DNA from: Candidatus Planktophila lacus
GTDB lineage: Bacteria > Actinomycetota > Actinomycetes > Nanopelagicales > Nanopelagicaceae
Assembly: GCF_002288385.1 (NCBI RefSeq)
Contig: NZ_CP016783.1
Location: 372,001-436,000, forward strand
Reading direction: 5' to 3'
DNA: 64,000 bases
Positions 1 to 64,000 of this stretch are shown here, one piece after another; positions within the stretch are counted from its first letter, which is position 1; each line of letters starts with the position of its first letter. Both the position numbers and the translations under genes were made by a program. A model generated the notes under the pieces. It saw only the letters and a program-made list of their open reading frames with translations, did not search any database and had not been told where the DNA came from.

Positions 1-1341
1 GAAACGAACCGTTCCTGTCACAACTGGTTTGCCATCTGGGCGAGTTACATCAACTTCTAACGTCACAGGTTTATCACTGGTCGTAAATTTCAAATTCTTA
101 AATACCAATGTGCTTGTTTCATTGATTGGCATTTGATCAACTACTTCGGGAAACCAACTTCCCTTGACCAAATCTAAGAAGGCGCTTGGCTCGCCTCGGA
201 ATACATTTAAATCAAGGCGCGATCCGGGAACTCCATACTTTGGTGCGATACCGCAGGAAGAGTATTGCCAGATGATCCATTGTGATGAGCAGTTAGCAGC
301 GGTCCAAGAGTGCACATAGCAACCGCCTTCCTTAAGCCCAGGTTGTCCAAGTGGATCGGCGGGATCAATTCCATATTGCGCCAGCCAGAGTGGATATTGG
401 CGCAGCTCGTTATCACGGACCATCGCACCTTCCAAGAAGCTCGGGTATGAATACAAGATTGGCATACGGTCGGTTTTTTCGCGCAGCACTTTAAGGAAAG
501 TTTTTGCCCAGAGAGTTATCTGCGCCTTTGGTAGATATCTGGCACAAGTTTTCCCAGACAGGCGCACACAGTTATTCTCTAAATCAAGCGCATAAGGAAG
601 GTCGCGATCGTTGTAGCCGCCAAGTGCGCCGAGGCGCCAGATAACTTTCTGAGCTTGGGTTTGCGCATCAGTTATTACTTCAGCATCTGTCTTTACATCT
701 GGCAAAACCGCATAATGGTAGAAACCGGTATACATTCCTGCAGCCTGCGCCGCCAATCTATCCATGATCACATATTTCAAGGCAAGCGCATCTGCTTCAT
801 CGCGAGAATCCGATGCTTTGATCATTACAAAGCGCATTCCAGCGCTGTACTTCTTAACAAAATCAATCGGTGCGCCATTCGGATGTTGCCATCGACTTAC
901 ATCAGAGCCATGGATTCGCCCGCCTGGACCGAGCTGATCAATCATTACTGTTGATGAAGCGCTAGAAATTTCAGGAACAGAGCGCACTGTTATCTCACGG
1001 ATATTTGAGTAAATACTCTTTGAGCCTATTTTTACCTTGGCGCGATATTTAACTTGGGCATTTAGCGCGGTCGCAACAGCGACAACTTTCCAAGTTCCCA
1101 CCCGCGCTGTTCTAGTTTGAAATCTCGTATCTTGCCATTTGCCATTTAACTGGATCTGGATCTCTACCTTTACCGCAGATTTTGCCGGCTTTAGATTTCC
1201 GTAGAGAGTGACAACTGGTTCTTCTCCACCCGGAGTTTGAAGGACGGTCAGGCTCAACTTTGAGGTAGCAGCGTTACTTGAAACAGTTTGAATTGAGAAG
1301 AGCGCAAGGCTCATGACAAGCACCGAAATTATTTTTTTCAA
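1..1341 (-). CDS. Secreted GH25 (lysozyme-like) protein, partial at left edge
   Basis: A reading frame stays open from 1341 to the window edge (447 codons seen, C-terminus missing). The first ~24 residues look like a Sec signal peptide (KKIISVLVMSLALF, then SNA-A). Residues ~25-120 read like an Ig/fibronectin-type beta domain. From ~145 comes a glycoside hydrolase 25 fold: GSDVSRWQ (145-152), the acidic pair in ALDLENN (~251-257), PLWLAQYG (~317-324) and WIIWQYSSCG (~355-364). GH25 enzymes cut the MurNAc-GlcNAc bond of peptidoglycan, so a role in wall turnover or attack on other cells is inferred. The start is TTG at 1341, which overlaps the TGA stop of the upstream gene and has GAGG 8 nt before it. 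This fits translational coupling. Confidence 0.85.
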   Translation of the reverse strand, partial: MKKIISVLVMSLALFSIQTVSSNAATSKLSLTVLQTPGGEEPVVTLYGNLKPAKSAVKVEIQIQLNGKWQDTRFQTRTARVGTWKVVAVATALNAQVKYRAKVKIGSKSIYSNIREITVRSVPEISSASSTVMIDQLGPGGRIHGSDVSRWQHPNGAPIDFVKKYSAGMRFVMIKASDSRDEADALALKYVIMDRLAAQAAGMYTGFYHYAVLPDVKTDAEVITDAQTQAQKVIWRLGALGGYNDRDLPYALDLENNCVRLSGKTCARYLPKAQITLWAKTFLKVLREKTDRMPILYSYPSFLEGAMVRDNELRQYPLWLAQYGIDPADPLGQPGLKEGGCYVHSWTAANCSSQWIIWQYSSCGIAPKYGVPGSRLDLNVFRGEPSAFLDLVKGSWFPEVVDQMPINETSTLVFKNLKFTTSDKPVTLEVDVTRPDGKPVVTGTVRF

Positions 1342-1610
1342 GCTAATTCCTCAATTTCAATCGAAGTAGATAGAACTTCTTGGATTGAGGCCTTAAGTGA
1401 GTTCTCTAGCTTTACTCTCGTCGGAGAGTATTCATGCCCACCAGAGAATTTGCGGGCATCAGAGAAATCCAATTTCAAGGTAGTTCCGTCGAATTCGGCA
1501 AGGCGAGCATCGAAGTAGGCGATCCAAGCGACGCGATCATGCGACTCAAGATGGTCTAAAACATCATTCCACCGGCTACGAAGTTCGGCCAAAGTAAGGG
1601 AAGTGGACAT
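1338..1610 (-). CDS. Stand-alone protein resembling the DnaX (gamma/tau) C-terminal domain
   Basis: 90 residues, no signal peptide or membrane segment. The pattern LRSRWNDVLDHLESHDRVAW, followed by FDGTTLKLDF and a helical tail, resembles the C-terminal domain of actinobacterial DNA polymerase III gamma/tau, where RxxWxxVLExVKxxxRxAW and a short beta strand recur. Here it stands alone without the AAA+ ATPase part. Function is unknown; a clamp-loader or polymerase-binding role would be a guess. A TAAAGT hexamer 7 nt before the ATG and no Shine-Dalgarno suggest a leaderless mRNA. The GH25 gene follows in an overlapping arrangement. Confidence 0.6.
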   Translation of the reverse strand: MSTSLTLAELRSRWNDVLDHLESHDRVAWIAYFDARLAEFDGTTLKLDFSDARKFSGGHEYSPTRVKLENSLKASIQEVLSTSIEIEELA

Positions 1611-1617
1611 GGCACAA

Positions 1618-1623
1618 ACTTTA
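1618..1623 (-). promoter_or_regulatory. Leaderless -10 element (TAAAGT) for the 90-residue gene
   Basis: On the minus strand TAAAGT is followed by exactly 7 nt (TTGTGCC) and then ATG at 1610. There is no AGG-type ribosome binding site. Transcription would begin at or next to the A of ATG. Confidence 0.5.
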
Positions 1624-1647
1624 GTGGCTGCGTTAAATAAGTTAGAG

Positions 1648-2322
1648 CTAGTGGCGCGGTGCGCCGATCCATTTGAAGTATTCGCCAGTTAAAACAACGC
1701 GCAAATTCTGTGCCCTATCTGGGAGTACTTGTAAATGCTGTGCGATTCGGGCGACTATCTGTTCTACCGATTTCTCGCTGACAACCCGCACCTTTGCTAT
1801 CTCAGAGTTACTCAAACCTTTAGCGAGTAAGCGGAAGGTCTCGATCTGTATATCTGTGAATTCATTGAGAATAGATGAAAAGGAGTTCTCGTGCAGAGAG
1901 CCATGGCTATCTACCCAGGCCATCTTTTCCTTGGCATCTACCGCTGCAATCGAACGCACGATCGAGTGGCTAACGACGGTAAGGTCTGCGATTGATTTCT
2001 TTAAAACTATCTGCGCACCTTGTGGAATCTGTTTCTCAACTAATCCGAGCAGACGTAGATCAGGGCAGGCCGTAATCAACACAACGCCGAGTGAGGGATT
2101 TACTTTTCTAAACTTATTTATCAAGGCAAGTGCTTCAGCACCAGCAAATTGCAAATCAATTAGCGCTACTTGAGGCGATAGAAATTTATATAAATTTTCG
2201 GCGATTTCCGTGGTACTTGCTTCTGCTACAACATTTACTGAATGCAAACGAAGCGCTGCGCTAAGAGTTGCTAACTCAAAGGCATCATCGCTTGCAACGA
2301 GAACTGTTGGAGAATTAGGCAC
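1648..2322 (-). CDS. Response regulator, REC plus LuxR-type helix-turn-helix
   Basis: 224 residues. The N-terminal receiver domain has the acidic pair D12-D13, the phospho-acceptor D56 (ALIDLQF), T84 and K108/K109. The C-terminal domain (~160-215) holds a LuxR/NarL-type HTH: LLAKGLSNSEIAKVRVVSEK, followed by a recognition helix. It should be a DNA-binding regulator controlled by phosphorylation. No histidine kinase lies nearby, so it is an orphan here. The start codon is GTG at 2322; TACCTT sits 5 nt upstream, so it may also be near-leaderless. The target genes are not evident from the sequence. Confidence 0.85.
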   Translation of the reverse strand: MPNSPTVLVASDDAFELATLSAALRLHSVNVVAEASTTEIAENLYKFLSPQVALIDLQFAGAEALALINKFRKVNPSLGVVLITACPDLRLLGLVEKQIPQGAQIVLKKSIADLTVVSHSIVRSIAAVDAKEKMAWVDSHGSLHENSFSSILNEFTDIQIETFRLLAKGLSNSEIAKVRVVSEKSVEQIVARIAQHLQVLPDRAQNLRVVLTGEYFKWIGAPRH

Positions 2323-2402
2323 AACTCAAGGTAGTGCATCGGTGATGTCAGGGTGAAGTGAAACTTTAAATTAATTCAAAGAAATAAACTCTGGGGCTAG
2401 CC

Positions 2403-3242
2403 CTACTTTATTATTTTTCGAATTGCTTCAGGAATAAACTCAATAATTGATGAAGATGAGATGGGGGCATCCTTAGATGCTAAAAGTGCAGCGCTATTGT
2501 GAATAAATGCGCCAGTTGCAGCAACGCGCGCTAAATTATTTTCATCATTTAAAATTTCAATGTAATTTGTTGCAAGAAGCGCGCCAATTATTCCTGCTAA
2601 TACATCTCCACTTCCGGCTGTGGCGAGCCACGGTGTTGCTTTTGGAAGTTCAATTAAAAAATCTGGTTGCGCAATATATGTGGTTGAACCTTTCAAAAGG
2701 ACTGTAACACCTAACTTGTCAGTAGCAACCATCGACCACTTTTTAGGATCTGCTTCAATCGCCTCTGAAGAGACCTGAATACCGCGCTTAGCGAGCAGCT
2801 TTGCGAGTTCTCCAGCGTGAGGAGTTATCAAAGTGGGCTGAGTTAACTTCCTGGCCCAGTCCAGCGCACCTGCATCAAGAACTGTCGGCACGCTCTGTGC
2901 GCTCATTAACTTAAACCAACGGTGGCGTAGCCATGTTGTGTAATCGCTATATTTCTTATCGCTCACACCTGATCCAACGAGCCAAGCATCGACTTTTCCT
3001 GGTTGAACCAGCGCTTCTGGAGCAGCGTGCAGGACAAGGTGAGCCAGTCCAGATGAACTATGGAAGCGCAGAACCCCAAGGCCAGTCGCCAGCGCTGCCT
3101 TTGAAGTTAATACAGCAGCGCCTGGAAACTGCGCAGATCCAGTTATTACTCCAAGGGTTCCGCGTGAATATTTATGATCTAACGCGCTTGGAACGATGAT
3201 GTGCTTCTTTGAATCTTTAGCAGTCCAACGTTGGCTCTTCAT
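2403..3242 (-). CDS. nnrD: ADP-dependent (S)-NAD(P)H-hydrate dehydratase
   Basis: 279 residues matching the ribokinase-like NnrD/CARKD domain: YSRGTLGVITGSAQFPGAA (~25-43), the LITPHAGELAKLL loop (~138-150) and the nucleotide-binding GSGDVLAG (210-217). It repairs hydrated NADH/NADPH back to the active cofactor. Many bacteria fuse this domain to the NnrE epimerase; here the epimerase half is absent and is not found elsewhere in the window. The ATG at 3242 lies 7 nt after a TAAGAT -10 on the minus strand, so the mRNA is probably leaderless. Confidence 0.92.
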   Translation of the reverse strand: MKSQRWTAKDSKKHIIVPSALDHKYSRGTLGVITGSAQFPGAAVLTSKAALATGLGVLRFHSSSGLAHLVLHAAPEALVQPGKVDAWLVGSGVSDKKYSDYTTWLRHRWFKLMSAQSVPTVLDAGALDWARKLTQPTLITPHAGELAKLLAKRGIQVSSEAIEADPKKWSMVATDKLGVTVLLKGSTTYIAQPDFLIELPKATPWLATAGSGDVLAGIIGALLATNYIEILNDENNLARVAATGAFIHNSAALLASKDAPISSSSIIEFIPEAIRKIIK

Positions 3243-3248
3243 GAACGC

Positions 3249-3255
3249 TATCTTA
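3249..3255. promoter_or_regulatory. Overlapping divergent -10 elements (nnrD / oxidoreductase)
   Basis: The 7-bp stretch TATCTTA reads TATCTT on the plus strand (3249-3254) and TAAGAT on the minus strand (3255-3250). The minus reading ends 7 nt before the nnrD ATG. The plus reading ends 8 nt before an in-frame TTG (3263) of the divergent oxidoreductase. One DNA element could therefore serve both directions. Confidence 0.45.
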
Positions 3256-3298
3256 CGCCTGATTGGCTAAAGCCAATTTTGCAAGTATTGTCCCCGTT

Positions 3299-4276
3299 AT
3301 GGAAAAAGCACAAGGAAAAGTACGTTGGGGATTTATCGGCGCAGGTTACATTGCAAAGTTAGCGCTATATCCAGCCTTACTAAACTCAAAAGATGGTGAG
3401 ATCTATGCCGTTGGCGCAAAAGATCGCGAAAGAGGGCTAGCACTCTCACCTTCAGGTTTGGTTTACACCGACTATGACGAACTCCTTGCCGATCCAAAGG
3501 TAGAGGCGATCTACATCTCGCTCCCAAATTCACTTCACATCGAATGGTCAATCAAGGCGATGCGTGCTGGAAAGCATGTGCTCTGTGAAAAGCCTGCTGC
3601 GATGAACGTTGCACAGTTAAAGGAAGCAATTGCTGTTGCAAATGAAACCGGCTTGATCTTTATGGAGGCGAGCTGGAACCGCTGGCATCCGCGCACTCTG
3701 CGCCTTAAAGAGATTGTTGAATCAGGTTTGATTGGTGAAGTAAAGACAATTCGCTCCGCATTTACTTATGACGGTTTAGACCCCGCAAATATCCGTGCGA
3801 TCTACGAACTTGGTGGTGGCGGGCTTTACGACCTCGGACCTTATTCAGTTGCCGCTCCTATCTGGTTAATGGACTTTGCACCAGTAAGCAATATAAAGAC
3901 AGATGTGAAATGGCATCCAGGTGGATGCGATGAAACAGTTACAACATCATTTGATATCGGCGGAGCGCGCGCTGAGGCGCTGACTTCGATGAATACTCCC
4001 AACACTCTTTACTTTGATGTCGTTGGCACAAAGGGTCGAGTCTCAATGACCGGAAACGATGCCTTTAACTCGCATAACAAACCAAGCACCTTGGAAGTTG
4101 AAGTTGATGGAAAGGTAACGGTTGAAAACTTTGCCGCCTGCGATCCTTACCAACTAATGGCTGATGCTATGTCGCGCCGGATTCGCGGGGGAGAAGGTTG
4201 GCTTATGCCACATTCTCAATCGATCGCTTTCGCAGAAGTCTTTGAGCGAGCCTTTGAGGTAATGGGACGACCTTAA
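3299..4276 (+). CDS. Gfo/Idh/MocA family oxidoreductase
   Basis: About 325 residues from ATG 3299. The frame is open back to TTG 3263, which would add 12 residues. A Rossmann motif GFIGAGYIAK lies near the N-terminus, then the family signature GKHVLCEKP and a C-terminal alpha/beta substrate domain. It is an NAD(P)-dependent dehydrogenase of sugar-like or diol substrates; the closest look is the dihydrodiol dehydrogenase-like branch, but the substrate cannot be read from sequence. ATG 3299 puts the Rossmann fold at the usual distance, but neither start has a Shine-Dalgarno site. It ends 3 bp before the acetoacetyl-CoA synthetase gene, so the two are probably co-transcribed. Confidence 0.85.
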   Translation: MEKAQGKVRWGFIGAGYIAKLALYPALLNSKDGEIYAVGAKDRERGLALSPSGLVYTDYDELLADPKVEAIYISLPNSLHIEWSIKAMRAGKHVLCEKPAAMNVAQLKEAIAVANETGLIFMEASWNRWHPRTLRLKEIVESGLIGEVKTIRSAFTYDGLDPANIRAIYELGGGGLYDLGPYSVAAPIWLMDFAPVSNIKTDVKWHPGGCDETVTTSFDIGGARAEALTSMNTPNTLYFDVVGTKGRVSMTGNDAFNSHNKPSTLEVEVDGKVTVENFAACDPYQLMADAMSRRIRGGEGWLMPHSQSIAFAEVFERAFEVMGRP

Positions 4277-4279
4277 TTA

Positions 4280-6172
4280 ATGTCTTCACCTCTTTGGAGC
4301 CCAGGTAAATCCAATAACCCCTCGCTCATTAAATTAAATGAGCTGGCAAAGGCGAAGGATTTTTCAGAACTTCATAAGTGGTCGATAGATAACTCTGCTG
4401 ACTTTTGGCGCTTTGTTGTAAGTGATTCAGAAATAGTCGGCGATTTTGGAGACACTGCAATCTCTGGCTCTGGTTTTTTTCAAACTGAATTCTTTCCAGG
4501 TGCCAAGTTAAATGTAGTCGATACCTTACTTAAGGGAGATCCCGACCAAATAGTTATAACTGAGATCTCCGAATCTGGGCAGCGCCGCACATTTACAAGA
4601 AGTGAAGTCAGGAAGTTAGCTAACCAAGTCGCACAGTCGCTATTGAGCGCTGGTGTTGTAGAAGGTGATGTAGTTGCAGCCTGCGTAGCAAATACCGCAG
4701 ATGTGGTTTCTTTTGCTCTTGGTGCGCTCAAAATTGGTGCGATCTTCTCAAGTACTTCTGCAGATTTCGGTGCGGCAACCGTTTTAGATCGTTTTCAGCA
4801 GATATCTCCAAAGGTGCTGTTAGTTACTTCAGGCTATGAGTACAACGGCAAGCAGATAGATTGTCTAGAAAAAGTCAGTGAAATTGTTGCTGGCCTGCCT
4901 TCGCTAGTTAAAGTTGTTTCTATCGGATCAAAACCTAATCCATATCTTTCATTTACTGAGTGGCTCAGTTCAAGTGATGGAACGACTGAGATATCAGTTA
5001 AGGGTTCCTTTAGTCGCCCTGGATTTATCCTCTTTTCATCTGGAACTACAGGTAAGCCGAAGTGCATTGTTCATAGCGCAGCAGGTGTTCTGCTTAAGAC
5101 TTTAAGTGAACAGCGTTACCACCTAGATATTCGCGATGGGGATAAAGTCTTTTACTTCACTACTTGTGGCTGGATGATGTGGAACTGGTTGGTTGCCTCT
5201 CTTGCAACTGGAGCTGGCATTGTTTTATTCGATGGAAATCCAATGCATCCGGCACCTGAAAGGCTCTTTGATATCGCAGAACAGGAAGAGCTAACCTTTC
5301 TTGGAGTTTCTGCAAAGTACATAGATTCACTCCGTAAGATCGAACTTAAGGCGAGCAATTCACACGATCTTTCAAAGTTAAGAACTCTTGCATCTACTGG
5401 TTCACCGCTTAGCCACGAAGGTTTTTCTTACATCTATGGTTCGGTCTCGCCAACAGTTCACCTGGCATCAATTTCTGGCGGCACCGATATTTGTGGCTGC
5501 TTTATGTTGGGCTGGCCAGAACTCCCGGTCTTTGCAGGGCAGATACAAGTTCCCGCGCTCGGCATGGATGTGCAAGTTTTGAATTCGGATGCAAGCCTGA
5601 CAAAACCTGGAGATAAAGGCGAGTTAGTTTGCGCCAGTACATTTCCTTCTGCACCACTCTTCTTCTGGGGCGATAAGGAAAATGAGAAATACCTGGCCTC
5701 TTACTTTGAAAAGTTTCCAGATATCTGGACCCACGGAGACTTTGTTGAGCCAACCCAAGAATCTGGTTTCATCATGCATGGAAGATCTGATGCAACGTTG
5801 AATGTTGCAGGTGTGCGAATTGGAACGGCTGAGATATATCGAATTACCGAGGAATTTGAAGAAGTTCTAGAAAGTTTGGCGGTAGCTCAGAAATACGAGA
5901 GCGATACGCGAGTACTTCTCTTCCTTAAATTAAAGCCAGGCTCCGAACTGACAGATGCCTTTTCCGATCAAATAAAGAAAGCGCTAAAGCAGAAAGCGAG
6001 CCCGCGCCATGTGCCGGCTTTGATATTGCAGGCGCCAGATTTTCCTAGAACTAAGAGTGGAAAATTGGTGGAGTTAGCGGTTACGAGAGCGGTAAATAAA
6101 GAGCCAATCGATAACTTAGGAGCGTTAGCCAATCCTGATTGTCTGGAATGGTTTAAAGACTTAAATCTTTAA
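4280..6172 (+). CDS. Acetoacetyl-CoA synthetase
   Basis: 630 residues, the usual length for acetoacetate-CoA ligase of the ANL adenylating family. Visible features are an N-terminal WSPG segment, the ATP-binding loop LFSSGTTGKPKCIVH (~250-265), the family-specific TTCGWMMWNW (~294-303) and the C-terminal catalytic lysine region PRTKSGKLVE (~590-600). It activates acetoacetate to acetoacetyl-CoA with ATP (6.2.1.16), feeding ketone-body-type carbon into central metabolism. It follows the oxidoreductase by 3 bp. Its 3' end overlaps the convergent gene on the minus strand by 20 bp with no terminator. Confidence 0.9.
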   Translation: MSSPLWSPGKSNNPSLIKLNELAKAKDFSELHKWSIDNSADFWRFVVSDSEIVGDFGDTAISGSGFFQTEFFPGAKLNVVDTLLKGDPDQIVITEISESGQRRTFTRSEVRKLANQVAQSLLSAGVVEGDVVAACVANTADVVSFALGALKIGAIFSSTSADFGAATVLDRFQQISPKVLLVTSGYEYNGKQIDCLEKVSEIVAGLPSLVKVVSIGSKPNPYLSFTEWLSSSDGTTEISVKGSFSRPGFILFSSGTTGKPKCIVHSAAGVLLKTLSEQRYHLDIRDGDKVFYFTTCGWMMWNWLVASLATGAGIVLFDGNPMHPAPERLFDIAEQEELTFLGVSAKYIDSLRKIELKASNSHDLSKLRTLASTGSPLSHEGFSYIYGSVSPTVHLASISGGTDICGCFMLGWPELPVFAGQIQVPALGMDVQVLNSDASLTKPGDKGELVCASTFPSAPLFFWGDKENEKYLASYFEKFPDIWTHGDFVEPTQESGFIMHGRSDATLNVAGVRIGTAEIYRITEEFEEVLESLAVAQKYESDTRVLLFLKLKPGSELTDAFSDQIKKALKQKASPRHVPALILQAPDFPRTKSGKLVELAVTRAVNKEPIDNLGALANPDCLEWFKDLNL

Positions 6173-7322
6173 CGCGTTCCCAAGTACGTGAACTCCAAGA
6201 GTTAATCAGCGCCTGCTGCACGCTGACCACATCAACTGCCTCTTTAAAGCTCTGTCCGAACTTTGTGCCTTCAGCAATTGATTGCATAAATGAATAATCT
6301 TCAATCGCAACTAGATCTTCAAAGCCAATCGCGTTAGCTTGTCCCGGAACGAAAGCGCCATGGAATGGGAAGCGATCTCCGCCATAAATAGTGGTGTAGC
6401 CAGTGTTTAGCGAAGTACCTAACTCGTAGTACTGAAGTTCATTTATCTTCTCTAGGTTCCACATCAGCGAGCCCTTAGTGCCGTAAATTTCAAAGGCGTT
6501 CTGGCTCTCTGGGCCAACCACCGTGCGACTTACTTCAAATGTTCCTGTCGCACCGTTTTCAAATGTGCAGAGCATTGATGCAAAGTCTTCGTTTTCAACA
6601 TCGCCCTTTGGATCAGTTGCCTTACCGCGTGAGTAATGTCCGGCGTTGCCACTTGGTAGCGGGCGTTGCTTAATCGTGGTGTTCTGCATTCCAACTACTT
6701 CAGAGATGCCACCAACTAAGAACTGCGCCATGGAAACGCTATGGCTAAGAATGTCGCTAGATACTCCGTAACCAGCATCGGCAAGTTTAAATCTCCAAGT
6801 TAAAAGACCGAGTTCGTCACTTCCATACATACTTAAGAAGCGACCGCGGTAATGTGTAATTTCGCCAAGGGCGCCACTGGCAATGAGATTCTTTGCATGA
6901 AGCACTAGAGGCGCCCAGACATAGTTATATCCAACGCCAGTTGGTACGCCAGCGGCAGTGGCTAACTTGTATGCCTGAACTGTCTGTTCTGGCTTTCCAC
7001 CAATTGGCTTTTCGCTAAATACTGCTTTGCCAGCCTTCGTTGCTGCTTCAATCATTGGCAGGTGCAACATATTTGGCGCGGTAACCCAGACAGCATCAAC
7101 ATCATCTGCAGTTGCCGCTTCCATCCAATCGCCGGTTGCGCGCTTAAATCCGTAATCTGCAACGGCGCTCTTCTGGCGAGCAGGATCTACATCTGCACAA
7201 ACCTGCAAGACAGGTTCAAATGAACGATCTGGAAATAGTGAAGGAATACGCAGCGCAGAACGTGAATGCGCCTGTCCCATCCAACCTAACCCAAGGACGG
7301 CGATGCGGATCTCTCTCTTCAT
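6153..7322 (-). CDS. Gfo/Idh/MocA family oxidoreductase in the iol cluster
   Basis: 389 residues, a long member of the family. It has the N-terminal Rossmann motif AVLGLGWMGQAHSR and the AVFSEKPIGG signature, then a large C-terminal domain containing TWRFKLADAGYG and SDILSHSVS, typical of inositol/sugar dehydrogenases. It is last in the minus-strand run iolC-aldolase-iolB-this gene and starts directly after the iolB stop, with AAAGG upstream of its ATG. An inositol- or inosose-related dehydrogenase is the likely role from context; the exact substrate is not shown. The 3' end overlaps the convergent synthetase gene by 20 bp. Confidence 0.85.
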   Translation of the reverse strand: MKREIRIAVLGLGWMGQAHSRSALRIPSLFPDRSFEPVLQVCADVDPARQKSAVADYGFKRATGDWMEAATADDVDAVWVTAPNMLHLPMIEAATKAGKAVFSEKPIGGKPEQTVQAYKLATAAGVPTGVGYNYVWAPLVLHAKNLIASGALGEITHYRGRFLSMYGSDELGLLTWRFKLADAGYGVSSDILSHSVSMAQFLVGGISEVVGMQNTTIKQRPLPSGNAGHYSRGKATDPKGDVENEDFASMLCTFENGATGTFEVSRTVVGPESQNAFEIYGTKGSLMWNLEKINELQYYELGTSLNTGYTTIYGGDRFPFHGAFVPGQANAIGFEDLVAIEDYSFMQSIAEGTKFGQSFKEAVDVVSVQQALINSWSSRTWERVKDLSL

Positions 7323-8222
7323 TTACTTACCTTTCCATACTTTTCCATTTGCGGAAGTCATTGGACAACGTGGATCTTGTACTTGATCGTTCCAAGAATC
7401 TCGGATCCAATGATGTGCTGGATCATCACAGAAAGCCATGCTGCGCTCTGGTGCAGGCCCGGCCATAACGTTTAAGAAATACATTGGATATTCAGGTGAG
7501 GCAATTGATGGGCCGTGATAACCGTGAGGCACAACGTAGGTATCTCTATCGTGCAAGGTAACAGTTTCATCGACAGTTTCATCTACGGTGTAAACATGGA
7601 AAAAGCCAACACCTTCAGGATCTCCGTGATCTGATCCATCTTTGCCGATCTGGAAGTAATAAACCTCTTCGTTAATTGTTGGGCAACCAGGGAACTTATC
7701 GTGGCGATGTGGAGGCCATGAAGAGAGATTTCCTCCCGGTGTTAAGACTTCACATACGAGAATCTTGTGGCATTGGGTAAAGCTAGTTGGAGTTGCAATG
7801 TTATTAACCTGACGAGTTGCCTTGCCTGAACCGCGTACTTCAACCTGAACTTGTTCAGCAGGTGTGTAGCAGACTGGGAATTTCTCACTGGCTTGTGCGG
7901 TAAGTAGTGCGATCTCACCAGATTTACCACTAAAGGAAACCTTTGAACCAACTGGGAGATAGATCCAATCTGAAACTGCTGCAAATACACCAGTTCTACC
8001 TTTTAGAGCAAGCGCCTGACCATCAACCGATACTGAAACGTTTTGTGTTGAAAGCGGAAGTAGAACACCTTCGCAACCGTTTAATTCAACGCTAAACTCA
8101 GATTTAGTTGCGAAGTTGTAGGTATAGAAACCGCAGAATTCCCAGCCAGAATCTTTTGGCGTCAATGAGATTTCATGTTCAGCAGTCTTCAGCGTGCCTG
8201 CGGGTTTATACCAATTACTCAT
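7323..8222 (-). CDS. iolB: 5-deoxy-glucuronate isomerase
   Basis: 299 residues with the two-cupin IolB architecture. Diagnostic stretches are CEVLTPGGNLSSWPPHRHDK with PTINEEVYYFQ (metal-binding His/Glu set) and TYVVPHGYHGP in the C-terminal half, followed by YFLNVMAGPAPERSM. It converts 5-deoxy-D-glucuronate to 2-deoxy-5-keto-D-gluconate in myo-inositol breakdown; its product is the substrate of IolC encoded upstream. Neighbours on both sides belong to the same run with short gaps, so an operon is likely. Confidence 0.93.
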   Translation of the reverse strand: MSNWYKPAGTLKTAEHEISLTPKDSGWEFCGFYTYNFATKSEFSVELNGCEGVLLPLSTQNVSVSVDGQALALKGRTGVFAAVSDWIYLPVGSKVSFSGKSGEIALLTAQASEKFPVCYTPAEQVQVEVRGSGKATRQVNNIATPTSFTQCHKILVCEVLTPGGNLSSWPPHRHDKFPGCPTINEEVYYFQIGKDGSDHGDPEGVGFFHVYTVDETVDETVTLHDRDTYVVPHGYHGPSIASPEYPMYFLNVMAGPAPERSMAFCDDPAHHWIRDSWNDQVQDPRCPMTSANGKVWKGK

Positions 8223-8237
8223 TTGATTTATCCATTT

Positions 8238-9131
8238 CTAACTAATTTTTCTAACCATTTGTGCAGCACGAGCAACTGCTGCTTCAACATCTAACTCATC
8301 GCCAAACAGTAATGCGCGCCCCGGTACTAAGCCGCGGATATTTGGAACTTTCAGAGCGTTATCCCATTTAGCAAAGACATCTTCCCAATTACTGCCGGGA
8401 TCTCCACCTAACAATAAAATTGGGCAGCTAGTTGCTGCAGCCACCTTTTCAGGGTTGGCTGGCGCAGGAATTTTCAACCAGGTAAATGCTGAAGACGAAC
8501 CAAGTCCAGAGGCGATAGAAACTACTTTGATTAACTTCTCTTCAGAAGGATCAAGAACTGCTCTGCCGTTCTCATTCTTAATATATGGAAGTGGCTCAAT
8601 CATCGATACGAGTTCAAAATCTGCAAGTTGTGTTGTCACGGCCGCGACCATCTCAATGGTTCGCGCGGTGCCAGGATCGGTCTCATCGATGCGCAGCAAA
8701 GTCTTTCCACCATCTAGCCCCATGCTGCGAATATGTTCGGCATCGTAGGCAGTCAGGCGATCATCTAGTTCCCATGAAGCGCCAATAATTCCGCCGCGGT
8801 TCATAGTTCCGATCGCGACTTTGCCTTCCAAAGCACCGAGCCAAGCCAATTCTTCGAGAATATCTGCGCTAGCCATTACGCCATCAACGCCTGGAAGAGC
8901 TAAGCCTCTAACCAACTTATCGAGCAGAATAAATCGATCTGCGATCGCAGTTGGATTATTTCCTGCCGCAATTATTCCGCGCGCGGTGTGGTCGGCTGCG
9001 AGCAAGAGCAAACGACCATCTTTACCTGCAACGCTGCGACGTGATCTCTTCTTTAGAGCAAGTTGGAAAGATTTAGGGTTATTGATGCGCGCTTCAATTA
9101 GTTCGAGGTAATGCTTTTGCTCTAACTTCAC
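8238..9131 (-). CDS. (beta/alpha)8 aldolase of the Cgl0159 type, IolJ-like
   Basis: 297 residues with a class I aldolase/DeoC-LacD-like barrel: RLLLLAADHTARGI near the N-terminus, an IGTMNRGG strand, KTLLRID, TWLKIPA with the likely Schiff-base lysine, and LLLGGDPGSN near the C-terminus. It belongs to the Cgl0159 family found in actinobacterial inositol clusters. The expected reaction is cleavage of 2-deoxy-5-keto-D-gluconate 6-phosphate to dihydroxyacetone phosphate and malonate semialdehyde, the step after IolC. Its ATG overlaps the iolC stop by 4 bp, so the two are translationally coupled. Function is inferred from family and context. Confidence 0.8.
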   Translation of the reverse strand: MKLEQKHYLELIEARINNPKSFQLALKKRSRRSVAGKDGRLLLLAADHTARGIIAAGNNPTAIADRFILLDKLVRGLALPGVDGVMASADILEELAWLGALEGKVAIGTMNRGGIIGASWELDDRLTAYDAEHIRSMGLDGGKTLLRIDETDPGTARTIEMVAAVTTQLADFELVSMIEPLPYIKNENGRAVLDPSEEKLIKVVSIASGLGSSSAFTWLKIPAPANPEKVAAATSCPILLLGGDPGSNWEDVFAKWDNALKVPNIRGLVPGRALLFGDELDVEAAVARAAQMVRKIS

Positions 9132-10087
9132 CGATTGCTCCCCATCTCTTCTATAAATCTATTTAAAATCTCTAGCGTTGGCATGGCATCTGCGCACATT
9201 AACTCAGATGCCAAATAGGCACCAGCAGCATTTGCGAAGGCACCGATCTTTTCCAGATCCCACCCGCTCAGTAACCCATGGATTAACGCCCCACCAAAGG
9301 CATCTCCGGCGCCCAACCCGCAAACCAATTTTATTGGCAAAGGCTTGACGACATGCACCTTCTCTTTAGTCGCCAGCAAAACTCCATCGCCGCCCATTTT
9401 TACAATCGCTAATGTGATGCCGCGATTCAATAAATCATCTGCCGCCTTATTCGGATCGGTAATCCCCAGTGCAACATCGCATTCAGCGATATTTCCAATA
9501 GCGATCGTGCAATGTGAAAGCGCACGTTGCGCAGCAGCCCGAGCATCTTCTCTGCTCTTCCAGAACGATGGTCGATAATCTAGATCGATAATGGTTTCCT
9601 TTGCGCGGCCTCTTATCTCAAGCCACTGGAAGATACTTTCTGCAGTCGTTCCTTGAGAAAGCGCGCAGGCGCTGACCCAGAAGTTCTTAGCGCTCTTCAA
9701 AGTCTGGTCATCAATATCTGAGGCGATGAGTTGAGTATCAGGTGCTGACGGTTGGCGATGAAAAATTATCTTCGGATCTTCAGGTGGATCTTGTGAGGCA
9801 AGAACAACGGGAGTTAGTCCGCTTTCAGCAACCTTCACAAAACTTGTATCTACGCCAAAACTTTGCAGCTTATTAACTACAAACTCACCAAGTGGATCTA
9901 CGCCAACCTTGGTAACAATCGCGCTCTTATGACCGAACCTTGCTGCGGCGACTGCAACATTTGTAGGAGATCCACCAATAGATTTTTGAAAAGTCTGTGG
10001 CTGGCTAAAGGAGGTGTTTATCTGCTCCGAGAAAAGATCGACGCTTATTCGACCCACAGTTAACAGGTCGAGAGGGGATGTCATCAT
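9128..10087 (-). CDS. iolC: 5-dehydro-2-deoxygluconokinase
   Basis: 319 residues, PfkB-type sugar kinase. N-terminal DLLTVGRISVDLF, a glycine-rich IGGSPTNVAVAAARFG substrate loop, and the C-terminal anion hole with catalytic aspartate, GLGAGDAFGGALIHGLL. It phosphorylates 2-deoxy-5-keto-D-gluconate with ATP. First gene of the minus-strand iol run. GTTAGGAA lies just before the ATG as ribosome binding site, and a divergent symmetric -10 lies ~47 bp upstream. Assignment to IolC rather than another PfkB kinase rests on both the N-terminal pattern and the iolB/aldolase neighbours. Confidence 0.9.
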   Translation of the reverse strand: MMTSPLDLLTVGRISVDLFSEQINTSFSQPQTFQKSIGGSPTNVAVAAARFGHKSAIVTKVGVDPLGEFVVNKLQSFGVDTSFVKVAESGLTPVVLASQDPPEDPKIIFHRQPSAPDTQLIASDIDDQTLKSAKNFWVSACALSQGTTAESIFQWLEIRGRAKETIIDLDYRPSFWKSREDARAAAQRALSHCTIAIGNIAECDVALGITDPNKAADDLLNRGITLAIVKMGGDGVLLATKEKVHVVKPLPIKLVCGLGAGDAFGGALIHGLLSGWDLEKIGAFANAAGAYLASELMCADAMPTLEILNRFIEEMGSNR

Positions 10088-10134
10088 TTCCTAACTTAAA
10101 AGAACGGAGGAGCGCTTCATTATTTATAGCCCAA

Positions 10135-10144
10135 ACTATATAGT
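10135..10144. promoter_or_regulatory. Palindromic divergent -10 (ACTATATAGT) between iolC and the plus-strand operon
   Basis: The 10-bp perfect palindrome gives TATAGT on both strands: plus at 10139-10144, minus at 10140-10135. It sits between iolC (start 10087, minus) and the oxidoreductase-dgo run (start 10183, plus). Predicted leaders are roughly 30-40 nt each way, consistent with visible ribosome binding sites on both sides. It may also be a regulator site. Confidence 0.5.
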
Positions 10145-10182
10145 GAAGGTCTTGCTTAGTGGAATACGGAGTAGTCCAGCAG

Positions 10183-11157
10183 ATGAGAATTGCAGTCATT
10201 GGCGCTGGTCGAATGGGCGCTATTCGCGCCGAAGATTTGCTTTCAGGTGGCGCTGAAGTAACTCTCTTTAACCGCAGAGATAATGTGGCGAAAGAGTTAG
10301 CTCAGAAATTGAATTGCAGTTCAGCGGAATATTCAGATCTTCTCAAGTTAAGTTTTGATGGTTATGTCGTGGCGACCGCGACAAATTCGCACATTGCAAT
10401 TTTGGATCAGTTGATTCCCCTTGGAAAACCGATACTTTGCGAGAAACCAATTTCACTCACCGTTGAAGAGACAGATTTAGTAATTGAGAAATGTAAAAAG
10501 CATGGAACAGAAATCCAGGTTGGATTTCAGCGGCGCTTTGATCCACCGATTTCCGTTGCTGCCAACAAAGTTTCTTCGGGCCAAGTTGGAACGCTCTACG
10601 CGATGCACATGTACGCACACGATCACCAACCTTCTACCTTGGAATTCCTAGAAGGTAGCGGCAGTATTTATCGCGATCTACATGTTCATGATTTCGATCT
10701 TGTTAGATGGATTACTCAGAGCGAGATAAAAAAGGTCTATGCAACACAGTCTGTACGCGAACATCAACAATATGCAAAATACAACGATGCCGATGTTTCG
10801 CTAATCTCCCTAACCACCGAATCGGGAGTTCAAGTTGCAATAACTGGTACCCGCCATAATCCTATTGGCCACGATGTTCGCTTTGAAGTCTTTGGCTCTA
10901 AAGATTCAATTGCCGTAGGGCTAAATTTGAAGACACCGATTCACGATATTGAAGGGGAAATCGGCTTCAGCGAAATCAGATACACCGGCTTTATTGAACG
11001 CTTCCGCCAAGCATTTGCTGAAGAATCTCACGCCTTCATTAAATTCGTAGAAGGAAAAACTCCAAACCCATGTCCGCCTATCAATGCGCGCCAAGCGCTT
11101 CGCGTGGCCATTGCTTGTGAAGAATCAATTCTTAGTGGTTCTGCAGTAGAATTGTAA
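10183..11157 (+). CDS. Gfo/Idh/MocA family oxidoreductase heading the dgo run
   Basis: About 324 residues from ATG 10183, which puts MRIAVIGAGRMG right at the N-terminus; GTG 10159 would add 8 residues and is less likely. GGAG lies upstream. The EKP signature (PILCEKPISLTVEET) and a catalytic-type stretch RDLHVHDFDLVRW follow. This pattern resembles bacterial inositol 2-dehydrogenase (IolG) and related sugar dehydrogenases. It precedes dgoK by 4 bp, so it could oxidise inositol or a galactose-type sugar for the pathway downstream. I cannot choose between these from sequence. Confidence 0.85.
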   Translation: MRIAVIGAGRMGAIRAEDLLSGGAEVTLFNRRDNVAKELAQKLNCSSAEYSDLLKLSFDGYVVATATNSHIAILDQLIPLGKPILCEKPISLTVEETDLVIEKCKKHGTEIQVGFQRRFDPPISVAANKVSSGQVGTLYAMHMYAHDHQPSTLEFLEGSGSIYRDLHVHDFDLVRWITQSEIKKVYATQSVREHQQYAKYNDADVSLISLTTESGVQVAITGTRHNPIGHDVRFEVFGSKDSIAVGLNLKTPIHDIEGEIGFSEIRYTGFIERFRQAFAEESHAFIKFVEGKTPNPCPPINARQALRVAIACEESILSGSAVEL

Positions 11158-11161
11158 TCTG

Positions 11162-12022
11162 ATGAAGTTTGTAGCGATTGACTGGGGAACTTCATCCTTT
11201 CGCGCTTGGTTGATTGAACGCGATCAAATCTCTGACTATCTCCAAACCGATCAGGGCGTTAAGAACTTCGCCTCCGGCTCTCATAGCGCCTATCTAATTG
11301 AAGTCTTAGGTAAGTGGCAAGGACAATACGATCGCATCATCGCAATAGGAATGATTGGTTCGAGTATTGGTCTTTATGAGACTGATTTCTCTCCACTGCC
11401 GATTGATATCGATGAAGTAAGCAACTCTCTTATTCAAGTACCAAACTTTGAACCAGCTCTTTACATCGTGCCAGGTGTTTCAAAGGCTGGAGATGTAATG
11501 CGTGGGGAAGAGTCACAATCTCTTGCTTCAGGGCTTGAAAATGGGCTAGTTATATCGCCTGGAACACATAGTAAATGGGTTGAAATTAAGAGCGGAAAGA
11601 TTACAGATTTTCGAACCTATCTAACTGGAGAGCTCTTTGAAATACTGAGAAATCACAGCACTCTTTCCAAGGCAACTGATTCATCAGCAAAATTAGTTGC
11701 CTCCGGAGATTTTGTAGAAGGCCTTAACGCACAAACCTCTGACTTAACGCATGATTTATTTGCAATCCGCGCCAACTGGTTACAAGGCAAGACCGAGGAT
11801 GCATCGCGGGAGTACCTCTCGGGGCTATTAATCGGCGCCGAAATCAAGTCTGCAAAGAGTTGGTGTCAGGCAAGTGAGGCAAGGATTGTCGCATCGGATT
11901 CTCTTGCCGAAATCTATATATTTGCGCTTTCCCACTTTGGAATTAAAGCAACCGTTGAAAATAGTGGACAACTAATCAATTACTTCGTAGCGCTAGCGAA
12001 AAAGGTGGAGAGTAAATCATGA
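11162..12022 (+). CDS. dgoK: 2-dehydro-3-deoxygalactonokinase
   Basis: 286 residues of the DgoK family. The N-terminus has the ASKHA-like phosphate-1 motif FVAIDWGTSSFRAW; further on are IAIGMIGSSIG, VPGVSKAGDVMRGEE and VISPGTHSKWVEI, all typical of DgoK. It phosphorylates 2-keto-3-deoxy-galactonate at C6. It overlaps the next gene (dgoA) by 4 bp (ATGA), indicating coupling of kinase and aldolase, as in other dgo operons. Confidence 0.92.
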   Translation: MKFVAIDWGTSSFRAWLIERDQISDYLQTDQGVKNFASGSHSAYLIEVLGKWQGQYDRIIAIGMIGSSIGLYETDFSPLPIDIDEVSNSLIQVPNFEPALYIVPGVSKAGDVMRGEESQSLASGLENGLVISPGTHSKWVEIKSGKITDFRTYLTGELFEILRNHSTLSKATDSSAKLVASGDFVEGLNAQTSDLTHDLFAIRANWLQGKTEDASREYLSGLLIGAEIKSAKSWCQASEARIVASDSLAEIYIFALSHFGIKATVENSGQLINYFVALAKKVESKS

Positions 12023-12654
12023 ATACATCTGAGCAACTCTTTAGTAATCTGAAATCTGCCCCAATCATCGCAATCCTTAGGGGAGTAACTCCAGATAAAG
12101 TCTTGGAGGTGGGAGATCTTCTAATTTCTGCAGGCGTTAAAGTTATCGAAGTTCCACTTAATAGTCCCGATGCCTTTTTAAGTATTAAAGCCCTGCGTGG
12201 CCATCTTTCGCCAGATTTCACCGTTGGCGCAGGTACTGTGTTAACAGTCAGCGATGTAGAAAAGATTGCCAAGGCAGGTGCTGAAATTTGTATCAGCCCT
12301 AACCTTGATTTAGAAGTTGTCTCAGCTGCCCAGAAACTTGGATTAATCCCTGTACCGGGAGTAGCAACTTCTTCAGAGTTCTTTGAAGCCTATAAACATG
12401 GCGTCAGAACTATGAAGTTATTCCCGTTCTCCAATCTAGGCGTTCCATTTATGAAAGCACTGCAATCAGTTTCACCAAAAGATGCACACTTAATTCCAGT
12501 CGGTGGGGTTTCTGTTGAAGATACTTTTGAACTTGTTCAATCAGGTGCGCTAGCAGTTGGTATCGGTAATTCACTTTACGATCCAAAAATATCAAACGAT
12601 GAATTTATTGAACGCTGTTCAAGTACCAAGAAAGTAATTGCTAGATTTGCTTGA
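12019..12654 (+). CDS. dgoA: 2-dehydro-3-deoxy-6-phosphogalactonate aldolase
   Basis: 211 residues, KDPG/KDPGal class I aldolase. PIIAILRGVTPDKV is near the N-terminus, the catalytic glutamate is in KVIEVPLNSP, and GAGTVLTVSD and the Schiff-base lysine in RTMKLFPFSN (~135) are visible. It splits 2-keto-3-deoxy-6-phosphogalactonate into pyruvate and glyceraldehyde 3-phosphate. It sits between dgoK and dgoD, completing the De Ley-Doudoroff sequence in this operon. The start overlaps the dgoK stop. Confidence 0.92.
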   Translation: MNTSEQLFSNLKSAPIIAILRGVTPDKVLEVGDLLISAGVKVIEVPLNSPDAFLSIKALRGHLSPDFTVGAGTVLTVSDVEKIAKAGAEICISPNLDLEVVSAAQKLGLIPVPGVATSSEFFEAYKHGVRTMKLFPFSNLGVPFMKALQSVSPKDAHLIPVGGVSVEDTFELVQSGALAVGIGNSLYDPKISNDEFIERCSSTKKVIARFA

Positions 12655-12725
12655 TTAAGGTTATTGCCAAGATTAGACTTCATAAATACTTAGAAATCAC
12701 TTAATTTAAATTATTGGGGGCTATC

Positions 12726-13910
12726 TTGAAAGTTACTAAGTTCGAATTATTTTTCGTTGCCCACCGCTGGCTCTTTCTAAAGATTGAAACCGATGAAGGT
12801 ATTTCTGGTTGGGGCGAGCCTGTACTTGAAGGCAAGGCGCTCACGGTAGCCACAGCAGTCGACGAATTAATGGACCACGTAATTGGTAAAGATCCATTCC
12901 AGATCGAACGTCACTGGCAGAGAATGAAGAAGGGTTCCTTCTATCGTGGAGGCGCAATCATGGATTCGGCCATCTCAGGCATTGATCAAGCGCTCTGGGA
13001 TATAAAAGGCAAAGCTCTAGGTGTACCTGTCTATCAATTACTTGGCGGACAAGTTCGCGATCGAGTGCGCATTTATGGCCATGTTGGTGGAGTTGGCGGA
13101 AAAGATGGATACACCCACAATCCAATCGCCGAAGATATTAAAGAGATCTTGGCTAACGCCGATACTCAGTTAGCAAGAGGCTTAACCGCACTTAAATTTG
13201 CGCCTTCTGATGGCTTAGAACATATAGACACCGCGCAAGAGCTAAAAAATATTGTTGCTCGCGTTACTGCGGTTAGAGAACATGTCGGCGATAAAATCGA
13301 TATCGCACTTGATTTCCATGGCCGCTTTAGCCTTGCTATGGCTCGCAGAGTCTTCCCTTACCTAGAGCCATTAAATCTTTTATTTATTGAAGAACCGGTT
13401 CTTCCTGAATTTTCTGACAAGTTTGATTTGATCGTGGCTTCCACATCTACCCCGATTGCAACTGGAGAGCGCCTCTTCGATCGAAAAGATTACAAAGATG
13501 TGCTTCGCTCTGGAATCGCCGTTGCTCAGCCTGATTTGAGTCATGCTGGCGGCATCTCTGAATGTCGCAGAATTGCAACAATGGCTGAAACTTACGATGT
13601 CGCCGTTGCTCCGCACTGCCCACTTGGACCGATCGCCCTTGCAGCATGCTTGCAATTAGATTTTGCTACCCCGAACTTCTTAATTCAAGAACAAGTACTT
13701 GGCCTTGGTCGCGGCAATAACGGTTCGCTAATGAAGTATTTAGTTGACTACTCCGTCTTTGATGCACCCGATGGATATATCGAACTTATGACTAAGCCAG
13801 GTTTAGGTATTGAAGTAGATGAAGCAGAGGTTCGTAAGGCCGCTGAAAACGGACATCGTTGGCGCAATCCTGACTGGACGCACCACGATGGATCACTTGC
13901 AGAGTGGTAA
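12726..13910 (+). CDS. dgoD: D-galactonate dehydratase
   Basis: About 394 residues, enolase superfamily (mandelate racemase subgroup). The N-terminus closely follows known DgoD proteins: MKVTKFELF, then RWLFLKIETDEG and GWGEPVLEGKA. Metal ligands are seen in IDIALDFHGR, LFIEEPV and ATGERLF, and the base region in VAPHCPLGPI. It dehydrates galactonate to 2-keto-3-deoxygalactonate. The frame opens at TTG 12714, but TTG 12726 has GGGGG 5-6 nt upstream and gives the family's usual MKxTK start, so I prefer it. The gene ends 3 bp from the convergent transporter operon. Confidence 0.92.
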   Translation: MKVTKFELFFVAHRWLFLKIETDEGISGWGEPVLEGKALTVATAVDELMDHVIGKDPFQIERHWQRMKKGSFYRGGAIMDSAISGIDQALWDIKGKALGVPVYQLLGGQVRDRVRIYGHVGGVGGKDGYTHNPIAEDIKEILANADTQLARGLTALKFAPSDGLEHIDTAQELKNIVARVTAVREHVGDKIDIALDFHGRFSLAMARRVFPYLEPLNLLFIEEPVLPEFSDKFDLIVASTSTPIATGERLFDRKDYKDVLRSGIAVAQPDLSHAGGISECRRIATMAETYDVAVAPHCPLGPIALAACLQLDFATPNFLIQEQVLGLGRGNNGSLMKYLVDYSVFDAPDGYIELMTKPGLGIEVDEAEVRKAAENGHRWRNPDWTHHDGSLAEW

Positions 13911-13913
13911 GAC

Positions 13914-14819
13914 TTACTCTTTAACCGCTCCGGCTGACAGGCCGCTAATGAAATATCTATTGAAGAAGATAAAGATGATTGTTAGCGGAATTAGCGCATA
14001 TAACGATGCTGCCATTAACTGCGCCCAATCGATTCTATATTCGCCAACTAGCTGACCGATGCCAACCGGCACTGTCTTCATCTCTTCATCTTGGGTTAGA
14101 ACAAGTGCAAATATGTACTCGTTCCAGCCAGATATAAATGAATAGATTGTTGTTGCAGCAAGTCCTGGCCAGGAGAGCGGAAGAATCACGCTACGGAAGA
14201 TTCTAAAGCGCCCTGCGCCATCGATCTGTGCCGCAAGATCTAGATCTTTGGAAATTCCGTCGAAGTAACCACGCATCATCCAAGTACAGAATGGGATGGT
14301 AAATGAGACATAGGTAATGATTAGCGCCGCGTGGGTGTTAATCAAACCGAAGGTCATATAGATCTTGTAGAAAGGAATCAATAACATAATCGATGGGAAT
14401 AGCTGGCTAGCGAGCAGAAAAGCCATAAATGTTCCGTGGCCTCTAAATTTAAATCTAGATAGCCCATAAGCCGCAAATGCCGAGAATGTAACGGAGATGA
14501 AGGTTGCGGCGCTAACGACTATCAGCGAGTTGCGGAAGTAAGCCAAGAATGGGTGATCAATCCAAACCTGTTTGAAAGCATGAAGCGTTGGATTCTCAGG
14601 AATAATCTGAGGAGGAAGTGAGAAGAGATCCTCTTCATTCTTTAGAGATGTAGAAATAATCCAAAGTATTGGAAAGAGGATGAGAGCAGAGAAGAAGAAA
14701 AGGACGCTATAACTTGTGAGGTTGGTTATCTTCCGAGCGACCTTTACATCGCTCATTAGCCCGTACTTCTTCTCGTTAGCCATCGGTTCTTTAATCAATG
14801 TCTCTTTAATCGTTGTCAT
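13914..14819 (-). CDS. Sugar ABC transporter permease, MalG type
   Basis: 301 residues with about six hydrophobic segments and the C-terminal NRYFISGLSAGAVKE tail typical of MalG/UgpE-like permeases (CUT1 family). The EAA-like cytoplasmic loop is LAAQIDGAGRFRIFRSVILP. It forms the inner-membrane channel together with the MalF-type permease encoded just upstream, whose 3' end overlaps this gene by 14 bp. The cluster lacks an ATPase gene, so a shared ATPase encoded elsewhere (as with MsiK in other actinobacteria) is inferred. The last codons lie 3 bp from the convergent dgoD. Confidence 0.92.
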   Translation of the reverse strand: MTTIKETLIKEPMANEKKYGLMSDVKVARKITNLTSYSVLFFFSALILFPILWIISTSLKNEEDLFSLPPQIIPENPTLHAFKQVWIDHPFLAYFRNSLIVVSAATFISVTFSAFAAYGLSRFKFRGHGTFMAFLLASQLFPSIMLLIPFYKIYMTFGLINTHAALIITYVSFTIPFCTWMMRGYFDGISKDLDLAAQIDGAGRFRIFRSVILPLSWPGLAATTIYSFISGWNEYIFALVLTQDEEMKTVPVGIGQLVGEYRIDWAQLMAASLYALIPLTIIFIFFNRYFISGLSAGAVKE

Positions 14820-15687
14820 TGCGAATCGCCCTTGAGTAGAAGTAACTTGCCGCTAGGAGAATAGTCAAGATAATTACCGACTCAGCAGCTGCTTTGCCGA
14901 AGTTGAAGTCTCCAAAGGCCTGCTGATAAATACTGATAGAGACAACCTTGGTTGCGCCAGCAGGTCCACCGGAAGTCATCAACCAAATCACCGTGAAGTG
15001 CTTAAACCACCAAGCAGTTTCAAGGATGCAGGTAACTAAAAATATAGGGCGCAAGCCTGGAAGTGTTATATGTCTGAACTGCTGGATACGAGTTGCGCCA
15101 TCGATTGCAGCAGCCTCGTAACGCTCTGAAGGGATGTTCTTCATTCCAGCCAACATCATGATCATGACGATTGGATAGCCTTTCCAGGTTGCAACGAAGA
15201 TAACACCGACTAGGGCAGAAGTGCTCGAATCGAACCAGGAAACATCGGAATCAATCAGACCTACGGTGTTTAAAATGTAATTGATCAGCCCATATGTTGG
15301 GTTAAAGAGCCACTTCCAGATAAGCGCAACGACAACCTCGGGTAGAAGCCAAGGAAGCATCAAGATAATTTTAAAAGTTGTAGCAAATTTTAGATTCTGA
15401 TTCAAAATTACAGCCAGTAGAAGGCCGACCACAAAATTGCCAACTACTACAAAGAAAGCGAAGGTTAAGCTGATTTTGAGCGAATTTAAGAACTCTGCAT
15501 CTGTCAGCAGCTCGGCATAATAACGAGCACCAACAAACTTCCATTCACTTATTAGGTTGGTGCGCTGCATACTGATGAAGATCGCATAGCCAAGTGGATA
15601 TATGATCAAAGAGAAAACAATTAATAAAGTGGGCAAAGTGAAGAAGTAGCCGGAACGGCTTTCCCGCTTTTTAAATGCGCTTTTCAT
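14806..15687 (-). CDS. Sugar ABC transporter permease, MalF type
   Basis: 293 residues, about six membrane spans, with a clear EAA loop SERYEAAAIDGATRIQQF followed by ITLPGLRPIF. It pairs with the MalG-type permease downstream. AGAGAGGGAAT precedes the ATG as a good ribosome binding site. The upstream gap from the binding-protein gene holds a strong hairpin. The substrate is not readable from sequence; the neighbouring galactonate genes and the LacI regulator point to a galactose-related sugar or sugar acid. Confidence 0.92.
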   Translation of the reverse strand: MKSAFKKRESRSGYFFTLPTLLIVFSLIIYPLGYAIFISMQRTNLISEWKFVGARYYAELLTDAEFLNSLKISLTFAFFVVVGNFVVGLLLAVILNQNLKFATTFKIILMLPWLLPEVVVALIWKWLFNPTYGLINYILNTVGLIDSDVSWFDSSTSALVGVIFVATWKGYPIVMIMMLAGMKNIPSERYEAAAIDGATRIQQFRHITLPGLRPIFLVTCILETAWWFKHFTVIWLMTSGGPAGATKVVSISIYQQAFGDFNFGKAAAESVIILTILLAASYFYSRAIRNDND

Positions 15688-15723
15688 ATTCCCTCTCTAA
15701 AGAAAATTTAGTGTTATGAAAGA

Positions 15724-15763
15724 GTGACATCGGGAAGAGAATTTCTTCTCTTCCCGATGTCAC
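15724..15763 (-). promoter_or_regulatory. Perfect 18-bp hairpin inside the ABC transporter operon
   Basis: Left arm 15724-15741 and right arm 15746-15763 are perfectly complementary around a 4-nt TTTC loop. It lies in the ~100-nt gap between the solute-binding protein and the first permease. In the direction of transcription no run of T follows, so it is not a classic terminator. A 3' stabiliser for the binding-protein mRNA, or partial attenuation giving more binding protein than permease, is the likely role. Confidence 0.75.
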
Positions 15764-15788
15764 ATTCCCTCAATTTACAGACAGACGG

Positions 15789-17114
15789 TTACCCGTTATC
15801 AGCGATAATCTTTCGCGCCTTTTCAGCCTGTTCTTTAGCGATCTGATCAATCGTCTTATCACCCTTTATCGCCGCCTGGTAGGCAGGAGATGCGAGAATT
15901 GCGATTGAGTTGTACCAAGGAATCTGTGGGTTAGAGAAGACTTTGCCTTCTCCCGCCTTCACAAAACCAAGGCTCATTTCTGAGTTAACTTGTGGATCAG
16001 CTTGTGCATCCAAACGAGAAGGAATGCGGTAGGTAACGTCGTTAATGCGAAGTTGATTTTCCTTATTCAAAAGGAACTTCATATACGCAATAGCAGCCGC
16101 ACGGTGCTTACTCTTTCGAGCAATGGCATAACCTGACTGGTTCAAGCTAGTAGTTGCAGAAACTCCGGCTGCTGCAGGAATTGGCGCTCCGGCCAACTTA
16201 CCTTTAGCTGCTGGGTTAGCTGTCAGGGCAACGCCAATTGTGTGAGGGCCAGTGATCATCATCGCTGCTTGTCCCTTACCAATCTGTACAGATGCTTCTG
16301 GGTATCCAGTTTGGAACTGACCTGGAGGAACGCAACCGACATCAACTGCATCCTTGTAAAGCTTAAGTGCAGCCTTCCATCCCGGAGAGTCAATTTCTGT
16401 GACCCATTTACCAGCAGAATTCTTGCCGACATCTACTGCTCCCATGTTGCGAGCAATTGTGTTAAATCGACCTTGACCAGAACCATTGTCGGTTCCAACC
16501 ATTGCCCATCCATATTGATCGATCTTTCCATCGCCATCAGTATCTTTTGTAAGAGCCTTACATACTGTGATGAACTCTTCGAATGACTTAGGTGGCTTTA
16601 CACCAGCCTTAGCAAAGAGGTCTGTGCGATACAAAATCGCTGTTGGAATGCTAAACCAAGGTGCAGAATAGATTTTTCCGCCGATAGTCATTTCGCCAAC
16701 ATTTTCCTTAGCAAAACCATCTATGTAATCCTGACCTAGAGCAGCGCGGAGTTCCAGAGGAATATTTAGCGCTGCCATCTTCACTGTATTAACAGCATCT
16801 GATGCATACATATCTGGAACGTTGCCAGCAATCGCCATTGCAGTGAGCTTTGTTACCAAATCGTTTGCTGGAACGCCAACAAACTTAATCTTAGTCTTTG
16901 GGCAAGCTTTCATGAATTTATCGGCAATTTCTTGCTCGACTAATCCATCTGGCTTCTCCAAAATAACAGTTGAAAGAACCGTTAAGGTTCCGGTAAATCT
17001 TGGACAGAACGAGGGGGTTATTGCAGCAGAAGCGGAGTTCAATGAAATTGTTCCGCTTACAGCAACGAGAGTTGCAGAGGCAACTGCAATAAACTTCCGT
17101 TTAGTTGCGCGCAT
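15789..17114 (-). CDS. Extracellular solute-binding protein, family 1 (sugar ABC importer)
   Basis: 441 residues. The N-terminal signal peptide (MRATKRKFIAVASATLVAVS, cleavage near NSASA-A) lacks a lipobox cysteine at the expected place, so it may be anchored another way. The mature part is a family 1 binding protein: GNVPDMYASDAVNTVKMAA, PWFSIPTAILYRTDLFAKAG (~150-170), an EF-hand-like DTDGDGKIDQYGW (~192-204) and GKGQAAMMITGP. It captures the sugar for the MalF/MalG-type permeases downstream. AAAGG precedes the ATG. It is the first gene of the operon and is controlled from the divergent region shared with the LacI gene. Confidence 0.93.
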   Translation of the reverse strand: MRATKRKFIAVASATLVAVSGTISLNSASAAITPSFCPRFTGTLTVLSTVILEKPDGLVEQEIADKFMKACPKTKIKFVGVPANDLVTKLTAMAIAGNVPDMYASDAVNTVKMAALNIPLELRAALGQDYIDGFAKENVGEMTIGGKIYSAPWFSIPTAILYRTDLFAKAGVKPPKSFEEFITVCKALTKDTDGDGKIDQYGWAMVGTDNGSGQGRFNTIARNMGAVDVGKNSAGKWVTEIDSPGWKAALKLYKDAVDVGCVPPGQFQTGYPEASVQIGKGQAAMMITGPHTIGVALTANPAAKGKLAGAPIPAAAGVSATTSLNQSGYAIARKSKHRAAAIAYMKFLLNKENQLRINDVTYRIPSRLDAQADPQVNSEMSLGFVKAGEGKVFSNPQIPWYNSIAILASPAYQAAIKGDKTIDQIAKEQAEKARKIIADNG

Positions 17115-17222
17115 TGTCGACCTTTCTCTTCAAGTTGATTTCCAAATGCATAGTCAAATTACTGCACAAATTGTTCAATAACTAGCAATTAAAGAAAAAA
17201 TTTTTGTTATAAAAACAAAGGG

Positions 17223-17262
17223 TTGAAACGTTCAAAATGAAGTTCCATTTTGAACTGTTCAA
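17223..17262. promoter_or_regulatory. Double palindromic operator between the ABC operon and the LacI gene
   Basis: Two related palindromes lie in the 232-bp divergent gap (17115-17346): TTGAAACGTTCAA (17223-17235) and TTGAACTGTTCAA (17250-17262). They are linked by a larger inverted repeat, TTCAAAATG (17231-17239) with CATTTTGAA (17246-17254). Centres are 27 bp apart. This is the expected place and form for LacI-family binding sites. The rest of the gap is A/T-rich and holds no gene. Confidence 0.75.
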
Positions 17263-17346
17263 CGATGCAACGAATTACGGGGTGTATTCCATGCTTAAAA
17301 ATAGCCTTTCCTTGACTTATCACCCCGTAGGGCGAAAAATTCCCAC

Positions 17347-18372
17347 ATGACAGTTAGCGTCCGCCACGTAGCACGCAGGGCCCGAGTCTCAATCGGAACT
17401 GTCTCCAATGTTCTTAATCGCCCCGAAATAGTTGCCCCAGCTACCTTGGTAAAAGTGCAGCAGGCGATGGATGAACTTGGATTTGTTTCGAGTAGCTTTG
17501 CAAAAAAGATTCATTCATCAAATTCAAAGACCCTTGCTCTCTTACTGCCGGATGTCTCAAACCCACTTTTCACTGAGATAGCCCGTGGCGCAGAAGATGC
17601 CGCAAACCAAAATGGATACTCATTATTCTTGTGCAACCACGATCACTCTCACGAGAAAGAACGCAAGTACATTCAAACTTTAGCTGGACAAAATGTGCAA
17701 GGCATCATGATCTGGCCTACCCGTGGCAAGACTGACAACCTTGATTTCCTACGTTCAAATAACATCGCAGTCACCTTGATTGATACCAACCGTTACTTCG
17801 ATGTCCATTGTTCTGCCAAAGTTGATGGCATAAGAGGTGGACATGTTGCGATTGGACACTTAGTAGACCTAGGGCATCGCGATATAACTTATGTTTACGA
17901 AAACACCATCAATCAATTTATTGAAAGAGGCGAAGGCGCAAAGCAAGCGGCCGAAGAAATGGGTGCCAACCTTAGTTTTATTGAAATTCCTTCACCAACA
18001 ACTCATGGGGGAGAGTTAGGCGCCAAGAAGTTCCTTGACTCTAAATCTAAATCCTCCGCCGTCTTCTGCGGAAATGACTTGATCGCACTTGGCTTTATGC
18101 GCGGTTTAATTGAAGCGGGAATAAGGATCCCAGAAGATATTTCCGTGATGGGATTTGATGATATTGAACTTGCTCCTAACGCCTTAGTACCGCTCACGAC
18201 CGTTGCACAGGATGGATACCAACTCGGCTACACCGCAACAGAGCTGGTGATTCAAGAATGTGAACTACCGGATACCCATATCCATCAACATGTACTTTTC
18301 CAGCCCGAGTTAGTTGAACGCTCTTCGACCGCTGAGCACCCAAGCGTTCGCGAGAAAATCTCAATCGCTTAA
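17347..18372 (+). CDS. LacI-family transcriptional regulator
   Basis: 341 residues. The N-terminal HTH is VRHVARRARVSIGTVSNVLN, followed by the hinge helix (APATLVKVQQAMDELGF). The rest is a periplasmic-binding-like effector domain (KTLALLLPDVSNPLFTEI, VFCGNDLIALGFMRG, ISVMGFDDIELA). It is divergent from the sugar importer operon, with a double palindrome between them, so it probably represses that operon and itself, and releases when the transported sugar or a metabolite binds. It may also act on the iol/dgo genes, but I saw no copy of the palindrome there. Confidence 0.92.
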   Translation: MTVSVRHVARRARVSIGTVSNVLNRPEIVAPATLVKVQQAMDELGFVSSSFAKKIHSSNSKTLALLLPDVSNPLFTEIARGAEDAANQNGYSLFLCNHDHSHEKERKYIQTLAGQNVQGIMIWPTRGKTDNLDFLRSNNIAVTLIDTNRYFDVHCSAKVDGIRGGHVAIGHLVDLGHRDITYVYENTINQFIERGEGAKQAAEEMGANLSFIEIPSPTTHGGELGAKKFLDSKSKSSAVFCGNDLIALGFMRGLIEAGIRIPEDISVMGFDDIELAPNALVPLTTVAQDGYQLGYTATELVIQECELPDTHIHQHVLFQPELVERSSTAEHPSVREKISIA

Positions 18373-18391
18373 CTGCAGGATCTGCTTCTGG

Positions 18392-18465
18392 TGGGACGGG
18401 TCGGACTTGAACCGACGACGACCGAATTATGAGTTCGGGGCTCTAACCAACTGAGCTACCGTCCC
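18392..18465 (-). tRNA. tRNA-Met (CAT)
   Basis: A full cloverleaf is readable on the minus strand: acceptor GGGACGG/CCGTCCC with discriminator A, D arm GCTC...GAGC, anticodon stem CCGAA/TTCGG around CTCATAA (anticodon CAT), and GGTTCAAGTCC T loop. The first base pair is G-C, so it is not the initiator type. tRNA-Ile2 with a modified CAT cannot be fully excluded. CCA is not encoded. Confidence 0.92.
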
Positions 18466-18494
18466 TAGTGGGGTTAACGCGAACTTTACTGTAC

Positions 18495-19121
18495 TTAGAG
18501 GCCGGCTTTGCCGAGTAGTTCGTTTAAGTGTTCTAAATGATGATCAGCATGCGGAAGTTCTTCGCGGGTATGCGTAGTTAGTACGCCAGCAACAGTGCAA
18601 CCAGCGCCTTTTGCTGATGTAACTCCACCGGGTGCATCTTCAATCGCCCAGCAAATATTTGTTGGAAGACCTAATCTTTCAGCGCCGAGAATAAATGGTT
18701 CTGGGAAAGGTTTTCCGCGAGTTACTTGATCAAAGGTTACTGAATTAGCAGGCATCGGAATCTTTCCTGCACGAGTACGGGCAATTGCTAAATCAGTTGT
18801 GCAAGAGGTAACGATCGTCCAAGGAATCTCACGATCATTTAATTCGGCAAGTAGTTCAAGTGCACCTGGTACGGCATGTACTCCATCGATATCTGCAATT
18901 TCTAGATCGGTAACCCGGCGAATCCATTTTTGGATCTCGGCTTCTTCGCGAGCGGCCAAGACTTTCCTTAAGGTTTGTTCGGCCGGAACACCATGATGGC
19001 CCGCAAGTGCTTGCAATGGAATACCAGCTTCATTGGCCATGGTGATCCAAGAGTTCATGACTGCTTCTTGGGAGTTAACCAAGGTGCCATCTAGATCAAA
19101 GAGAAATCCAATTTGGCTCAA
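18495..19121 (-). CDS. HAD-superfamily phosphatase
   Basis: 208 residues. Motif I FDLDGTLVNS (8-17), motif II TIVTSC (~101-106), motif III lysine in TRGKPFPEPF (~133-142) and motif IV IEDAPGG (~159-165) are all present, with a helical cap between motifs I and II. This is the beta-phosphoglucomutase/glycerol-3-phosphatase-like subgroup and probably dephosphorylates a small sugar or polyol phosphate; the substrate is not known. Its ATG overlaps the crtYd stop by 4 bp, so it is translated with the carotenoid genes. Confidence 0.87.
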   Translation of the reverse strand: MSQIGFLFDLDGTLVNSQEAVMNSWITMANEAGIPLQALAGHHGVPAEQTLRKVLAAREEAEIQKWIRRVTDLEIADIDGVHAVPGALELLAELNDREIPWTIVTSCTTDLAIARTRAGKIPMPANSVTFDQVTRGKPFPEPFILGAERLGLPTNICWAIEDAPGGVTSAKGAGCTVAGVLTTHTREELPHADHHLEHLNELLGKAGL

Positions 19122-19462
19122 TTACTTGGCTCGCTCTTATTTTTCTTATTAGGGCGTGGATCTTGTTGCATGCCGCGACGGCCCCAGAACTCCCACATAT
19201 CCATCGTTCCAAGTAAAAGAGCGAATCCAAATAGTAGATCTTCGGCAGGTGCGGAAAAGATACGAAGCCCAACGATTGCATCAGGGCTATACATAACGAT
19301 GTTGCGCGATGTGAGCCACCAATTTGTTAAGAATTGAAAGGGCAGGATGATTGCATAGCTTGTCCAGAATGCTGGGCGAGTAAGAAGTGAGTTTTTAAAG
19401 AGGAAGAGATCTGCCATCACGGCGACAGCAAAGGCGGTTATCGCAATATCGCTGTAGTTCAT
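19118..19462 (-). CDS. crtYd: Lycopene cyclase subunit, CrtYd-like
   Basis: 114 residues with three hydrophobic segments and the conserved SAPAEDLLFGFALLL motif of the heterodimeric actinobacterial lycopene cyclase. With CrtYc, encoded directly upstream with a 4-bp overlap, it closes the ends of lycopene to form beta-carotene in the membrane. Beta-carotene is the substrate of the Blh enzyme encoded divergently next door. The C-terminal tail is basic and soluble (RRGMQQDPRPNKKNK). Confidence 0.85.
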   Translation of the reverse strand: MNYSDIAITAFAVAVMADLFLFKNSLLTRPAFWTSYAIILPFQFLTNWWLTSRNIVMYSPDAIVGLRIFSAPAEDLLFGFALLLGTMDMWEFWGRRGMQQDPRPNKKNKSEPSN

Positions 19463-19794
19463 TTACCGAACTCATCTTTGCGCCAGTGAGGTTTCACCGT
19501 TGTTACACCTTCAATAGTCATGATTGCAGCCATCGGAATAACGATAAAGAAGAGGTACTCCTCGAGTGGAATGTTTAGTGGACCAACGATGCCGAGCATC
19601 TGATCGCGATCAAAGAACCAGTGCCCCTTTGAAATTGCATATGCATCCCACAATAAAAACAATGAACTAATTGGGAGAACACTGAGGATTACTCTTTTAA
19701 TTCGGCGAAGGACACCAACTTTAAGCGCGATCTCTAACCAGAAGGATCCGCAAACAGTAAAGATGAGCATCGCCATGTAACTCCACTTTTGCAC
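19459..19794 (-). CDS. crtYc: Lycopene cyclase subunit, CrtYc-like
   Basis: 111 residues, three hydrophobic segments, and the conserved motif NIPLEEYLFFIVIP shared by CrtYc and the fungal/archaeal-type cyclases. Its partner is CrtYd just downstream (ATGA overlap). The start is GTG at 19794. The other carotenoid genes (crtE, crtB, crtI) are not in the window, so the pathway is split. The 84-bp gap to the divergent blh gene should hold promoters for both. Confidence 0.86.
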   Translation of the reverse strand: MQKWSYMAMLIFTVCGSFWLEIALKVGVLRRIKRVILSVLPISSLFLLWDAYAISKGHWFFDRDQMLGIVGPLNIPLEEYLFFIVIPMAAIMTIEGVTTVKPHWRKDEFGK

Positions 19795-19878
19795 GGGTAG
19801 ATCTTCTCATGTAGAAACCGAAATCACCGGGCACGCTTTGGTAGTGTTACAGATATAACTCACAGGAAGGGGCCGACG

Positions 19879-20829
19879 ATGCGTGAAATAGAGCTCGACC
19901 TTCTTCTAAAAGTTCGAAAATATTCGCGTTACGCCGTTGGCGTCGCAATCGTTCTCTCTTTCGCCTTTGCACGGATTATTGAAGAGTCAGAGATTACCTG
20001 GCAGGTTCTCATCGCTCTCATCGCCCTAGCGATAGGAATTCCACATGGGGCGCTCGATCATTTGGTCACCTTGCCGCGCAGCAACTTTAAGAAGATGGCG
20101 CTCTTCATAACGCTCTATGTGGCAGTAGCAGTGCTTGCTGTCATAGCGCTCCTTACATGGAACGTCGTCGGATTTATTCTGGTTGTAGTTATGAGCGCAG
20201 TGCACTTTGGTATTGGTGATGCGGCATTTATCTCAGAGATTGATCGCCGCGGCGAAGAGAAGAAGCGCTTTCAGAAATATCTATATGCAACAGCTGCCGG
20301 AACCCTTCCTGTAGTTATTCCGTTAGTTAGCGATAAGAGCACTTCGGCGCTTGAAAAGGTAAACCCAGCGCTGGTTAATTGGCATCAAGGTTTGAATAAC
20401 GACTTGCTGCTCTGGGTAATGCTGATAACCGCATTCGCTCTTCTTCGCTTAGTACAACGCCGCCGCGATGGTGAAGCGATTGATTTAGTTCTGCTTTATT
20501 TATTGGCAGTTACCGCACCACCATTGGTTGCCTTTGCAGTTTATTTCGGATGCTGGCATGCCATGCGCCACACAGCACGATTGACTTTGACTTTGCCATC
20601 TTCACAGGAGGCGTTTACCAACGGCAGCGCTAAACGCGCATTTATTCGTGCAGTATTGCCAGGTACTCCAGCGCTCTTGGGCACATTTATCATCGCAGCG
20701 TTGATAGTTCTGCTTCGTGGTGACTCGCTCGATGATCAATTCTTATGGGTATCACTCGTTGTTGTTTGGGCTTTAACTGTTCCGCATATGGCGGTAACAG
20801 CGCGACTTGATCGAAAGGCTTTAAATTGA
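19879..20829 (+). CDS. blh: Brp/Blh-type beta-carotene 15,15'-dioxygenase (retinal synthesis)
   Basis: 316 residues with roughly seven to eight hydrophobic segments. Conserved histidine motifs of the family are seen: GIPHGALDH (~54-62), SAVHFGIGDA (~110-119), YFGCWHAMRHTARL (~223-236) and VPHMAVTARLD near the C-terminus; these bind iron. It splits beta-carotene into two retinal molecules, the chromophore of microbial rhodopsins. AGGAAGG precedes the ATG. The divergent crtYc/crtYd genes make its substrate. No opsin gene lies in this window, so the rhodopsin must be encoded elsewhere if present. Confidence 0.92.
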   Translation: MREIELDLLLKVRKYSRYAVGVAIVLSFAFARIIEESEITWQVLIALIALAIGIPHGALDHLVTLPRSNFKKMALFITLYVAVAVLAVIALLTWNVVGFILVVVMSAVHFGIGDAAFISEIDRRGEEKKRFQKYLYATAAGTLPVVIPLVSDKSTSALEKVNPALVNWHQGLNNDLLLWVMLITAFALLRLVQRRRDGEAIDLVLLYLLAVTAPPLVAFAVYFGCWHAMRHTARLTLTLPSSQEAFTNGSAKRAFIRAVLPGTPALLGTFIIAALIVLLRGDSLDDQFLWVSLVVVWALTVPHMAVTARLDRKALN

Positions 20830-21413
20830 AGTTACTGATTGCGCTAGCGATGGTCTTTATCTCTGCAGCCCCGGCAAACGCTGCGCCAAATTACATTTTC
20901 CCAGTTGCAGATTGTGCGGTTAAATATGTAAAGGCCCATCACGACTATGCAGCAAATGATATTGAAGCCAAGAAAGGTTGCAAATTCGTCTCGCCAGTAA
21001 ATGGCGTCATCGATGAAGTTAATCGCGTTGACAACTGGAGTGGTAAAACCAACCTGGGTATTGATCGCGGTGGTTTATATGTATCTGTAATTGGTGAAGA
21101 CGGCGTTCGTTATTACGGCTCGCACTTAACTTCGGTTGTCGCATCGATTCAACCGGGCCTTACTGTGAAAGCTGGGCAAATTCTGGGAAGAGTTGGCTCA
21201 ACTGGTAGCGCACGTGGAACATCACCACACCTTCACTTTGGAATCTCTTGGCCAACGCCAAGTGAGCCGAATGTCTGGTGGGTACGTCGCGGAGTTGTTG
21301 CGCCTTGGAAATATTTAGATGCCTGGAAAGCTGGAAAAGATTTATCGCCGGCTAAGGCAGTTGCTGCGGCGCTTGTTAAGAACGGTGAGATTCCACCACT
21401 TCCTAAGAAGTAA
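20826..21413 (+). CDS. Secreted M23-family (LytM-like) peptidase
   Basis: 195 residues. Short signal peptide (MKLLIALAMVFISAAPANA-A). The catalytic zinc motifs are HHDYAAND (His...Asp, ~38-45) and HLHFGIS (~133-139), with a GSHLTSVV stretch between. M23 peptidases cut peptide bonds in peptidoglycan cross-links. The TTG start overlaps the blh stop codon (AAATTGAAG), so translation is coupled to the retinal enzyme, an odd pairing that may only reflect packing. A strong terminator follows the stop codon. Confidence 0.88.
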   Translation: MKLLIALAMVFISAAPANAAPNYIFPVADCAVKYVKAHHDYAANDIEAKKGCKFVSPVNGVIDEVNRVDNWSGKTNLGIDRGGLYVSVIGEDGVRYYGSHLTSVVASIQPGLTVKAGQILGRVGSTGSARGTSPHLHFGISWPTPSEPNVWWVRRGVVAPWKYLDAWKAGKDLSPAKAVAAALVKNGEIPPLPKK

Positions 21414-21414
21414 A

Positions 21415-21455
21415 TAAAAAAATCCCCCACCGCTTTCGCGATGGGGGATTTTAGT
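21415..21455. terminator. Bidirectional Rho-independent terminator
   Basis: Arms AAATCCCCCA (21420-21429) and TGGGGGATTT (21442-21451), with a smaller CGC/GCG stem inside. A runs before and T runs after, so it works in both directions. It ends the blh-peptidase transcript and the convergent cold-shock gene. Confidence 0.9.
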
Positions 21456-21468
21456 AAACTAAGTGTTA

Positions 21469-21672
21469 TTAGTTAGCGTTCACTGCATCGGCCTGAGGAC
21501 CCTTTGGACCCTGTACGACCTCGAATGAAACTGACTGACCCTCTTCAAGGGACTTGTAACCGTTTCCTTGGATTGCTGAGTAGTGAACGAATACATCTTG
21601 TCCGCCACCATCAACTGCAATGAAACCGAAACCCTTTTCAGAGTTGAACCACTTAACTGTACCTGTTGCCAT
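21469..21672 (-). CDS. cspA: Cold-shock protein (CspA family)
   Basis: 67 residues, a single S1-like cold-shock domain. RNA-binding motifs RNP1 KGFGFI and RNP2 VFVHYS are intact, and [11 protein letters not shown] is the usual N-terminus. It binds single-stranded RNA and acts as an RNA chaperone. AAGGAAAAG precedes the ATG. A hairpin sits ~26 nt upstream of the start in the leader, and a strong terminator ends the gene. Confidence 0.97.
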
Positions 21673-21697
21673 GTTTTACTTTTCCTTCGATATGTGG

Positions 21698-21720
21698 GTG
21701 TTTAAGAAATCCTCAAACAC
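21698..21720 (-). promoter_or_regulatory. Hairpin in the cold-shock mRNA leader
   Basis: In the minus-strand transcript GTGTTTGAG pairs with CTTAAACAC (one G-U pair) around a GATTT loop. It ends 25 nt before the cspA start. Leaders of cold-shock mRNAs commonly use such structures as thermosensors; that role here is inferred. The rest of the 287-nt gap to the next gene (21960) shows no gene. Confidence 0.45.
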
Positions 21721-21959
21721 GGTCTTCCTCTTGCGCCAGCGATACCGAGCAAAGCACTACTGCCATGAAACGGGTCCTGATTAAGCGTCCGACTAAGGAA
21801 AAGGGTACTGCCTACACACGAGTACACCTAACTGTGGTCTAGACAGTTACGCCTAAAGGGAGCAAAATTGGGTATCTAGATAGTAAATAGCAAGCGTTTA
21901 TGCCGCTGGGGAAGGTCGCATAGCGCGGTCTTGCTAGGTACTTACTAGGAGTTTGCAGA

Positions 21960-22484
21960 ATGCAAGAGCTAAATCCATCTGGCCAGAACAGAGACCGTTT
22001 AAAGGAATCTGTCGCCGGTTTACTTGTCATACATAGCGCACCTAATGCGCTACGCCCACACATCGAATGGGGCTTGCAATCAATCTTAGGTACTTGGCTA
22101 ACTTTGCAATGGCGTGATCAACCATGTGCACCAGGAACATATAGAACAACTGTTGAATTTCGAGATGTGCGAGGAAGCGCTGCGAAGATTGCATCTGCAC
22201 TTCGTGGCTGGCACTACTTGAGATTTGAAGTTCGCGAAGAATCCGAACTCGGGGGAGAGTTCTATCGATCAACTCCCGAGCTCGGAATTCATCGCGCAAG
22301 TATTGATGGACTTGGCAATATTGTTTTGACCGAACATCAAATTACGGAAGCGCTCGCCAAAGGCTTTGACGATCTTTCGATTCGCGATGCGATCGATGAA
22401 ATTCTGGGAAATCAATGGGAAAGAGAGTTAGCCCCATTTAGAGAAGTCGAAATCGATCAGATAATTCAACTCCGGGCGATCTAA
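21960..22484 (+). CDS. DUF3145 family protein
   Basis: 174 residues. LLVIHSAPNALRPHIEWGL (~22-40), SALRGWHYLRFEV (~80-92) and STPELGIHRASIDGLGNIVL match the actinobacteria-specific DUF3145 family. No catalytic motif, signal peptide or membrane span is visible, so it is a cytoplasmic protein of unknown role. AGGAG lies 9 nt before the ATG. It supports an actinobacterial origin for the window. Confidence 0.88.
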   Translation: MQELNPSGQNRDRLKESVAGLLVIHSAPNALRPHIEWGLQSILGTWLTLQWRDQPCAPGTYRTTVEFRDVRGSAAKIASALRGWHYLRFEVREESELGGEFYRSTPELGIHRASIDGLGNIVLTEHQITEALAKGFDDLSIRDAIDEILGNQWERELAPFREVEIDQIIQLRAI

Positions 22485-22499
22485 AGAATTTGAAATAGA

Positions 22500-22505
22500 T
22501 ATACT
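22500..22505 (+). promoter_or_regulatory. Leaderless -10 element (TATACT) for the SIMPL gene
   Basis: TATACT is followed by 6 nt (TAGACC) and then ATG 22512. No Shine-Dalgarno is present. The hexamer is close to the TATAAT consensus. Confidence 0.6.
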
Positions 22506-22511
22506 TAGACC

Positions 22512-23276
22512 ATGACAATCCCAGAGAGCCCAATTATCCAAATCGAACGCCGTAAAGCGATCGCTTTATTTGCATCTGTATTAATCCTCGCCGTTGCTTT
22601 ATTCGGGGGATTGGTGAAGATCGGTTGGGGCATTTCTGCGCGCACTGATAGCGGAATAGTTGTAACTGGTTCGGCGCGCACTGAAGCCGTCGCCGATAAC
22701 GCGGTATGGACTCTCTCTGTCTCGCTATCTCGTCCTAAGGTTGCGGATGCAGTTTCAAAGGTCGGCAGCGATGTTGAAGCAGTCACTAAGTATTTAACTG
22801 ATGGCGGAATCCCATCAGAGGCTCTAACTCTGGGACCAGTTTCAACTTATGGCCAAGAAGAATGGGTCAACGGAAATTCGACTGGTCGCATCCTTAACTA
22901 CCGCGCTAGTCGCGATGTAACGGTGCGCACCAAAGATGTTGAGTTGGTCTCTAAACTTTCTCAAGGTATCGGAAGCATTTTGCAATCAGGTGTAAATGTA
23001 AATAACTACGGTCCGCAGTATTACATCTCAACTTTGGCTGAACTTCGCCCGCAGTTATTGGAAGAGGCAATGAAAGATGCCAAGGTGCGCGCTGATGCGA
23101 TCACCAAAGCCGTGGGCAGTCACGTCGGCGTAGTCACAGGTGTAAAGAGCGGTGTATTTCAGGTGACAACGCCAGATTCGACTATGACTTCCGATGGTGG
23201 CGCTTATGACACTACAACGATTAAAAAGACTGTTACATCGACTGTCTCGGTTACCTTTACGGTAAATAACGACTAA
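22512..23276 (+). CDS. SIMPL-domain (DUF541) protein, membrane-anchored
   Basis: 254 residues. One hydrophobic segment (~16-37, IALFASVLILAVALFGGLV) anchors the N-terminus; the rest is an outside SIMPL/DUF541 domain starting with IVVTGSARTEAVADNAVWTL. Members form oligomers and are linked to envelope stress, but no enzyme activity is established. Leaderless promoter upstream. Its TAA stop forms the first half of the -10 hexamer of the next gene. Confidence 0.87.
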   Translation: MTIPESPIIQIERRKAIALFASVLILAVALFGGLVKIGWGISARTDSGIVVTGSARTEAVADNAVWTLSVSLSRPKVADAVSKVGSDVEAVTKYLTDGGIPSEALTLGPVSTYGQEEWVNGNSTGRILNYRASRDVTVRTKDVELVSKLSQGIGSILQSGVNVNNYGPQYYISTLAELRPQLLEEAMKDAKVRADAITKAVGSHVGVVTGVKSGVFQVTTPDSTMTSDGGAYDTTTIKKTVTSTVSVTFTVNND

Positions 23277-23279
23277 AGT
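23274..23279 (+). promoter_or_regulatory. Leaderless -10 (TAAAGT) built on the SIMPL stop codon
   Basis: The TAA stop of the SIMPL gene (23274-23276) plus AGT makes TAAAGT, followed by TTTTTC (6 nt) and ATG 23286 of the cupin gene. Confidence 0.5.
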
Positions 23280-23285
23280 TTTTTC

Positions 23286-23828
23286 ATGGCCTCACGTCCG
23301 GAAGAGTTAATTGCCTATTTCGGCATGAAGCCCTTGCCGGTTGAAGAGACTTACTTCATCAATACCTATATCTCTGATGCTAAGACCGCCGAAGGCGGTC
23401 CCGCTGGCACTGCAGGCTTAGGTCTTTATTTATCTGCGCCGCGCAGTGCTTCTACTGCACACGTTCTTACTTTGGATGAAGTCTGGCATTTCTATGAAGG
23501 CGATCCTGTTGCGCTTTACGAATTTCATCCTGACGGAACAGCGCGCACAATTTTATTGGGACGCGATATCGCTGCAGGACAAGTTATGCAGCACACCATC
23601 AAGGCTGGAGTTATCCAAGCCGGTGAAGTCGCACCTGGTGGCACATGGTCACTCTTTGCCTGCACTATGTCGCCAGGATTTACCGCAACTTGTTTTAAAG
23701 GTACAACTAAATCTGAGCTCCGCGGAAAGTATGCGGGTTACGAAGAAATCATCGAACGAATGGGCGTTACTGATGGACATGAAACTTCGCTACCTGCAGA
23801 TTACGTAAACGAGCGATTTAAAAGCTAG
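23286..23828 (+). CDS. Cupin-domain protein, DUF985 family
   Basis: 180 residues. The N-terminal helix RPEELIAYFGMKPLPVEETYF and the beta-barrel strands around SASTAHVLTLDEVWHFYEGD and GGTWSLFACTMSPGF match DUF985/cupin_5 proteins. Histidines in the EVWHF region could bind a metal or sugar ligand. Function unknown. It ends 3 bp before the convergent carboxyltransferase gene without a visible terminator. Confidence 0.87.
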   Translation: MASRPEELIAYFGMKPLPVEETYFINTYISDAKTAEGGPAGTAGLGLYLSAPRSASTAHVLTLDEVWHFYEGDPVALYEFHPDGTARTILLGRDIAAGQVMQHTIKAGVIQAGEVAPGGTWSLFACTMSPGFTATCFKGTTKSELRGKYAGYEEIIERMGVTDGHETSLPADYVNERFKS

Positions 23829-23831
23829 TTG

Positions 23832-25223
23832 TTAAAGCGGGATATTTCCGTGGGCACCGCGGCGATGTGGCGCAGCAGCAATAGTTCTAGCAAGTGCAGA
23901 TCTTGTAACTTTCGGATCGATAATTTCATCAACCGCACCGATTTCAACAGCGCGGGCAACTCCACCAGAAATCTTGTCGTGTTCTGCAGCAAGTTCTAAC
24001 TCCATCGCCTCACGTTGTTCAGGTGCAAGGTCAGCAAGTATCCGACGATGCAGTACGCGCACTGCAGCAACTGCGCCCATCACCGAAACCTCTGCGTTAG
24101 GCCAAGCAAATACTCGCGTTGCACCAAGTGATTTAGCGTTCATCGCCACAAATGCTCCGCCGTATGCGCGACGTGTTATCAAAGTTACGCGCGGTACAAC
24201 TGCTTCACCAAAGGCGTGCAATAACTTAGCGCCACGACGCACCGCACCTTCCCACTCTTGGCCAGCGCCAGGAAGAAAGCCAGTAACGTCTGCGATAACA
24301 ATTAGCGGAATTCCAAAGGCATCACAAGTGCGCACAAAGCGCGCTGCTTTCTCGCCAGCTGCTGAATCTAAAACACCACCAATATGTGCCGGATTATTTG
24401 CAATAACGCCAACGCTGCGCCCGCCAAAGCGACCCAGCACCGTTGTCATATTTTCGGCCCAAACTGGCAGCAGCTCTAACTTCTCGCCATCTTTATCCAA
24501 GATCGCATCAATAAGTGGATGAACTTCGTAACTACGCTTGCTTACAGGCGGAACGAAGGTTGAAAGATCTAAGTCGGGAATATCTGTATCCATATGGCCT
24601 TGATTTGCAAAAAGTGATGTCACATCGCGAATTTCAGCGAACGCTTCATCTTCCGATGATGCGATCACATGTGCAACGCCGCTATTTTTACTGTGTGCCT
24701 CTGGGCCGCCAAGGGAAGCCATATCCACATCTTCACCTGTCACAGATTTAACAACGTCGGGGCCGGTAACAAAGATTCGACCTTCGGGTGCGAGGACAAC
24801 GATGTCGGTAAGTGCTGGCCCGTAAGCACCGCCACCAGCAGTTGGTCCAAGAACTAGAGATAGCTGTGGGATGCGACCGCTTGCCAAAATCATTGATTGA
24901 AAAACTTCACCGAAAGCATCAAGGGAAGAAACGCCATCACTTAAACGCGCACCACCTGAGTGCCAGATACCGATGATGGGAAGCTGCTTAGCCATCGCTT
25001 CTTTATATGCTTCAACAATTACCTTTGAACCTGCGACCCCAAGGGCACCGCTTTTAATTGTGGCATCAGATGCAAAGACAACAACGCGATTTCCTTTAAT
25101 TGCGCCAGTTGCTGCGATCATTCCGCAATCGGTGCGTTCAACGAGTAGAGATACGCTACCTGGATCGAGTAAACGTTGAATTCTTAATTCGGGATCGCGC
25201 GGGTCGACCTCTTTGTGGACCAT
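23832..25223 (-). CDS. Acyl-CoA/acetyl-CoA carboxylase carboxyltransferase subunit
   Basis: 463 residues from ATG 25223. The frame runs 40 codons further upstream into fabF, but MVHKEVDPRDPELRIQRLLD is the natural start. The crotonase-like carboxyltransferase halves show IWHSGGARLSDGV and LVLGPTAGGGAYGPAL in the N half, then GFLPGAGQEWEGAVRRGA and RRAYGGAFVAM in the C half (oxyanion holes). It moves the carboxyl group from carboxybiotin to acetyl- or propionyl-CoA, giving malonyl-CoA for the FAS-II genes upstream. It is shorter than most PccB-type subunits (~510-530). The biotin carboxylase partner is not in the window. Confidence 0.9.
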   Translation of the reverse strand: MVHKEVDPRDPELRIQRLLDPGSVSLLVERTDCGMIAATGAIKGNRVVVFASDATIKSGALGVAGSKVIVEAYKEAMAKQLPIIGIWHSGGARLSDGVSSLDAFGEVFQSMILASGRIPQLSLVLGPTAGGGAYGPALTDIVVLAPEGRIFVTGPDVVKSVTGEDVDMASLGGPEAHSKNSGVAHVIASSEDEAFAEIRDVTSLFANQGHMDTDIPDLDLSTFVPPVSKRSYEVHPLIDAILDKDGEKLELLPVWAENMTTVLGRFGGRSVGVIANNPAHIGGVLDSAAGEKAARFVRTCDAFGIPLIVIADVTGFLPGAGQEWEGAVRRGAKLLHAFGEAVVPRVTLITRRAYGGAFVAMNAKSLGATRVFAWPNAEVSVMGAVAAVRVLHRRILADLAPEQREAMELELAAEHDKISGGVARAVEIGAVDEIIDPKVTRSALARTIAAAPHRRGAHGNIPL

Positions 25224-25230
25224 AAAAATC

Positions 25231-25236
25231 AGTTTA
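25231..25236 (-). promoter_or_regulatory. Leaderless -10 (TAAACT) built on the fabF stop codon
   Basis: On the minus strand the TAA stop of fabF (25236-25234) plus ACT makes TAAACT, followed by GATTTTT (7 nt) and ATG 25223 of the carboxyltransferase gene. It would give that gene its own promoter inside the FAS operon. Confidence 0.5.
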
Positions 25237-26469
25237 TAGAGTTGCGAAAGCCAATACAACGTTGTGGCCGCCAAAACCAAAGGAATCATTGAGCGCCGCG
25301 ATTTGTCCAGCAGGCAATGAGCGTGGAGTGTCGCGCACCACATCGATAGTCACTGCAGGATCTAAATTCTCAATATTAATTGTTGGAGGAGCAAGACGTT
25401 CTTGTAGCGCCTTAACAATGAATACAGATTCAATTGCACCTGCGCCACCAAGTAGATGTCCGGTCATTGATTTAGTTGCAGATACTGCAACGTGGTCTGC
25501 GTCGACGCCGAGTGCTAAGCGCAACGCATTTGCTTCAGCAACATCGCCTGCTGGAGTTGAAGTCGCATGAGCGTTTAAGTGAACAATATCTTTTATTGAA
25601 AGCTTGGCATCTTGTAGCGCAAATTTAATTGCGCGCTGCACACCTGAACCATCTGGGTCCGGAGCTGCGATGTGATAACCATCTGAGGAAAGCCCTTGGC
25701 CAACTAGTTCGCAGTAAATCTTGGCGCCACGTGCTTTAGCGTGCTCGTACTCTTCAAGAACTAATATTCCGCCGCCTTCACCGAGTACAAAACCATCACG
25801 GTCAGCATCGTAAGGACGTGATGCGCGCTCTGGCGCATCGTTGCGGGTAGAAAGCGCCTTCATTGCAGCAAAGCCGGCCATCGGAAGTTGGTGAATTGCT
25901 GCTTCAACGCCGCCGCTAACAATTACATCGGCGCGATTTGAGCGGATCATTTCAAGTGCATAACCAATTGCTTCAGCACCTGATGCACATGCGCTTACCG
26001 GTGTGTGGACTCCGGCGCGGGCTTGCAGTTCTAGACCAACGTTTGCAGCAGGTCCATTGGGCATCAACATCGGAACAGTGTGAGGACTGACTCCGCGTGC
26101 GCCTTTCTCTTTCAAATTATCGAATTGATCTAGCAAGGTAATAACGCCACCAATACCGGAAGCGATTACGACGCCGAGTCTTTCCTTATCAACATCTGGT
26201 GTACCTGCATCTTTCCAGGCTTCACGGGATGCAACTAGAGCAAATTGTTCTGAGCGATCAAGGCGGCGCATCTCAACGCGCTCCATCTGATCGGCAGGTT
26301 CTGTATCAACGCGCGCTGCGAAGTGCACAGGCAAGAGTTCGCGCCAATCTTCAGTTAGAAGACGGACTCCGCTCTTACCGGCGATTAGTGCAGCCCAAGT
26401 CGATGCAACATCTCCACCAAGTGGAGTAGTTGCACCAAGACCTGTGACGACTACGCGACGTTGAGACAT
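25234..26469 (-). CDS. fabF: Beta-ketoacyl-ACP synthase II
   Basis: 411 residues, standard KAS II length. N-terminal RRVVVTGLGATTPLG; catalytic cysteine in PVSACASGAEAIG (~162-174); His motifs in HLNAHATSTPAGD (~300) and KSMTGHLLGGAGA (~333-345); C-terminal NDSFGFGGHN. It elongates acyl-ACP with malonyl-ACP. It lies between acpP and the carboxyltransferase gene in the FAS-II operon. Confidence 0.96.
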   Translation of the reverse strand: MSQRRVVVTGLGATTPLGGDVASTWAALIAGKSGVRLLTEDWRELLPVHFAARVDTEPADQMERVEMRRLDRSEQFALVASREAWKDAGTPDVDKERLGVVIASGIGGVITLLDQFDNLKEKGARGVSPHTVPMLMPNGPAANVGLELQARAGVHTPVSACASGAEAIGYALEMIRSNRADVIVSGGVEAAIHQLPMAGFAAMKALSTRNDAPERASRPYDADRDGFVLGEGGGILVLEEYEHAKARGAKIYCELVGQGLSSDGYHIAAPDPDGSGVQRAIKFALQDAKLSIKDIVHLNAHATSTPAGDVAEANALRLALGVDADHVAVSATKSMTGHLLGGAGAIESVFIVKALQERLAPPTINIENLDPAVTIDVVRDTPRSLPAGQIAALNDSFGFGGHNVVLAFATL

Positions 26470-26478
26470 TTAAACTAC

Positions 26479-26727
26479 TTATACGGCAGCGCTAACGATG
26501 AAGTTAACTGCATCTCCTACTGTTGCAAGATCAGTTACCTTCTCGTCAGGAATCTTCACGCCAAAGCGCTCTTCGCAGGCAACTACAACTTCGACCATGC
26601 TAAGTGAATCTACTTCTAGGTCGTCAGTGAAGTTTTTATCGAGTTCGATTGATGCAGCTGGAATACCAGCAACTTCTTCAACGATCTCTTTGATTCCTGC
26701 AAGTACATCTGCGGCTAAAAGTGCCAT
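26479..26727 (-). CDS. acpP: Acyl carrier protein
   Basis: 82 residues, acidic, with the phosphopantetheine-attachment serine in DDLEVDSLSMVEVV (Ser ~42). It carries the growing acyl chain in the FAS-II pathway. AAGGA lies upstream of the ATG as ribosome binding site. Between fabH and fabF, the usual actinobacterial position. The 117-nt gap to fabH (26728-26844) shows no gene. Confidence 0.97.
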   Translation of the reverse strand: MALLAADVLAGIKEIVEEVAGIPAASIELDKNFTDDLEVDSLSMVEVVVACEERFGVKIPDEKVTDLATVGDAVNFIVSAAV

Positions 26728-26844
26728 TTGTTTATTCCTTTTCTTTTATTAATTCTTGCTTTTCTCATCCGAGTCCAACAGGTTGTAATTCTCTCTGATT
26801 AGATGCGCTACTTCCTAGTAATTCGAAGGCTTATCGCCAGAAAA

Positions 26845-27867
26845 TTATGGTTTAGGGGGTAATTTCACAACTTGCCCCGCGTAAACGAGACCTGCGCCAT
26901 ATCCGATTAAGAGCGCAATCTTGCCGTGAAGTTCGGGGTGTTTTGCCAGGAGCGCATCCATCGCAAGGGGGATTGATGCGGCAGAGGTATTTCCATTTGT
27001 GCGAATGTCATCTGCAATCACAACTGACTCTGGCAACTTCATCTCTTTCGCCATAGTTTCGATGATGCGCACATTTGCTTGGTGTGGAATAAATGCATCA
27101 ATCTCGTTTACCGATAAGCCGGCTGAATCAAGTGCCTTAAGCGCTGCCTTACTCATTGAGAACACGGCCCAGCGGAAAACCTTCTGACCTTCTTGCGTGA
27201 TATTCGGCCACTTAACATCTGCCTTAGTTAATTGAGTTTCAGTGTTGCGAACGTCAATCCATGATGGATTCATCAAGATGGCATCGCGATTTTCCGAGTC
27301 AGATCCCCATTCAACTGGGCCAATTCCTGGTTCAGTTGATTCACCAATCACGACGGCGCCAGCGCCATCGGCGAAGATAAATGCCGTTGCGCGATCAGTT
27401 GGGTCGGTGAAATCCGAAATCTTTTCTACACCGATTACGAGAACTTTCGTCGCGCTACCGGCGCGCACCATGTCGTGTGCCATGGCTACCCCGTAACAGA
27501 ACCCTGCGCAGGCAGCGCTAATGTCGAGCGCAGCCGCAGTTGGATTCCCCATTCGCTGAATAACTGCAGTTGCTGCAGATGGTGCTTGGTGCGGATAAGT
27601 AATAGTTGCCACAACGACGGTATCAATATCTTTGATTGTCAGTTTGGCACGAGTTAGCGCTTGTTCTGCTGCGCCGATCGCCATATCGACAACTGATTCA
27701 TCTGCGCTAGCAAAGCGACGAGATTCAATTCCGGTGCGCTGCACAATCCATTCATCACTGGAATCAATTAAATCTACGATCTCCGAATTTGGAACAAGGC
27801 GAGATGGGCGATAAGCACCGACCGATAAAATTGTGCTCTCGCTACCAGTTTTTACTTTGATCGCCAT
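26845..27867 (-). CDS. fabH: Beta-ketoacyl-ACP synthase III
   Basis: 340 residues. The catalytic triad is visible: Cys in DISAACAGFCYGV (~120), His in IPHQANVRI (~260) and Asn in TNGNTSAAS (~290). It condenses an acyl-CoA primer with malonyl-ACP to start fatty-acid synthesis. It follows fabD by 16 nt. Upstream is TAAGGT ending 6 nt before ATG; the same bases contain AAGG, so either a leaderless promoter or a ribosome binding site is possible. Confidence 0.96.
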   Translation of the reverse strand: MAIKVKTGSESTILSVGAYRPSRLVPNSEIVDLIDSSDEWIVQRTGIESRRFASADESVVDMAIGAAEQALTRAKLTIKDIDTVVVATITYPHQAPSAATAVIQRMGNPTAAALDISAACAGFCYGVAMAHDMVRAGSATKVLVIGVEKISDFTDPTDRATAFIFADGAGAVVIGESTEPGIGPVEWGSDSENRDAILMNPSWIDVRNTETQLTKADVKWPNITQEGQKVFRWAVFSMSKAALKALDSAGLSVNEIDAFIPHQANVRIIETMAKEMKLPESVVIADDIRTNGNTSAASIPLAMDALLAKHPELHGKIALLIGYGAGLVYAGQVVKLPPKP

Positions 27868-27873
27868 CGCTCT

Positions 27874-27879
27874 ACCTTA
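27874..27879 (-). promoter_or_regulatory. Ambiguous TAAGGT element before fabH
   Basis: On the minus strand TAAGGT is followed by AGAGCG (6 nt) and ATG 27867. It fits the leaderless -10 pattern, but AAGG also fits a ribosome binding site in an operon. Confidence 0.3.
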
Positions 27880-27883
27880 ACTC

Positions 27884-28798
27884 TTAATTACTTACTTCTT
27901 GGTTATGTCGCAGTGCAAATTCATCGGCTAACGCAAGATCAGCAACTGCCTTGAGCGCAAAGGTTTCAACAATTGGCGCCGCACGCTTTAACAAGCCAAC
28001 CAGAGTTCCAGCAGGTGGAACTTCTAGCGCACCGGATACGTTCTCGGTGAGCGTTGTCATACAGAGATCCCAACGAACTGGGTTAGAGATCTGCGCAACG
28101 ATGCGATCTAAGATTTCACGTCCATTGCGAATTACCGCACCATCTTTATTAGAAATAACGCCACACTTTGGATCTTGCACCTCAAGTGAAGCAGCAAGTG
28201 CGCGAAGCGGTGCAACCGCAGGTTCCATATAGGAAGTGTGAAATGCCCCAGCGACAGCAAGAGCGCGCACACGTGCGCCTTCGGGTGCTAACTGCGAAAG
28301 CGCATCTAAATCTCCCGCAGCAACAATTTGTCCAGCGCCGTTATCGTTTGCCGCGACCAATCCAAGATCTGCAATTGCACGAAGTACGACTTCACGATCT
28401 CCACCTAAGACCGCCGCCATCCCAGCCGGTTTAATTGCAGCGGCTTTTGCCATTTCAATTCCACGAGCACGTACCAACTTCATCGCATCCAGGTCGTTAA
28501 TAACTCCTGCTAGGGCAGCAGCGGTGATTTCACCTACTGAATGACCTGCGACAAATGCAAGGTTATTTTCTTTATTGAGTGCCCGAGCACCAAGTAAACC
28601 AGCAGCAACAATTAACGGTTGGGCATTTGCGGTGTCTTTAATTTCTTCGGCATCAGCGGTTGTGCCTAAGCGAACTAGATCAAGTCCTATTTCGTGTGAC
28701 CACTGCTGCACAAGGAGCTTGGCGGCAGGATCTTGTATCCATGGCTCCAGCATTCCTGGAGTCTGGGCGCCTTGACCTGGTGCAACTAATGCGAGCAT
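27884..28798 (-). CDS. fabD: Malonyl-CoA:ACP transacylase
   Basis: 304 residues. N-terminal LVAPGQGAQTPGML, nucleophile serine in VAGHSVGEITAAAL (~85), and the active-site His in AGAFHTSYMEPA (~195). It loads malonyl groups from CoA onto ACP. First gene of the FAS-II run fabD-fabH-acpP-fabF-carboxyltransferase. A TAAAAT -10 ends 7 nt before the ATG, so the operon mRNA seems to start at the fabD start codon. Confidence 0.94.
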   Translation of the reverse strand: MLALVAPGQGAQTPGMLEPWIQDPAAKLLVQQWSHEIGLDLVRLGTTADAEEIKDTANAQPLIVAAGLLGARALNKENNLAFVAGHSVGEITAAALAGVINDLDAMKLVRARGIEMAKAAAIKPAGMAAVLGGDREVVLRAIADLGLVAANDNGAGQIVAAGDLDALSQLAPEGARVRALAVAGAFHTSYMEPAVAPLRALAASLEVQDPKCGVISNKDGAVIRNGREILDRIVAQISNPVRWDLCMTTLTENVSGALEVPPAGTLVGLLKRAAPIVETFALKAVADLALADEFALRHNQEVSN

Positions 28799-28805
28799 GG
28801 TTCAG

Positions 28806-28811
28806 ATTTTA
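28806..28811 (-). promoter_or_regulatory. Leaderless -10 (TAAAAT) of the FAS-II operon
   Basis: On the minus strand TAAAAT is followed by CTGAACC (7 nt) and ATG 28798 of fabD. No ribosome binding site is visible. Confidence 0.6.
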
Positions 28812-28870
28812 GGTGAGCGTGATGTTTACTACCTAGTACCTGCGCATTTCTAGCGCGGTTAATTACAAAA

Positions 28871-30985
28871 TTAATTGCGTGTTACTAGCCACACCTGCGC
28901 ACAATGCGCCGCCACATCTACTTTGCTGGCGGGCGGACGAATGATCGGTTCGTGTGTTTGCACTGGTGTTGCGGCATCGAAGATTCTGCGGAATGAGTGT
29001 CCCCAGTTTTCATCGGGCAAGGTAAATGGTGTCTCTGATTTAGAAGAGTTAAGCAGTAACAGCAAACCGCGCTCTGAACCAGCTTCAATAAATACTGTCA
29101 GGCTGCGCTTTTCGCCATCTTGCCAGTGGTCTTCATGCATCTCATGACCGCCAAGTGAGAACCACGCAATATCTTTTCGTTTTGTTCCGGCATCAACTGT
29201 GCCGGTAAAGAATTCGTGTGCCACACCTTCTAGGTACTGCTTACGAATATGGGCAAGTTCAGAGACTGCATCAAAGAGATCAGATTCTTCTTCATTTAAC
29301 TTCCACTTATTTGCCCAACCACCCAGGAAGTTTGCTTCGCTATCTTCCATAAGCGGGTTCATATCTCGTGGCAATGAGTAACCATTATTTGAACCGTTTT
29401 GAGTACGACCAATTTCATCGCCCATAGTCATCATCGGCACACCTGAAGAGAGAAGCAGCGTTGCCATCATTGATTTCTTCAATTGATGACGGTGAGCTTT
29501 AACCAAAGGATCATTGCTAGGACCTTCAACGCCGAGATTCCAAGAGCGGTTGTCGTTATGGCCATCTTTGCTATCTTCTTGATTCGGGCCATTATGTTTA
29601 TCTTGGTACATAACTAAGTCGGCCAAGGTAAAGCCATCATGTGCGGTGATGAAGTTAATTGATGAAGTTGGCCCGCGATAATAGAAAATATCGCTTGAGC
29701 CACTGATGCGCGATGCAATATCAGCAACGCCTTCGCCGTAACCGCGCGCTAAATCACCTAACCAGAATTGACGTACCGAGTCGCGATAAGCATCGTTCCA
29801 CTCGCGCCACGGATGCGGGAAATCACCTAGCGAATAGCGAGTTACATCCCAAGGCTCAGCGATCATCTTAAAGTTACGTAAAACTGAATCTGCTTCGATA
29901 GCCGACATCAGCGATGAGTTAAATGCGCTGTGGCTGGTGTACAACGCTGCTGCTAAATCAAATCGAAAGCCATCTACGCCAATTACTTCAACCCACCAAC
30001 GAAGTGAATCAACAATATGTCGCACCGCATGTGGATTACTGCTGGCTAAGGTATTTCCGCATCCGGTGACATCGATGTAATTGCCTTGGCCATCTTGGCG
30101 ATACCAAGCTTTATTGTCGATACCTTTAAAAGATAACGTTGGTCCACCGACTCCACCTTCAGCGGTGTGGTTGTAAACGACATCGAGAATTACCTCAATA
30201 TCGTTCTCATGTAAGCGATCAACAGCTTCTTGTAACTCTGAAATCGGATCTGCTGTTGCCGCGTATGCGCCATGCGGTGCGCTAAAGGCAATTGCGTTAT
30301 AGCCCCAATGGTTTTTGCGGCCACGGTCCCAGATTGATGGTTCGGTTAGATAAGAATGAATTGGCAGAAGTTCAAGTGCGGTAACGCCTAATTTCTTTAG
30401 ATGCGCAATCGTGCTGGGATGGCCAAGTGCTTTATATGTACCGCGTTCGTTGGCGGGAATCTCTTCATTCTTTGCAGTCAAACCTTGAACATGTGCTTCG
30501 TAAATTAGAGTGTTTGCCCAAGGAACAAGCGGACGATGTATCTCGCGCACCGGATGGTTTGTAACGACGGAGTAAGGAACAGAGCCTGCGCTATCGCGAT
30601 CATCGCGCACCGTGTTATCGCCGCTTCCGACTGCGTCACTTGCGACATGTCCATAAATTTCAGGGACATATTCCAATTGGCCATCTAGTTGATGGGTGTA
30701 AGGATCGATCAATAGTTTTGCCGCGTTAAAGCGCACACCATTTTCAGGTTGCCATGGGCCGTAGACGCGATAGCCATAACGCTGGCCGGCCTTTACTCCC
30801 GCTAAGTACCCGTGCCAGATCGGGCCATTGCGATGTGACATCGCAAAGCGAGTTTCAACTAACTTGCCATTGGCCTCATTGAAGAGGCAGAGCTCGATGG
30901 CATCTGCGGCGTTAGACCAGATTGCAAAGTTTGCTCCACCATCTGTAAGTGTGGCGCCGAGGGTGAGAGGGTCGGCTGGGAGCAT
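28871..30985 (-). CDS. glgX: Glycogen debranching enzyme
   Basis: 704 residues: an N-terminal CBM48 domain (LGATLTDGGANFAIWS...IELCLF), then a GH13 barrel with DVVYNHTAEGG, the nucleophile in VDGFRFDLAAAL, IAEPWDV and FITAHDGFTLADLV, then a C-terminal beta domain. It removes alpha-1,6 branches from glycogen. The N-terminus matches the family from ATG 30985, so its first ~127 nt really do overlap, in another frame, the end of the SGNH hydrolase gene. Other glycogen genes are not in the window. Confidence 0.93.
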   Translation of the reverse strand: MLPADPLTLGATLTDGGANFAIWSNAADAIELCLFNEANGKLVETRFAMSHRNGPIWHGYLAGVKAGQRYGYRVYGPWQPENGVRFNAAKLLIDPYTHQLDGQLEYVPEIYGHVASDAVGSGDNTVRDDRDSAGSVPYSVVTNHPVREIHRPLVPWANTLIYEAHVQGLTAKNEEIPANERGTYKALGHPSTIAHLKKLGVTALELLPIHSYLTEPSIWDRGRKNHWGYNAIAFSAPHGAYAATADPISELQEAVDRLHENDIEVILDVVYNHTAEGGVGGPTLSFKGIDNKAWYRQDGQGNYIDVTGCGNTLASSNPHAVRHIVDSLRWWVEVIGVDGFRFDLAAALYTSHSAFNSSLMSAIEADSVLRNFKMIAEPWDVTRYSLGDFPHPWREWNDAYRDSVRQFWLGDLARGYGEGVADIASRISGSSDIFYYRGPTSSINFITAHDGFTLADLVMYQDKHNGPNQEDSKDGHNDNRSWNLGVEGPSNDPLVKAHRHQLKKSMMATLLLSSGVPMMTMGDEIGRTQNGSNNGYSLPRDMNPLMEDSEANFLGGWANKWKLNEEESDLFDAVSELAHIRKQYLEGVAHEFFTGTVDAGTKRKDIAWFSLGGHEMHEDHWQDGEKRSLTVFIEAGSERGLLLLLNSSKSETPFTLPDENWGHSFRRIFDAATPVQTHEPIIRPPASKVDVAAHCAQVWLVTRN

Positions 30986-31794
30986 GGACTTATCTTGCCC
31001 TGCAAGCCTTTAAATTGGGAAACTAGACCTGCAAATTTCTGGCGAATTATGAAGATTAGCTCAGCAGCGCTCAGCAAAATAAGCCCAGGTAGCAGATCGA
31101 CGCTGCGCTTTAAAAACCATGGAGTGCCATTCCTCAACATCCAGATAATTGAATCGCGACGGCTCCGGTTATTTACGGGATCGATCTTTACTTCACCGAT
31201 CTCATAACCACGATGAGTTAAGAGGTTGGCATATTGTGCAGCGATAAATTGATGGCCTAATTTGCTGGGATGCATACGATCTACGTGCCATTTCTCGCGC
31301 GCATAAATATCCTGCAACGAGCGAGTCTCCATCAGTACTGCTCCAAAAGTTTTGCCAAGGGCTCTTGTAGATGCATTTACCGCGGCAACTCTGCGACGGC
31401 AGATTCGCCCAATTAGATATGGCATAGGCACGATCTTGGTTGGATCATGAAGTTCAAGCAACATAATCGTGCAACCTCTAGATACAAGTTCTAGCAAAGT
31501 CTTTCGCAAGTTCTCTGCAAACTTCTGTGGGTTGAAGTTGCTGCGCAAAAGATCATTGCCACCTACAACAACTGCTACTAAATCCGGGTTATGGAGCAAA
31601 ATTTTTGGAAGTTGCTCTTCCAATACTTCAGCTGACCTTGCACCCGGGCGAGATGCATTGATAAAGATCAGCGGTTCTTGAAATGATTTAGCTAGGTGAT
31701 AACTCCAGCCTAGGTTGTTACCATGGCCGTCAGAATCTCCAACACCGGATGCCGCGCTATCGCCGATCACAGCAAAGGTAAGCGGCGCGCTCAT
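30859..31794 (-). CDS. SGNH/GDSL-family hydrolase
   Basis: 311 residues. Block I FAVIGDSAASGVGD (~8-21) with the nucleophile serine, block II glycine in SRPGARS, block III VVGGNDLL (~84-91), and the block V D-x-x-H pair in VDRMHPSKLGHQF. No signal peptide. A hydrophobic stretch near ~235-250 (LLPGLILLSAAELIFII) may anchor it in the membrane. It follows the glycosyltransferase pair by 2 nt, so removal of acyl groups from a glycoconjugate is a fair guess. Its last ~42 codons overlap glgX and look low in family-like sequence. Confidence 0.85.
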   Translation of the reverse strand: MSAPLTFAVIGDSAASGVGDSDGHGNNLGWSYHLAKSFQEPLIFINASRPGARSAEVLEEQLPKILLHNPDLVAVVVGGNDLLRSNFNPQKFAENLRKTLLELVSRGCTIMLLELHDPTKIVPMPYLIGRICRRRVAAVNASTRALGKTFGAVLMETRSLQDIYAREKWHVDRMHPSKLGHQFIAAQYANLLTHRGYEIGEVKIDPVNNRSRRDSIIWMLRNGTPWFLKRSVDLLPGLILLSAAELIFIIRQKFAGLVSQFKGLQGKISPCSQPTLSPSAPHLQMVEQTLQSGLTPQMPSSSASSMRPMAS

Positions 31795-31796
31795 AG

Positions 31797-32942
31797 TTAA
31801 GCCGCTCTCAGAACTTGGAGGTTTGGCTTCTTACCGAGTGAAAGCATCTGCGAGATAGTTGAGGACCAAGGGAAGTTCTCGGCCTGGTGATGGCAACGAC
31901 TGCGCAAAGTGTTATCTGTCTTCAACTTACCAATTAGCGTTTCGATCGCGTCAGCAAAGTCAGAACCGTTATTTGCCGCCACTTGCCCAACAAAATCTGA
32001 AGAATCAACGAGAAGGAATTCACCGACCGCACTTGTTTCTGAGGCAACAACCGGTGTTCCGCTGGCTAAAGATTCAAGGGCCGATAAGCAGAAAGTCTCG
32101 ATTGGTCCAGGTGCAATTGAGATATCGGCTGAAGCGACAACCGATGCGAGATACTTCTTATCAGAGATATAGCCAAGAAAAGTTACAGGAATATCGCGGG
32201 AAGATTCGTAAAGTTTCTTATGTAGCGGCCCAGTTCCAACATAGATTAGACGCGCATTAACTCCGCGCTTTAACAACTCGCGCAGGGCTTGGATTGATCG
32301 CTCTGGCTTCTTCTCTGGTGAAAGTCTTCCGCAATGAACGAGAAGTATTTCGCCACCCTTTAAAAGTTTGGTGCGTAACTCAAGATCGCGGTTCTTTGGT
32401 GAGAAAGTCTTAAGATCAACGCCCAAGGGAACTTGAATCAAGTTCTTAGTTCCTATGGCAAGAAATTCTGAAGATGCAAATTTAGTTGTGGCAATTACAT
32501 AGTCAAATGATTTGGCAAGCCGTTGGTTATGCCAGGCAACGAACTTCTTGGCTGAAAATGGTAGATAAGTCTTGATCAACCCGCGCAAAGTTTCGTGGCT
32601 AAATACCAAAGTTGTGATCTTGCGTGACTTCGCCCATCGCCCAACGCTGGAAAGGGTAAATCGATCAGATACTTCGATGCGATCAGGTGAAAGCGCAAGC
32701 AACATATTTCTGATCTGACGATTTGATTTGATGATGCGGTATCCACCCGTAAATGGAATAAGTAAAGATGGAACTGTAATTCTGGTGCCGTGTGGCGTCT
32801 TTTCATGATGCAGACCAGCGCCTGGAACTATGTAGGTAAATTCATGGCCCTGGCTTGTATATCCAGTGCCGAGATTATGAAGCGTGGTCTTTATGCCACC
32901 GGACTTAGGGCCATAGAAATTGGCGATGTGGATAATTTTCAT
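31797..32942 (-). CDS. GT4-family glycosyltransferase
   Basis: 381 residues with the GT-B fold. N-terminal GPKSGGIKTTLHNLGTGYTSQGH, donor-site stretch LVHCGRLSPEKKPERSIQAL (~213-232) and the E-x7-E motif region SALESLASGTPVVASETSA. It transfers a sugar from a nucleotide donor, probably to a lipid or glycan of the envelope; donor and acceptor are not shown. Its ATG overlaps the stop of the upstream glycosyltransferase by 4 bp. Confidence 0.9.
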   Translation of the reverse strand: MKIIHIANFYGPKSGGIKTTLHNLGTGYTSQGHEFTYIVPGAGLHHEKTPHGTRITVPSLLIPFTGGYRIIKSNRQIRNMLLALSPDRIEVSDRFTLSSVGRWAKSRKITTLVFSHETLRGLIKTYLPFSAKKFVAWHNQRLAKSFDYVIATTKFASSEFLAIGTKNLIQVPLGVDLKTFSPKNRDLELRTKLLKGGEILLVHCGRLSPEKKPERSIQALRELLKRGVNARLIYVGTGPLHKKLYESSRDIPVTFLGYISDKKYLASVVASADISIAPGPIETFCLSALESLASGTPVVASETSAVGEFLLVDSSDFVGQVAANNGSDFADAIETLIGKLKTDNTLRSRCHHQAENFPWSSTISQMLSLGKKPNLQVLRAA

Positions 32943-34123
32943 GCGACCAGATCTTTCTGTGATGCAACAAAGCGGATAGTTTCTCGATAGCGCTTAATAA
33001 GTTCTTCATTTATCTGATCCCATGTTCGATGTTCTACGGATTTACGTGCAGCTTCTTCCATTAGGTCCCGCGCTGGATGCTCGGCAAGAGTGAAGACAGA
33101 TTCCAAGAGTTCATGTGAGTTTGCCGTGTCGATTAAAAGCCCGGTTTTCCCGTGCTCAATCAGATCTGTAGGGCCACCGGTATCGGGGCCTACGACCACT
33201 GTTCCTGAGGCGAGTGATTCTTGAATCGCCTGGCAGAAAGTTTCGTGTTTGCCGGTATGAACAAAAACATCAAGTGCTGCCACATACCGCGCCAGTTCTG
33301 CACCAGATTGATATCCCACAAAGATTGCGTTGGGAAGATCGTTCTCTAATTTAGATCGCGCAGGTCCATCGCCCACAATTACCAATTGGAAATCTGGGTG
33401 ACGATCGATAACTTCTAGATCACTTACTCGCTTCTCGTTTGCAAGACGGCCCACATAACCAACTAGATATTTAGGTGAAGGCTTTCTACCGCGGGTTGTT
33501 AAAAGTTCGCTACGGAAATCTGCATCAAATTTTGCTGGTTGGAAGTTCTCAATGTTTACTCCACGCTGCCAGAGTTTTATATTTTTAACGCCAGAGTTTT
33601 CAAGATCGCGGCAGGCCCAGGATGAAGGAGCAAGAGTGAGATCGGTAGTCGAGTGAATTCGTGCGACCCAGCGTTTTAGAGTTGCATGCGCAATTGTTAA
33701 ACCGTAATGACGAGCAAAGCCTGCGATATCAGTTTGATAAACCGAAACAGTTGGTATGCCGGCCTTCTTGGCTAACCGTGCAACGTAATGGCCTAAGAAG
33801 ATTGGTGAAGCTAGATGGATTACATCTGGTGCAAAGCCTTCGATAAATGGTTCGAGAGTTCGCTGCGGAAGTCCCATCGGAATCAACTTCTTCATATCGA
33901 TACTTGGAACGTGCTTGATTTTGTATCCGCAATATTCCTTGGGCGCGTTCTCGCTCTCAGGTGCAATTACCAGCACTTGATGTCCCTGTGATCTGCAGAA
34001 TTCAAGAAGGCGAAGTACTGAGTTGGTCACGCCATTTACTTGGGGGAGAAAGGCCTCTGTTACGACAAGTATTCGTAGCGGGTTGGCGTCTTTAACTTCC
34101 AACGCCTCTCTAAAATCCAACAT
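32939..34123 (-). CDS. GT4-family glycosyltransferase, MgtA-like mannosyltransferase
   Basis: 394 residues, GT-B fold. The N-terminus VVTEAFLPQVNGVTNSVLRL resembles GDP-mannose-dependent alpha-mannosyltransferases (MgtA type) of actinobacteria; the donor region VGYVGRLANEKRVSDLEV and the HTGKHETFCQAIQESLASG E-x7-E motif are clear. Likely adds mannose to a glycolipid at the inner face of the membrane. First of a three-gene run GT4-GT4-SGNH. The 130-bp divergent gap to etfB holds an inverted repeat. Confidence 0.88.
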   Translation of the reverse strand: MLDFREALEVKDANPLRILVVTEAFLPQVNGVTNSVLRLLEFCRSQGHQVLVIAPESENAPKEYCGYKIKHVPSIDMKKLIPMGLPQRTLEPFIEGFAPDVIHLASPIFLGHYVARLAKKAGIPTVSVYQTDIAGFARHYGLTIAHATLKRWVARIHSTTDLTLAPSSWACRDLENSGVKNIKLWQRGVNIENFQPAKFDADFRSELLTTRGRKPSPKYLVGYVGRLANEKRVSDLEVIDRHPDFQLVIVGDGPARSKLENDLPNAIFVGYQSGAELARYVAALDVFVHTGKHETFCQAIQESLASGTVVVGPDTGGPTDLIEHGKTGLLIDTANSHELLESVFTLAEHPARDLMEEAARKSVEHRTWDQINEELIKRYRETIRFVASQKDLVA

Positions 34124-34126
34124 GGT

Positions 34127-34167
34127 TCACAGGTTGAAGGTTAAAACCAACTTAATGGAACCTGTGA
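34127..34167. promoter_or_regulatory. Inverted repeat in the GT4 / etfB divergent gap
   Basis: TCACAGGTT (34127-34135) and AACCTGTGA (34159-34167) are 9-bp perfect arms, 23 nt apart, with a smaller GGTT-AA-AACC palindrome at 34139-34148 between them. Placed right upstream of the GT4 start, it looks like a regulator site. The regulator is unknown. Confidence 0.4.
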
Positions 34168-34240
34168 GGTTAAGTGTTGGCAAAGGAAAGATGAAGTATT
34201 GGTTGAGGGTTTTGCCCTAGCGGAAAAGGCTACTGGTCGG

Positions 34241-34246
34241 TAACAT
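34241..34246 (+). promoter_or_regulatory. Leaderless -10 (TAACAT) for etfBA
   Basis: TAACAT is followed by CTGCGCT (7 nt) and ATG 34254. There is no Shine-Dalgarno site. Confidence 0.6.
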
Positions 34247-34253
34247 CTGCGCT

Positions 34254-35036
34254 ATGAAGATCGCCGTATGCGTAAAGCAGGTTCCAGATTCATGGGCCGA
34301 GAAGAAGATGGTCAATGGAGTACTCGATCGCGAAAGCGTTGATGCAGTACTTAATGATCTTGATGAATATGCCGTTGAAGAAGCGTTGCGTATCGCAGAA
34401 GCTCATGGCGGCAATGAAGAAGGCGGCGCAAATACCGTCACGGTGATTTCGATGGGGCCAGAGCGCGCAACTGAAGCAGTTCGCAAAGCGCTTTCCATGG
34501 GTGCAAACGATGCAATCTTGGTAACTGATGGCGCGCTCGCCGGTGCAGATGCGCTTTCAACATCTGCAGTTCTCGCCAAAGTGATTTCAGATGGCGGCTA
34601 TGACTTAGTAATTTGTGGAACTGAATCAACTGATGCGCGCATGAGCGTTGTACCAGCGATGATCAGCGCTCGCCTAGGTTGGGCGCAGTTAACTTTTGCT
34701 TCCAAGGTAACCGTTGATCCTGCAGGAACAGTTGCAATTACCCGCGTTACAGAAGCTGGCGTTGATGAAATCTCTGCGGCATTTCCTTGCGTGATTAGCG
34801 TTGTTGAGAAGATCAACGAACCACGTTACCCATCATTTAAAGGAATCATGGCAGCGAAGAAGAAGACGATTGAACAGAAAGATTTAGCAGCAGTTGGCGC
34901 CAGTGCACAAAACGCTTGGTCACAAGTAAACGATGCAACCCCGCGCCCACCACGCGCTGCAGGTTTGAAAGTAACCGATGAAGGTAGCGGCGGAGAAGCG
35001 CTAGTTAACTTCCTAGCAGAGAAGAAGTTGATATGA
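34254..35036 (+). CDS. etfB: Electron transfer flavoprotein, beta subunit
   Basis: 260 residues. N-terminal MKIAVCVKQVPDSWAEKKM is the classic ETF-beta start; the AMP-binding pattern MGANDAILVTDGALAG and the ETF-beta signature TRVTEAGVDEISAAFPCVISV are present. With EtfA it forms an FAD-carrying heterodimer that takes electrons from acyl-CoA dehydrogenases. It overlaps etfA by 4 bp and appears to be translated from a leaderless mRNA. Confidence 0.95.
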   Translation: MKIAVCVKQVPDSWAEKKMVNGVLDRESVDAVLNDLDEYAVEEALRIAEAHGGNEEGGANTVTVISMGPERATEAVRKALSMGANDAILVTDGALAGADALSTSAVLAKVISDGGYDLVICGTESTDARMSVVPAMISARLGWAQLTFASKVTVDPAGTVAITRVTEAGVDEISAAFPCVISVVEKINEPRYPSFKGIMAAKKKTIEQKDLAAVGASAQNAWSQVNDATPRPPRAAGLKVTDEGSGGEALVNFLAEKKLI

Positions 35037-35986
35037 GCAAAGTATTTATCCTCGCTGATTTTTCAGGTGAAAAGGCGAGCAAAACAACGGCAGAGCTAGC
35101 AACTGCTGGAGCGCGTATTGGTTCAGTAACAGCAGTTGTTCTTGCTGCCGCAGGTAAAGGGGCAGCGCTTGCTGCAACTGTAAATCAAGGTCCGATCGCC
35201 AACGTCTTGGTTGTTGAATCAGATGACTTTGCACAATTTGGCGTTGCTGCATCTGCCGATGCTCTAGCAAACTTGATCAAAGAGAACTCCCCAACTGCGG
35301 TTCTGATTGCATCTCATGCCTTCGGTAAAGAAGTCGCTGCCCGCGTTGCAGTACTTAATGAATCCGGCATCATCACAGATGCAGTGGATGTCTCAGCAGA
35401 TGCCACTGCAACACAGTTGGTATTCGGCGGTTCAACAACAGTTCACTCAAAGGTTTCTCACGGAACACCAATCATTACCGTTCGCCCAAATAGCGTGGAA
35501 GCAGATCTAACTGCTGCAACACCCGCGATCGAAAACGCAACTGTTGCGATTTCAGATGCGGCGAAGAAATCAAAGATCTCTTCTTCACAACCTCCGGTTA
35601 AAGGTGGACGTCCTGAGTTAACTGAAGCAAATATCGTTGTTTCAGGTGGTCGCGGTACAAATGGAGATTTCGCAGCGGTTGAAAAATTCGCCGACGAACT
35701 CGGCGCCGCAGTTGGTGCATCACGTGCGGCAACTGATGCCGGTTGGTATCCACATTCACATCAAGTCGGACAGACCGGCAAGAGCGTTAGCCCACAGTTA
35801 TATGTTGCTTGCGGAATTTCCGGTGCGATCCAACACCGCGCGGGTATGCAGACATCTAAGACAATAGTCGTTGTAAATAAAGATCCTGAAGCACCGCTCT
35901 TTGATATCGCAGATTTCGGCGTTATCGGCGATCTCTTTAACGTCTTGCCGCAGGCTACGCAGGGCATCTCAGCGAAAAAGGGTTAA
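35033..35986 (+). CDS. etfA: Electron transfer flavoprotein, alpha subunit
   Basis: 317 residues. The N-terminal half is an ETF domain; the C-terminal FAD-binding domain carries [44 protein letters not shown] and the signature [16 protein letters not shown]. Partner of EtfB encoded directly upstream. No ETF-linked dehydrogenase or oxidoreductase gene lies next to the pair. Confidence 0.95.
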
Positions 35987-36000
35987 TTACCGTCGTCAAC

Positions 36001-36006
36001 TAGACT
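36001..36006 (+). promoter_or_regulatory. Leaderless -10 (TAGACT) for the cysteine desulfurase operon
   Basis: TAGACT is followed by GCTCCA (6 nt) and ATG 36013. No ribosome binding site. Confidence 0.55.
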
Positions 36007-36012
36007 GCTCCA

Positions 36013-37142
36013 ATGAGCGTCTACCTAGATCATGCGGCAACTACGCCGATGGCTGATGCTGCGATTGCAGCGATGACTAGCTCACTCTCCAAGATCGGCA
36101 ACCCTTCTTCACTTCACACACAGGGGCGCGCGACGCGTAAAGATGTAGAAGATGCGCGCGAAGTAATTGCCAAGGCCGTTGGCGCGTTGCCTTCCGAAAT
36201 TATCTTTACCGGTTCTGGAACCGAAGCAGATAACGCGGCAATAAAAGGTTTGTTCTGGAAATCTGGCAAGAAAGTAATTGTGATCAGCGCCGTTGAACAC
36301 CACGCGGTTCTAGATCCGGCGCGCTGGTTGGTCGAACATGAGGGCGCAGAGCTAATTGAAATTCCCGTCACCAAGACAGGTCTCATTGATTTAGATTTCC
36401 TAAAAGAGTTAATCACAAAGCGCGGCAACGAGATCGCTTTGATTTCAGTTATGCACTCCAATAACGAGACTGGTGTAATTCAACCGGTTGGCGAAGTTGT
36501 AAAGATCGCCGGAGATATTCCAGTTCACACTGATGCGGTTCAATCATTTACCAAGACGCCACTTTCTTATAAAGATCTCGGCGTAATGTCGATGGCACTT
36601 AGTGCACATAAAGTTGGTGGACCACTTGGCATCGGAGTCCTAGTGCTTCGTCGCGCCATTGAAATTCCTGCGCTCTTGCATGGCGGGGGACAAGAGCGCG
36701 AAATTCGCAGCGGAACTTTAAATGCGCCATCGATCGTCGCCTTTGCCGCAGCTGTAGAAAGTTCAAATTACGATTCTGCGCGAGTAAGTGCCCTACGCGA
36801 TCGATTTGAAAGTGGGCTACGCGCGTCAGTGCCTGATGCTTATATAAATGGTGTGGATGCACCGCGCCTGCCTGGAATCACTAACGTCACCTTCCCCGGA
36901 ACACAGAGCGATTCTCTTCTCTTGTTAATGGACTCTGAAAAAGTTTCTTGCTCAACAGGTGCGGCTTGTAGCGCAGGCGTGCACCGTCCTAGCCATGTCT
37001 TACTTGCGATGGGCCACACCGAAATAACTGCACAATCTTCACTACGTTTTTCTTGCGGCGCCACCTCAACCGAATCCGATATCGATTTCGCCTTATCTGT
37101 CCTTCCCACCGTTATTAATCGCGGCAGAGCGGCGGCCTCCAA

Positions 37143-37146
<4 letters not shown>
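36013..37146 (+). CDS. Cysteine desulfurase (IscS/NifS-like)
   Basis: 377 residues, PLP-dependent aminotransferase class V. YLDHAATTPMADAA at the N-terminus, the PLP lysine in SAHKVGGPLGIG (~198), and the active-site cysteine in SCSTGAACSAGVHRPSHVL (~320-330). It takes sulfur from cysteine as a protein persulfide. It overlaps mnmA by 4 bp, so it is the probable sulfur donor for tRNA 2-thiouridine made by MnmA, and perhaps for Fe-S clusters too. Confidence 0.94.
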
Positions 37147-40237
<3,091 letters not shown>

Positions 40238-40246
40238 TCTGTACCC

Positions 40247-40384
40247 ATGATTAACCAATCGGCTTTGACCAACCTAGCCTCTGAAACCGTACGCGAACTT
40301 CCTGCATCTCCTGTTGCTTTCGGCGTCGGCACATTTATCGTCTTTGTAGTCTTTCTCTATCTAGTACTTCGTCTAGATCAATAA
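40247..40384 (+). CDS. Small single-span membrane protein (45 residues)
   Basis: The frame from ATG 40247 to TAA 40384 codes for 45 residues: a polar start (MINQSALTNLASETV), then LPASPVAFGVGTF, and one membrane span (FIVFVVFLYLVLRL) ending in DQ. Similar tiny PxSPxxFG-plus-TM proteins sit upstream of nadD in other actinobacteria, as far as I recall, which supports a real gene. A leaderless -10 precedes it. Function unknown. nadD follows after 24 nt. Confidence 0.7.
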   Translation: MINQSALTNLASETVRELPASPVAFGVGTFIVFVVFLYLVLRLDQ

Positions 40385-40408
40385 TTTTTCTCACTAGGGA
40401 AATTTCAT

Positions 40409-40963
40409 TTGGCAAAGATCGCTATCTACGGCGGAACATTTGATCCTATTCATTTAGGTCACCTTCACGTAATTACCGAACTATTAACTCGCGAGATAGC
40501 AGATCGAATTCTTTTAGTTCCAGCAGGACAGCCCCGCTTGCGAGATCAAGAACCAGTTGCAGCAGGTTCAGATCGTCGCGCAATGTGCCAGGCAGCGTTA
40601 AAGGATTTAGCTCCTGAAATTGCTAGCCGCGTAGAAGTAAATCCAATTGAAATTCTGCGCTCCGGCCCGAGTTACAGCATCGATACCGTCTTCGCTGTTG
40701 CCCAGACTTATCCGGGAGATCAAATACTTTTGATTTTAGGCACAGATGCCTTTAGCAAGATCGCAGATTGGCATCGCAGCAAAGAATTACAGGATATGGT
40801 CGACTTCATTGTTATCGATCGCCCAGACTTTCCAGGTTCGCCGAATCTGGATATCAATGCGCTCAACGTATCTGCAACTGCGGTACGCGCTGGTGAGATA
40901 GAAAGTGTTTCACCGCAGGTAGCCGCTTATATAAAGGAGCACAACCTCTATGCCAGCAAGTAA
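40409..40963 (+). CDS. nadD: Nicotinate-nucleotide adenylyltransferase
   Basis: 184 residues. N-terminal nucleotidyltransferase motif YGGTFDPIHLGHLHVI with the HxGH histidines, and the C-terminal VSATAVRAGE (SxTxxR-type) motif. It makes deamido-NAD from nicotinate mononucleotide and ATP. The start is TTG 40409 with AGGGA 8 nt upstream; no ATG fits the family N-terminus. It overlaps rsfS by 14 bp. Confidence 0.94.
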   Translation: MAKIAIYGGTFDPIHLGHLHVITELLTREIADRILLVPAGQPRLRDQEPVAAGSDRRAMCQAALKDLAPEIASRVEVNPIEILRSGPSYSIDTVFAVAQTYPGDQILLILGTDAFSKIADWHRSKELQDMVDFIVIDRPDFPGSPNLDINALNVSATAVRAGEIESVSPQVAAYIKEHNLYASK

Positions 40964-41327
40964 GAGCGTTACAGAGTTAACTCAAGTTGCAGCCCGCGCT
41001 GCTGCCGAAAAATTTGGCACAGAGATGATCGCCATTGATCTTTCAGATCAGATGGTTCTCTCAGAAGTATTTCTCATTATTACCGGTGCAAATATCCGCC
41101 AAGTCGATGCCATTGCAGATGAGGTTGAAGAAAAACTCCGTTTGATTGGTGAGAAGCCGGCCCGCCGTGAAGGCACCGACGAATGGGTGTTGCTTGATTA
41201 TTCAGATCTAGTTGTGCATATCCAAAGTAGCGAACTACGCCGTTATTACATGCTCGATCGCCTCTGGAATGATTGCCCAACAATTGAACTCGATGTCGTA
41301 AAGGAAACTGTGGCAGATGGCAGGTAA
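40950..41327 (+). CDS. rsfS: Ribosomal silencing factor RsfS
   Basis: 125 residues. Iojap/RsfS domain with AIDLSDQMVLSEVFLIITGA, DEWVLLDYSDLVVHI and RRYYMLDRLWND. It binds ribosomal protein L14 and blocks subunit joining when nutrients are low. In the usual nadD-rsfS-phosphatase order, overlapping both neighbours (14 and 11 bp). Confidence 0.95.
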   Translation: MPASKSVTELTQVAARAAAEKFGTEMIAIDLSDQMVLSEVFLIITGANIRQVDAIADEVEEKLRLIGEKPARREGTDEWVLLDYSDLVVHIQSSELRRYYMLDRLWNDCPTIELDVVKETVADGR

Positions 41328-41985
41328 GAACAATCGCATTCTTCTCTGGCGCCATGGCCAGACTGATTGGAACGTTGTAAACCGTTTTCAGGGACACTCT
41401 GATATCGAGTTAAATAGCGTTGGAATTTATCAAGCGCAGCTTGCCGCACCGATTATTGCCGTCATGGAACCAACTGCAATTTTAAGTAGTGATCTATCAC
41501 GTGCTCGCGTTACCGCATCAAAACTTGGCGAGATCGTAAATATGGAAGTACTAGTTGACGAACGTTTACGTGAAACCAACGGCGGACACTGGGAAGGTAA
41601 GACCGGCGCTGAAAATCGCGCGGCAGATTTAGAAAATTTTGTGCGTTGGATCGATGGCAACGATAACCCTGCTGGAACTATTGGTGAGAGTCGGAGCCAA
41701 GTTGCAGCTCGCGCAAGTGCAGCAATCGATGAGTTCTTAGGCGATAAAGAGAATCAATTAATTGTTGTTGCAACTCACGGCGGTACTGCGCGTTGTTTAA
41801 TCGGTCATTATCTACATCTACCGATGGCGCATTGGGGAAAGATCGGTGGGCTTTCAAATGCGCGCTGGTCTATTTTGCAGACTAGCCCTAAGGGTTGGCA
41901 CTTAGCCGAACATAACGCCGGCTCTATCTTGGAGCCAGTATTCGGTGAAGAATCTGGCGCTGATGTGCCAGATCACGTGCGCTAG
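41317..41985 (+). CDS. Histidine phosphatase family protein
   Basis: 222 residues. The phosphoglycerate mutase-like RHG motif is LLWRHGQTDWNVVNRFQGHSD (~8-28), the catalytic acid area is LRETNGGHWEGK, and the second histidine is in VVATHGGTARCLIGH. A phosphatase acting on small molecules; the actinobacterial ortholog next to rsfS is often called glucosyl-3-phosphoglycerate phosphatase-like, which I cannot confirm. tRNA-Ala follows 21 nt after its stop. Confidence 0.88.
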   Translation: MAGKNNRILLWRHGQTDWNVVNRFQGHSDIELNSVGIYQAQLAAPIIAVMEPTAILSSDLSRARVTASKLGEIVNMEVLVDERLRETNGGHWEGKTGAENRAADLENFVRWIDGNDNPAGTIGESRSQVAARASAAIDEFLGDKENQLIVVATHGGTARCLIGHYLHLPMAHWGKIGGLSNARWSILQTSPKGWHLAEHNAGSILEPVFGEESGADVPDHVR

Positions 41986-42006
41986 AGTTACCCTCTCGTA
42001 CAGCAC

Positions 42007-42079
42007 GGGGATATGGCGCAGTTGGTAGCGCGCTTCCATGGCATGGAAGAGGTCAGGGGTTCGAATCCCCTTATCTCCA
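42007..42079 (+). tRNA. tRNA-Ala (GGC)
   Basis: 73-nt cloverleaf: acceptor GGGGATA/TATCTCC with discriminator A, D arm GCGC...GCGC, anticodon stem CTTCC/GGAAG around ATGGCAT (anticodon GGC), T arm GGGGTTCGAATCCCC. CCA is not encoded (CTC follows). Confidence 0.95.
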
Positions 42080-42127
42080 CTCAATTTATTTAAAATATTT
42101 AATTTAAATGAAAAGAATGGAAAGTAA

Positions 42128-43042
42128 ATGTCTATCGTCACCACAATTCCACGTGGCTGGAGCGCATCTGACATTGGTGATCTCACCGGTAAATCATTCT
42201 TAATCACAGGTGGCACCAGCGGTATCGGTAAAGAGACTGCGCTTGAACTTGCTCGTGCGGGCGCCCACGTAACAATCACTGCACGTGATGCTGCAAAAGG
42301 CGCTGCAGTTGTCGCTGAGATCGCTAGAGAACGCGTTGATTTTAAGCTACTTGATTTAGCAGATCTGGCATCAGTTAAGAAATTTGCCAAGGAATTTACC
42401 AAACCCATTGATGTTTTAATTCTTAACGCTGGCGTTATGGCTACGCCATTTTCGCTAAGTAAAGATGGCTTTGAATTGCAGATGGGTACTAATCACTTAG
42501 GCCACTTTGCGCTAGCTGGTTTACTTCGTGACAAGGTGAGCGAAAGAGTTGTCGCCGTATCTTCACAGATGCATCGCGCCGCCCGTATCTCTGGCATGAG
42601 TTCAGATGATCTGCGCAATCGCGCCCGCGGAATTGGCGCATATAACCCTTGGTCGGCATATGCCTTAAGCAAACTCGCTAACTTACTTTTCATCCATGAA
42701 TTCGAGCGTCGCAGTAGTCGCAATAATTGGAATATCGAAGCAGTGGCTGCGCACCCAGGCTATGCCGCAACAAATTTAATTAGCGGGGCAACTGTGCAAG
42801 ATCGCGCTGGCGCACTTGCCAATACATTATTTGCACAGAGCGCCGGACGTGGTGCGCTACCAACGCTCTGCGCCGCAACTTATCCGGGGCTATATGGCGC
42901 CTCATATATTGGACCAGATGGATTTATGGAGATGCGCGGATATCCAAAGCTCACCCGCGCCGCTGCAATTGCATACGATCAACAATTAGCGGCGCAATTA
43001 TGGAGCGTTAGCGAAGAATTGACTGGCGTTACTTGGGGCTAA
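42128..43042 (+). CDS. Short-chain dehydrogenase/reductase, retinol dehydrogenase-like
   Basis: 304 residues. Rossmann motif LITGGTSGIGKETALEL (~24-40), LNAGVM (~103-108), catalytic serine in VAVSSQMH and Tyr/Lys in YALSKLAN (~178-185). The length and pattern fit the retinol dehydrogenase/light-dependent-protochlorophyllide-reductase-like branch of SDR enzymes. Substrate unknown; a retinal link is possible given blh in the window, but the genes are 21 kb apart. GGAAAG precedes the ATG. Confidence 0.88.
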   Translation: MSIVTTIPRGWSASDIGDLTGKSFLITGGTSGIGKETALELARAGAHVTITARDAAKGAAVVAEIARERVDFKLLDLADLASVKKFAKEFTKPIDVLILNAGVMATPFSLSKDGFELQMGTNHLGHFALAGLLRDKVSERVVAVSSQMHRAARISGMSSDDLRNRARGIGAYNPWSAYALSKLANLLFIHEFERRSSRNNWNIEAVAAHPGYAATNLISGATVQDRAGALANTLFAQSAGRGALPTLCAATYPGLYGASYIGPDGFMEMRGYPKLTRAAAIAYDQQLAAQLWSVSEELTGVTWG

Positions 43043-43049
43043 AGCCCGA

Positions 43050-43055
43050 TAAACT
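43050..43055 (+). promoter_or_regulatory. Leaderless -10 (TAAACT) for leuS
   Basis: TAAACT is followed by AAGTTA (6 nt) and ATG 43062. No ribosome binding site is visible. Confidence 0.55.
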
Positions 43056-43061
43056 AAGTTA

Positions 43062-45542
43062 ATGACCACTCCACGCGATGAACAAACGCATGCTGCGTAT
43101 GACTTCGCCTATGTGCAGGAAAAGTGGCTTCCAGTTTGGGACAAGTTAGAGCCATTTAAATCAGGTCGCACAGACGATAAGCGCCCTAAGAAATATGTCT
43201 TAGATATGTTTCCTTATCCATCCGGTGATCTACACATGGGCCACGCTGAGGCATATGCACTTGGCGATGTAATCGCGCGTTACTGGATCCAAAAAGGTTT
43301 TAACGTCATGCACCCAATCGGTTGGGATGCCTTCGGTCTACCAGCGGAAAACGCTGCTATTAAGCGCAATGAAGATCCGCGCATTTGGACCTACGAAAAC
43401 ATCGCAACGCAGAAAGCATCGATGCGCCGTTATGCCTGTTCTTTCGATTGGGATCGCGTCTTTAACACTTGCGATCCTGAGTACTACAAATGGAACCAAT
43501 GGTTATTTATCGAACTTCACAAGCGCGGACTTGCTTACCGTAAAGATAGCGCCGTTAACTGGTGCCCAGGTTGCCAGACAGTTCTTGCCAACGAGCAAGT
43601 AGTTGCTGGCCTTTGCGAACGTTGTGACACTGCCGTTACCAAGAAGAAGTTAAATCAGTGGTATTTCAAGATCACTGATTACGCCGATCGTTTGCTCGAT
43701 GATATGAAAGAGCTCGAAGGTAAGTGGCCAGATAAAGTCCTTACGATGCAGCGCAACTGGATCGGTCGCTCTCAAGGTGCCAACGTTAACTTCGTTATTG
43801 AAGGCCGCACAGAACCTGTAACGATTTACACAACCCGCCCAGATACTTTGTACGGCGCTACCTTTATGGTCGTTGCTGTTGACTCAGAACTTGCGGCAGA
43901 ACTTGCTAGTGGCACACCTGCCGAAAGTGAATTTAAAACTTATCTCGAATCTGTAAAGGCTGCCTCTGATATTGATCGCCTGGCAACAGATCGCCCAAAG
44001 AGCGGTGTCTTCTTGCAACGTTATGCGATCAACCCAGTAAATGGTGAGAAGTTACCGATCTGGGCATCTGATTATGTTTTAGCCGATTACGGAACTGGCG
44101 CGATCATGGCCGTTCCAGCGCACGATCAACGCGACTTAGATTTTGCTCGCGCCATGAAACTTCCTGTGCGCGTTGTTGTGCAGAGCGATGAAGAAGATCC
44201 AACTGCTTCAGGCGTTGCAACTACTGGTGATGGAAAGCTAATTAATTCAGGCTCACTTGATGGACTTAATAAAGTAGATGCGATCACTGCAATCAATAAG
44301 CAGTTGGAGGCAGATGGACTCGGAAAATCTGCACGTAACTACCGTCTGCGTGATTGGCTCGTTTCACGCCAGCGTTACTGGGGCACACCTATTCCAATCG
44401 TTCACTGCGAAAAGTGTGGCGAAGTACCAGTTCCAGCAGATCAATTACCTTTAACGCTTCCTGATGCTAAAGGTCTTGATCTAAAGCCAAAGGGTCAATC
44501 ACCACTTGCTGCAGCAACAGATTGGGTTAATACCTCTTGTCCAAAGTGTGGCGCAGCAGCGCTTCGCGATACCGACACCATGGATACCTTCGTAGATTCC
44601 TCTTGGTACTTCCTGCGTTATCCATCTTCAACTAACCATAACGAACCATTCTCGCGCGCCGATATCGATACTTGGTTGCCAGTTGATCAATACGTTGGCG
44701 GCGTTACTCACGCAATCTTGCACCTACTTTATTCACGCTTCTTCACAAAAGTTCTGCATGACATCGGAATGCTCGGCTTTACCGAACCATTTACCCGCCT
44801 GCTCAATCAAGGCATGGTTGTAATGGATGGCTCTGCAATGTCTAAATCTCGCGGCAACTTGGTTCGCCTCTCGGATGAACTTGAAAACCACGGCGTAGAT
44901 GCGATTCGTTTATCTATGGTCTTCTCAGGTCCACCTGAAGATGATGTCGATTGGTCTGATGTTTCACCATCTGGTTCTGTTAAATTCTTAAGTCGCGCTT
45001 GGCGTTTATCAGGTGATGTCACATCAAAGCCTGGCGTTGACTTCGCAACTGGCGATATCGCACTACGCAAAGCAACTCATAAAGCCTTGCATGATGCCGC
45101 ATTCGCTGTTGAATCCTTCCGCTTTAACGTTGCCATCGCGCGTGTTATGGAGTTAGTAAATGCAACGCGTAAGGCGATTGATTCAGGACCAGGTGCTGCA
45201 GATCCTGCAGTGCGCGAAGCCGTTGAAGCAATTGCGATCATGCTCTCACTTGTTGCTCCATTTACCGCTGAAGAAATGTGGGATCGCCTAGGCCATAAGC
45301 CAGCGATTGCAACTGCCGGATGGCCAGTTGTGGATGAAAAGCTATTGGTTGCAGATGCAGTTGAAGCCGTTATTCAGATCAATGGCAAGATCAAAGAACG
45401 CATCGAAGTTCCACCAACCATTACCGATTCTGAGATCGAAGCGCTGGCTCTGTCCCACCCAACAATTGCCGCTGAGTTAAATGGTGCAACACCGAAGAAA
45501 GTTATCGCGCGCGCTCCAAAGATCGTCAATATCGTTATTTAG
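43062..45542 (+). CDS. leuS: Leucyl-tRNA synthetase
   Basis: 826 residues, class I synthetase. HIGH-type motif [17 protein letters not shown] (~51-67), a zinc-type insert [13 protein letters not shown]...CERC, a CP1 editing domain ([13 protein letters not shown]), and the KMSKS-type motif [12 protein letters not shown] (~587-598). It charges tRNA-Leu. It appears to be transcribed from its own leaderless promoter. comEA follows after 57 nt. Confidence 0.98.
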
Positions 45543-45599
45543 CCACAGCCCAATTAACTTCTTAACGGAGAAAAGTTAAAGCCCTGCACAATCTGGGCT

Positions 45600-46214
45600 A
45601 TGAATTCCATACTTGAAAACTTTCGCTCCTGGTGGAGCCATATCTCCTTCACCTCGCCCCAGAAACGCTCACTGCTCGCGCTTTCTGCAATTGTTGTTGC
45701 AACATCTGCTTTCTTTGTTGTTCGCGGTACATCTCAGGAAATTGAAGTCGTTGCACCTGAATTAACTATGGTCGAAAGCGTTGCACAGGTAACCGTTGAT
45801 GTTGCTGGCGCTGTTACAAAACCCGGCGTTTACTCACTGCCAATTAATTCGCGAGTAATCGATGCGATAAAGGCGGCCGGCGATACCGTTAAAGGCGCTG
45901 ATGTTTCAGATATAAATCTGGCGCGCATCATTAAAGATGGCGAACAGGTTTATATTTATCCACCACAGAAAGGTGGCAGCGCTGCACGTGTATCACCACA
46001 GCGCACCAAGGCGAAGGTAACTGGCCCAATCTCGTTAAATCGCGCTAGTGCAAAAGAGCTCGAATCACTTGATGGAATCGGCCCTGTTCTTGCCGCCCGC
46101 ATCGTTGCCTATCGAAAAATAAACGGACCGTTCTTAACAGTTGAAGATCTGCTTAAGGTCTCTGGGATAGGCACGGCAAAGTACGGACAATTTAAAGAGA
46201 AGTTACGCGTCTAA
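45600..46214 (+). CDS. comEA: ComEA-type DNA-binding protein
   Basis: 204 residues. One membrane anchor near the N-terminus (LLALSAIVVATSAFFVV, ~25-41), a SLBB domain (VTVDVAGAVTKPGVYSLP, ~68-85) and a C-terminal double helix-hairpin-helix (LNRASAKELESLDGIGPVLA). It binds double-stranded DNA at the cell surface and hands it to the ComEC channel. Its stop codon touches the region where comEC translation seems to begin. Confidence 0.92.
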   Translation: MNSILENFRSWWSHISFTSPQKRSLLALSAIVVATSAFFVVRGTSQEIEVVAPELTMVESVAQVTVDVAGAVTKPGVYSLPINSRVIDAIKAAGDTVKGADVSDINLARIIKDGEQVYIYPPQKGGSAARVSPQRTKAKVTGPISLNRASAKELESLDGIGPVLAARIVAYRKINGPFLTVEDLLKVSGIGTAKYGQFKEKLRV

Positions 46215-46276
46215 TTGATTACCGCGCCTTAGCTTTAGGAGGGGCGGTTTGGGTTGGTGCACTTACGCAAAGTTGG

Positions 46277-48388
46277 ATGGCGCCGTGGCGAATTTCTCTC
46301 GGCGCCATCTGCTTTGTTCTGTTGGCACTTTCACAGAAGAAGCGGCGAGTAATTGTTCTGGTAATTGCGCTGACCTTGGGTTCAGTGGTGATGTCGATGC
46401 GTCAGCAGAGTCTGGAATCAAGTGCGGTTGCAAATTACTTTCAAAGCACTGTTGAAGTAAGGGCGCTAATAACTACCGATCCACAGCGCACAGCAAAGCG
46501 GGTAAGCGGACAGAACTTCTTGCCACCGAGTTATAGCTTTTTGGCATCGCTACGGCAGATTGATAGTGGCAGCGAAAAATTCAATCTGCGAACTCCAGTG
46601 CGGATTATTACCTCCGATAAGAGCGTGGTTGGCTTGCTTCCAGGTCAGTGGATTTCTTTAAGCGCCAGTGTCTTAGAGAGTAAAGAGGCGCGCACTGGTG
46701 CGCTCTTGATTGCACGCGGTTCGGTTACAGCAACTACCGAAGCAAGTTCATGGGCAAAATCTTTAGCGGCGATCCGTTTAGGACTTCGCAACGCAAGTGG
46801 TTCAGGAGATGGCGCATCGCTTATCCCCGGAATGGTTCTGGGGGATACCTCACTGCAGAGCGATCAATTCAAGAGCGATATGCGTAGATCTGGGTTAACG
46901 CATCTAGTAGCAGTAAGTGGTGCCAACTTTGCGATCGTTTCGGCATTTGTCTTATGGTGCATGCAATTTCTCTTTCGCAGTATGCGCTTTCGCATTATTG
47001 CCACTGCGATCGCGCTTATTTGTTTTATCGCACTGGTTCGTCCTTCACCATCCGTTCTGCGTGCTGCAGCAATGGCTGCGGTATTACTTATCTCTTATGG
47101 AACCAGGCGCGGTGCTGATTCATTGCCGGCGTTGGGATTTGCGATCGCACTTGTTGTAGTTGGCGATCCCTGGCAGGCGCGCGAACCAGGTTTTGCACTC
47201 TCAGTTCTAGCAACTGCAGGGCTGCTGCTCTATGCCCCGCGGGTTACCAATTTCTTTGCACGAGGTGTTCCGAAGTTATTGGCGCAAGCTGCTGCACCAC
47301 CGATTGCAGCGATGGTCTTCTGCGCACCTGTCATCGTTGCTTTGTCGGGCTTTCTATCTCCCGCATCCTTGTTTGCAAATCTCTTTGCCGCACCTGCCGT
47401 TGCACCGATAACTATCACCGGCTTTATCGCAGCGCTGATTTCACCACTCTTTCCGCAACTTTCTACCTTGCTAATTACCTGCGTTAAACCTTTAGCGATC
47501 TGGATCGCCTGGGTTGCTGATTGGGCCGCTGGTTATCGCGTCTTAACTCTGCAGAAAGGTTTGATTGGTTTTCTAGTTATTGCAGTAGTTATTGCCCTCT
47601 TTTTGCTAGCGCCAAAGCGGTTGGTAGTAACTGTTGTTGTATTAGTGCTGAGCCTTTCTTACATGCAACGTTTTCCAGCAGGGCAGTGGCAGGTTGCTAA
47701 TTGCGATATCGGACAAGGCGATGGCGCCGCGATTAACTTAGGCAACCACCGCGCAATAGTGATTGATACCGGTCCCGACCCAGAGTTGATTGATCGTTGT
47801 TTAAAACAACTCGGTGTTCGCGAGATTCCGCTTTTGATAATTACCCATGGCCATGCAGATCACATCGCGGGTTGGCCAGGTGTAACCAAGGGGCGCAAGA
47901 TTGGCCTGACTTGGTATCAAAATGTAAAGCGTGGTGCACGTGCGCAATTGCAAAGCACGCAAGGCCCAGTTGATATTGAAGTCTTATGGCCAGATTCTGG
48001 AAGTTACGATCCCAATAACTCAAGTATCGCGGTGCGAATTACAACTAAGGATTACACCTTATTTGCAGGTGGCGATATGGAGCCGTTATCGCAAAGCATG
48101 ATCGCATCGACTACACGCGAAGTAGATATCTATAAAGTCTGCCATCACGGTTCGGCTTATCAAGATGAGATCTTTACCAAGGCGCTTTCGCCACAAGTTG
48201 CGATGATTAGCGTTGGCGCGGGAAATAGTTATGGCCATCCAGCGCCTGCCACCCTTGAACTATTGGAGGCGACAGGCGCTAAAGTACTGCGTACCGACAG
48301 AGATGGCGCGATCGCAATTAGCGCCCGTAACCATCGCCTTAAGGTGCGAACCAGCAGATCGAAGTTAACCTTTCTCCGTTGGGAATGA
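46277..48388 (+). CDS. comEC: ComEC/Rec2 family DNA-uptake channel
   Basis: 703 residues from ATG 46277: an N-terminal DUF4131-like part, a competence domain with ~8-10 membrane spans (LTHLVAVSGANFAIVSAFVL, RPSPSVLRAAAMAAVLL) and a C-terminal metallo-beta-lactamase-like domain (GDGAAINLG, ITHGHADHIAGWPG, CHHGSAYQ). It carries one DNA strand across the membrane. The frame is open to 46196, and IDYRALALGGAVWVGAL upstream of this ATG looks like the family's first segment. No ATG/GTG/TTG occurs there; ATT 46214, overlapping the comEA stop, is a candidate start. Confidence 0.9.
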   Translation: MAPWRISLGAICFVLLALSQKKRRVIVLVIALTLGSVVMSMRQQSLESSAVANYFQSTVEVRALITTDPQRTAKRVSGQNFLPPSYSFLASLRQIDSGSEKFNLRTPVRIITSDKSVVGLLPGQWISLSASVLESKEARTGALLIARGSVTATTEASSWAKSLAAIRLGLRNASGSGDGASLIPGMVLGDTSLQSDQFKSDMRRSGLTHLVAVSGANFAIVSAFVLWCMQFLFRSMRFRIIATAIALICFIALVRPSPSVLRAAAMAAVLLISYGTRRGADSLPALGFAIALVVVGDPWQAREPGFALSVLATAGLLLYAPRVTNFFARGVPKLLAQAAAPPIAAMVFCAPVIVALSGFLSPASLFANLFAAPAVAPITITGFIAALISPLFPQLSTLLITCVKPLAIWIAWVADWAAGYRVLTLQKGLIGFLVIAVVIALFLLAPKRLVVTVVVLVLSLSYMQRFPAGQWQVANCDIGQGDGAAINLGNHRAIVIDTGPDPELIDRCLKQLGVREIPLLIITHGHADHIAGWPGVTKGRKIGLTWYQNVKRGARAQLQSTQGPVDIEVLWPDSGSYDPNNSSIAVRITTKDYTLFAGGDMEPLSQSMIASTTREVDIYKVCHHGSAYQDEIFTKALSPQVAMISVGAGNSYGHPAPATLELLEATGAKVLRTDRDGAIAISARNHRLKVRTSRSKLTFLRWE

Positions 48389-48423
48389 TTTTCTAAAATA
48401 ATTTAAGTAGATGAGGAGCTGCG

Positions 48424-49374
48424 ATGAACGATTTCTATCTCATCCTTGGCTCTGAAGCGGCGCTGGCAGATCGCGCGCTCTCTAAAATTTCTGCACAGTT
48501 AAAAGAGGAAAAAGCGGAAGTAACCACTATCTCGGCCGCAGATGCGATTGTCGGAGATATCTCTGATGCACTTGCCCCATCACTATTTTCTGAACGTCGC
48601 GCGCTGATCATTAAAGATCTGCAAGATCTACCTGAAGAATCTCGTGATGAAATAACTCGCTATCTGCCAGAGCCAGATGCCACAACCACGGTGATCTTTA
48701 TCCATAAAGGCGGCGTAAAAGGCAAGGCGCTACTTGATGCGATTAAGAAAGTTAAGCCCGAAATAATTGCCTGCGAGCCGCTAAAGAAAGATGCTGAAAA
48801 AGAGCAATTTGTTAAAGAGCTATTTCTAGATTCTGGCCGCAAGGCATCACCTGGCGCAGTTGCAGCCCTTGTCGGTGCACTCGGCGGAGATATGCGCGAA
48901 CTACAACAAGCAGTTTCCCAGATCGCACTCGATGCACCTGCGGGAGTAATTGATGAAAAATACATCGATGAATTCCACCAAGGCCGCGTTGAGACAACTG
49001 GCTTTGATGTTGCTGATGCAACTATTGATGGCAACTTACCAACTGCGTTGATTTCATTGCGCAGCGCAATTGAAACTGGCACAGATCCAGTAATGGTGAC
49101 ATCGGCAATCGCATCCGCACTTCGCAGCCTGGCAAAAGTTTCTGGTTCTGCCACCGGTGCTAAATCTTTCGAACTTGCCGGACAACTCGGTATGGCGCCT
49201 TGGCAGATTGATAAAGCCCGTCGCCAATTGCAAGGTTGGACACCGCGCGCACTTTCCAAGGCGGTTCAAGCGATCGCTCTGGCAGATGCACAGGTAAAGG
49301 GAGCAGCGACAGATCCGATCTATGCCCTCGAAAAAGCCTTGGCCACGATTACCGCCGCCCGCGCTGCTAGATAA
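48424..49374 (+). CDS. holA: DNA polymerase III, delta subunit
   Basis: 316 residues. FYLILGSEAALADRAL at the N-terminus, APSLFSERRALIIKDLQDL (~60-78) and a C-terminal helical collar (MAPWQIDKARRQLQGW) match HolA. It opens the sliding clamp as part of the clamp loader. GAGGAG precedes the ATG. In the conserved comEC-holA-rpsT-lepA order. Confidence 0.93.
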   Translation: MNDFYLILGSEAALADRALSKISAQLKEEKAEVTTISAADAIVGDISDALAPSLFSERRALIIKDLQDLPEESRDEITRYLPEPDATTTVIFIHKGGVKGKALLDAIKKVKPEIIACEPLKKDAEKEQFVKELFLDSGRKASPGAVAALVGALGGDMRELQQAVSQIALDAPAGVIDEKYIDEFHQGRVETTGFDVADATIDGNLPTALISLRSAIETGTDPVMVTSAIASALRSLAKVSGSATGAKSFELAGQLGMAPWQIDKARRQLQGWTPRALSKAVQAIALADAQVKGAATDPIYALEKALATITAARAAR

Positions 49375-49416
49375 CTCCCAGATAAGTCCTAAGTCAGGCG
49401 GGGATTTCAACTCAAT

Positions 49417-49446
49417 TTGAGCCTGCGCCCCCTGCGCTGATAACCT
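49417..49446 (+). promoter_or_regulatory. Promoter for rpsT (TTGAGC-18-TAACCT)
   Basis: TTGAGC (49417-49422) and TAACCT (49441-49446) are 18 nt apart in the 132-nt gap before rpsT. The predicted leader is ~55 nt and has a ribosome binding site (GGAG) before GTG 49507. The gap holds no other gene. Confidence 0.45.
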
Positions 49447-49506
49447 ACGCCTCTGCTGAGATTACCAAAAGGGTCATCCAAGCTTTAAACGTTCGGAGTA
49501 ATACAC

Positions 49507-49776
49507 GTGGCAAATATCAAGTCGCAGATCAAGCGCGTTAAGACCAATAACAAGGCGCAAGCTCGCAACAAGTCTGTCTCTTCATCTGTAAAGACCGCTG
49601 TTCGCAAATTCCGCGAAGCAGTCGTAAAGGGCGATGCAGCAACAACCACGACTGAACTCCGCGCCGCTTCAAAGGCTCTAGATGTTGCAGTAGCAAAGGG
49701 TGTTGTTCACCGTAACACTGCAGCAAATAAGAAGTCTTCAATGGCTAAGGCAGCTGCCAAAGCCGGCGCTCGTTAA
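49507..49776 (+). CDS. rpsT: 30S ribosomal protein S20
   Basis: 89 residues, very basic. [20 protein letters not shown] at the N-terminus and [17 protein letters not shown] near the C-terminus are the S20 pattern. It binds 16S rRNA in the small subunit. The start is GTG 49507 with GGAG upstream. lepA follows after 49 nt. Confidence 0.97.
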
Positions 49777-49825
49777 TTTTCTTTCCACCAGAATTAAAGC
49801 CCAAGTTAAGTTAGAGGTCGCATAA

Positions 49826-51703
49826 GTGCCTGCAATTCCAATTGCCAAGGCTCCGCAACCGGCAGCGACAAACCCCGCGCAGATACGTAACTTCTGCATC
49901 ATCGCCCATATCGATCACGGCAAATCAACGCTGGCAGATCGCATGCTCGGCATCACCGAAGTTGTAGAAGCTCGCAATATGCGCGCGCAATATCTAGATC
50001 GCATGGATATCGAACGCGAACGCGGCATCACCATTAAATCGCAAGCGGTCCGTCTGCCATGGCGCAGCGGTATCGATGGCCAGGAATACATCCTCAATAT
50101 GATCGATACTCCTGGGCACGTTGACTTTACCTACGAAGTTTCGCGCTCGCTCGCAGCATGCGAAGGCGCAGTGTTGCTCGTGGATTGCGCCCAAGGAATC
50201 GAAGCGCAGACTCTTGCCAACCTTTACTTGGCGATGGAGAACAACCTAACGATTATTCCTGTTCTAAATAAGATCGATCTCCCAAATGCGCAGCCCGAAA
50301 AGTTTGCGGCAGAACTTGCCCGCTTAATCGGTTGTCAACCAGAAGATTGCTTACGTGTATCTGGAAAAACTGGCGATGGCGTTGCCGACCTTCTAGATCA
50401 AATCGTTGCACAGATTCCCGCACCAGTTGGCGATGCCAACGCACCTGCGCGCGCACTTATCTTCGACTCTGTATATGACTCATATCGCGGTGTGGTTACC
50501 TATGTTCGCGTTATCGATGGACGCCTTAATCCACGCGAACAGATTCAAATGTTCTCAACTGGCGTTCGACATGAAGCACTTGAAGTCGGCGTTATCTCAC
50601 CAGAGCCACTACCAAGTAAAGGTTTAGGCGTTGGCGAAGTAGGTTATTTAATTACCGGTGTAAAAGATGTTCGACAGTCACGTGTTGGTGACACTGTCAC
50701 TAACTATCAAAACCCAACAAAGACCGCACTTGCTGGTTATAAAGATCCCAAGCCAATGGTCTTCTCTGGTCTCTTCCCACTAGATGGCGCAGATTTTCCT
50801 TTACTTCGCGATGCGCTAGATAAGTTGCAGTTAAACGACGCAGCCCTTGTTTATGAACCAGAGAGCTCTGCAGCACTTGGCTTTGGTTTCCGCTGCGGTT
50901 TCCTCGGTCTTTTGCATATGGAGATCGTGCGCGAGCGTCTAGAGCGCGAATCCGGAATCAGTTTGATTTCAACCGCCCCAAACGTGGTCTATCGCGTGAT
51001 GCTAGAAGATGGCAAAGAATTTATCGTTACCAACCCGTCAGAATTTCCTGATGGCAAGATCAATTACGTCAAAGAACCGATCGTAAAGTGCACCATCCTT
51101 GCGCCATCTGAATACATCGGCACAATCATGGAGCTCTGCCAAGAACGTCGCGGCACGATGCAGGGGATGGATTACATCTCGGAAGATCGCGTGGAAATTC
51201 GCTACACCTTGCCACTTGCTGAAATTGTCTTCGATTTCTTCGATCAGCTAAAGAGCCGCACCAAGGGTTATGCCTCACTTGATTACGAAGAACTCGGTGA
51301 CGAAGAAGGCAATCTCGTTAAGGTCGATATCTTGCTCCAGGGCGAGGCAGTAGATGCCTTTAGCGCAATCGTTCACCGCGATAAGGCTTACTCATATGGC
51401 GTAATGATGACCGGCAAACTTCGCGAACTTATTCCGCGCCAACAGTTCGAAGTTCCTATTCAAGCCGCTATTGGTTCACGCATCATCGCGCGCGAGAGCA
51501 TCCGCGCGATCCGTAAAGATGTTCTTGCTAAGTGTTACGGTGGAGATATTTCTCGTAAGCGCAAACTTCTGGAAAAGCAGAAGGAAGGTAAGAAGCGCAT
51601 GAAGATGGTGGGACGCGTTGAAGTTCCGCAAGAAGCCTTCGTTGCAGCCCTTGCCACAGATGCTGATATCGAAAAGATTAAAGCCGCGCGTAAGCAAGAC
51701 TGA
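49826..51703 (+). CDS. lepA: Elongation factor 4 (LepA)
   Basis: 625 residues. GTPase motifs G1 [14 protein letters not shown] (~29-42), G3 [10 protein letters not shown] and G4 NKIDLPNA; then domain II, and the LepA-specific C-terminal domain ([40 protein letters not shown]). It acts on stalled or mis-translocated ribosomes. Start GTG 49826, GAGG upstream. hemW follows after 2 nt. Confidence 0.97.
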
Positions 51704-51705
51704 TC

Positions 51706-52824
51706 GTGCTCTCATTCTACGTACATATCCCGTACTGCATTAAGCGCTGCGGATATTGCGACTTCAATACCTACACACCTTCTGAACTCCAAGATGGCGC
51801 AACCCTTGAGATCGTCTCTAACGATTACATCGACGCAGTTTTGCGTGAGCTAGAGAGCGCTCCTAAAGATCAAGTTCCGACAATCTTCTTTGGGGGAGGT
51901 ACGCCTTCGCTATTGCCGGCCCATGATCTCGGTCGAGTAATCACCGCGATCAAGGCGCGCAATGGTTTAACTGCTGATTGCGAGATAACACTTGAGGCAA
52001 ATCCAGATTCAGTAACGCAAGAGAAGTTATCTGCCTATCTCGCCGCAGGTTTTAATCGCATCTCATTCGGTATGCAATCTGCGCAACCTCATGTTCTAGC
52101 GGTGCTTGATCGCACCCACAATCCGGCAAATGTAAAGCGCGCAGTTGATATGGCACGAGCTGCTGGATTTGAAAGCATAAGCGTTGATCTAATTTACGGA
52201 ACACCTGGTGAATCACTGGAAGATTGGCGCAGCACCGTAACGGAGGCGCTATCGCTGGATATCGATCACATCAGCGCTTACGCGCTAATCGTTGAGACCG
52301 GCACCAAACTTGCGGCGCAGATCAAACGCGGTGAGTTAACTATGCCAAATGATGATCTGATGGCTGATATGTATTTGCTAGTTGATCAGATGTGTAACGC
52401 TGCAGGTTTGAATTGGTATGAACTATCTAACTGGGCAAAGCCTGGCAAAGAGTGCCTGCACAATATTGCGTATTGGAAGAGCGCTAATTGGTGGGGTCTT
52501 GGGCCGGGAGCGCATTCACATGTTGATCGCAAACGATTCTGGAATGTAAAGCATCCAACTGCTTACAAACAGAAGTTATTTGCTGGCGAATCACCAATTG
52601 CAGATTCAGAGGATTTAACAGTTGAACAATTACGTGATGAATCAATTATGTTGGCGATTCGGATGCGTACTGGTTTGGCGCTCTCGCTATTGACAGATAG
52701 TGCAAAAGAAAATTTAGAAGCATATAAATCATCGGGCCATCTAGAGTTAATTGAAGGTGCCTTCCAATTAACAGCACAAGGGCGGTTAATCGCCGATCGT
52801 TTAGTCCGAGAGGCGCTGGGCTAA
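51706..52824 (+). CDS. hemW: Radical SAM heme chaperone HemW
   Basis: 372 residues. The 4Fe-4S radical SAM motif is YCIKRCGYCDFNTY (~11-24, CxxxCxxC), followed by FFGGGTPSLLPA and ISFGMQSAQPHVL. It is the HemW branch of the coproporphyrinogen oxidase-like family, which inserts heme into respiratory proteins. Start GTG 51706, 2 nt after the lepA stop, a very common gene pair. Confidence 0.93.
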   Translation: MLSFYVHIPYCIKRCGYCDFNTYTPSELQDGATLEIVSNDYIDAVLRELESAPKDQVPTIFFGGGTPSLLPAHDLGRVITAIKARNGLTADCEITLEANPDSVTQEKLSAYLAAGFNRISFGMQSAQPHVLAVLDRTHNPANVKRAVDMARAAGFESISVDLIYGTPGESLEDWRSTVTEALSLDIDHISAYALIVETGTKLAAQIKRGELTMPNDDLMADMYLLVDQMCNAAGLNWYELSNWAKPGKECLHNIAYWKSANWWGLGPGAHSHVDRKRFWNVKHPTAYKQKLFAGESPIADSEDLTVEQLRDESIMLAIRMRTGLALSLLTDSAKENLEAYKSSGHLELIEGAFQLTAQGRLIADRLVREALG

Positions 52825-52834
52825 GCGCCTGTAG

Positions 52835-52840
52835 TACCTT
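52835..52840 (+). promoter_or_regulatory. Leaderless -10 (TACCTT) for the DoxX-like gene
   Basis: TACCTT is followed by TAGCCC (6 nt) and ATG 52847. No ribosome binding site. Confidence 0.45.
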
Positions 52841-52846
52841 TAGCCC

Positions 52847-53185
52847 ATGACTACTAGCGCAACGATCATCCTGGCATTTCTCGCCGTCGTATTTGTTATC
52901 TCTGGCCTTTCTAAAGCTAGCGGCAACGATAAGGGCCTATCTGGCACCCGCGATGTAAATGTTAAAGATGGAATCGCGCGCGTTATTGGCTTCTTCGAAG
53001 CGCTATTGGCACTTGGCTTAATTCTTGGCCTCAAGTGGAATTGGATGGCTTACTTCCCACTCGTTGGACTTTGGTTCACCATGGCCGGTGCAATATTTGT
53101 TCACTTCAAGGCAAATAAGGCAAAGACTGCATTCCCTGCCTTCTTCCTCTTAACTTTAATTTCTATCGCGCTAGTTTTGATCTAG
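52847..53185 (+). CDS. DoxX-like membrane protein
   Basis: 112 residues with four hydrophobic segments: IILAFLAVVFVISGLSK, IGFFEALLALGLILGL, MAYFPLVGLWFTMAGAIFVH and FPAFFLLTLISIALVLI. The GLSK after the first span and the FFE in the second fit the DoxX/DUF4267-like family. Function unknown; relatives take part in membrane redox reactions. Not part of the usual hemW-hrcA junction, so it may be a lineage-specific insert. Confidence 0.8.
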   Translation: MTTSATIILAFLAVVFVISGLSKASGNDKGLSGTRDVNVKDGIARVIGFFEALLALGLILGLKWNWMAYFPLVGLWFTMAGAIFVHFKANKAKTAFPAFFLLTLISIALVLI

Positions 53186-53219
53186 AGACTAATAAGAGAA
53201 AAGAACTATAGAAAAAGCT

Positions 53220-53960
53220 ATGCAATCACAACGCCGACTCGAGATTTTGCGCGCCATCGTTGATGAGTACGTAGCTACCCAAGAACCGGTTGGCTCTAAG
53301 GCGATTGCCGATAAGACATCGCTCGGGCTCTCGCCAGCAACAATCCGCAACGAGATGGCAGTTCTGGAAGATGAAGGGCTAATCACTCATCCGCATACAT
53401 CTGCCGGACGTATTCCAACTGATCTCGGTTATCGCGTCTTCGTAGATAAGTTAGCAACGGTGAAGCCGATGTCATCTGCCGAACGCCGTGCGATTGAAAC
53501 TTTTTTAGATGAAGCAAATAACTTGGATCAATTGATGAAGAGATCAGCCAAGTTGTTGGCAGATCTAACCAAGCAGGTTGCAGTAATTACCTATCCCATA
53601 ACTGGCGAAGGCTCTGGTAGCGAAAAGATGACAATTTCTGGAACCGCGAACTTGGCCCGTTCTGGAGAAGATTTAGGAACATCTTTATCACCAATCCTTG
53701 AAGCATTAGAAGAACAAGTTGTTCTACTGCGCTTACTTGGCGATGCCAATGACACCGTTAAGGTGCGCATCGGCGGCGAACAGAGTGAAAGTAATTTACG
53801 TCAAACATCCCTTGTCACAGTTGGTTATGGCGCAGCGGAGTCTCCAGTTGGAGCGCTCGGTATTCTTGGGCCAACGCGTATGGATTACGCAGGCTCGATG
53901 GCAGCAGTCTCTGCAGTGGCTCGTTATGTTGGGCGCTACATTACGGAAGGCCCACAATAA
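53220..53960 (+). CDS. hrcA: Heat-inducible repressor HrcA, shortened
   Basis: 246 residues against ~340 for the family. The N-terminal winged helix ([54 protein letters not shown]) is intact. After KQVAVITYP (~118-126) the protein jumps over a short GEGSGSEK linker to the C-terminal [11 protein letters not shown]...[15 protein letters not shown]. About 90-100 residues of the middle domain are missing in frame. HrcA represses dnaK/groE genes through the CIRCE operator. TATAGA lies 7 nt before the ATG. dnaJ begins directly after its stop. Confidence 0.92.
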
Positions 53961-55061
53961 ATGGCTGATCATTACCAAACACTTGGCGTTGATCGTGGGG
54001 CAAGTTCAGACGAAATTAAAAAGGCTTATCGCAAAATTGCGCGCGAACTGCATCCCGATGTAAATCCTGATCCTGCAGTACAAGATAAATTTAAAGAAGT
54101 AACTGCCGCCTATGAAGTTTTAAGTGATCCGCAGAAACGTCAGTCATATGACATGGGCGGTTCTGGTTTCGGTGGTGGATTTGGTGGCGGTGGATTTAGC
54201 GACATCATGGATGCCTTCTTCGGTGGTGGCGGAAATCGAGGACCGCGTCCACGTATGCGCCAAGGACAAGATGCCTTAATCCGCGTTGAAGTTGATTTAA
54301 ATGAAGCCTGCTTCGGAACTGAACGCGACATCTCGGTAGAAAGCGCAGTCGCCTGTACCAAGTGCAACGGACAGGGTTCTGCCGATGCTTCAGCACCTGC
54401 AATGTGTCAGGTATGTAAGGGTCGCGGCGAAACCCAACAAGTTCAGCGTTCCTTCTTAGGACAAGTTATGACTTCGCGTCCATGTTCTGCATGTCAGGGC
54501 TTTGGCAGCGTTATTCAAAATCCATGTCGCGAATGCGCTGGCGATGGCCGCGTACGCGCTCGTCAAAATATAAACGTCAAAATTCCCGCAGGTGTTGAAA
54601 CCGGCAACCGTATTCAACTAGCCGGTCGTGGTGAAGTCGGAGCCGGTGGCGGACCTGCAGGAGATCTCTACGTTGAAATCGTTGAAGCAGAACACCCATT
54701 CTTAATTCGCGATGGCCACAACCTGCATTTAGCAATCGAAGTTTCATTTGCTGCAGCTTCTCTTGGTACCAAAGTTAAAGTTGAATGTTTAGATGGCGAG
54801 ATCGAAGTAGAAGTTCGCGCCGGAACACAGAGCGGGGCAACGATCCCAGTTCGCGGCAAGGGTATGACCCGCCTGCGCGCTGCAACCCGTGGAGATTTAA
54901 TTGTTCACGTTGAGGTGCAAACTCCACATAAGTTAAATCGCGAACAAGAAGAACTGCTCCGTAAATTTGCAGCAGCCCGTGGTGAAAAGCCTGGCGATGT
55001 AAAGATCAAGGGGCTTGAGCAAGGATTCTTTAGCAAATTTAGAGATGCCTTCGGTCGCTAA
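53961..55061 (+). CDS. dnaJ: Chaperone DnaJ
   Basis: 366 residues. J domain with HPD (31-33), Gly/Phe-rich linker (GGSGFGGGFGGGGF), four CxxCxGxG zinc repeats (CTKCNGQG, CQVCKGRG, CSACQGFG, CRECAGDG) and the C-terminal substrate domains. It delivers unfolded proteins to DnaK. Directly follows hrcA with no gap and overlaps rsmE by 1 nt. Confidence 0.97.
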   Translation: MADHYQTLGVDRGASSDEIKKAYRKIARELHPDVNPDPAVQDKFKEVTAAYEVLSDPQKRQSYDMGGSGFGGGFGGGGFSDIMDAFFGGGGNRGPRPRMRQGQDALIRVEVDLNEACFGTERDISVESAVACTKCNGQGSADASAPAMCQVCKGRGETQQVQRSFLGQVMTSRPCSACQGFGSVIQNPCRECAGDGRVRARQNINVKIPAGVETGNRIQLAGRGEVGAGGGPAGDLYVEIVEAEHPFLIRDGHNLHLAIEVSFAAASLGTKVKVECLDGEIEVEVRAGTQSGATIPVRGKGMTRLRAATRGDLIVHVEVQTPHKLNREQEELLRKFAAARGEKPGDVKIKGLEQGFFSKFRDAFGR

Positions 55062-55780
55062 TGCTTAGCCTCTTCTTCGTCGCCGATCTTCCTACGAAAG
55101 TGGGAAGTACTTACCAATTCGGGGGAGATGAAGCAGCGCACGCAATTCGCGTTCTTCGCACCCAAGTTGGAGATTCACTTGCTTTGTCCAGCGGACAAGG
55201 TGGTTGGTCGGTTGTAAAAGTTTTAACCGTTGGCAAGAAAGATATGACGGTGAAAGTCTTATCGACTGGTTATGAAGATAAGTTGTCTGTTGAACTACAT
55301 GTCGCACAGGCGCTTACCAAGGGCGATCGCATCAAAGAATCTATCGAGTTAAATACTGCAGGCGGCGCCGATGTAATTCTGCTCTGGGCTGCGGCGCGTT
55401 CGATCGGTAAAGGCTCTCCCGATCTAATGCAGAAGTTAGCCACCACTGCGCGCGAAGCCAGTAAACAAACGCGTCGTAATCGAATTCCCTTTGTCATGGG
55501 CGTATTGGATGCCGCAAAGATTGCCGCCGAAATTCCAAATTATGATCTGGTAATTGTTTTGCACGAAGGCGCACAACGTAAATTTACTGAAGTGATTAAA
55601 CCGGGTTCGAAGAAAGTTCTAGTCATCATTGGTCCAGAAGGTGGGCTAACCGATGAGGAAGTCGCGCTCTTTAGCAAAGCTGGTGCGCAAGTTGCACTAC
55701 TAGGGCGCCCAATATTTCGTTCGGCTCATGCCGGAATGGCGGCGCTTTCTGGCTTAAACGCAGCTTTGAGAATTTGGTAA
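55061..55780 (+). CDS. rsmE: 16S rRNA m3U1498 methyltransferase
   Basis: 239 residues. N-terminal PUA-like domain (HAIRVLRTQVGDSLALSSGQ), then the SPOUT knot with VLVIIGPEGGLTDEEV (~190-205) and LLGRPIFRSAHAG, typical of RsmE. It methylates U1498 in 16S rRNA. Starts in the dnaJ stop codon. Confidence 0.95.
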   Translation: MLSLFFVADLPTKVGSTYQFGGDEAAHAIRVLRTQVGDSLALSSGQGGWSVVKVLTVGKKDMTVKVLSTGYEDKLSVELHVAQALTKGDRIKESIELNTAGGADVILLWAAARSIGKGSPDLMQKLATTAREASKQTRRNRIPFVMGVLDAAKIAAEIPNYDLVIVLHEGAQRKFTEVIKPGSKKVLVIIGPEGGLTDEEVALFSKAGAQVALLGRPIFRSAHAGMAALSGLNAALRIW

Positions 55781-55783
55781 AGG

Positions 55784-55789
55784 TATAGT
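55784..55789 (+). promoter_or_regulatory. Leaderless -10 (TATAGT) for the HIT gene
   Basis: TATAGT is followed by CGCGCTC (7 nt) and ATG 55797. No ribosome binding site. Confidence 0.6.
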
Positions 55790-55796
55790 CGCGCTC

Positions 55797-56144
55797 ATGG
55801 CACTTGATCCAAATTGCATCTTCTGCAAAATTATTGAGGGACAGATTCCAGCCGAGATTGTTTATCGCAGTGAGAACGTTGTTGCATTTAACGATTTGAA
55901 TCCGCAGGCACCAACTCATGTGCTTTTGATTCCGACGGTGCATACTGAAAATGCGGCAGGTCTTGCCAAGATGTCACCAACGATTACCGCAGATCTTTTC
56001 ACCGCAGCCGCCCATATCGCCGCCGAGCGCGAGCTAGATGGCTACCGCACCGTCTTTAATACCGGCGCAGATGCTGGGCAGACCGTCTTTCACGCTCATT
56101 TACATCTGCTGGGCGGGCGTGGGCTCGCTTGGCCACCCGGTTAA
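55797..56144 (+). CDS. HIT-family nucleotide hydrolase/transferase
   Basis: 115 residues. CIFCKIIEGQIPAEIVY at the N-terminus, THVLLIPTVHTENA, and the catalytic histidine triad in QTVFHAHLHLLGGR (~96-109). HIT proteins of this type cleave AMP-linked compounds such as adenosine phosphoramidate. Sits between rsmE and phoH as in many actinobacteria, here with its own likely promoter. Confidence 0.95.
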   Translation: MALDPNCIFCKIIEGQIPAEIVYRSENVVAFNDLNPQAPTHVLLIPTVHTENAAGLAKMSPTITADLFTAAAHIAAERELDGYRTVFNTGADAGQTVFHAHLHLLGGRGLAWPPG

Positions 56145-56162
56145 AAGTAGTATCAGCGATAT

Positions 56163-57146
56163 ATGGAACGCACTTTAATAACCGTCCCACCAGCGATTCC
56201 GATGGTCTCACTCATCGGAGCAAACGATGCCAACTTACGAGCGATCGAAGCGGCTTTCCCAAGCGTTAACATCACAGTTCGCAGTAACGAGATAACTCTG
56301 CGCGGACCACATATTGATTGCTTAGCAATTGAAAAGTTATTTGCTGAGATGTCCTTGGTTATTCGCTCTGGACAATCTCTAACAGTTGATGCAGTTGCAC
56401 GCAGTATCGCAATGCTCGGCCAAGAACCTGCGGAAAGCCCTGCCGAAGTCTTATCTTTAAATATCGTCTCTAACCGCGGTCGCACCATCAGACCAAAGAC
56501 GGCAAATCAGAAACACTATGTTGATGCGATCGAAGATAACACCATTACCTTTGGAATCGGCCCTGCCGGTACCGGTAAGACTTATCTAGCAATGGCGAAA
56601 GCGGTTGCCGCTTTGCAAGCGAAGAAGGTAAATCGAATAGTTCTAACGCGCCCAGCGGTTGAAGCCGGTGAGAGTTTAGGTTTTCTACCTGGCACTTTAA
56701 GCGAGAAGATCGATCCGTATCTGCGCCCGCTCTTTGATGCGCTGCACGACATGATCGATGTTGATTCGATTCCGCGCTTGATTCAGACCGGGGTTATCGA
56801 AGTAGCACCGCTGGCTTATATGCGTGGCCGTACCTTAAATGATTCATTTATTATCTTGGATGAAGCACAGAACACCACACCTGAGCAGATGAAGATGTTC
56901 TTAACGCGTTTAGGTTTTGGTTCCAAGATGGTCGTGACGGGCGATGTGACACAGATCGATCTTCCAAATGGAGCAAAGTCAGGGCTTCGCGTCATCACCG
57001 ATATCTTGCAAGATATTGATGACATCGCATTTATGGAGTTAACTGCAGAAGATGTGGTTCGCCACCGCTTGATCGGCGATATCGTCAAGGCTTACGAGAA
57101 ATTTGATGCGGCAAAAGCTGCACCTCGTAATATCCGAAACTCCTAA
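56163..57146 (+). CDS. phoH: PhoH-family ATPase
   Basis: 327 residues. N-terminal KH-like part, then the ATPase with Walker A GPAGTGKTYLAMAKAV (~139-154), Walker B FIILDEAQN (~227-235) and GDVTQIDLP. Probably an RNA-acting ATPase or helicase working with YbeY, encoded 13 nt downstream. TAGTAT ends 9 nt before the ATG, slightly too far for the leaderless pattern. Confidence 0.94.
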   Translation: MERTLITVPPAIPMVSLIGANDANLRAIEAAFPSVNITVRSNEITLRGPHIDCLAIEKLFAEMSLVIRSGQSLTVDAVARSIAMLGQEPAESPAEVLSLNIVSNRGRTIRPKTANQKHYVDAIEDNTITFGIGPAGTGKTYLAMAKAVAALQAKKVNRIVLTRPAVEAGESLGFLPGTLSEKIDPYLRPLFDALHDMIDVDSIPRLIQTGVIEVAPLAYMRGRTLNDSFIILDEAQNTTPEQMKMFLTRLGFGSKMVVTGDVTQIDLPNGAKSGLRVITDILQDIDDIAFMELTAEDVVRHRLIGDIVKAYEKFDAAKAAPRNIRNS

Positions 57147-57159
57147 TTTAAAACCACTT

Positions 57160-57597
57160 ATGACTATAGAAATCACCAATAAATCTGGCGAACTCGTGCC
57201 CGCAGATCAAGTGCGTACCTTGCTTGGCCACAGCCTGGTGCAGTTAAAGCTAAACCCAGAATGCGAAGTTAACTTAGTTTTTGTAGATGAAAACGAGATG
57301 ACTGAACTACATATTAAATGGATGGATGAACCAGGTCCTACCGATGTTCTCTCATTTCCTATGGATATGCCGGCAGCGCCAGGCGATGCGGTGACGCTCG
57401 GAGATATTGTGATTGCGCCAACTGTGGCAGCGCGCCAAGCAGCAACTGCTGGACACTCGGCCGAACACGAGATCTATATCTTGGCCGCGCACGGCTTGCT
57501 ACATATCTTGGGTTACGACCATGCCAATAAGGAAGATGAAAAAGTTATGTTCGCCCTACAAGAAGATCTAGTTAAGAATTGGCAGGCAAGTGCATGA
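57160..57597 (+). CDS. ybeY: Endoribonuclease YbeY
   Basis: 145 residues from ATG 57160; a longer frame back to 57103 lies inside phoH and is rejected. The zinc-binding motif is HGLLHILGYDHANKEDEKVM (H-x3-H-x5-H, near the C-terminus), and DEPGPTDVLSFPM is the usual central strand. It acts in 16S rRNA 3'-end maturation and ribosome quality control. Overlaps the next gene by 4 bp. Confidence 0.95.
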   Translation: MTIEITNKSGELVPADQVRTLLGHSLVQLKLNPECEVNLVFVDENEMTELHIKWMDEPGPTDVLSFPMDMPAAPGDAVTLGDIVIAPTVAARQAATAGHSAEHEIYILAAHGLLHILGYDHANKEDEKVMFALQEDLVKNWQASA

Positions 57598-58874
57598 ATG
57601 CGGTAAATATCAGCGCCATCGTTGCTCTAATTGCATTTGCCGGCTTTCTCGCCGCATCTGAATCAGCGCTGACTTCAATTTCACGCATCTTGATTGAAGA
57701 ACTAGAAAGCAAGCGCGGGGGACACCTTCTAAAGAAGTACTCACAACATCCTTCGCGCTATTTAAATGTTCTGTTGCTTGTTCGCAAGATCTGCGAATTT
57801 TCTGCAGCCGCGCTTCTAGCAGTTGCGCTCTTGCGCGAATATTCATCTGCACAAGCGATGATCGCAACTGTTGTCATCATGGTTGTTCTCTCATATGTGG
57901 TCGTCGGCGTTGGTCCACGCACCTTGGGTCGCCAGCAACCACATAAATGGGCGCGCGCCGGAATATCTGTTGCCTACTTCTTGGCCTTTATCTTGGGTCC
58001 AGTAACAAACTTGCTCATTGCGATCGGTAACGCGATAACTCCAGGTAAGGGTTTTCGTGGTGGTCCATTTACCAATGAAGCAGAGCTTCGCGATCTAGTA
58101 GATCAAGCGCACGAGCGCGGTTTAGTGGAATCAGATGAGCACGAGATGATCCACTCGGTATTTGAACTCGGCGATACCTTGGTGCGCGAACTCATGGTTC
58201 ACCGCACAGATATGGTCTGGATTGAAGGCGATAAGACTCTGCGCCAAGCGCTCTCACTTGCCCTTCGCAGCGGTTATTCACGCGTTCCTGTCGTCGGTGA
58301 AAACCTCGACAAGATTATTGGCATTGCCTACGTTAAAGATTTAGCAAAGCGTGCACTCGATCACCATGAAGCAGAGACCACTGAAAAAGTTGAGCAACAT
58401 ATGCGCCCAGCCGTCTTTGTTCCCGAGATCAAGATCGCGGCTGAACTTCTGAAAGAGATGCAGCGCGATCAGATCCACTTGGCGATTGTGGTTGACGAGT
58501 ACGGCGGTACCGCCGGAATCATCACGATCGAAGACATTATTGAAGAGATCGTCGGTGAGATCACCGATGAATTCGATGATGGCGATGAAGCATTTACTTG
58601 GATCAATGAAGATAAGGCGCGCGCGAAGGCAACGCTACATATTGAAGATCTAGCCGATGAGTTAAAGATCGAGATCGATAAAGAAGACTTTGAAGATGTC
58701 GACACTATTGGTGGCTTGATGGCACAGAAGCTCGGGCGAGTTCCGATCGCGGGCAGCACAATTTCTATGCTGGGTTGGTCGATTACATCTGAGCGTCCAG
58801 TTGGTCGCCGTCGTAAAATAAGTTCGGTAATAATTGAGCGAGTTAAAAATGGCGAGGTTGATGAACATGAGTAA
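57594..58874 (+). CDS. HlyC/CorC (CNNM-like) transporter family protein
   Basis: 426 residues from ATG 57594 (ATGA overlap with ybeY). N-terminal DUF21 domain with about four hydrophobic segments (ISAIVALIAFAGFLAASESA), then two CBS domains (~200-320; RVPVVGENLDKIIGIAYVKD, DQIHLAIVVDEYGGTAGIIT) and a C-terminal CorC_HlyC domain. Members export or sense Mg2+/Co2+; the exact ion is not shown. Standard position after ybeY. Confidence 0.93.
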   Translation: MNAVNISAIVALIAFAGFLAASESALTSISRILIEELESKRGGHLLKKYSQHPSRYLNVLLLVRKICEFSAAALLAVALLREYSSAQAMIATVVIMVVLSYVVVGVGPRTLGRQQPHKWARAGISVAYFLAFILGPVTNLLIAIGNAITPGKGFRGGPFTNEAELRDLVDQAHERGLVESDEHEMIHSVFELGDTLVRELMVHRTDMVWIEGDKTLRQALSLALRSGYSRVPVVGENLDKIIGIAYVKDLAKRALDHHEAETTEKVEQHMRPAVFVPEIKIAAELLKEMQRDQIHLAIVVDEYGGTAGIITIEDIIEEIVGEITDEFDDGDEAFTWINEDKARAKATLHIEDLADELKIEIDKEDFEDVDTIGGLMAQKLGRVPIAGSTISMLGWSITSERPVGRRRKISSVIIERVKNGEVDEHE

Positions 58875-59205
58875 TTCAGATTCAACTAACCTCTTTGAAA
58901 ATCCAGAAGATCAAAAGTTAGCAACTCTTGCTACATCAACTTTGGCACGCTCTGGTGCTAAACAAGCTGCCGCTCTGCGCGATTCAACAGGGCGTACCTA
59001 TGTTGCAATAAATGTGGCATCACCTGAATTAACTCTCGATGCAGTTGAAGCGGTATTTGTTGTCGCCTTGGCATCACAGATTTCTGGAATTGAAGGCGTT
59101 GTCTATGCAGGTTTGCCCGATGCCAAAGTTGCGGTAATCAAGGAACACTCAGCGCAAGCAACGCTCTTTCATATCGATGCAAGTGGAAGTGTGACAAGGG
59201 CGTAA
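58867..59205 (+). CDS. Cytidine deaminase-like fold protein lacking zinc motifs
   Basis: 112 residues from ATG 58867 (114 if ATG 58861). Contains LATLATSTLARSGAKQAAALRD, GRTYVAINVASPELTLDAVE and VFVVALASQISGIEGVVYA. The arrangement looks like the small cytidine-deaminase-like protein that follows the CorC gene in actinobacteria, but no HAE or PCxxC zinc motif is present, so deaminase activity is not expected. Overlaps the CorC gene by 8 bp. Confidence 0.75.
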   Translation: MSNSDSTNLFENPEDQKLATLATSTLARSGAKQAAALRDSTGRTYVAINVASPELTLDAVEAVFVVALASQISGIEGVVYAGLPDAKVAVIKEHSAQATLFHIDASGSVTRA

Positions 59206-59208
59206 GAT
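59203..59208 (+). promoter_or_regulatory. Leaderless -10 (TAAGAT) built on the preceding stop codon
   Basis: The TAA stop of the deaminase-like gene (59203-59205) plus GAT makes TAAGAT, followed by AGCCCA (6 nt) and ATG 59215 of the FAH-family gene. Confidence 0.5.
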
Positions 59209-59214
59209 AGCCCA

Positions 59215-60003
59215 ATGCGTATTGTTCGCTTCTCACCAGGTCCTGAATCAGGTTTAGGTACCGACCCGTTATTCGGCATCCTCGAAGATGACAATCAGAT
59301 CAGCGTTATCTCAGGCGATCCGATCTATCACGGCGTTACCAAGACAGCGGCAAAGGTCGAGCTAACTAAGGTTCGCCTGCTTGCTCCAGTTATTCCGCGC
59401 AGCAAGATCGTTGCCGTCGGAAAGAACTACGCCGATCATGCAAAAGAGATGGGCTCAGAAGTTCCGAAAGAACCAATCATCTTCTTGAAACCTAATACCT
59501 CTGTCATTGGCCCGGGCGACACCATTGTTTGGCCCGCTATGGCGCCAACAATTGATTACGAAGCAGAGCTAGCAGTTGTTATCGGTCGCGTCTGTAAAGA
59601 TGTGCCAAAAGAGCGCGTACATGAAGTTATTTATGGTTACACCTTGGCCAATGATGTTACCTGCCGCGAACTTCAGAAGAGCGATGGCCAATGGGCGCGC
59701 GCTAAAGGTTTTGATACCTTCTGCCCAATCGGACCTTGGATTGAAACTGATTTTGTTCCTGGCACGCAAAGAATTTTCTCTAAGGTAAATGATGAAATCC
59801 GCCAAGATGCAACCTTGGATCAGATGATCTTTAGCGTTGCCGATATCGTGGTCTTTGTTTCACAGGTCATGACCCTTTTGCCGGGCGATGTAATCATCAC
59901 TGGAACCCCAGCAGGAATTGGACCGCTCATCGAACGTGGCAACGTCGTTGTCGGAATCGATGGACTTGGCCAACTAGCAAATAAGGTGAGTGCAAAACCG
60001 TGA
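59215..60003 (+). CDS. Fumarylacetoacetate hydrolase family protein
   Basis: 262 residues. KIVAVGKNYADHAKEM (~63-78), FLKPNTSVIGPGDTIVWP, the metal-binding acidic set in IDYEAELAVVIGR (~104-116) and GDVIITGTPAGIGP (~225-238). FAH-fold enzymes hydrolyse or decarboxylate beta-keto acids such as acylpyruvates or oxaloacetate; the substrate is not readable. It overlaps gltX by 4 bp (GTGA). Usual neighbours such as era or recO are not at this spot. Confidence 0.9.
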   Translation: MRIVRFSPGPESGLGTDPLFGILEDDNQISVISGDPIYHGVTKTAAKVELTKVRLLAPVIPRSKIVAVGKNYADHAKEMGSEVPKEPIIFLKPNTSVIGPGDTIVWPAMAPTIDYEAELAVVIGRVCKDVPKERVHEVIYGYTLANDVTCRELQKSDGQWARAKGFDTFCPIGPWIETDFVPGTQRIFSKVNDEIRQDATLDQMIFSVADIVVFVSQVMTLLPGDVIITGTPAGIGPLIERGNVVVGIDGLGQLANKVSAKP

Positions 60004-61472
60004 GTACTAATACAACTGTTAAAAAGGTAAAAGTACGTTTCGCACCTTCACCAACTGGCGACCTACACGTCGGAAATATCCGTACCGCCCTTTTTGATTG
60101 GGCTTACGCACGCCACACAGGTGGCACATTCTTATTCCGTATTGAAGATACCGATACAACTCGCGTTACCGATGAATATATCCAAGCAGCGATCGATACT
60201 CTGAAATGGCTCGGCTTGAATTGGGATGAGGGTCCAGAAGTCGGTGGCGAAAATGGCCCTTACTTACAATCGCAGCGTTTAGATATCTACGCACACTGGG
60301 CGCAGAAGTTTCTTGATCAGAAAGATGCTTACCACTGCTACTGCTCACCAGATGAGTTAGAGGCTGTGCGTGAGGCACAACGCGCTGCAAATGTGGCACC
60401 TGGTTACAACGGCCACTGTCGCGAGCTAACTGCTGATCAAATCGCAGCGTATAAGGCGCAGGGTCGCGAAGCAGTTGTCCGTATGCGCATGCCTGATGGC
60501 TCAACGACATTTACCGACGAGATCCGCGGCGACGTTACCTTCGATCATAAATTCGTACCTGACTTCGTTCTAGTTCGCGCCGATGGTTCACCGCTCTACA
60601 CGCTGGCTGTTGCCGTCGATGATGTTTTGATGAAGGTCACCCACGTACTGCGCGGAGAAGATCTCCTCTCCTCAACGCCACGACAGATCCGCGTTTATCA
60701 GGCGATGGGCGTTGCTATTGAAGATTACCCAGTCTTTGCCCACTTGCCATTCGTTATGGGACAGGACAATGCCAAGTTGTCTAAGCGCAACGGTGAGGTT
60801 TCGATCGCTTGGTATCGCGAACAAGGTTATTTGCCAGAGGCGATCTGTAATTACCTAGCGCTGCTTGGTTGGTCACCTGGAGATGATCGCGAGAATGTCA
60901 CGATGGCTGAACTCTGCGAACTCTTTACCGTAGATAAGGTGCATTCATCACCTGCACGTTTTGACATGAAGAAGTTGGAAGCGATCAACGGCGACAAAAT
61001 TCGTGCGCTAACCCTTGATGAATTCCTTAAGTGGTCGCTGCCATTCTTAACTAAGGCAAATGTGATCACCGGAAGCGATTCTGAGATCGCACTTGTTAAG
61101 CAGGCGCTGCCGCTTATTCAAGAGCGCATCGTTAAGTTGGATGAAGTTCCTGCGATGTTGCGCTTCTTATTTGTTAAGGATTTCAAAGTTGAGGAAGCAT
61201 CGCTTTCAAAGGTTACCGATAGCGCATCAAAGGACGTGTTAAAGCGTTCACTTGCTGAGCTAACACCGCTTACAACTTGGAACCACGAGAGCATCGAAGC
61301 CGCACTTCGCACATCACTTATTGAAGAGATGGGGCTTAAGCCACGCATTGCATTCGGTGCAGTTCGTATCGCAACAACCGGCAGCACCATTTCACCACCG
61401 CTCTTTGAGTCGATGGAGTTGCTCGGAAAAGATGCGTCGCTGGCTCGAATTTCAGCGGCGATAGCGCTTTAA
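60000..61472 (+). CDS. gltX: Glutamyl-tRNA synthetase
   Basis: 490 residues. HIGH-type motif FAPSPTGDLHVGNIRTALF (~13-31), zinc-like CYCS...HC region (~112-140) and KMSKS-type motif NAKLSKRNGEV (~257-267), then the anticodon-binding domain. It charges tRNA-Glu and, in bacteria lacking GlnRS, also tRNA-Gln. The GTG start overlaps the FAH stop. tRNA-Gln and tRNA-Glu genes follow directly. Confidence 0.97.
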   Translation: MSTNTTVKKVKVRFAPSPTGDLHVGNIRTALFDWAYARHTGGTFLFRIEDTDTTRVTDEYIQAAIDTLKWLGLNWDEGPEVGGENGPYLQSQRLDIYAHWAQKFLDQKDAYHCYCSPDELEAVREAQRAANVAPGYNGHCRELTADQIAAYKAQGREAVVRMRMPDGSTTFTDEIRGDVTFDHKFVPDFVLVRADGSPLYTLAVAVDDVLMKVTHVLRGEDLLSSTPRQIRVYQAMGVAIEDYPVFAHLPFVMGQDNAKLSKRNGEVSIAWYREQGYLPEAICNYLALLGWSPGDDRENVTMAELCELFTVDKVHSSPARFDMKKLEAINGDKIRALTLDEFLKWSLPFLTKANVITGSDSEIALVKQALPLIQERIVKLDEVPAMLRFLFVKDFKVEEASLSKVTDSASKDVLKRSLAELTPLTTWNHESIEAALRTSLIEEMGLKPRIAFGAVRIATTGSTISPPLFESMELLGKDASLARISAAIAL

Positions 61473-61477
61473 TTTTT

Positions 61478-61493
61478 GGGGTATTCTTACCCC
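61478..61493 (+). promoter_or_regulatory. GGGGTA-TTCT-TACCCC hairpin between gltX and tRNA-Gln
   Basis: A 6-bp perfect stem with a 4-nt loop, 8 nt before the tRNA. Its arm repeats the acceptor-stem sequence of tRNA-Gln (TGGGGTA/TACCCCA). TATTCT within it (61482-61487) could also be a -10 for the tRNA. It may be a processing, attenuation or promoter element. Confidence 0.4.
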
Positions 61494-61501
61494 TGTTGTA
61501 A

Positions 61502-61573
61502 TGGGGTATGGGGTAATTGGCAGCCCTGCTGATTCTGGTTCAGTAAGTCTAGGTTCGAGTCCTGGTACCCCAG
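61502..61573 (+). tRNA. tRNA-Gln (CTG)
   Basis: 72-nt cloverleaf: acceptor TGGGGTA/TACCCCA with discriminator G, anticodon stem GCTGA/TCAGT around TTCTGGT (anticodon CTG), T arm CTAGGTTCGAGTCCTGG. The U1-A72 pair is typical for tRNA-Gln. CCA is not encoded. Confidence 0.93.
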
Positions 61574-61621
61574 CGCAGTACCCAAGCACCACCGCAATAA
61601 AGAGCAGTAAAAATGTACTAG

Positions 61622-61694
61622 GGCCCCGTCGTCTAGCGGCCTAGGACTCTGGCTTCTCAAGTCAGCTACGAGGGTTCGAATCCCTTCGGGGCTA
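61622..61694 (+). tRNA. tRNA-Glu (CTC)
   Basis: 73-nt cloverleaf: acceptor GGCCCCG/CGGGGCT (one G-U) with discriminator A, anticodon stem CTGGC/GTCAG around TTCTCAA (anticodon CTC), T arm GAGGGTTCGAATCCCTT. CCA is not encoded. Confidence 0.94.
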
Positions 61695-61706
61695 CAAATC
61701 GTGCAT

Positions 61707-61746
61707 AGCGCTTACAGAATTTAACTTTTTGTAAGCGCTTTGTTCA
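61707..61746 (+). terminator. Rho-independent terminator after the tRNA pair
   Basis: Arms AGCGCTTACA (61707-61716) and TGTAAGCGCT (61730-61739) around a 13-nt A/T-rich loop, followed by a weak T-rich tail (TTGTTCATTT). It closes the gltX-tRNA transcript. Confidence 0.65.
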
Positions 61747-61795
61747 TTTACGAAGTTTCTTATTCTTCTCTAATTTTCTCACTCTACACAGCTCG

Positions 61796-61803
61796 TTCAC
61801 AGG
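61796..61803 (+). promoter_or_regulatory. Possible phosphate-response box upstream of the PhoX-like gene
   Basis: GTTCACAGGTTC (61795-61806) contains TTCACAGG, which resembles half-sites bound by actinobacterial PhoP/PhoR regulators. It lies ~100 nt before the start codon in the 204-nt gap 61695-61898, which holds no gene apart from the terminator at its left end. Evidence is weak: only one clear half-site. Confidence 0.25.
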
Positions 61804-61898
61804 TTCTTTATTTCAAAAGACCCTGTTATTCATAATCAAAAGATTAGATCTCCACGTTGTAACCCACAACTAACTAAATTCTAACGAGGAGAATTAAA

Positions 61899-63503
61899 GT
61901 GAATATTTCAAAAGCTAAGCGTGGGATTGCTGTTATTTCAGCTACTGCGTTTCTAGCAATTTCAGCGGCGCCCGCCAATGCGGCTGCACCTGTTTACATG
62001 GAGGCTGTTGCTACATCAGCAACACTCACTCCAATCACCTCAGCCGGCGACATGATCGGCACCTACCTAGTTCCAGGAATTCCTGACGGATTAGGTGCAA
62101 TCAAGAACGGAAACTCACTTCGCATCATTACAAACCACGAGTGGAGCGCAACTAACGCTGTTGCTGCAGGTCGCACAACTGCTGGTGGCCTCGTTTCAGG
62201 TTCATTCTTGAGCGATATGACCTACGACATCGCATCAAATAAGGTGACCAAGGCTGTTGATCTATTTAAAGATGTCGTTTGGTATGACTACGCAACCGGC
62301 AAGTACGGGCAGAACCCAGGCGCTCCTGCAAGTGCTGCGGTTAAGGATTCATTCGGAACCCTAAATCACTCTTATCTACTTAATCGTTTCTGCTCAGGCT
62401 CCCTAGCTCCAGCAGGATCATTCTTTGACAAGACATCTGGCTTCGGCGTTAACGATGCAGTGTTTCTTGCCGGAGAAGAAGGCGGAGATGAATCTCGCGC
62501 ATTCGCAACAAACTTAACAACTGGTCAACTAGTTCAGCTTCCAGCTCTTGGGTTGGCTGCTTGGGAAAACGTCATCCCTGCGCCAACTAAGGGTAAGACA
62601 ACTGTGCTTATGACCAACGAAGATGGCGCTGCGACAGATAGCCAGCAATGGATGTACGTCGGAACAAAGACCAAGACTGGTGCCTGGTATGAAAAAGCGG
62701 GCTTTACAAATGGAAAGTCATACGTTCTAGCAGCGGCTGCAGATGCAGTTGTAGCAAACGACAATGAAATCCGCACAAAGTACGGAAAGAACAAACCTTT
62801 CCCAATCACATTCGCTGAAGTGAACACGAAGGCAAATGGTAAGGATCAGAATATCGAAGCCAACGCTAAGGGTATTGAACTCTCACGCGTTGAAGATGGT
62901 CACTTTGATCCAAATAAGCCAAATGATTACTACTTCGTAACAACTGAATCAAATAAGGATCCAAAGGCAACTGCTGCTAACCCAGCAACTCCAACAGTTT
63001 CACGTGATGGTGGAGCCCTATGGCGCATACGTTTCAAGGATGTTTCAAAGCCACTAAGCGGCGCAACTCTAGAGATGTTGCTTGATGGTTCAGAAGATAT
63101 CTACATGTCAAAGCCAGATAACATTGCAGTAGATTCACTTGGAAACGTCCTAATCCAAGAAGATCCAGGCAACAATGCACACGTTGCACGTATCGTTTCT
63201 TACCGCATTAGTGATGGCAAGCTAGCAACAATTGCTCAATTCGACTCAAAGTACTTCGATTCAACTCGCCCTAACTACATCACTCAAGATGAAGAATCAT
63301 CGGGAATTATCGAGGTCAGCAATGAATTGCGTACTTCAAAGAACGATAAGGCTAGTTACTACATGTATGTAGCTCAGATCCACGCAACACCTGCAAAGGC
63401 TCGTCCAGATATGGCTGCAGATGATGCAACCCTGGCCAAGGCTATTGAAGGTGGACAGTGGTACATCTTGAAGATTACGAACTGGACTGACGTCTACAAG
63501 TAA
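61899..63503 (+). CDS. Secreted PhoX-like (DUF839) phosphatase family protein
   Basis: 534 residues. Signal peptide KAKRGIAVISATAFLAISAA, cleavage near ANA-A. The mature part looks like a PhoX-type beta-propeller: RIITNHEWS near the start, LAGEEGGDESRAF, ELSRVEDGHFDPN, then MSKPDNIAVDSLGNVLIQED with the PDN metal/substrate motif. PhoX-type enzymes release phosphate from organic esters outside the cell using Ca2+/Fe. Activity here is inferred; esterases of the same fold exist. GTG start, GAGGAG upstream, own terminator downstream. It lacks a clear twin-arginine signal, unlike many PhoX proteins. Confidence 0.72.
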   Translation: MNISKAKRGIAVISATAFLAISAAPANAAAPVYMEAVATSATLTPITSAGDMIGTYLVPGIPDGLGAIKNGNSLRIITNHEWSATNAVAAGRTTAGGLVSGSFLSDMTYDIASNKVTKAVDLFKDVVWYDYATGKYGQNPGAPASAAVKDSFGTLNHSYLLNRFCSGSLAPAGSFFDKTSGFGVNDAVFLAGEEGGDESRAFATNLTTGQLVQLPALGLAAWENVIPAPTKGKTTVLMTNEDGAATDSQQWMYVGTKTKTGAWYEKAGFTNGKSYVLAAAADAVVANDNEIRTKYGKNKPFPITFAEVNTKANGKDQNIEANAKGIELSRVEDGHFDPNKPNDYYFVTTESNKDPKATAANPATPTVSRDGGALWRIRFKDVSKPLSGATLEMLLDGSEDIYMSKPDNIAVDSLGNVLIQEDPGNNAHVARIVSYRISDGKLATIAQFDSKYFDSTRPNYITQDEESSGIIEVSNELRTSKNDKASYYMYVAQIHATPAKARPDMAADDATLAKAIEGGQWYILKITNWTDVYK

Positions 63504-63525
63504 TACTTTCTTGCGAGGGATAAGG

Positions 63526-63560
63526 AAAGAGGCCAGACGATCCTGGCCTCTTTTCTTTTG
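63526..63560. terminator. Strong terminator between the PhoX-like and SDR genes
   Basis: Arms AAAGAGGCCAG (63526-63536) and CTGGCCTCTTT (63543-63553), 11 bp perfect, followed by TTCTTTT. The A-rich left flank is short, but it could also serve the convergent SDR gene. Confidence 0.88.
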
Positions 63561-63561
63561 C

Positions 63562-64000
63562 TTACCAAGAGCTTGTGCCTAGGCCACCATCGAAGTCGTA
63601 AGTACTTCCGGTAGCCCAGGCATTTGCATCAGATAATAAAAATTCCGTAACTCCGACAACTTCACTAGCTGATGCATAACGTCCTAGCGGTGTTGCAGCC
63701 TTCCAAGCAGCAACGCCTTCTGGCCATGCTTGATCAATTCCGTCACGACCGATTAAACCTAAACGCAGACCAAGTACGCGCATCGGTGCATGTGCACGAG
63801 ATGCTGAACGAGTTAAGACATCTAACGCCGCCTTACTTGCGCCATAAATTTCATGGCCCGCACGTGGGTTAAGCCCTTCAACTGATGAGATATTTAAGAC
63901 AACCTGCACTCCTGATTTCGCTGCTTCATCGATAATCTCTTTTGGCGCATCAACGTTGATTCGCATCATAAGTTCTATTTCAGAGCGCGATGCCGCAGCA
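63562..64000 (-). CDS. Short-chain dehydrogenase/reductase, partial at right edge
   Basis: The frame is open from the window edge to the stop at 63562; the N-terminal Rossmann part is outside the window. Seen are INVDAPKEIIDEAAKSG, the catalytic serine in LNISSVEG, Tyr/Lys in YGASKAALDVLTRS, and the C-terminal FLLSDANAWATGSTYDFDGG, all typical of classical SDR enzymes of ~250 residues. Substrate unknown. Internal ATGs at 63969 and 63966 are not the true start because the family pattern continues upstream (SRSEIEL). Confidence 0.9.
   Translation of the reverse strand, partial: AAASRSEIELMMRINVDAPKEIIDEAAKSGVQVVLNISSVEGLNPRAGHEIYGASKAALDVLTRSASRAHAPMRVLGLRLGLIGRDGIDQAWPEGVAAWKAATPLGRYASASEVVGVTEFLLSDANAWATGSTYDFDGGLGTSSW

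Follow-up and report, generated by a model that had tools for sequence, protein, structure and literature searches.

Upstream stop codons as predicted first halves of leaderless −10 elements at tandem gene junctions of Candidatus Planktophila lacus

Stop codons and hexamers at four junctions of the window

The window is a stretch of 64,000 nucleotides (G000:C1:372001-436000) of the complete genome of the host, Candidatus Planktophila lacus (G000; 1.41 Mb, 47.7% G+C), a freshwater acI bacterium with a very small genome. At four tandem gene junctions, the stop codon of the upstream gene and the three following bases together read TANNNT and end 6–7 nt before the next ATG (Table 1); these sites were reported in an earlier note, and all four were present. 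Site 1 is separated from the ATG at 23286 by the 6-nt spacer TTTTTC, which contains no AGGA, GGAG or GAGG. Site 2, on the minus strand, lies 7 nt from the ATG at 25223, and sites 3 and 4 each lie 6 nt from the ATGs at 40247 and 59215, respectively. No Shine-Dalgarno (SD)-like sequence was present at any of the four sites, and the base at −1 of site 4 is A. Neither the 112-aa ORF upstream of site 4 nor the 45-codon ORF downstream of ligA had a Pfam match; the latter is probably a real small gene.

Table 1. Genes and predicted −10 hexamers at the junctions, in window positions
Feature	Position	Strand	Basis and remarks
TATACT, ordinary intergenic leaderless-type −10 at −12 of the SIMPL start (comparison)	22500..22505	+	sequence
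SIMPL (DUF541) protein gene	22512..23276	+	ORF; Pfam SIMPL, E = 7.5e-31; its TAA stop opens site 1
Site 1, TAAAGT (stop TAA + AGT), predicted −10 at −12 of the cupin start	23274..23279	+	sequence
Cupin_5 (DUF985) gene, predicted leaderless	23286..23828	+	Pfam, E = 1e-26
Carboxyl transferase (acyl-CoA carboxylase beta) gene	23832..25223	-	Pfam Carboxyl_trans, E = 1.7e-117
Site 2, TAAACT, predicted −10 at −13 of the carboxyl transferase start	25231..25236	-	sequence
Beta-ketoacyl-ACP synthase gene	25234..26469	-	Pfam ketoacyl-synt; its TAA stop opens site 2
ligA (NAD-dependent DNA ligase)	38213..40237	+	Pfam DNA_ligase_aden and others; its TAG stop opens site 3
Site 3, TAGTCT, predicted −10 at −12	40235..40240	+	sequence
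45-codon ORF 3' of ligA	40247..40384	+	reciprocal best hit in IMCC26103, 68% identity
112-aa ORF	58867..59205	+	ORF; its TAA stop opens site 4
Site 4, TAAGAT, predicted −10 at −12	59203..59208	+	sequence
FAA hydrolase (Rv2993c-like) gene, then gltX	59215..60003	+	Pfam

The gap is defined here as the number of bases between the upstream stop and the next start. Five tandem junctions of the window have a gap of 9 or 10 nt, and four of them have T as the third base after the stop, against about 1.2 of 5 expected from a background T frequency of about 0.25. The fifth junction (the stop of 26479-26727 before 26469) reads TAAGTA and has no T.

The four sites are conserved to different extents. Site 1 is identical in five genomes of the P. 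lacus cluster (G087, G137, L009, L010 and L022) and was not kept in the other relatives compared (IMCC26103, L002 and L016), so that its conservation is limited to the nearest relatives. The TAAACT of site 2 is retained in the nearest 13 relatives aligned, with spacers of 7–9 nt among them. At site 3, IMCC26103 has the same stop, hexamer and spacer. The TAAGAT of site 4 lies at −12 with a gap of 9 in both the host and IMCC26103; it lies at −12 in P. versatilis as well, clear of the stop (gap 33), and the G062 orthologue has TACCCT at −12 with a distant stop. As a side observation, lineages differ at the ketoacyl synthase/carboxyl transferase junction (window 25221-25236, compared in L023-L070): some have their own −10 with gaps of 9–12, and others have a gap of 0, where the stop abuts the ATG and no −10 is present.

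Leaderless-type promoters and the third base after the stop

We analysed 856 kb of the host genome and 400 kb each of G131 (P. versatilis MMS-IA-79), G143 (IMCC26103), G060 and G062, which gave 2.46 Mb from five genomes of the family and 1663 tandem pairs. All starts were called by a purpose-written gene finder based solely on coding potential and the type of start codon, with no upstream motif; the starts were thus not picked by the signal under test.

For host genes whose gap is 30 or more, the position at which TANNNT begins is −12 in 19% of cases, −13 in 9% and any other single position in about 3% or less. A TA at −12 is accompanied by T at +5 in 88% of cases, against 8–25% for a TA at −16 to −30. 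This peak agrees with the signature published for leaderless (TA-led) genes of Actinobacteria, for which the portions of the literature drawn on here give a TANNNT −10 about 10 bp upstream of the start (Zheng 2011, PMC3160421; M. smegmatis, PMC6448022; Shell 2015, PMC4633059). These frequencies indicate that the host genome is rich in predicted leaderless-type promoters. The four window sites (−12, −13, −12 and −12) coincide with the genome's own −12/−13 peak.

Tandem pairs numbered 43 at gap 9 and 22 at gap 10, compared with a mean of 17.75 at gaps 5–8 and 11–14. The third base after the stop was T in 28 of 43 pairs at gap 9 and 13 of 22 at gap 10, compared with 101 of 413 at the other gaps from 5 to 40. 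This enrichment, which the earlier note had proposed as a test, was thus found in the five genomes combined (41/65 vs 101/413, p = 1.7e-9). It was also found in the host alone (856 kb; 18/26 vs 35/158 at other gaps, p = 4.2e-6), among unambiguous starts (27/43 vs 56/263, p = 1e-7) and when each gene family was represented by a single junction (30/53 vs 81/329, p = 5e-6). Gaps 3–8 and 11–28 showed no consistent T enrichment in the five genomes. Each gap from 12 to 30 held on average 3.5 tandem junctions with TANNNT, whereas gap 9 had 27 of them and gap 10 had 12. Junctions without TANNNT at gaps 9 and 10 (16 and 10) did not exceed those at neighbouring gaps, which indicates that the excess of pairs at these two gaps consists of the T class. 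No significant depletion of TGA was detected at gaps 9/10 (6/65) relative to gaps 11–40 (48/348).

In regards to scope, junctions with the stop in the first half of the hexamer made up 16 of the 585 tandem junctions in the host sample (about 3%) and 16 of its 55 close-spaced (gap 0–40) TANNNT-bearing tandem junctions. In the genome-wide samples of G060 and G062, which belong to two other genera, T was found in 4 of 12 junctions at gaps 9/10, which does not differ from the background.

With the same gene finder, 400 kb of E. coli MG1655 also gave a peak at gaps 9/10, with T in 1 of 14 junctions, and no TANNNT peak at −12 was found there. As SD spacing produces a gap peak in E. coli too, such a peak is no proof by itself; the T is diagnostic. 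At control gaps of high-GC actinobacteria (pRHL1 of Rhodococcus jostii and two genomes), 34 of 42 and 44 of 51 stops were TGA, and the cases left at gaps 9/10 (5 and 2) were too few for a comparison. A −10 that includes the stop would be nearly unavailable to these organisms, because they mostly use TGA. The first 50 kb of Deinococcus deserti plasmid 3 proved sparse in genes.

The 39 stop-sharing junctions of the genome samples, which fall into 28 gene families, resemble ordinary leaderless-type genes beyond the hexamer itself. A pyrimidine occupies −1 in 12 of 12 junctions at gap 10 and 21 of 27 at gap 9 (33/39 in total), and G was found at −1 in none. The log-odds score over −6 to −1 is close to that of ordinary leaderless-type genes (mean +0.43 vs −0.73 for background, p = 1e-4). 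SD-like tetramers occurred in 35% of long-gap genes lacking TANNNT, but among stop-sharing junctions their share was 19% at gap 9 and 17% at gap 10. No −35 enrichment was detected at stop-sharing junctions (n = 27), a comparison that is uninformative because ordinary leaderless-type promoters here also give little −35 signal, with weak enrichment only.

Behaviour among orthologues and other registers of the stop

In orthologue comparisons, which were run in both directions so that some pairs were counted twice, stop-sharing junctions had TANNNT at −12/−13 in 34 of 40 cases, including cases where the stop had moved off. By comparison, the hexamer was there in 1 of 13 cases when the junction taken had a gap of 9/10 but no T, and in 3% when the genes overlapped or were coupled. 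With the host alone as query, 14 of 15 orthologues kept TANNNT (at −12 to −15). At one junction, a TAGGCT at −12 contains the stop as its first half in the host (gap 9), and its last base is the T of the stop in P. versatilis (gap 4); the G062 orthologue has TAGAGT at −12, free of the stop (gap 19). Upstream of the SIMPL gene, TANNNT was found at −12 to −15 in 52 of 52 relatives called, nearly always at −12, while the upstream stop moves. As judged from these alignments, the predicted −10 hexamer is anchored to the start codon and not to the stop. One stop-sharing junction is also conserved in the genus of G062.

A pattern search of 296 family genomes was performed for the junction upstream of a cysteine-desulfurase-like gene, named from its N-terminal motif MS.YLDHAATTP and not from a family search. 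It gave 73 genomes with TAR+NNT, 2 with TAR+NNV and none with TGA. The T matches belong to two genera (the host's own and g27), and the two non-T matches to a third. In 48 distinct matches, the stop alternates between TAA and TAG, and variation extends to the two bases after it and to most of the spacer, with the T constant; the evidence lies in the ratio of 73 to 2, because the first search pattern fixed the T. Members of the P. lacus and P. versatilis groups have a gap of 26–27 at this junction, with the −10 (TAGACT or TAGAAT) free at −12. The coding-only start calls for this gene were too far downstream in L029, L047, L048, L056, L085, L073, L074 and L082. Since the conserved TANNNT indicates the ATG further upstream, it could be of use in correcting start calls in acI genomes.

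The geometry allows the stop to occupy bases 1–3 or 3–5 of the −10 or to supply its T as base 6. The last register corresponds to gap 4, where TANNNT at −12 was found in 15 of 37 junctions and the penultimate codon was NTA in 40%, against 3% of controls (one per family, 9/31 vs 11/333, p = 6e-6). Upstream genes of this class in G000, G131, G060, G143 and G062 end in NTA-GGN-stop with a much higher frequency than other genes, which gives TAGG(N)T at −12 with the T of the stop last. An SD sequence AGG was rejected as the sole cause of this pattern, as NTN-GGN endings are NTA-GGN in 12 of 13 cases. The gap-4 class is less certain, because conserved protein C-termini confound it. The register of bases 3–5 (gap 7) was found at the SIMPL promoter of L065, L072 and L075, where TA-TAA-T or TA-TGA-T lies exactly at −12; in other relatives the same promoter lies clear of the stop. 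Gaps 0 and 2 were strongly over-represented (56 and 64 pairs in the five genomes) and nearly devoid of TANNNT, which suggests that they form a separate tight-coupling class.

Interpretation and relation to known systems

What was observed here is the motif with its position and conservation, the enrichment of T and the start-site signature. We consider it probable (about 0.87) that the hexamers are −10 elements of leaderless promoters whose first three bases would be supplied by the upstream TAA or TAG stop. In such a promoter, the −10 TANNNT would be held 12–13 nt upstream of the start codon, and transcription would start at the A or G of that codon; we infer both initiation at the stop-sharing sites and leaderless translation. 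For a gene ending 9 or 10 nt before the next start, the TA of its stop would already provide bases 1–2, so that only the T three bases on would need selection. The downstream gene would thereby gain its own promoter, besides upstream read-through, at almost no extra DNA, since half of the −10 is the stop.

An explanation by ribosome-binding spacing is very unlikely. It holds that a gap of 9–10 nt suits an SD sequence overlapping or following the stop (for example TAAGGAG), as in E. coli and many genomes. The E. coli peak at gaps 9/10 and the SD-like tetramers in about one third of gap-9 junctions without T accord with it, as does a survey of 530 genomes in which spacings of 5–8 bp were depleted and spacings of 9–15 bp enriched because of SD placement (Palleja et al. 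2009, PMC2784483). However, SD spacing gives no reason to expect T three bases after the stop, where E. coli had it in only 1/14, and it leaves unexplained why TANNNT stays at −12 when the stop moves. Moreover, junctions without T are no commoner at gaps 9/10 than at neighbouring gaps, and just 19% of the gap-9 T junctions have an SD-like tetramer.

With a TAA or TAG at gap 9 or 10, a single T completes TANNNT, and some cases are thus bound to appear by themselves where common leaderless-type promoters and the TA of stops coincide, and such facilitation probably contributes to the origin of cases. As a full account without selection, coincidence is slightly less likely still: from the non-T junctions and a T frequency of 0.245, we estimate about 8 T cases at gaps 9/10 against the 41 seen, and the T is retained at the cysteine-desulfurase-like junction and across orthologues. 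Base context 3' of stop codons is known to matter, and a T at the third base might aid termination or reinitiation at short gaps. This seems the most remote of the alternatives, as the T enrichment is consistent only at gaps 9 and 10, and both the −10 position and the enrichment follow the next start and not the stop. The T enrichment, its retention among orthologues and the E. coli gap peak without T argue that stop codons have been co-opted into leaderless −10 elements. Stop-sharing as a recurrent, selected solution in the host genus and at least one sister genus is well supported by the comparisons of predicted promoters.

The idea that the stop supplies the TA of the next −10 thus gained from the T enrichment, the orthologues, the start signature and the cross-family search, although its leading example at 23274 is confined to the P. 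lacus cluster. The proposed enrichment of the spacing was found as the peak at gaps 9/10, which is not diagnostic alone since E. coli shares it. The suggestion of a general rule of gene junctions in the earlier note was too strong; stop-sharing is one of several solutions (16/585), which was clear in the host genus and not significant in the two other genera sampled. As a tentative extension, which we hold somewhat short of even odds, the promoter of the next gene may select gene ends in compact, leaderless-rich genomes that use TAA and TAG. With the stop at −10 bases 1–3, 3–5 or 6, it would determine the gap, which stop codon is used and even the two C-terminal amino acids (NTA-GGN-stop at gap 4), and the start-anchored −10 would stay constant while gene ends slide in and out.

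If the interpretation is correct, streamlined bacteria could keep separate promoters for genes packed as in operons by using a short sequence twice, and close packing of tandem genes in such genomes would be no guarantee of a simple operon. It would also offer a testable explanation of gap lengths, of the choice of stop codon and of some C-terminal residues, and would aid in fixing gene starts. The promoter type is known, and the stop-sharing arrangement is apparently undescribed; no description was found in the open-access literature searched, the coverage of which is incomplete.

The stop-sharing junctions share their hexamer, the distance to the start, the absence of an SD sequence and the ATG or GTG start with actinobacterial leaderless genes, as far as the portions of the reports drawn on here describe these; an upstream stop as part of the −10 does not appear in those portions (PMC3160421, PMC6448022, PMC4633059). 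In the overlap of stop and SD sequence (Palleja 2009, PMC2784483), a stop is likewise shared with the next start signal, with effects on gap length and stop usage. In that case the signal held in common is a ribosome-binding site on the RNA, whereas here it would be a promoter element in DNA marked by T; a purine-rich anti-SD complement at the stop was absent from the four window sites and found in a minority of stop-sharing junctions. Translational coupling at an overlapping stop and start (ATGA or TGATG), as outlined in the part of PMC6728339 drawn on here, also yields a compact tandem junction. Unlike stop-sharing junctions, coupled junctions here almost lack TANNNT at −12/−13 (about 3% of orthologue comparisons), and some junctions, such as that from the ketoacyl synthase to the carboxyl transferase, switch between the coupled and stop-sharing modes.
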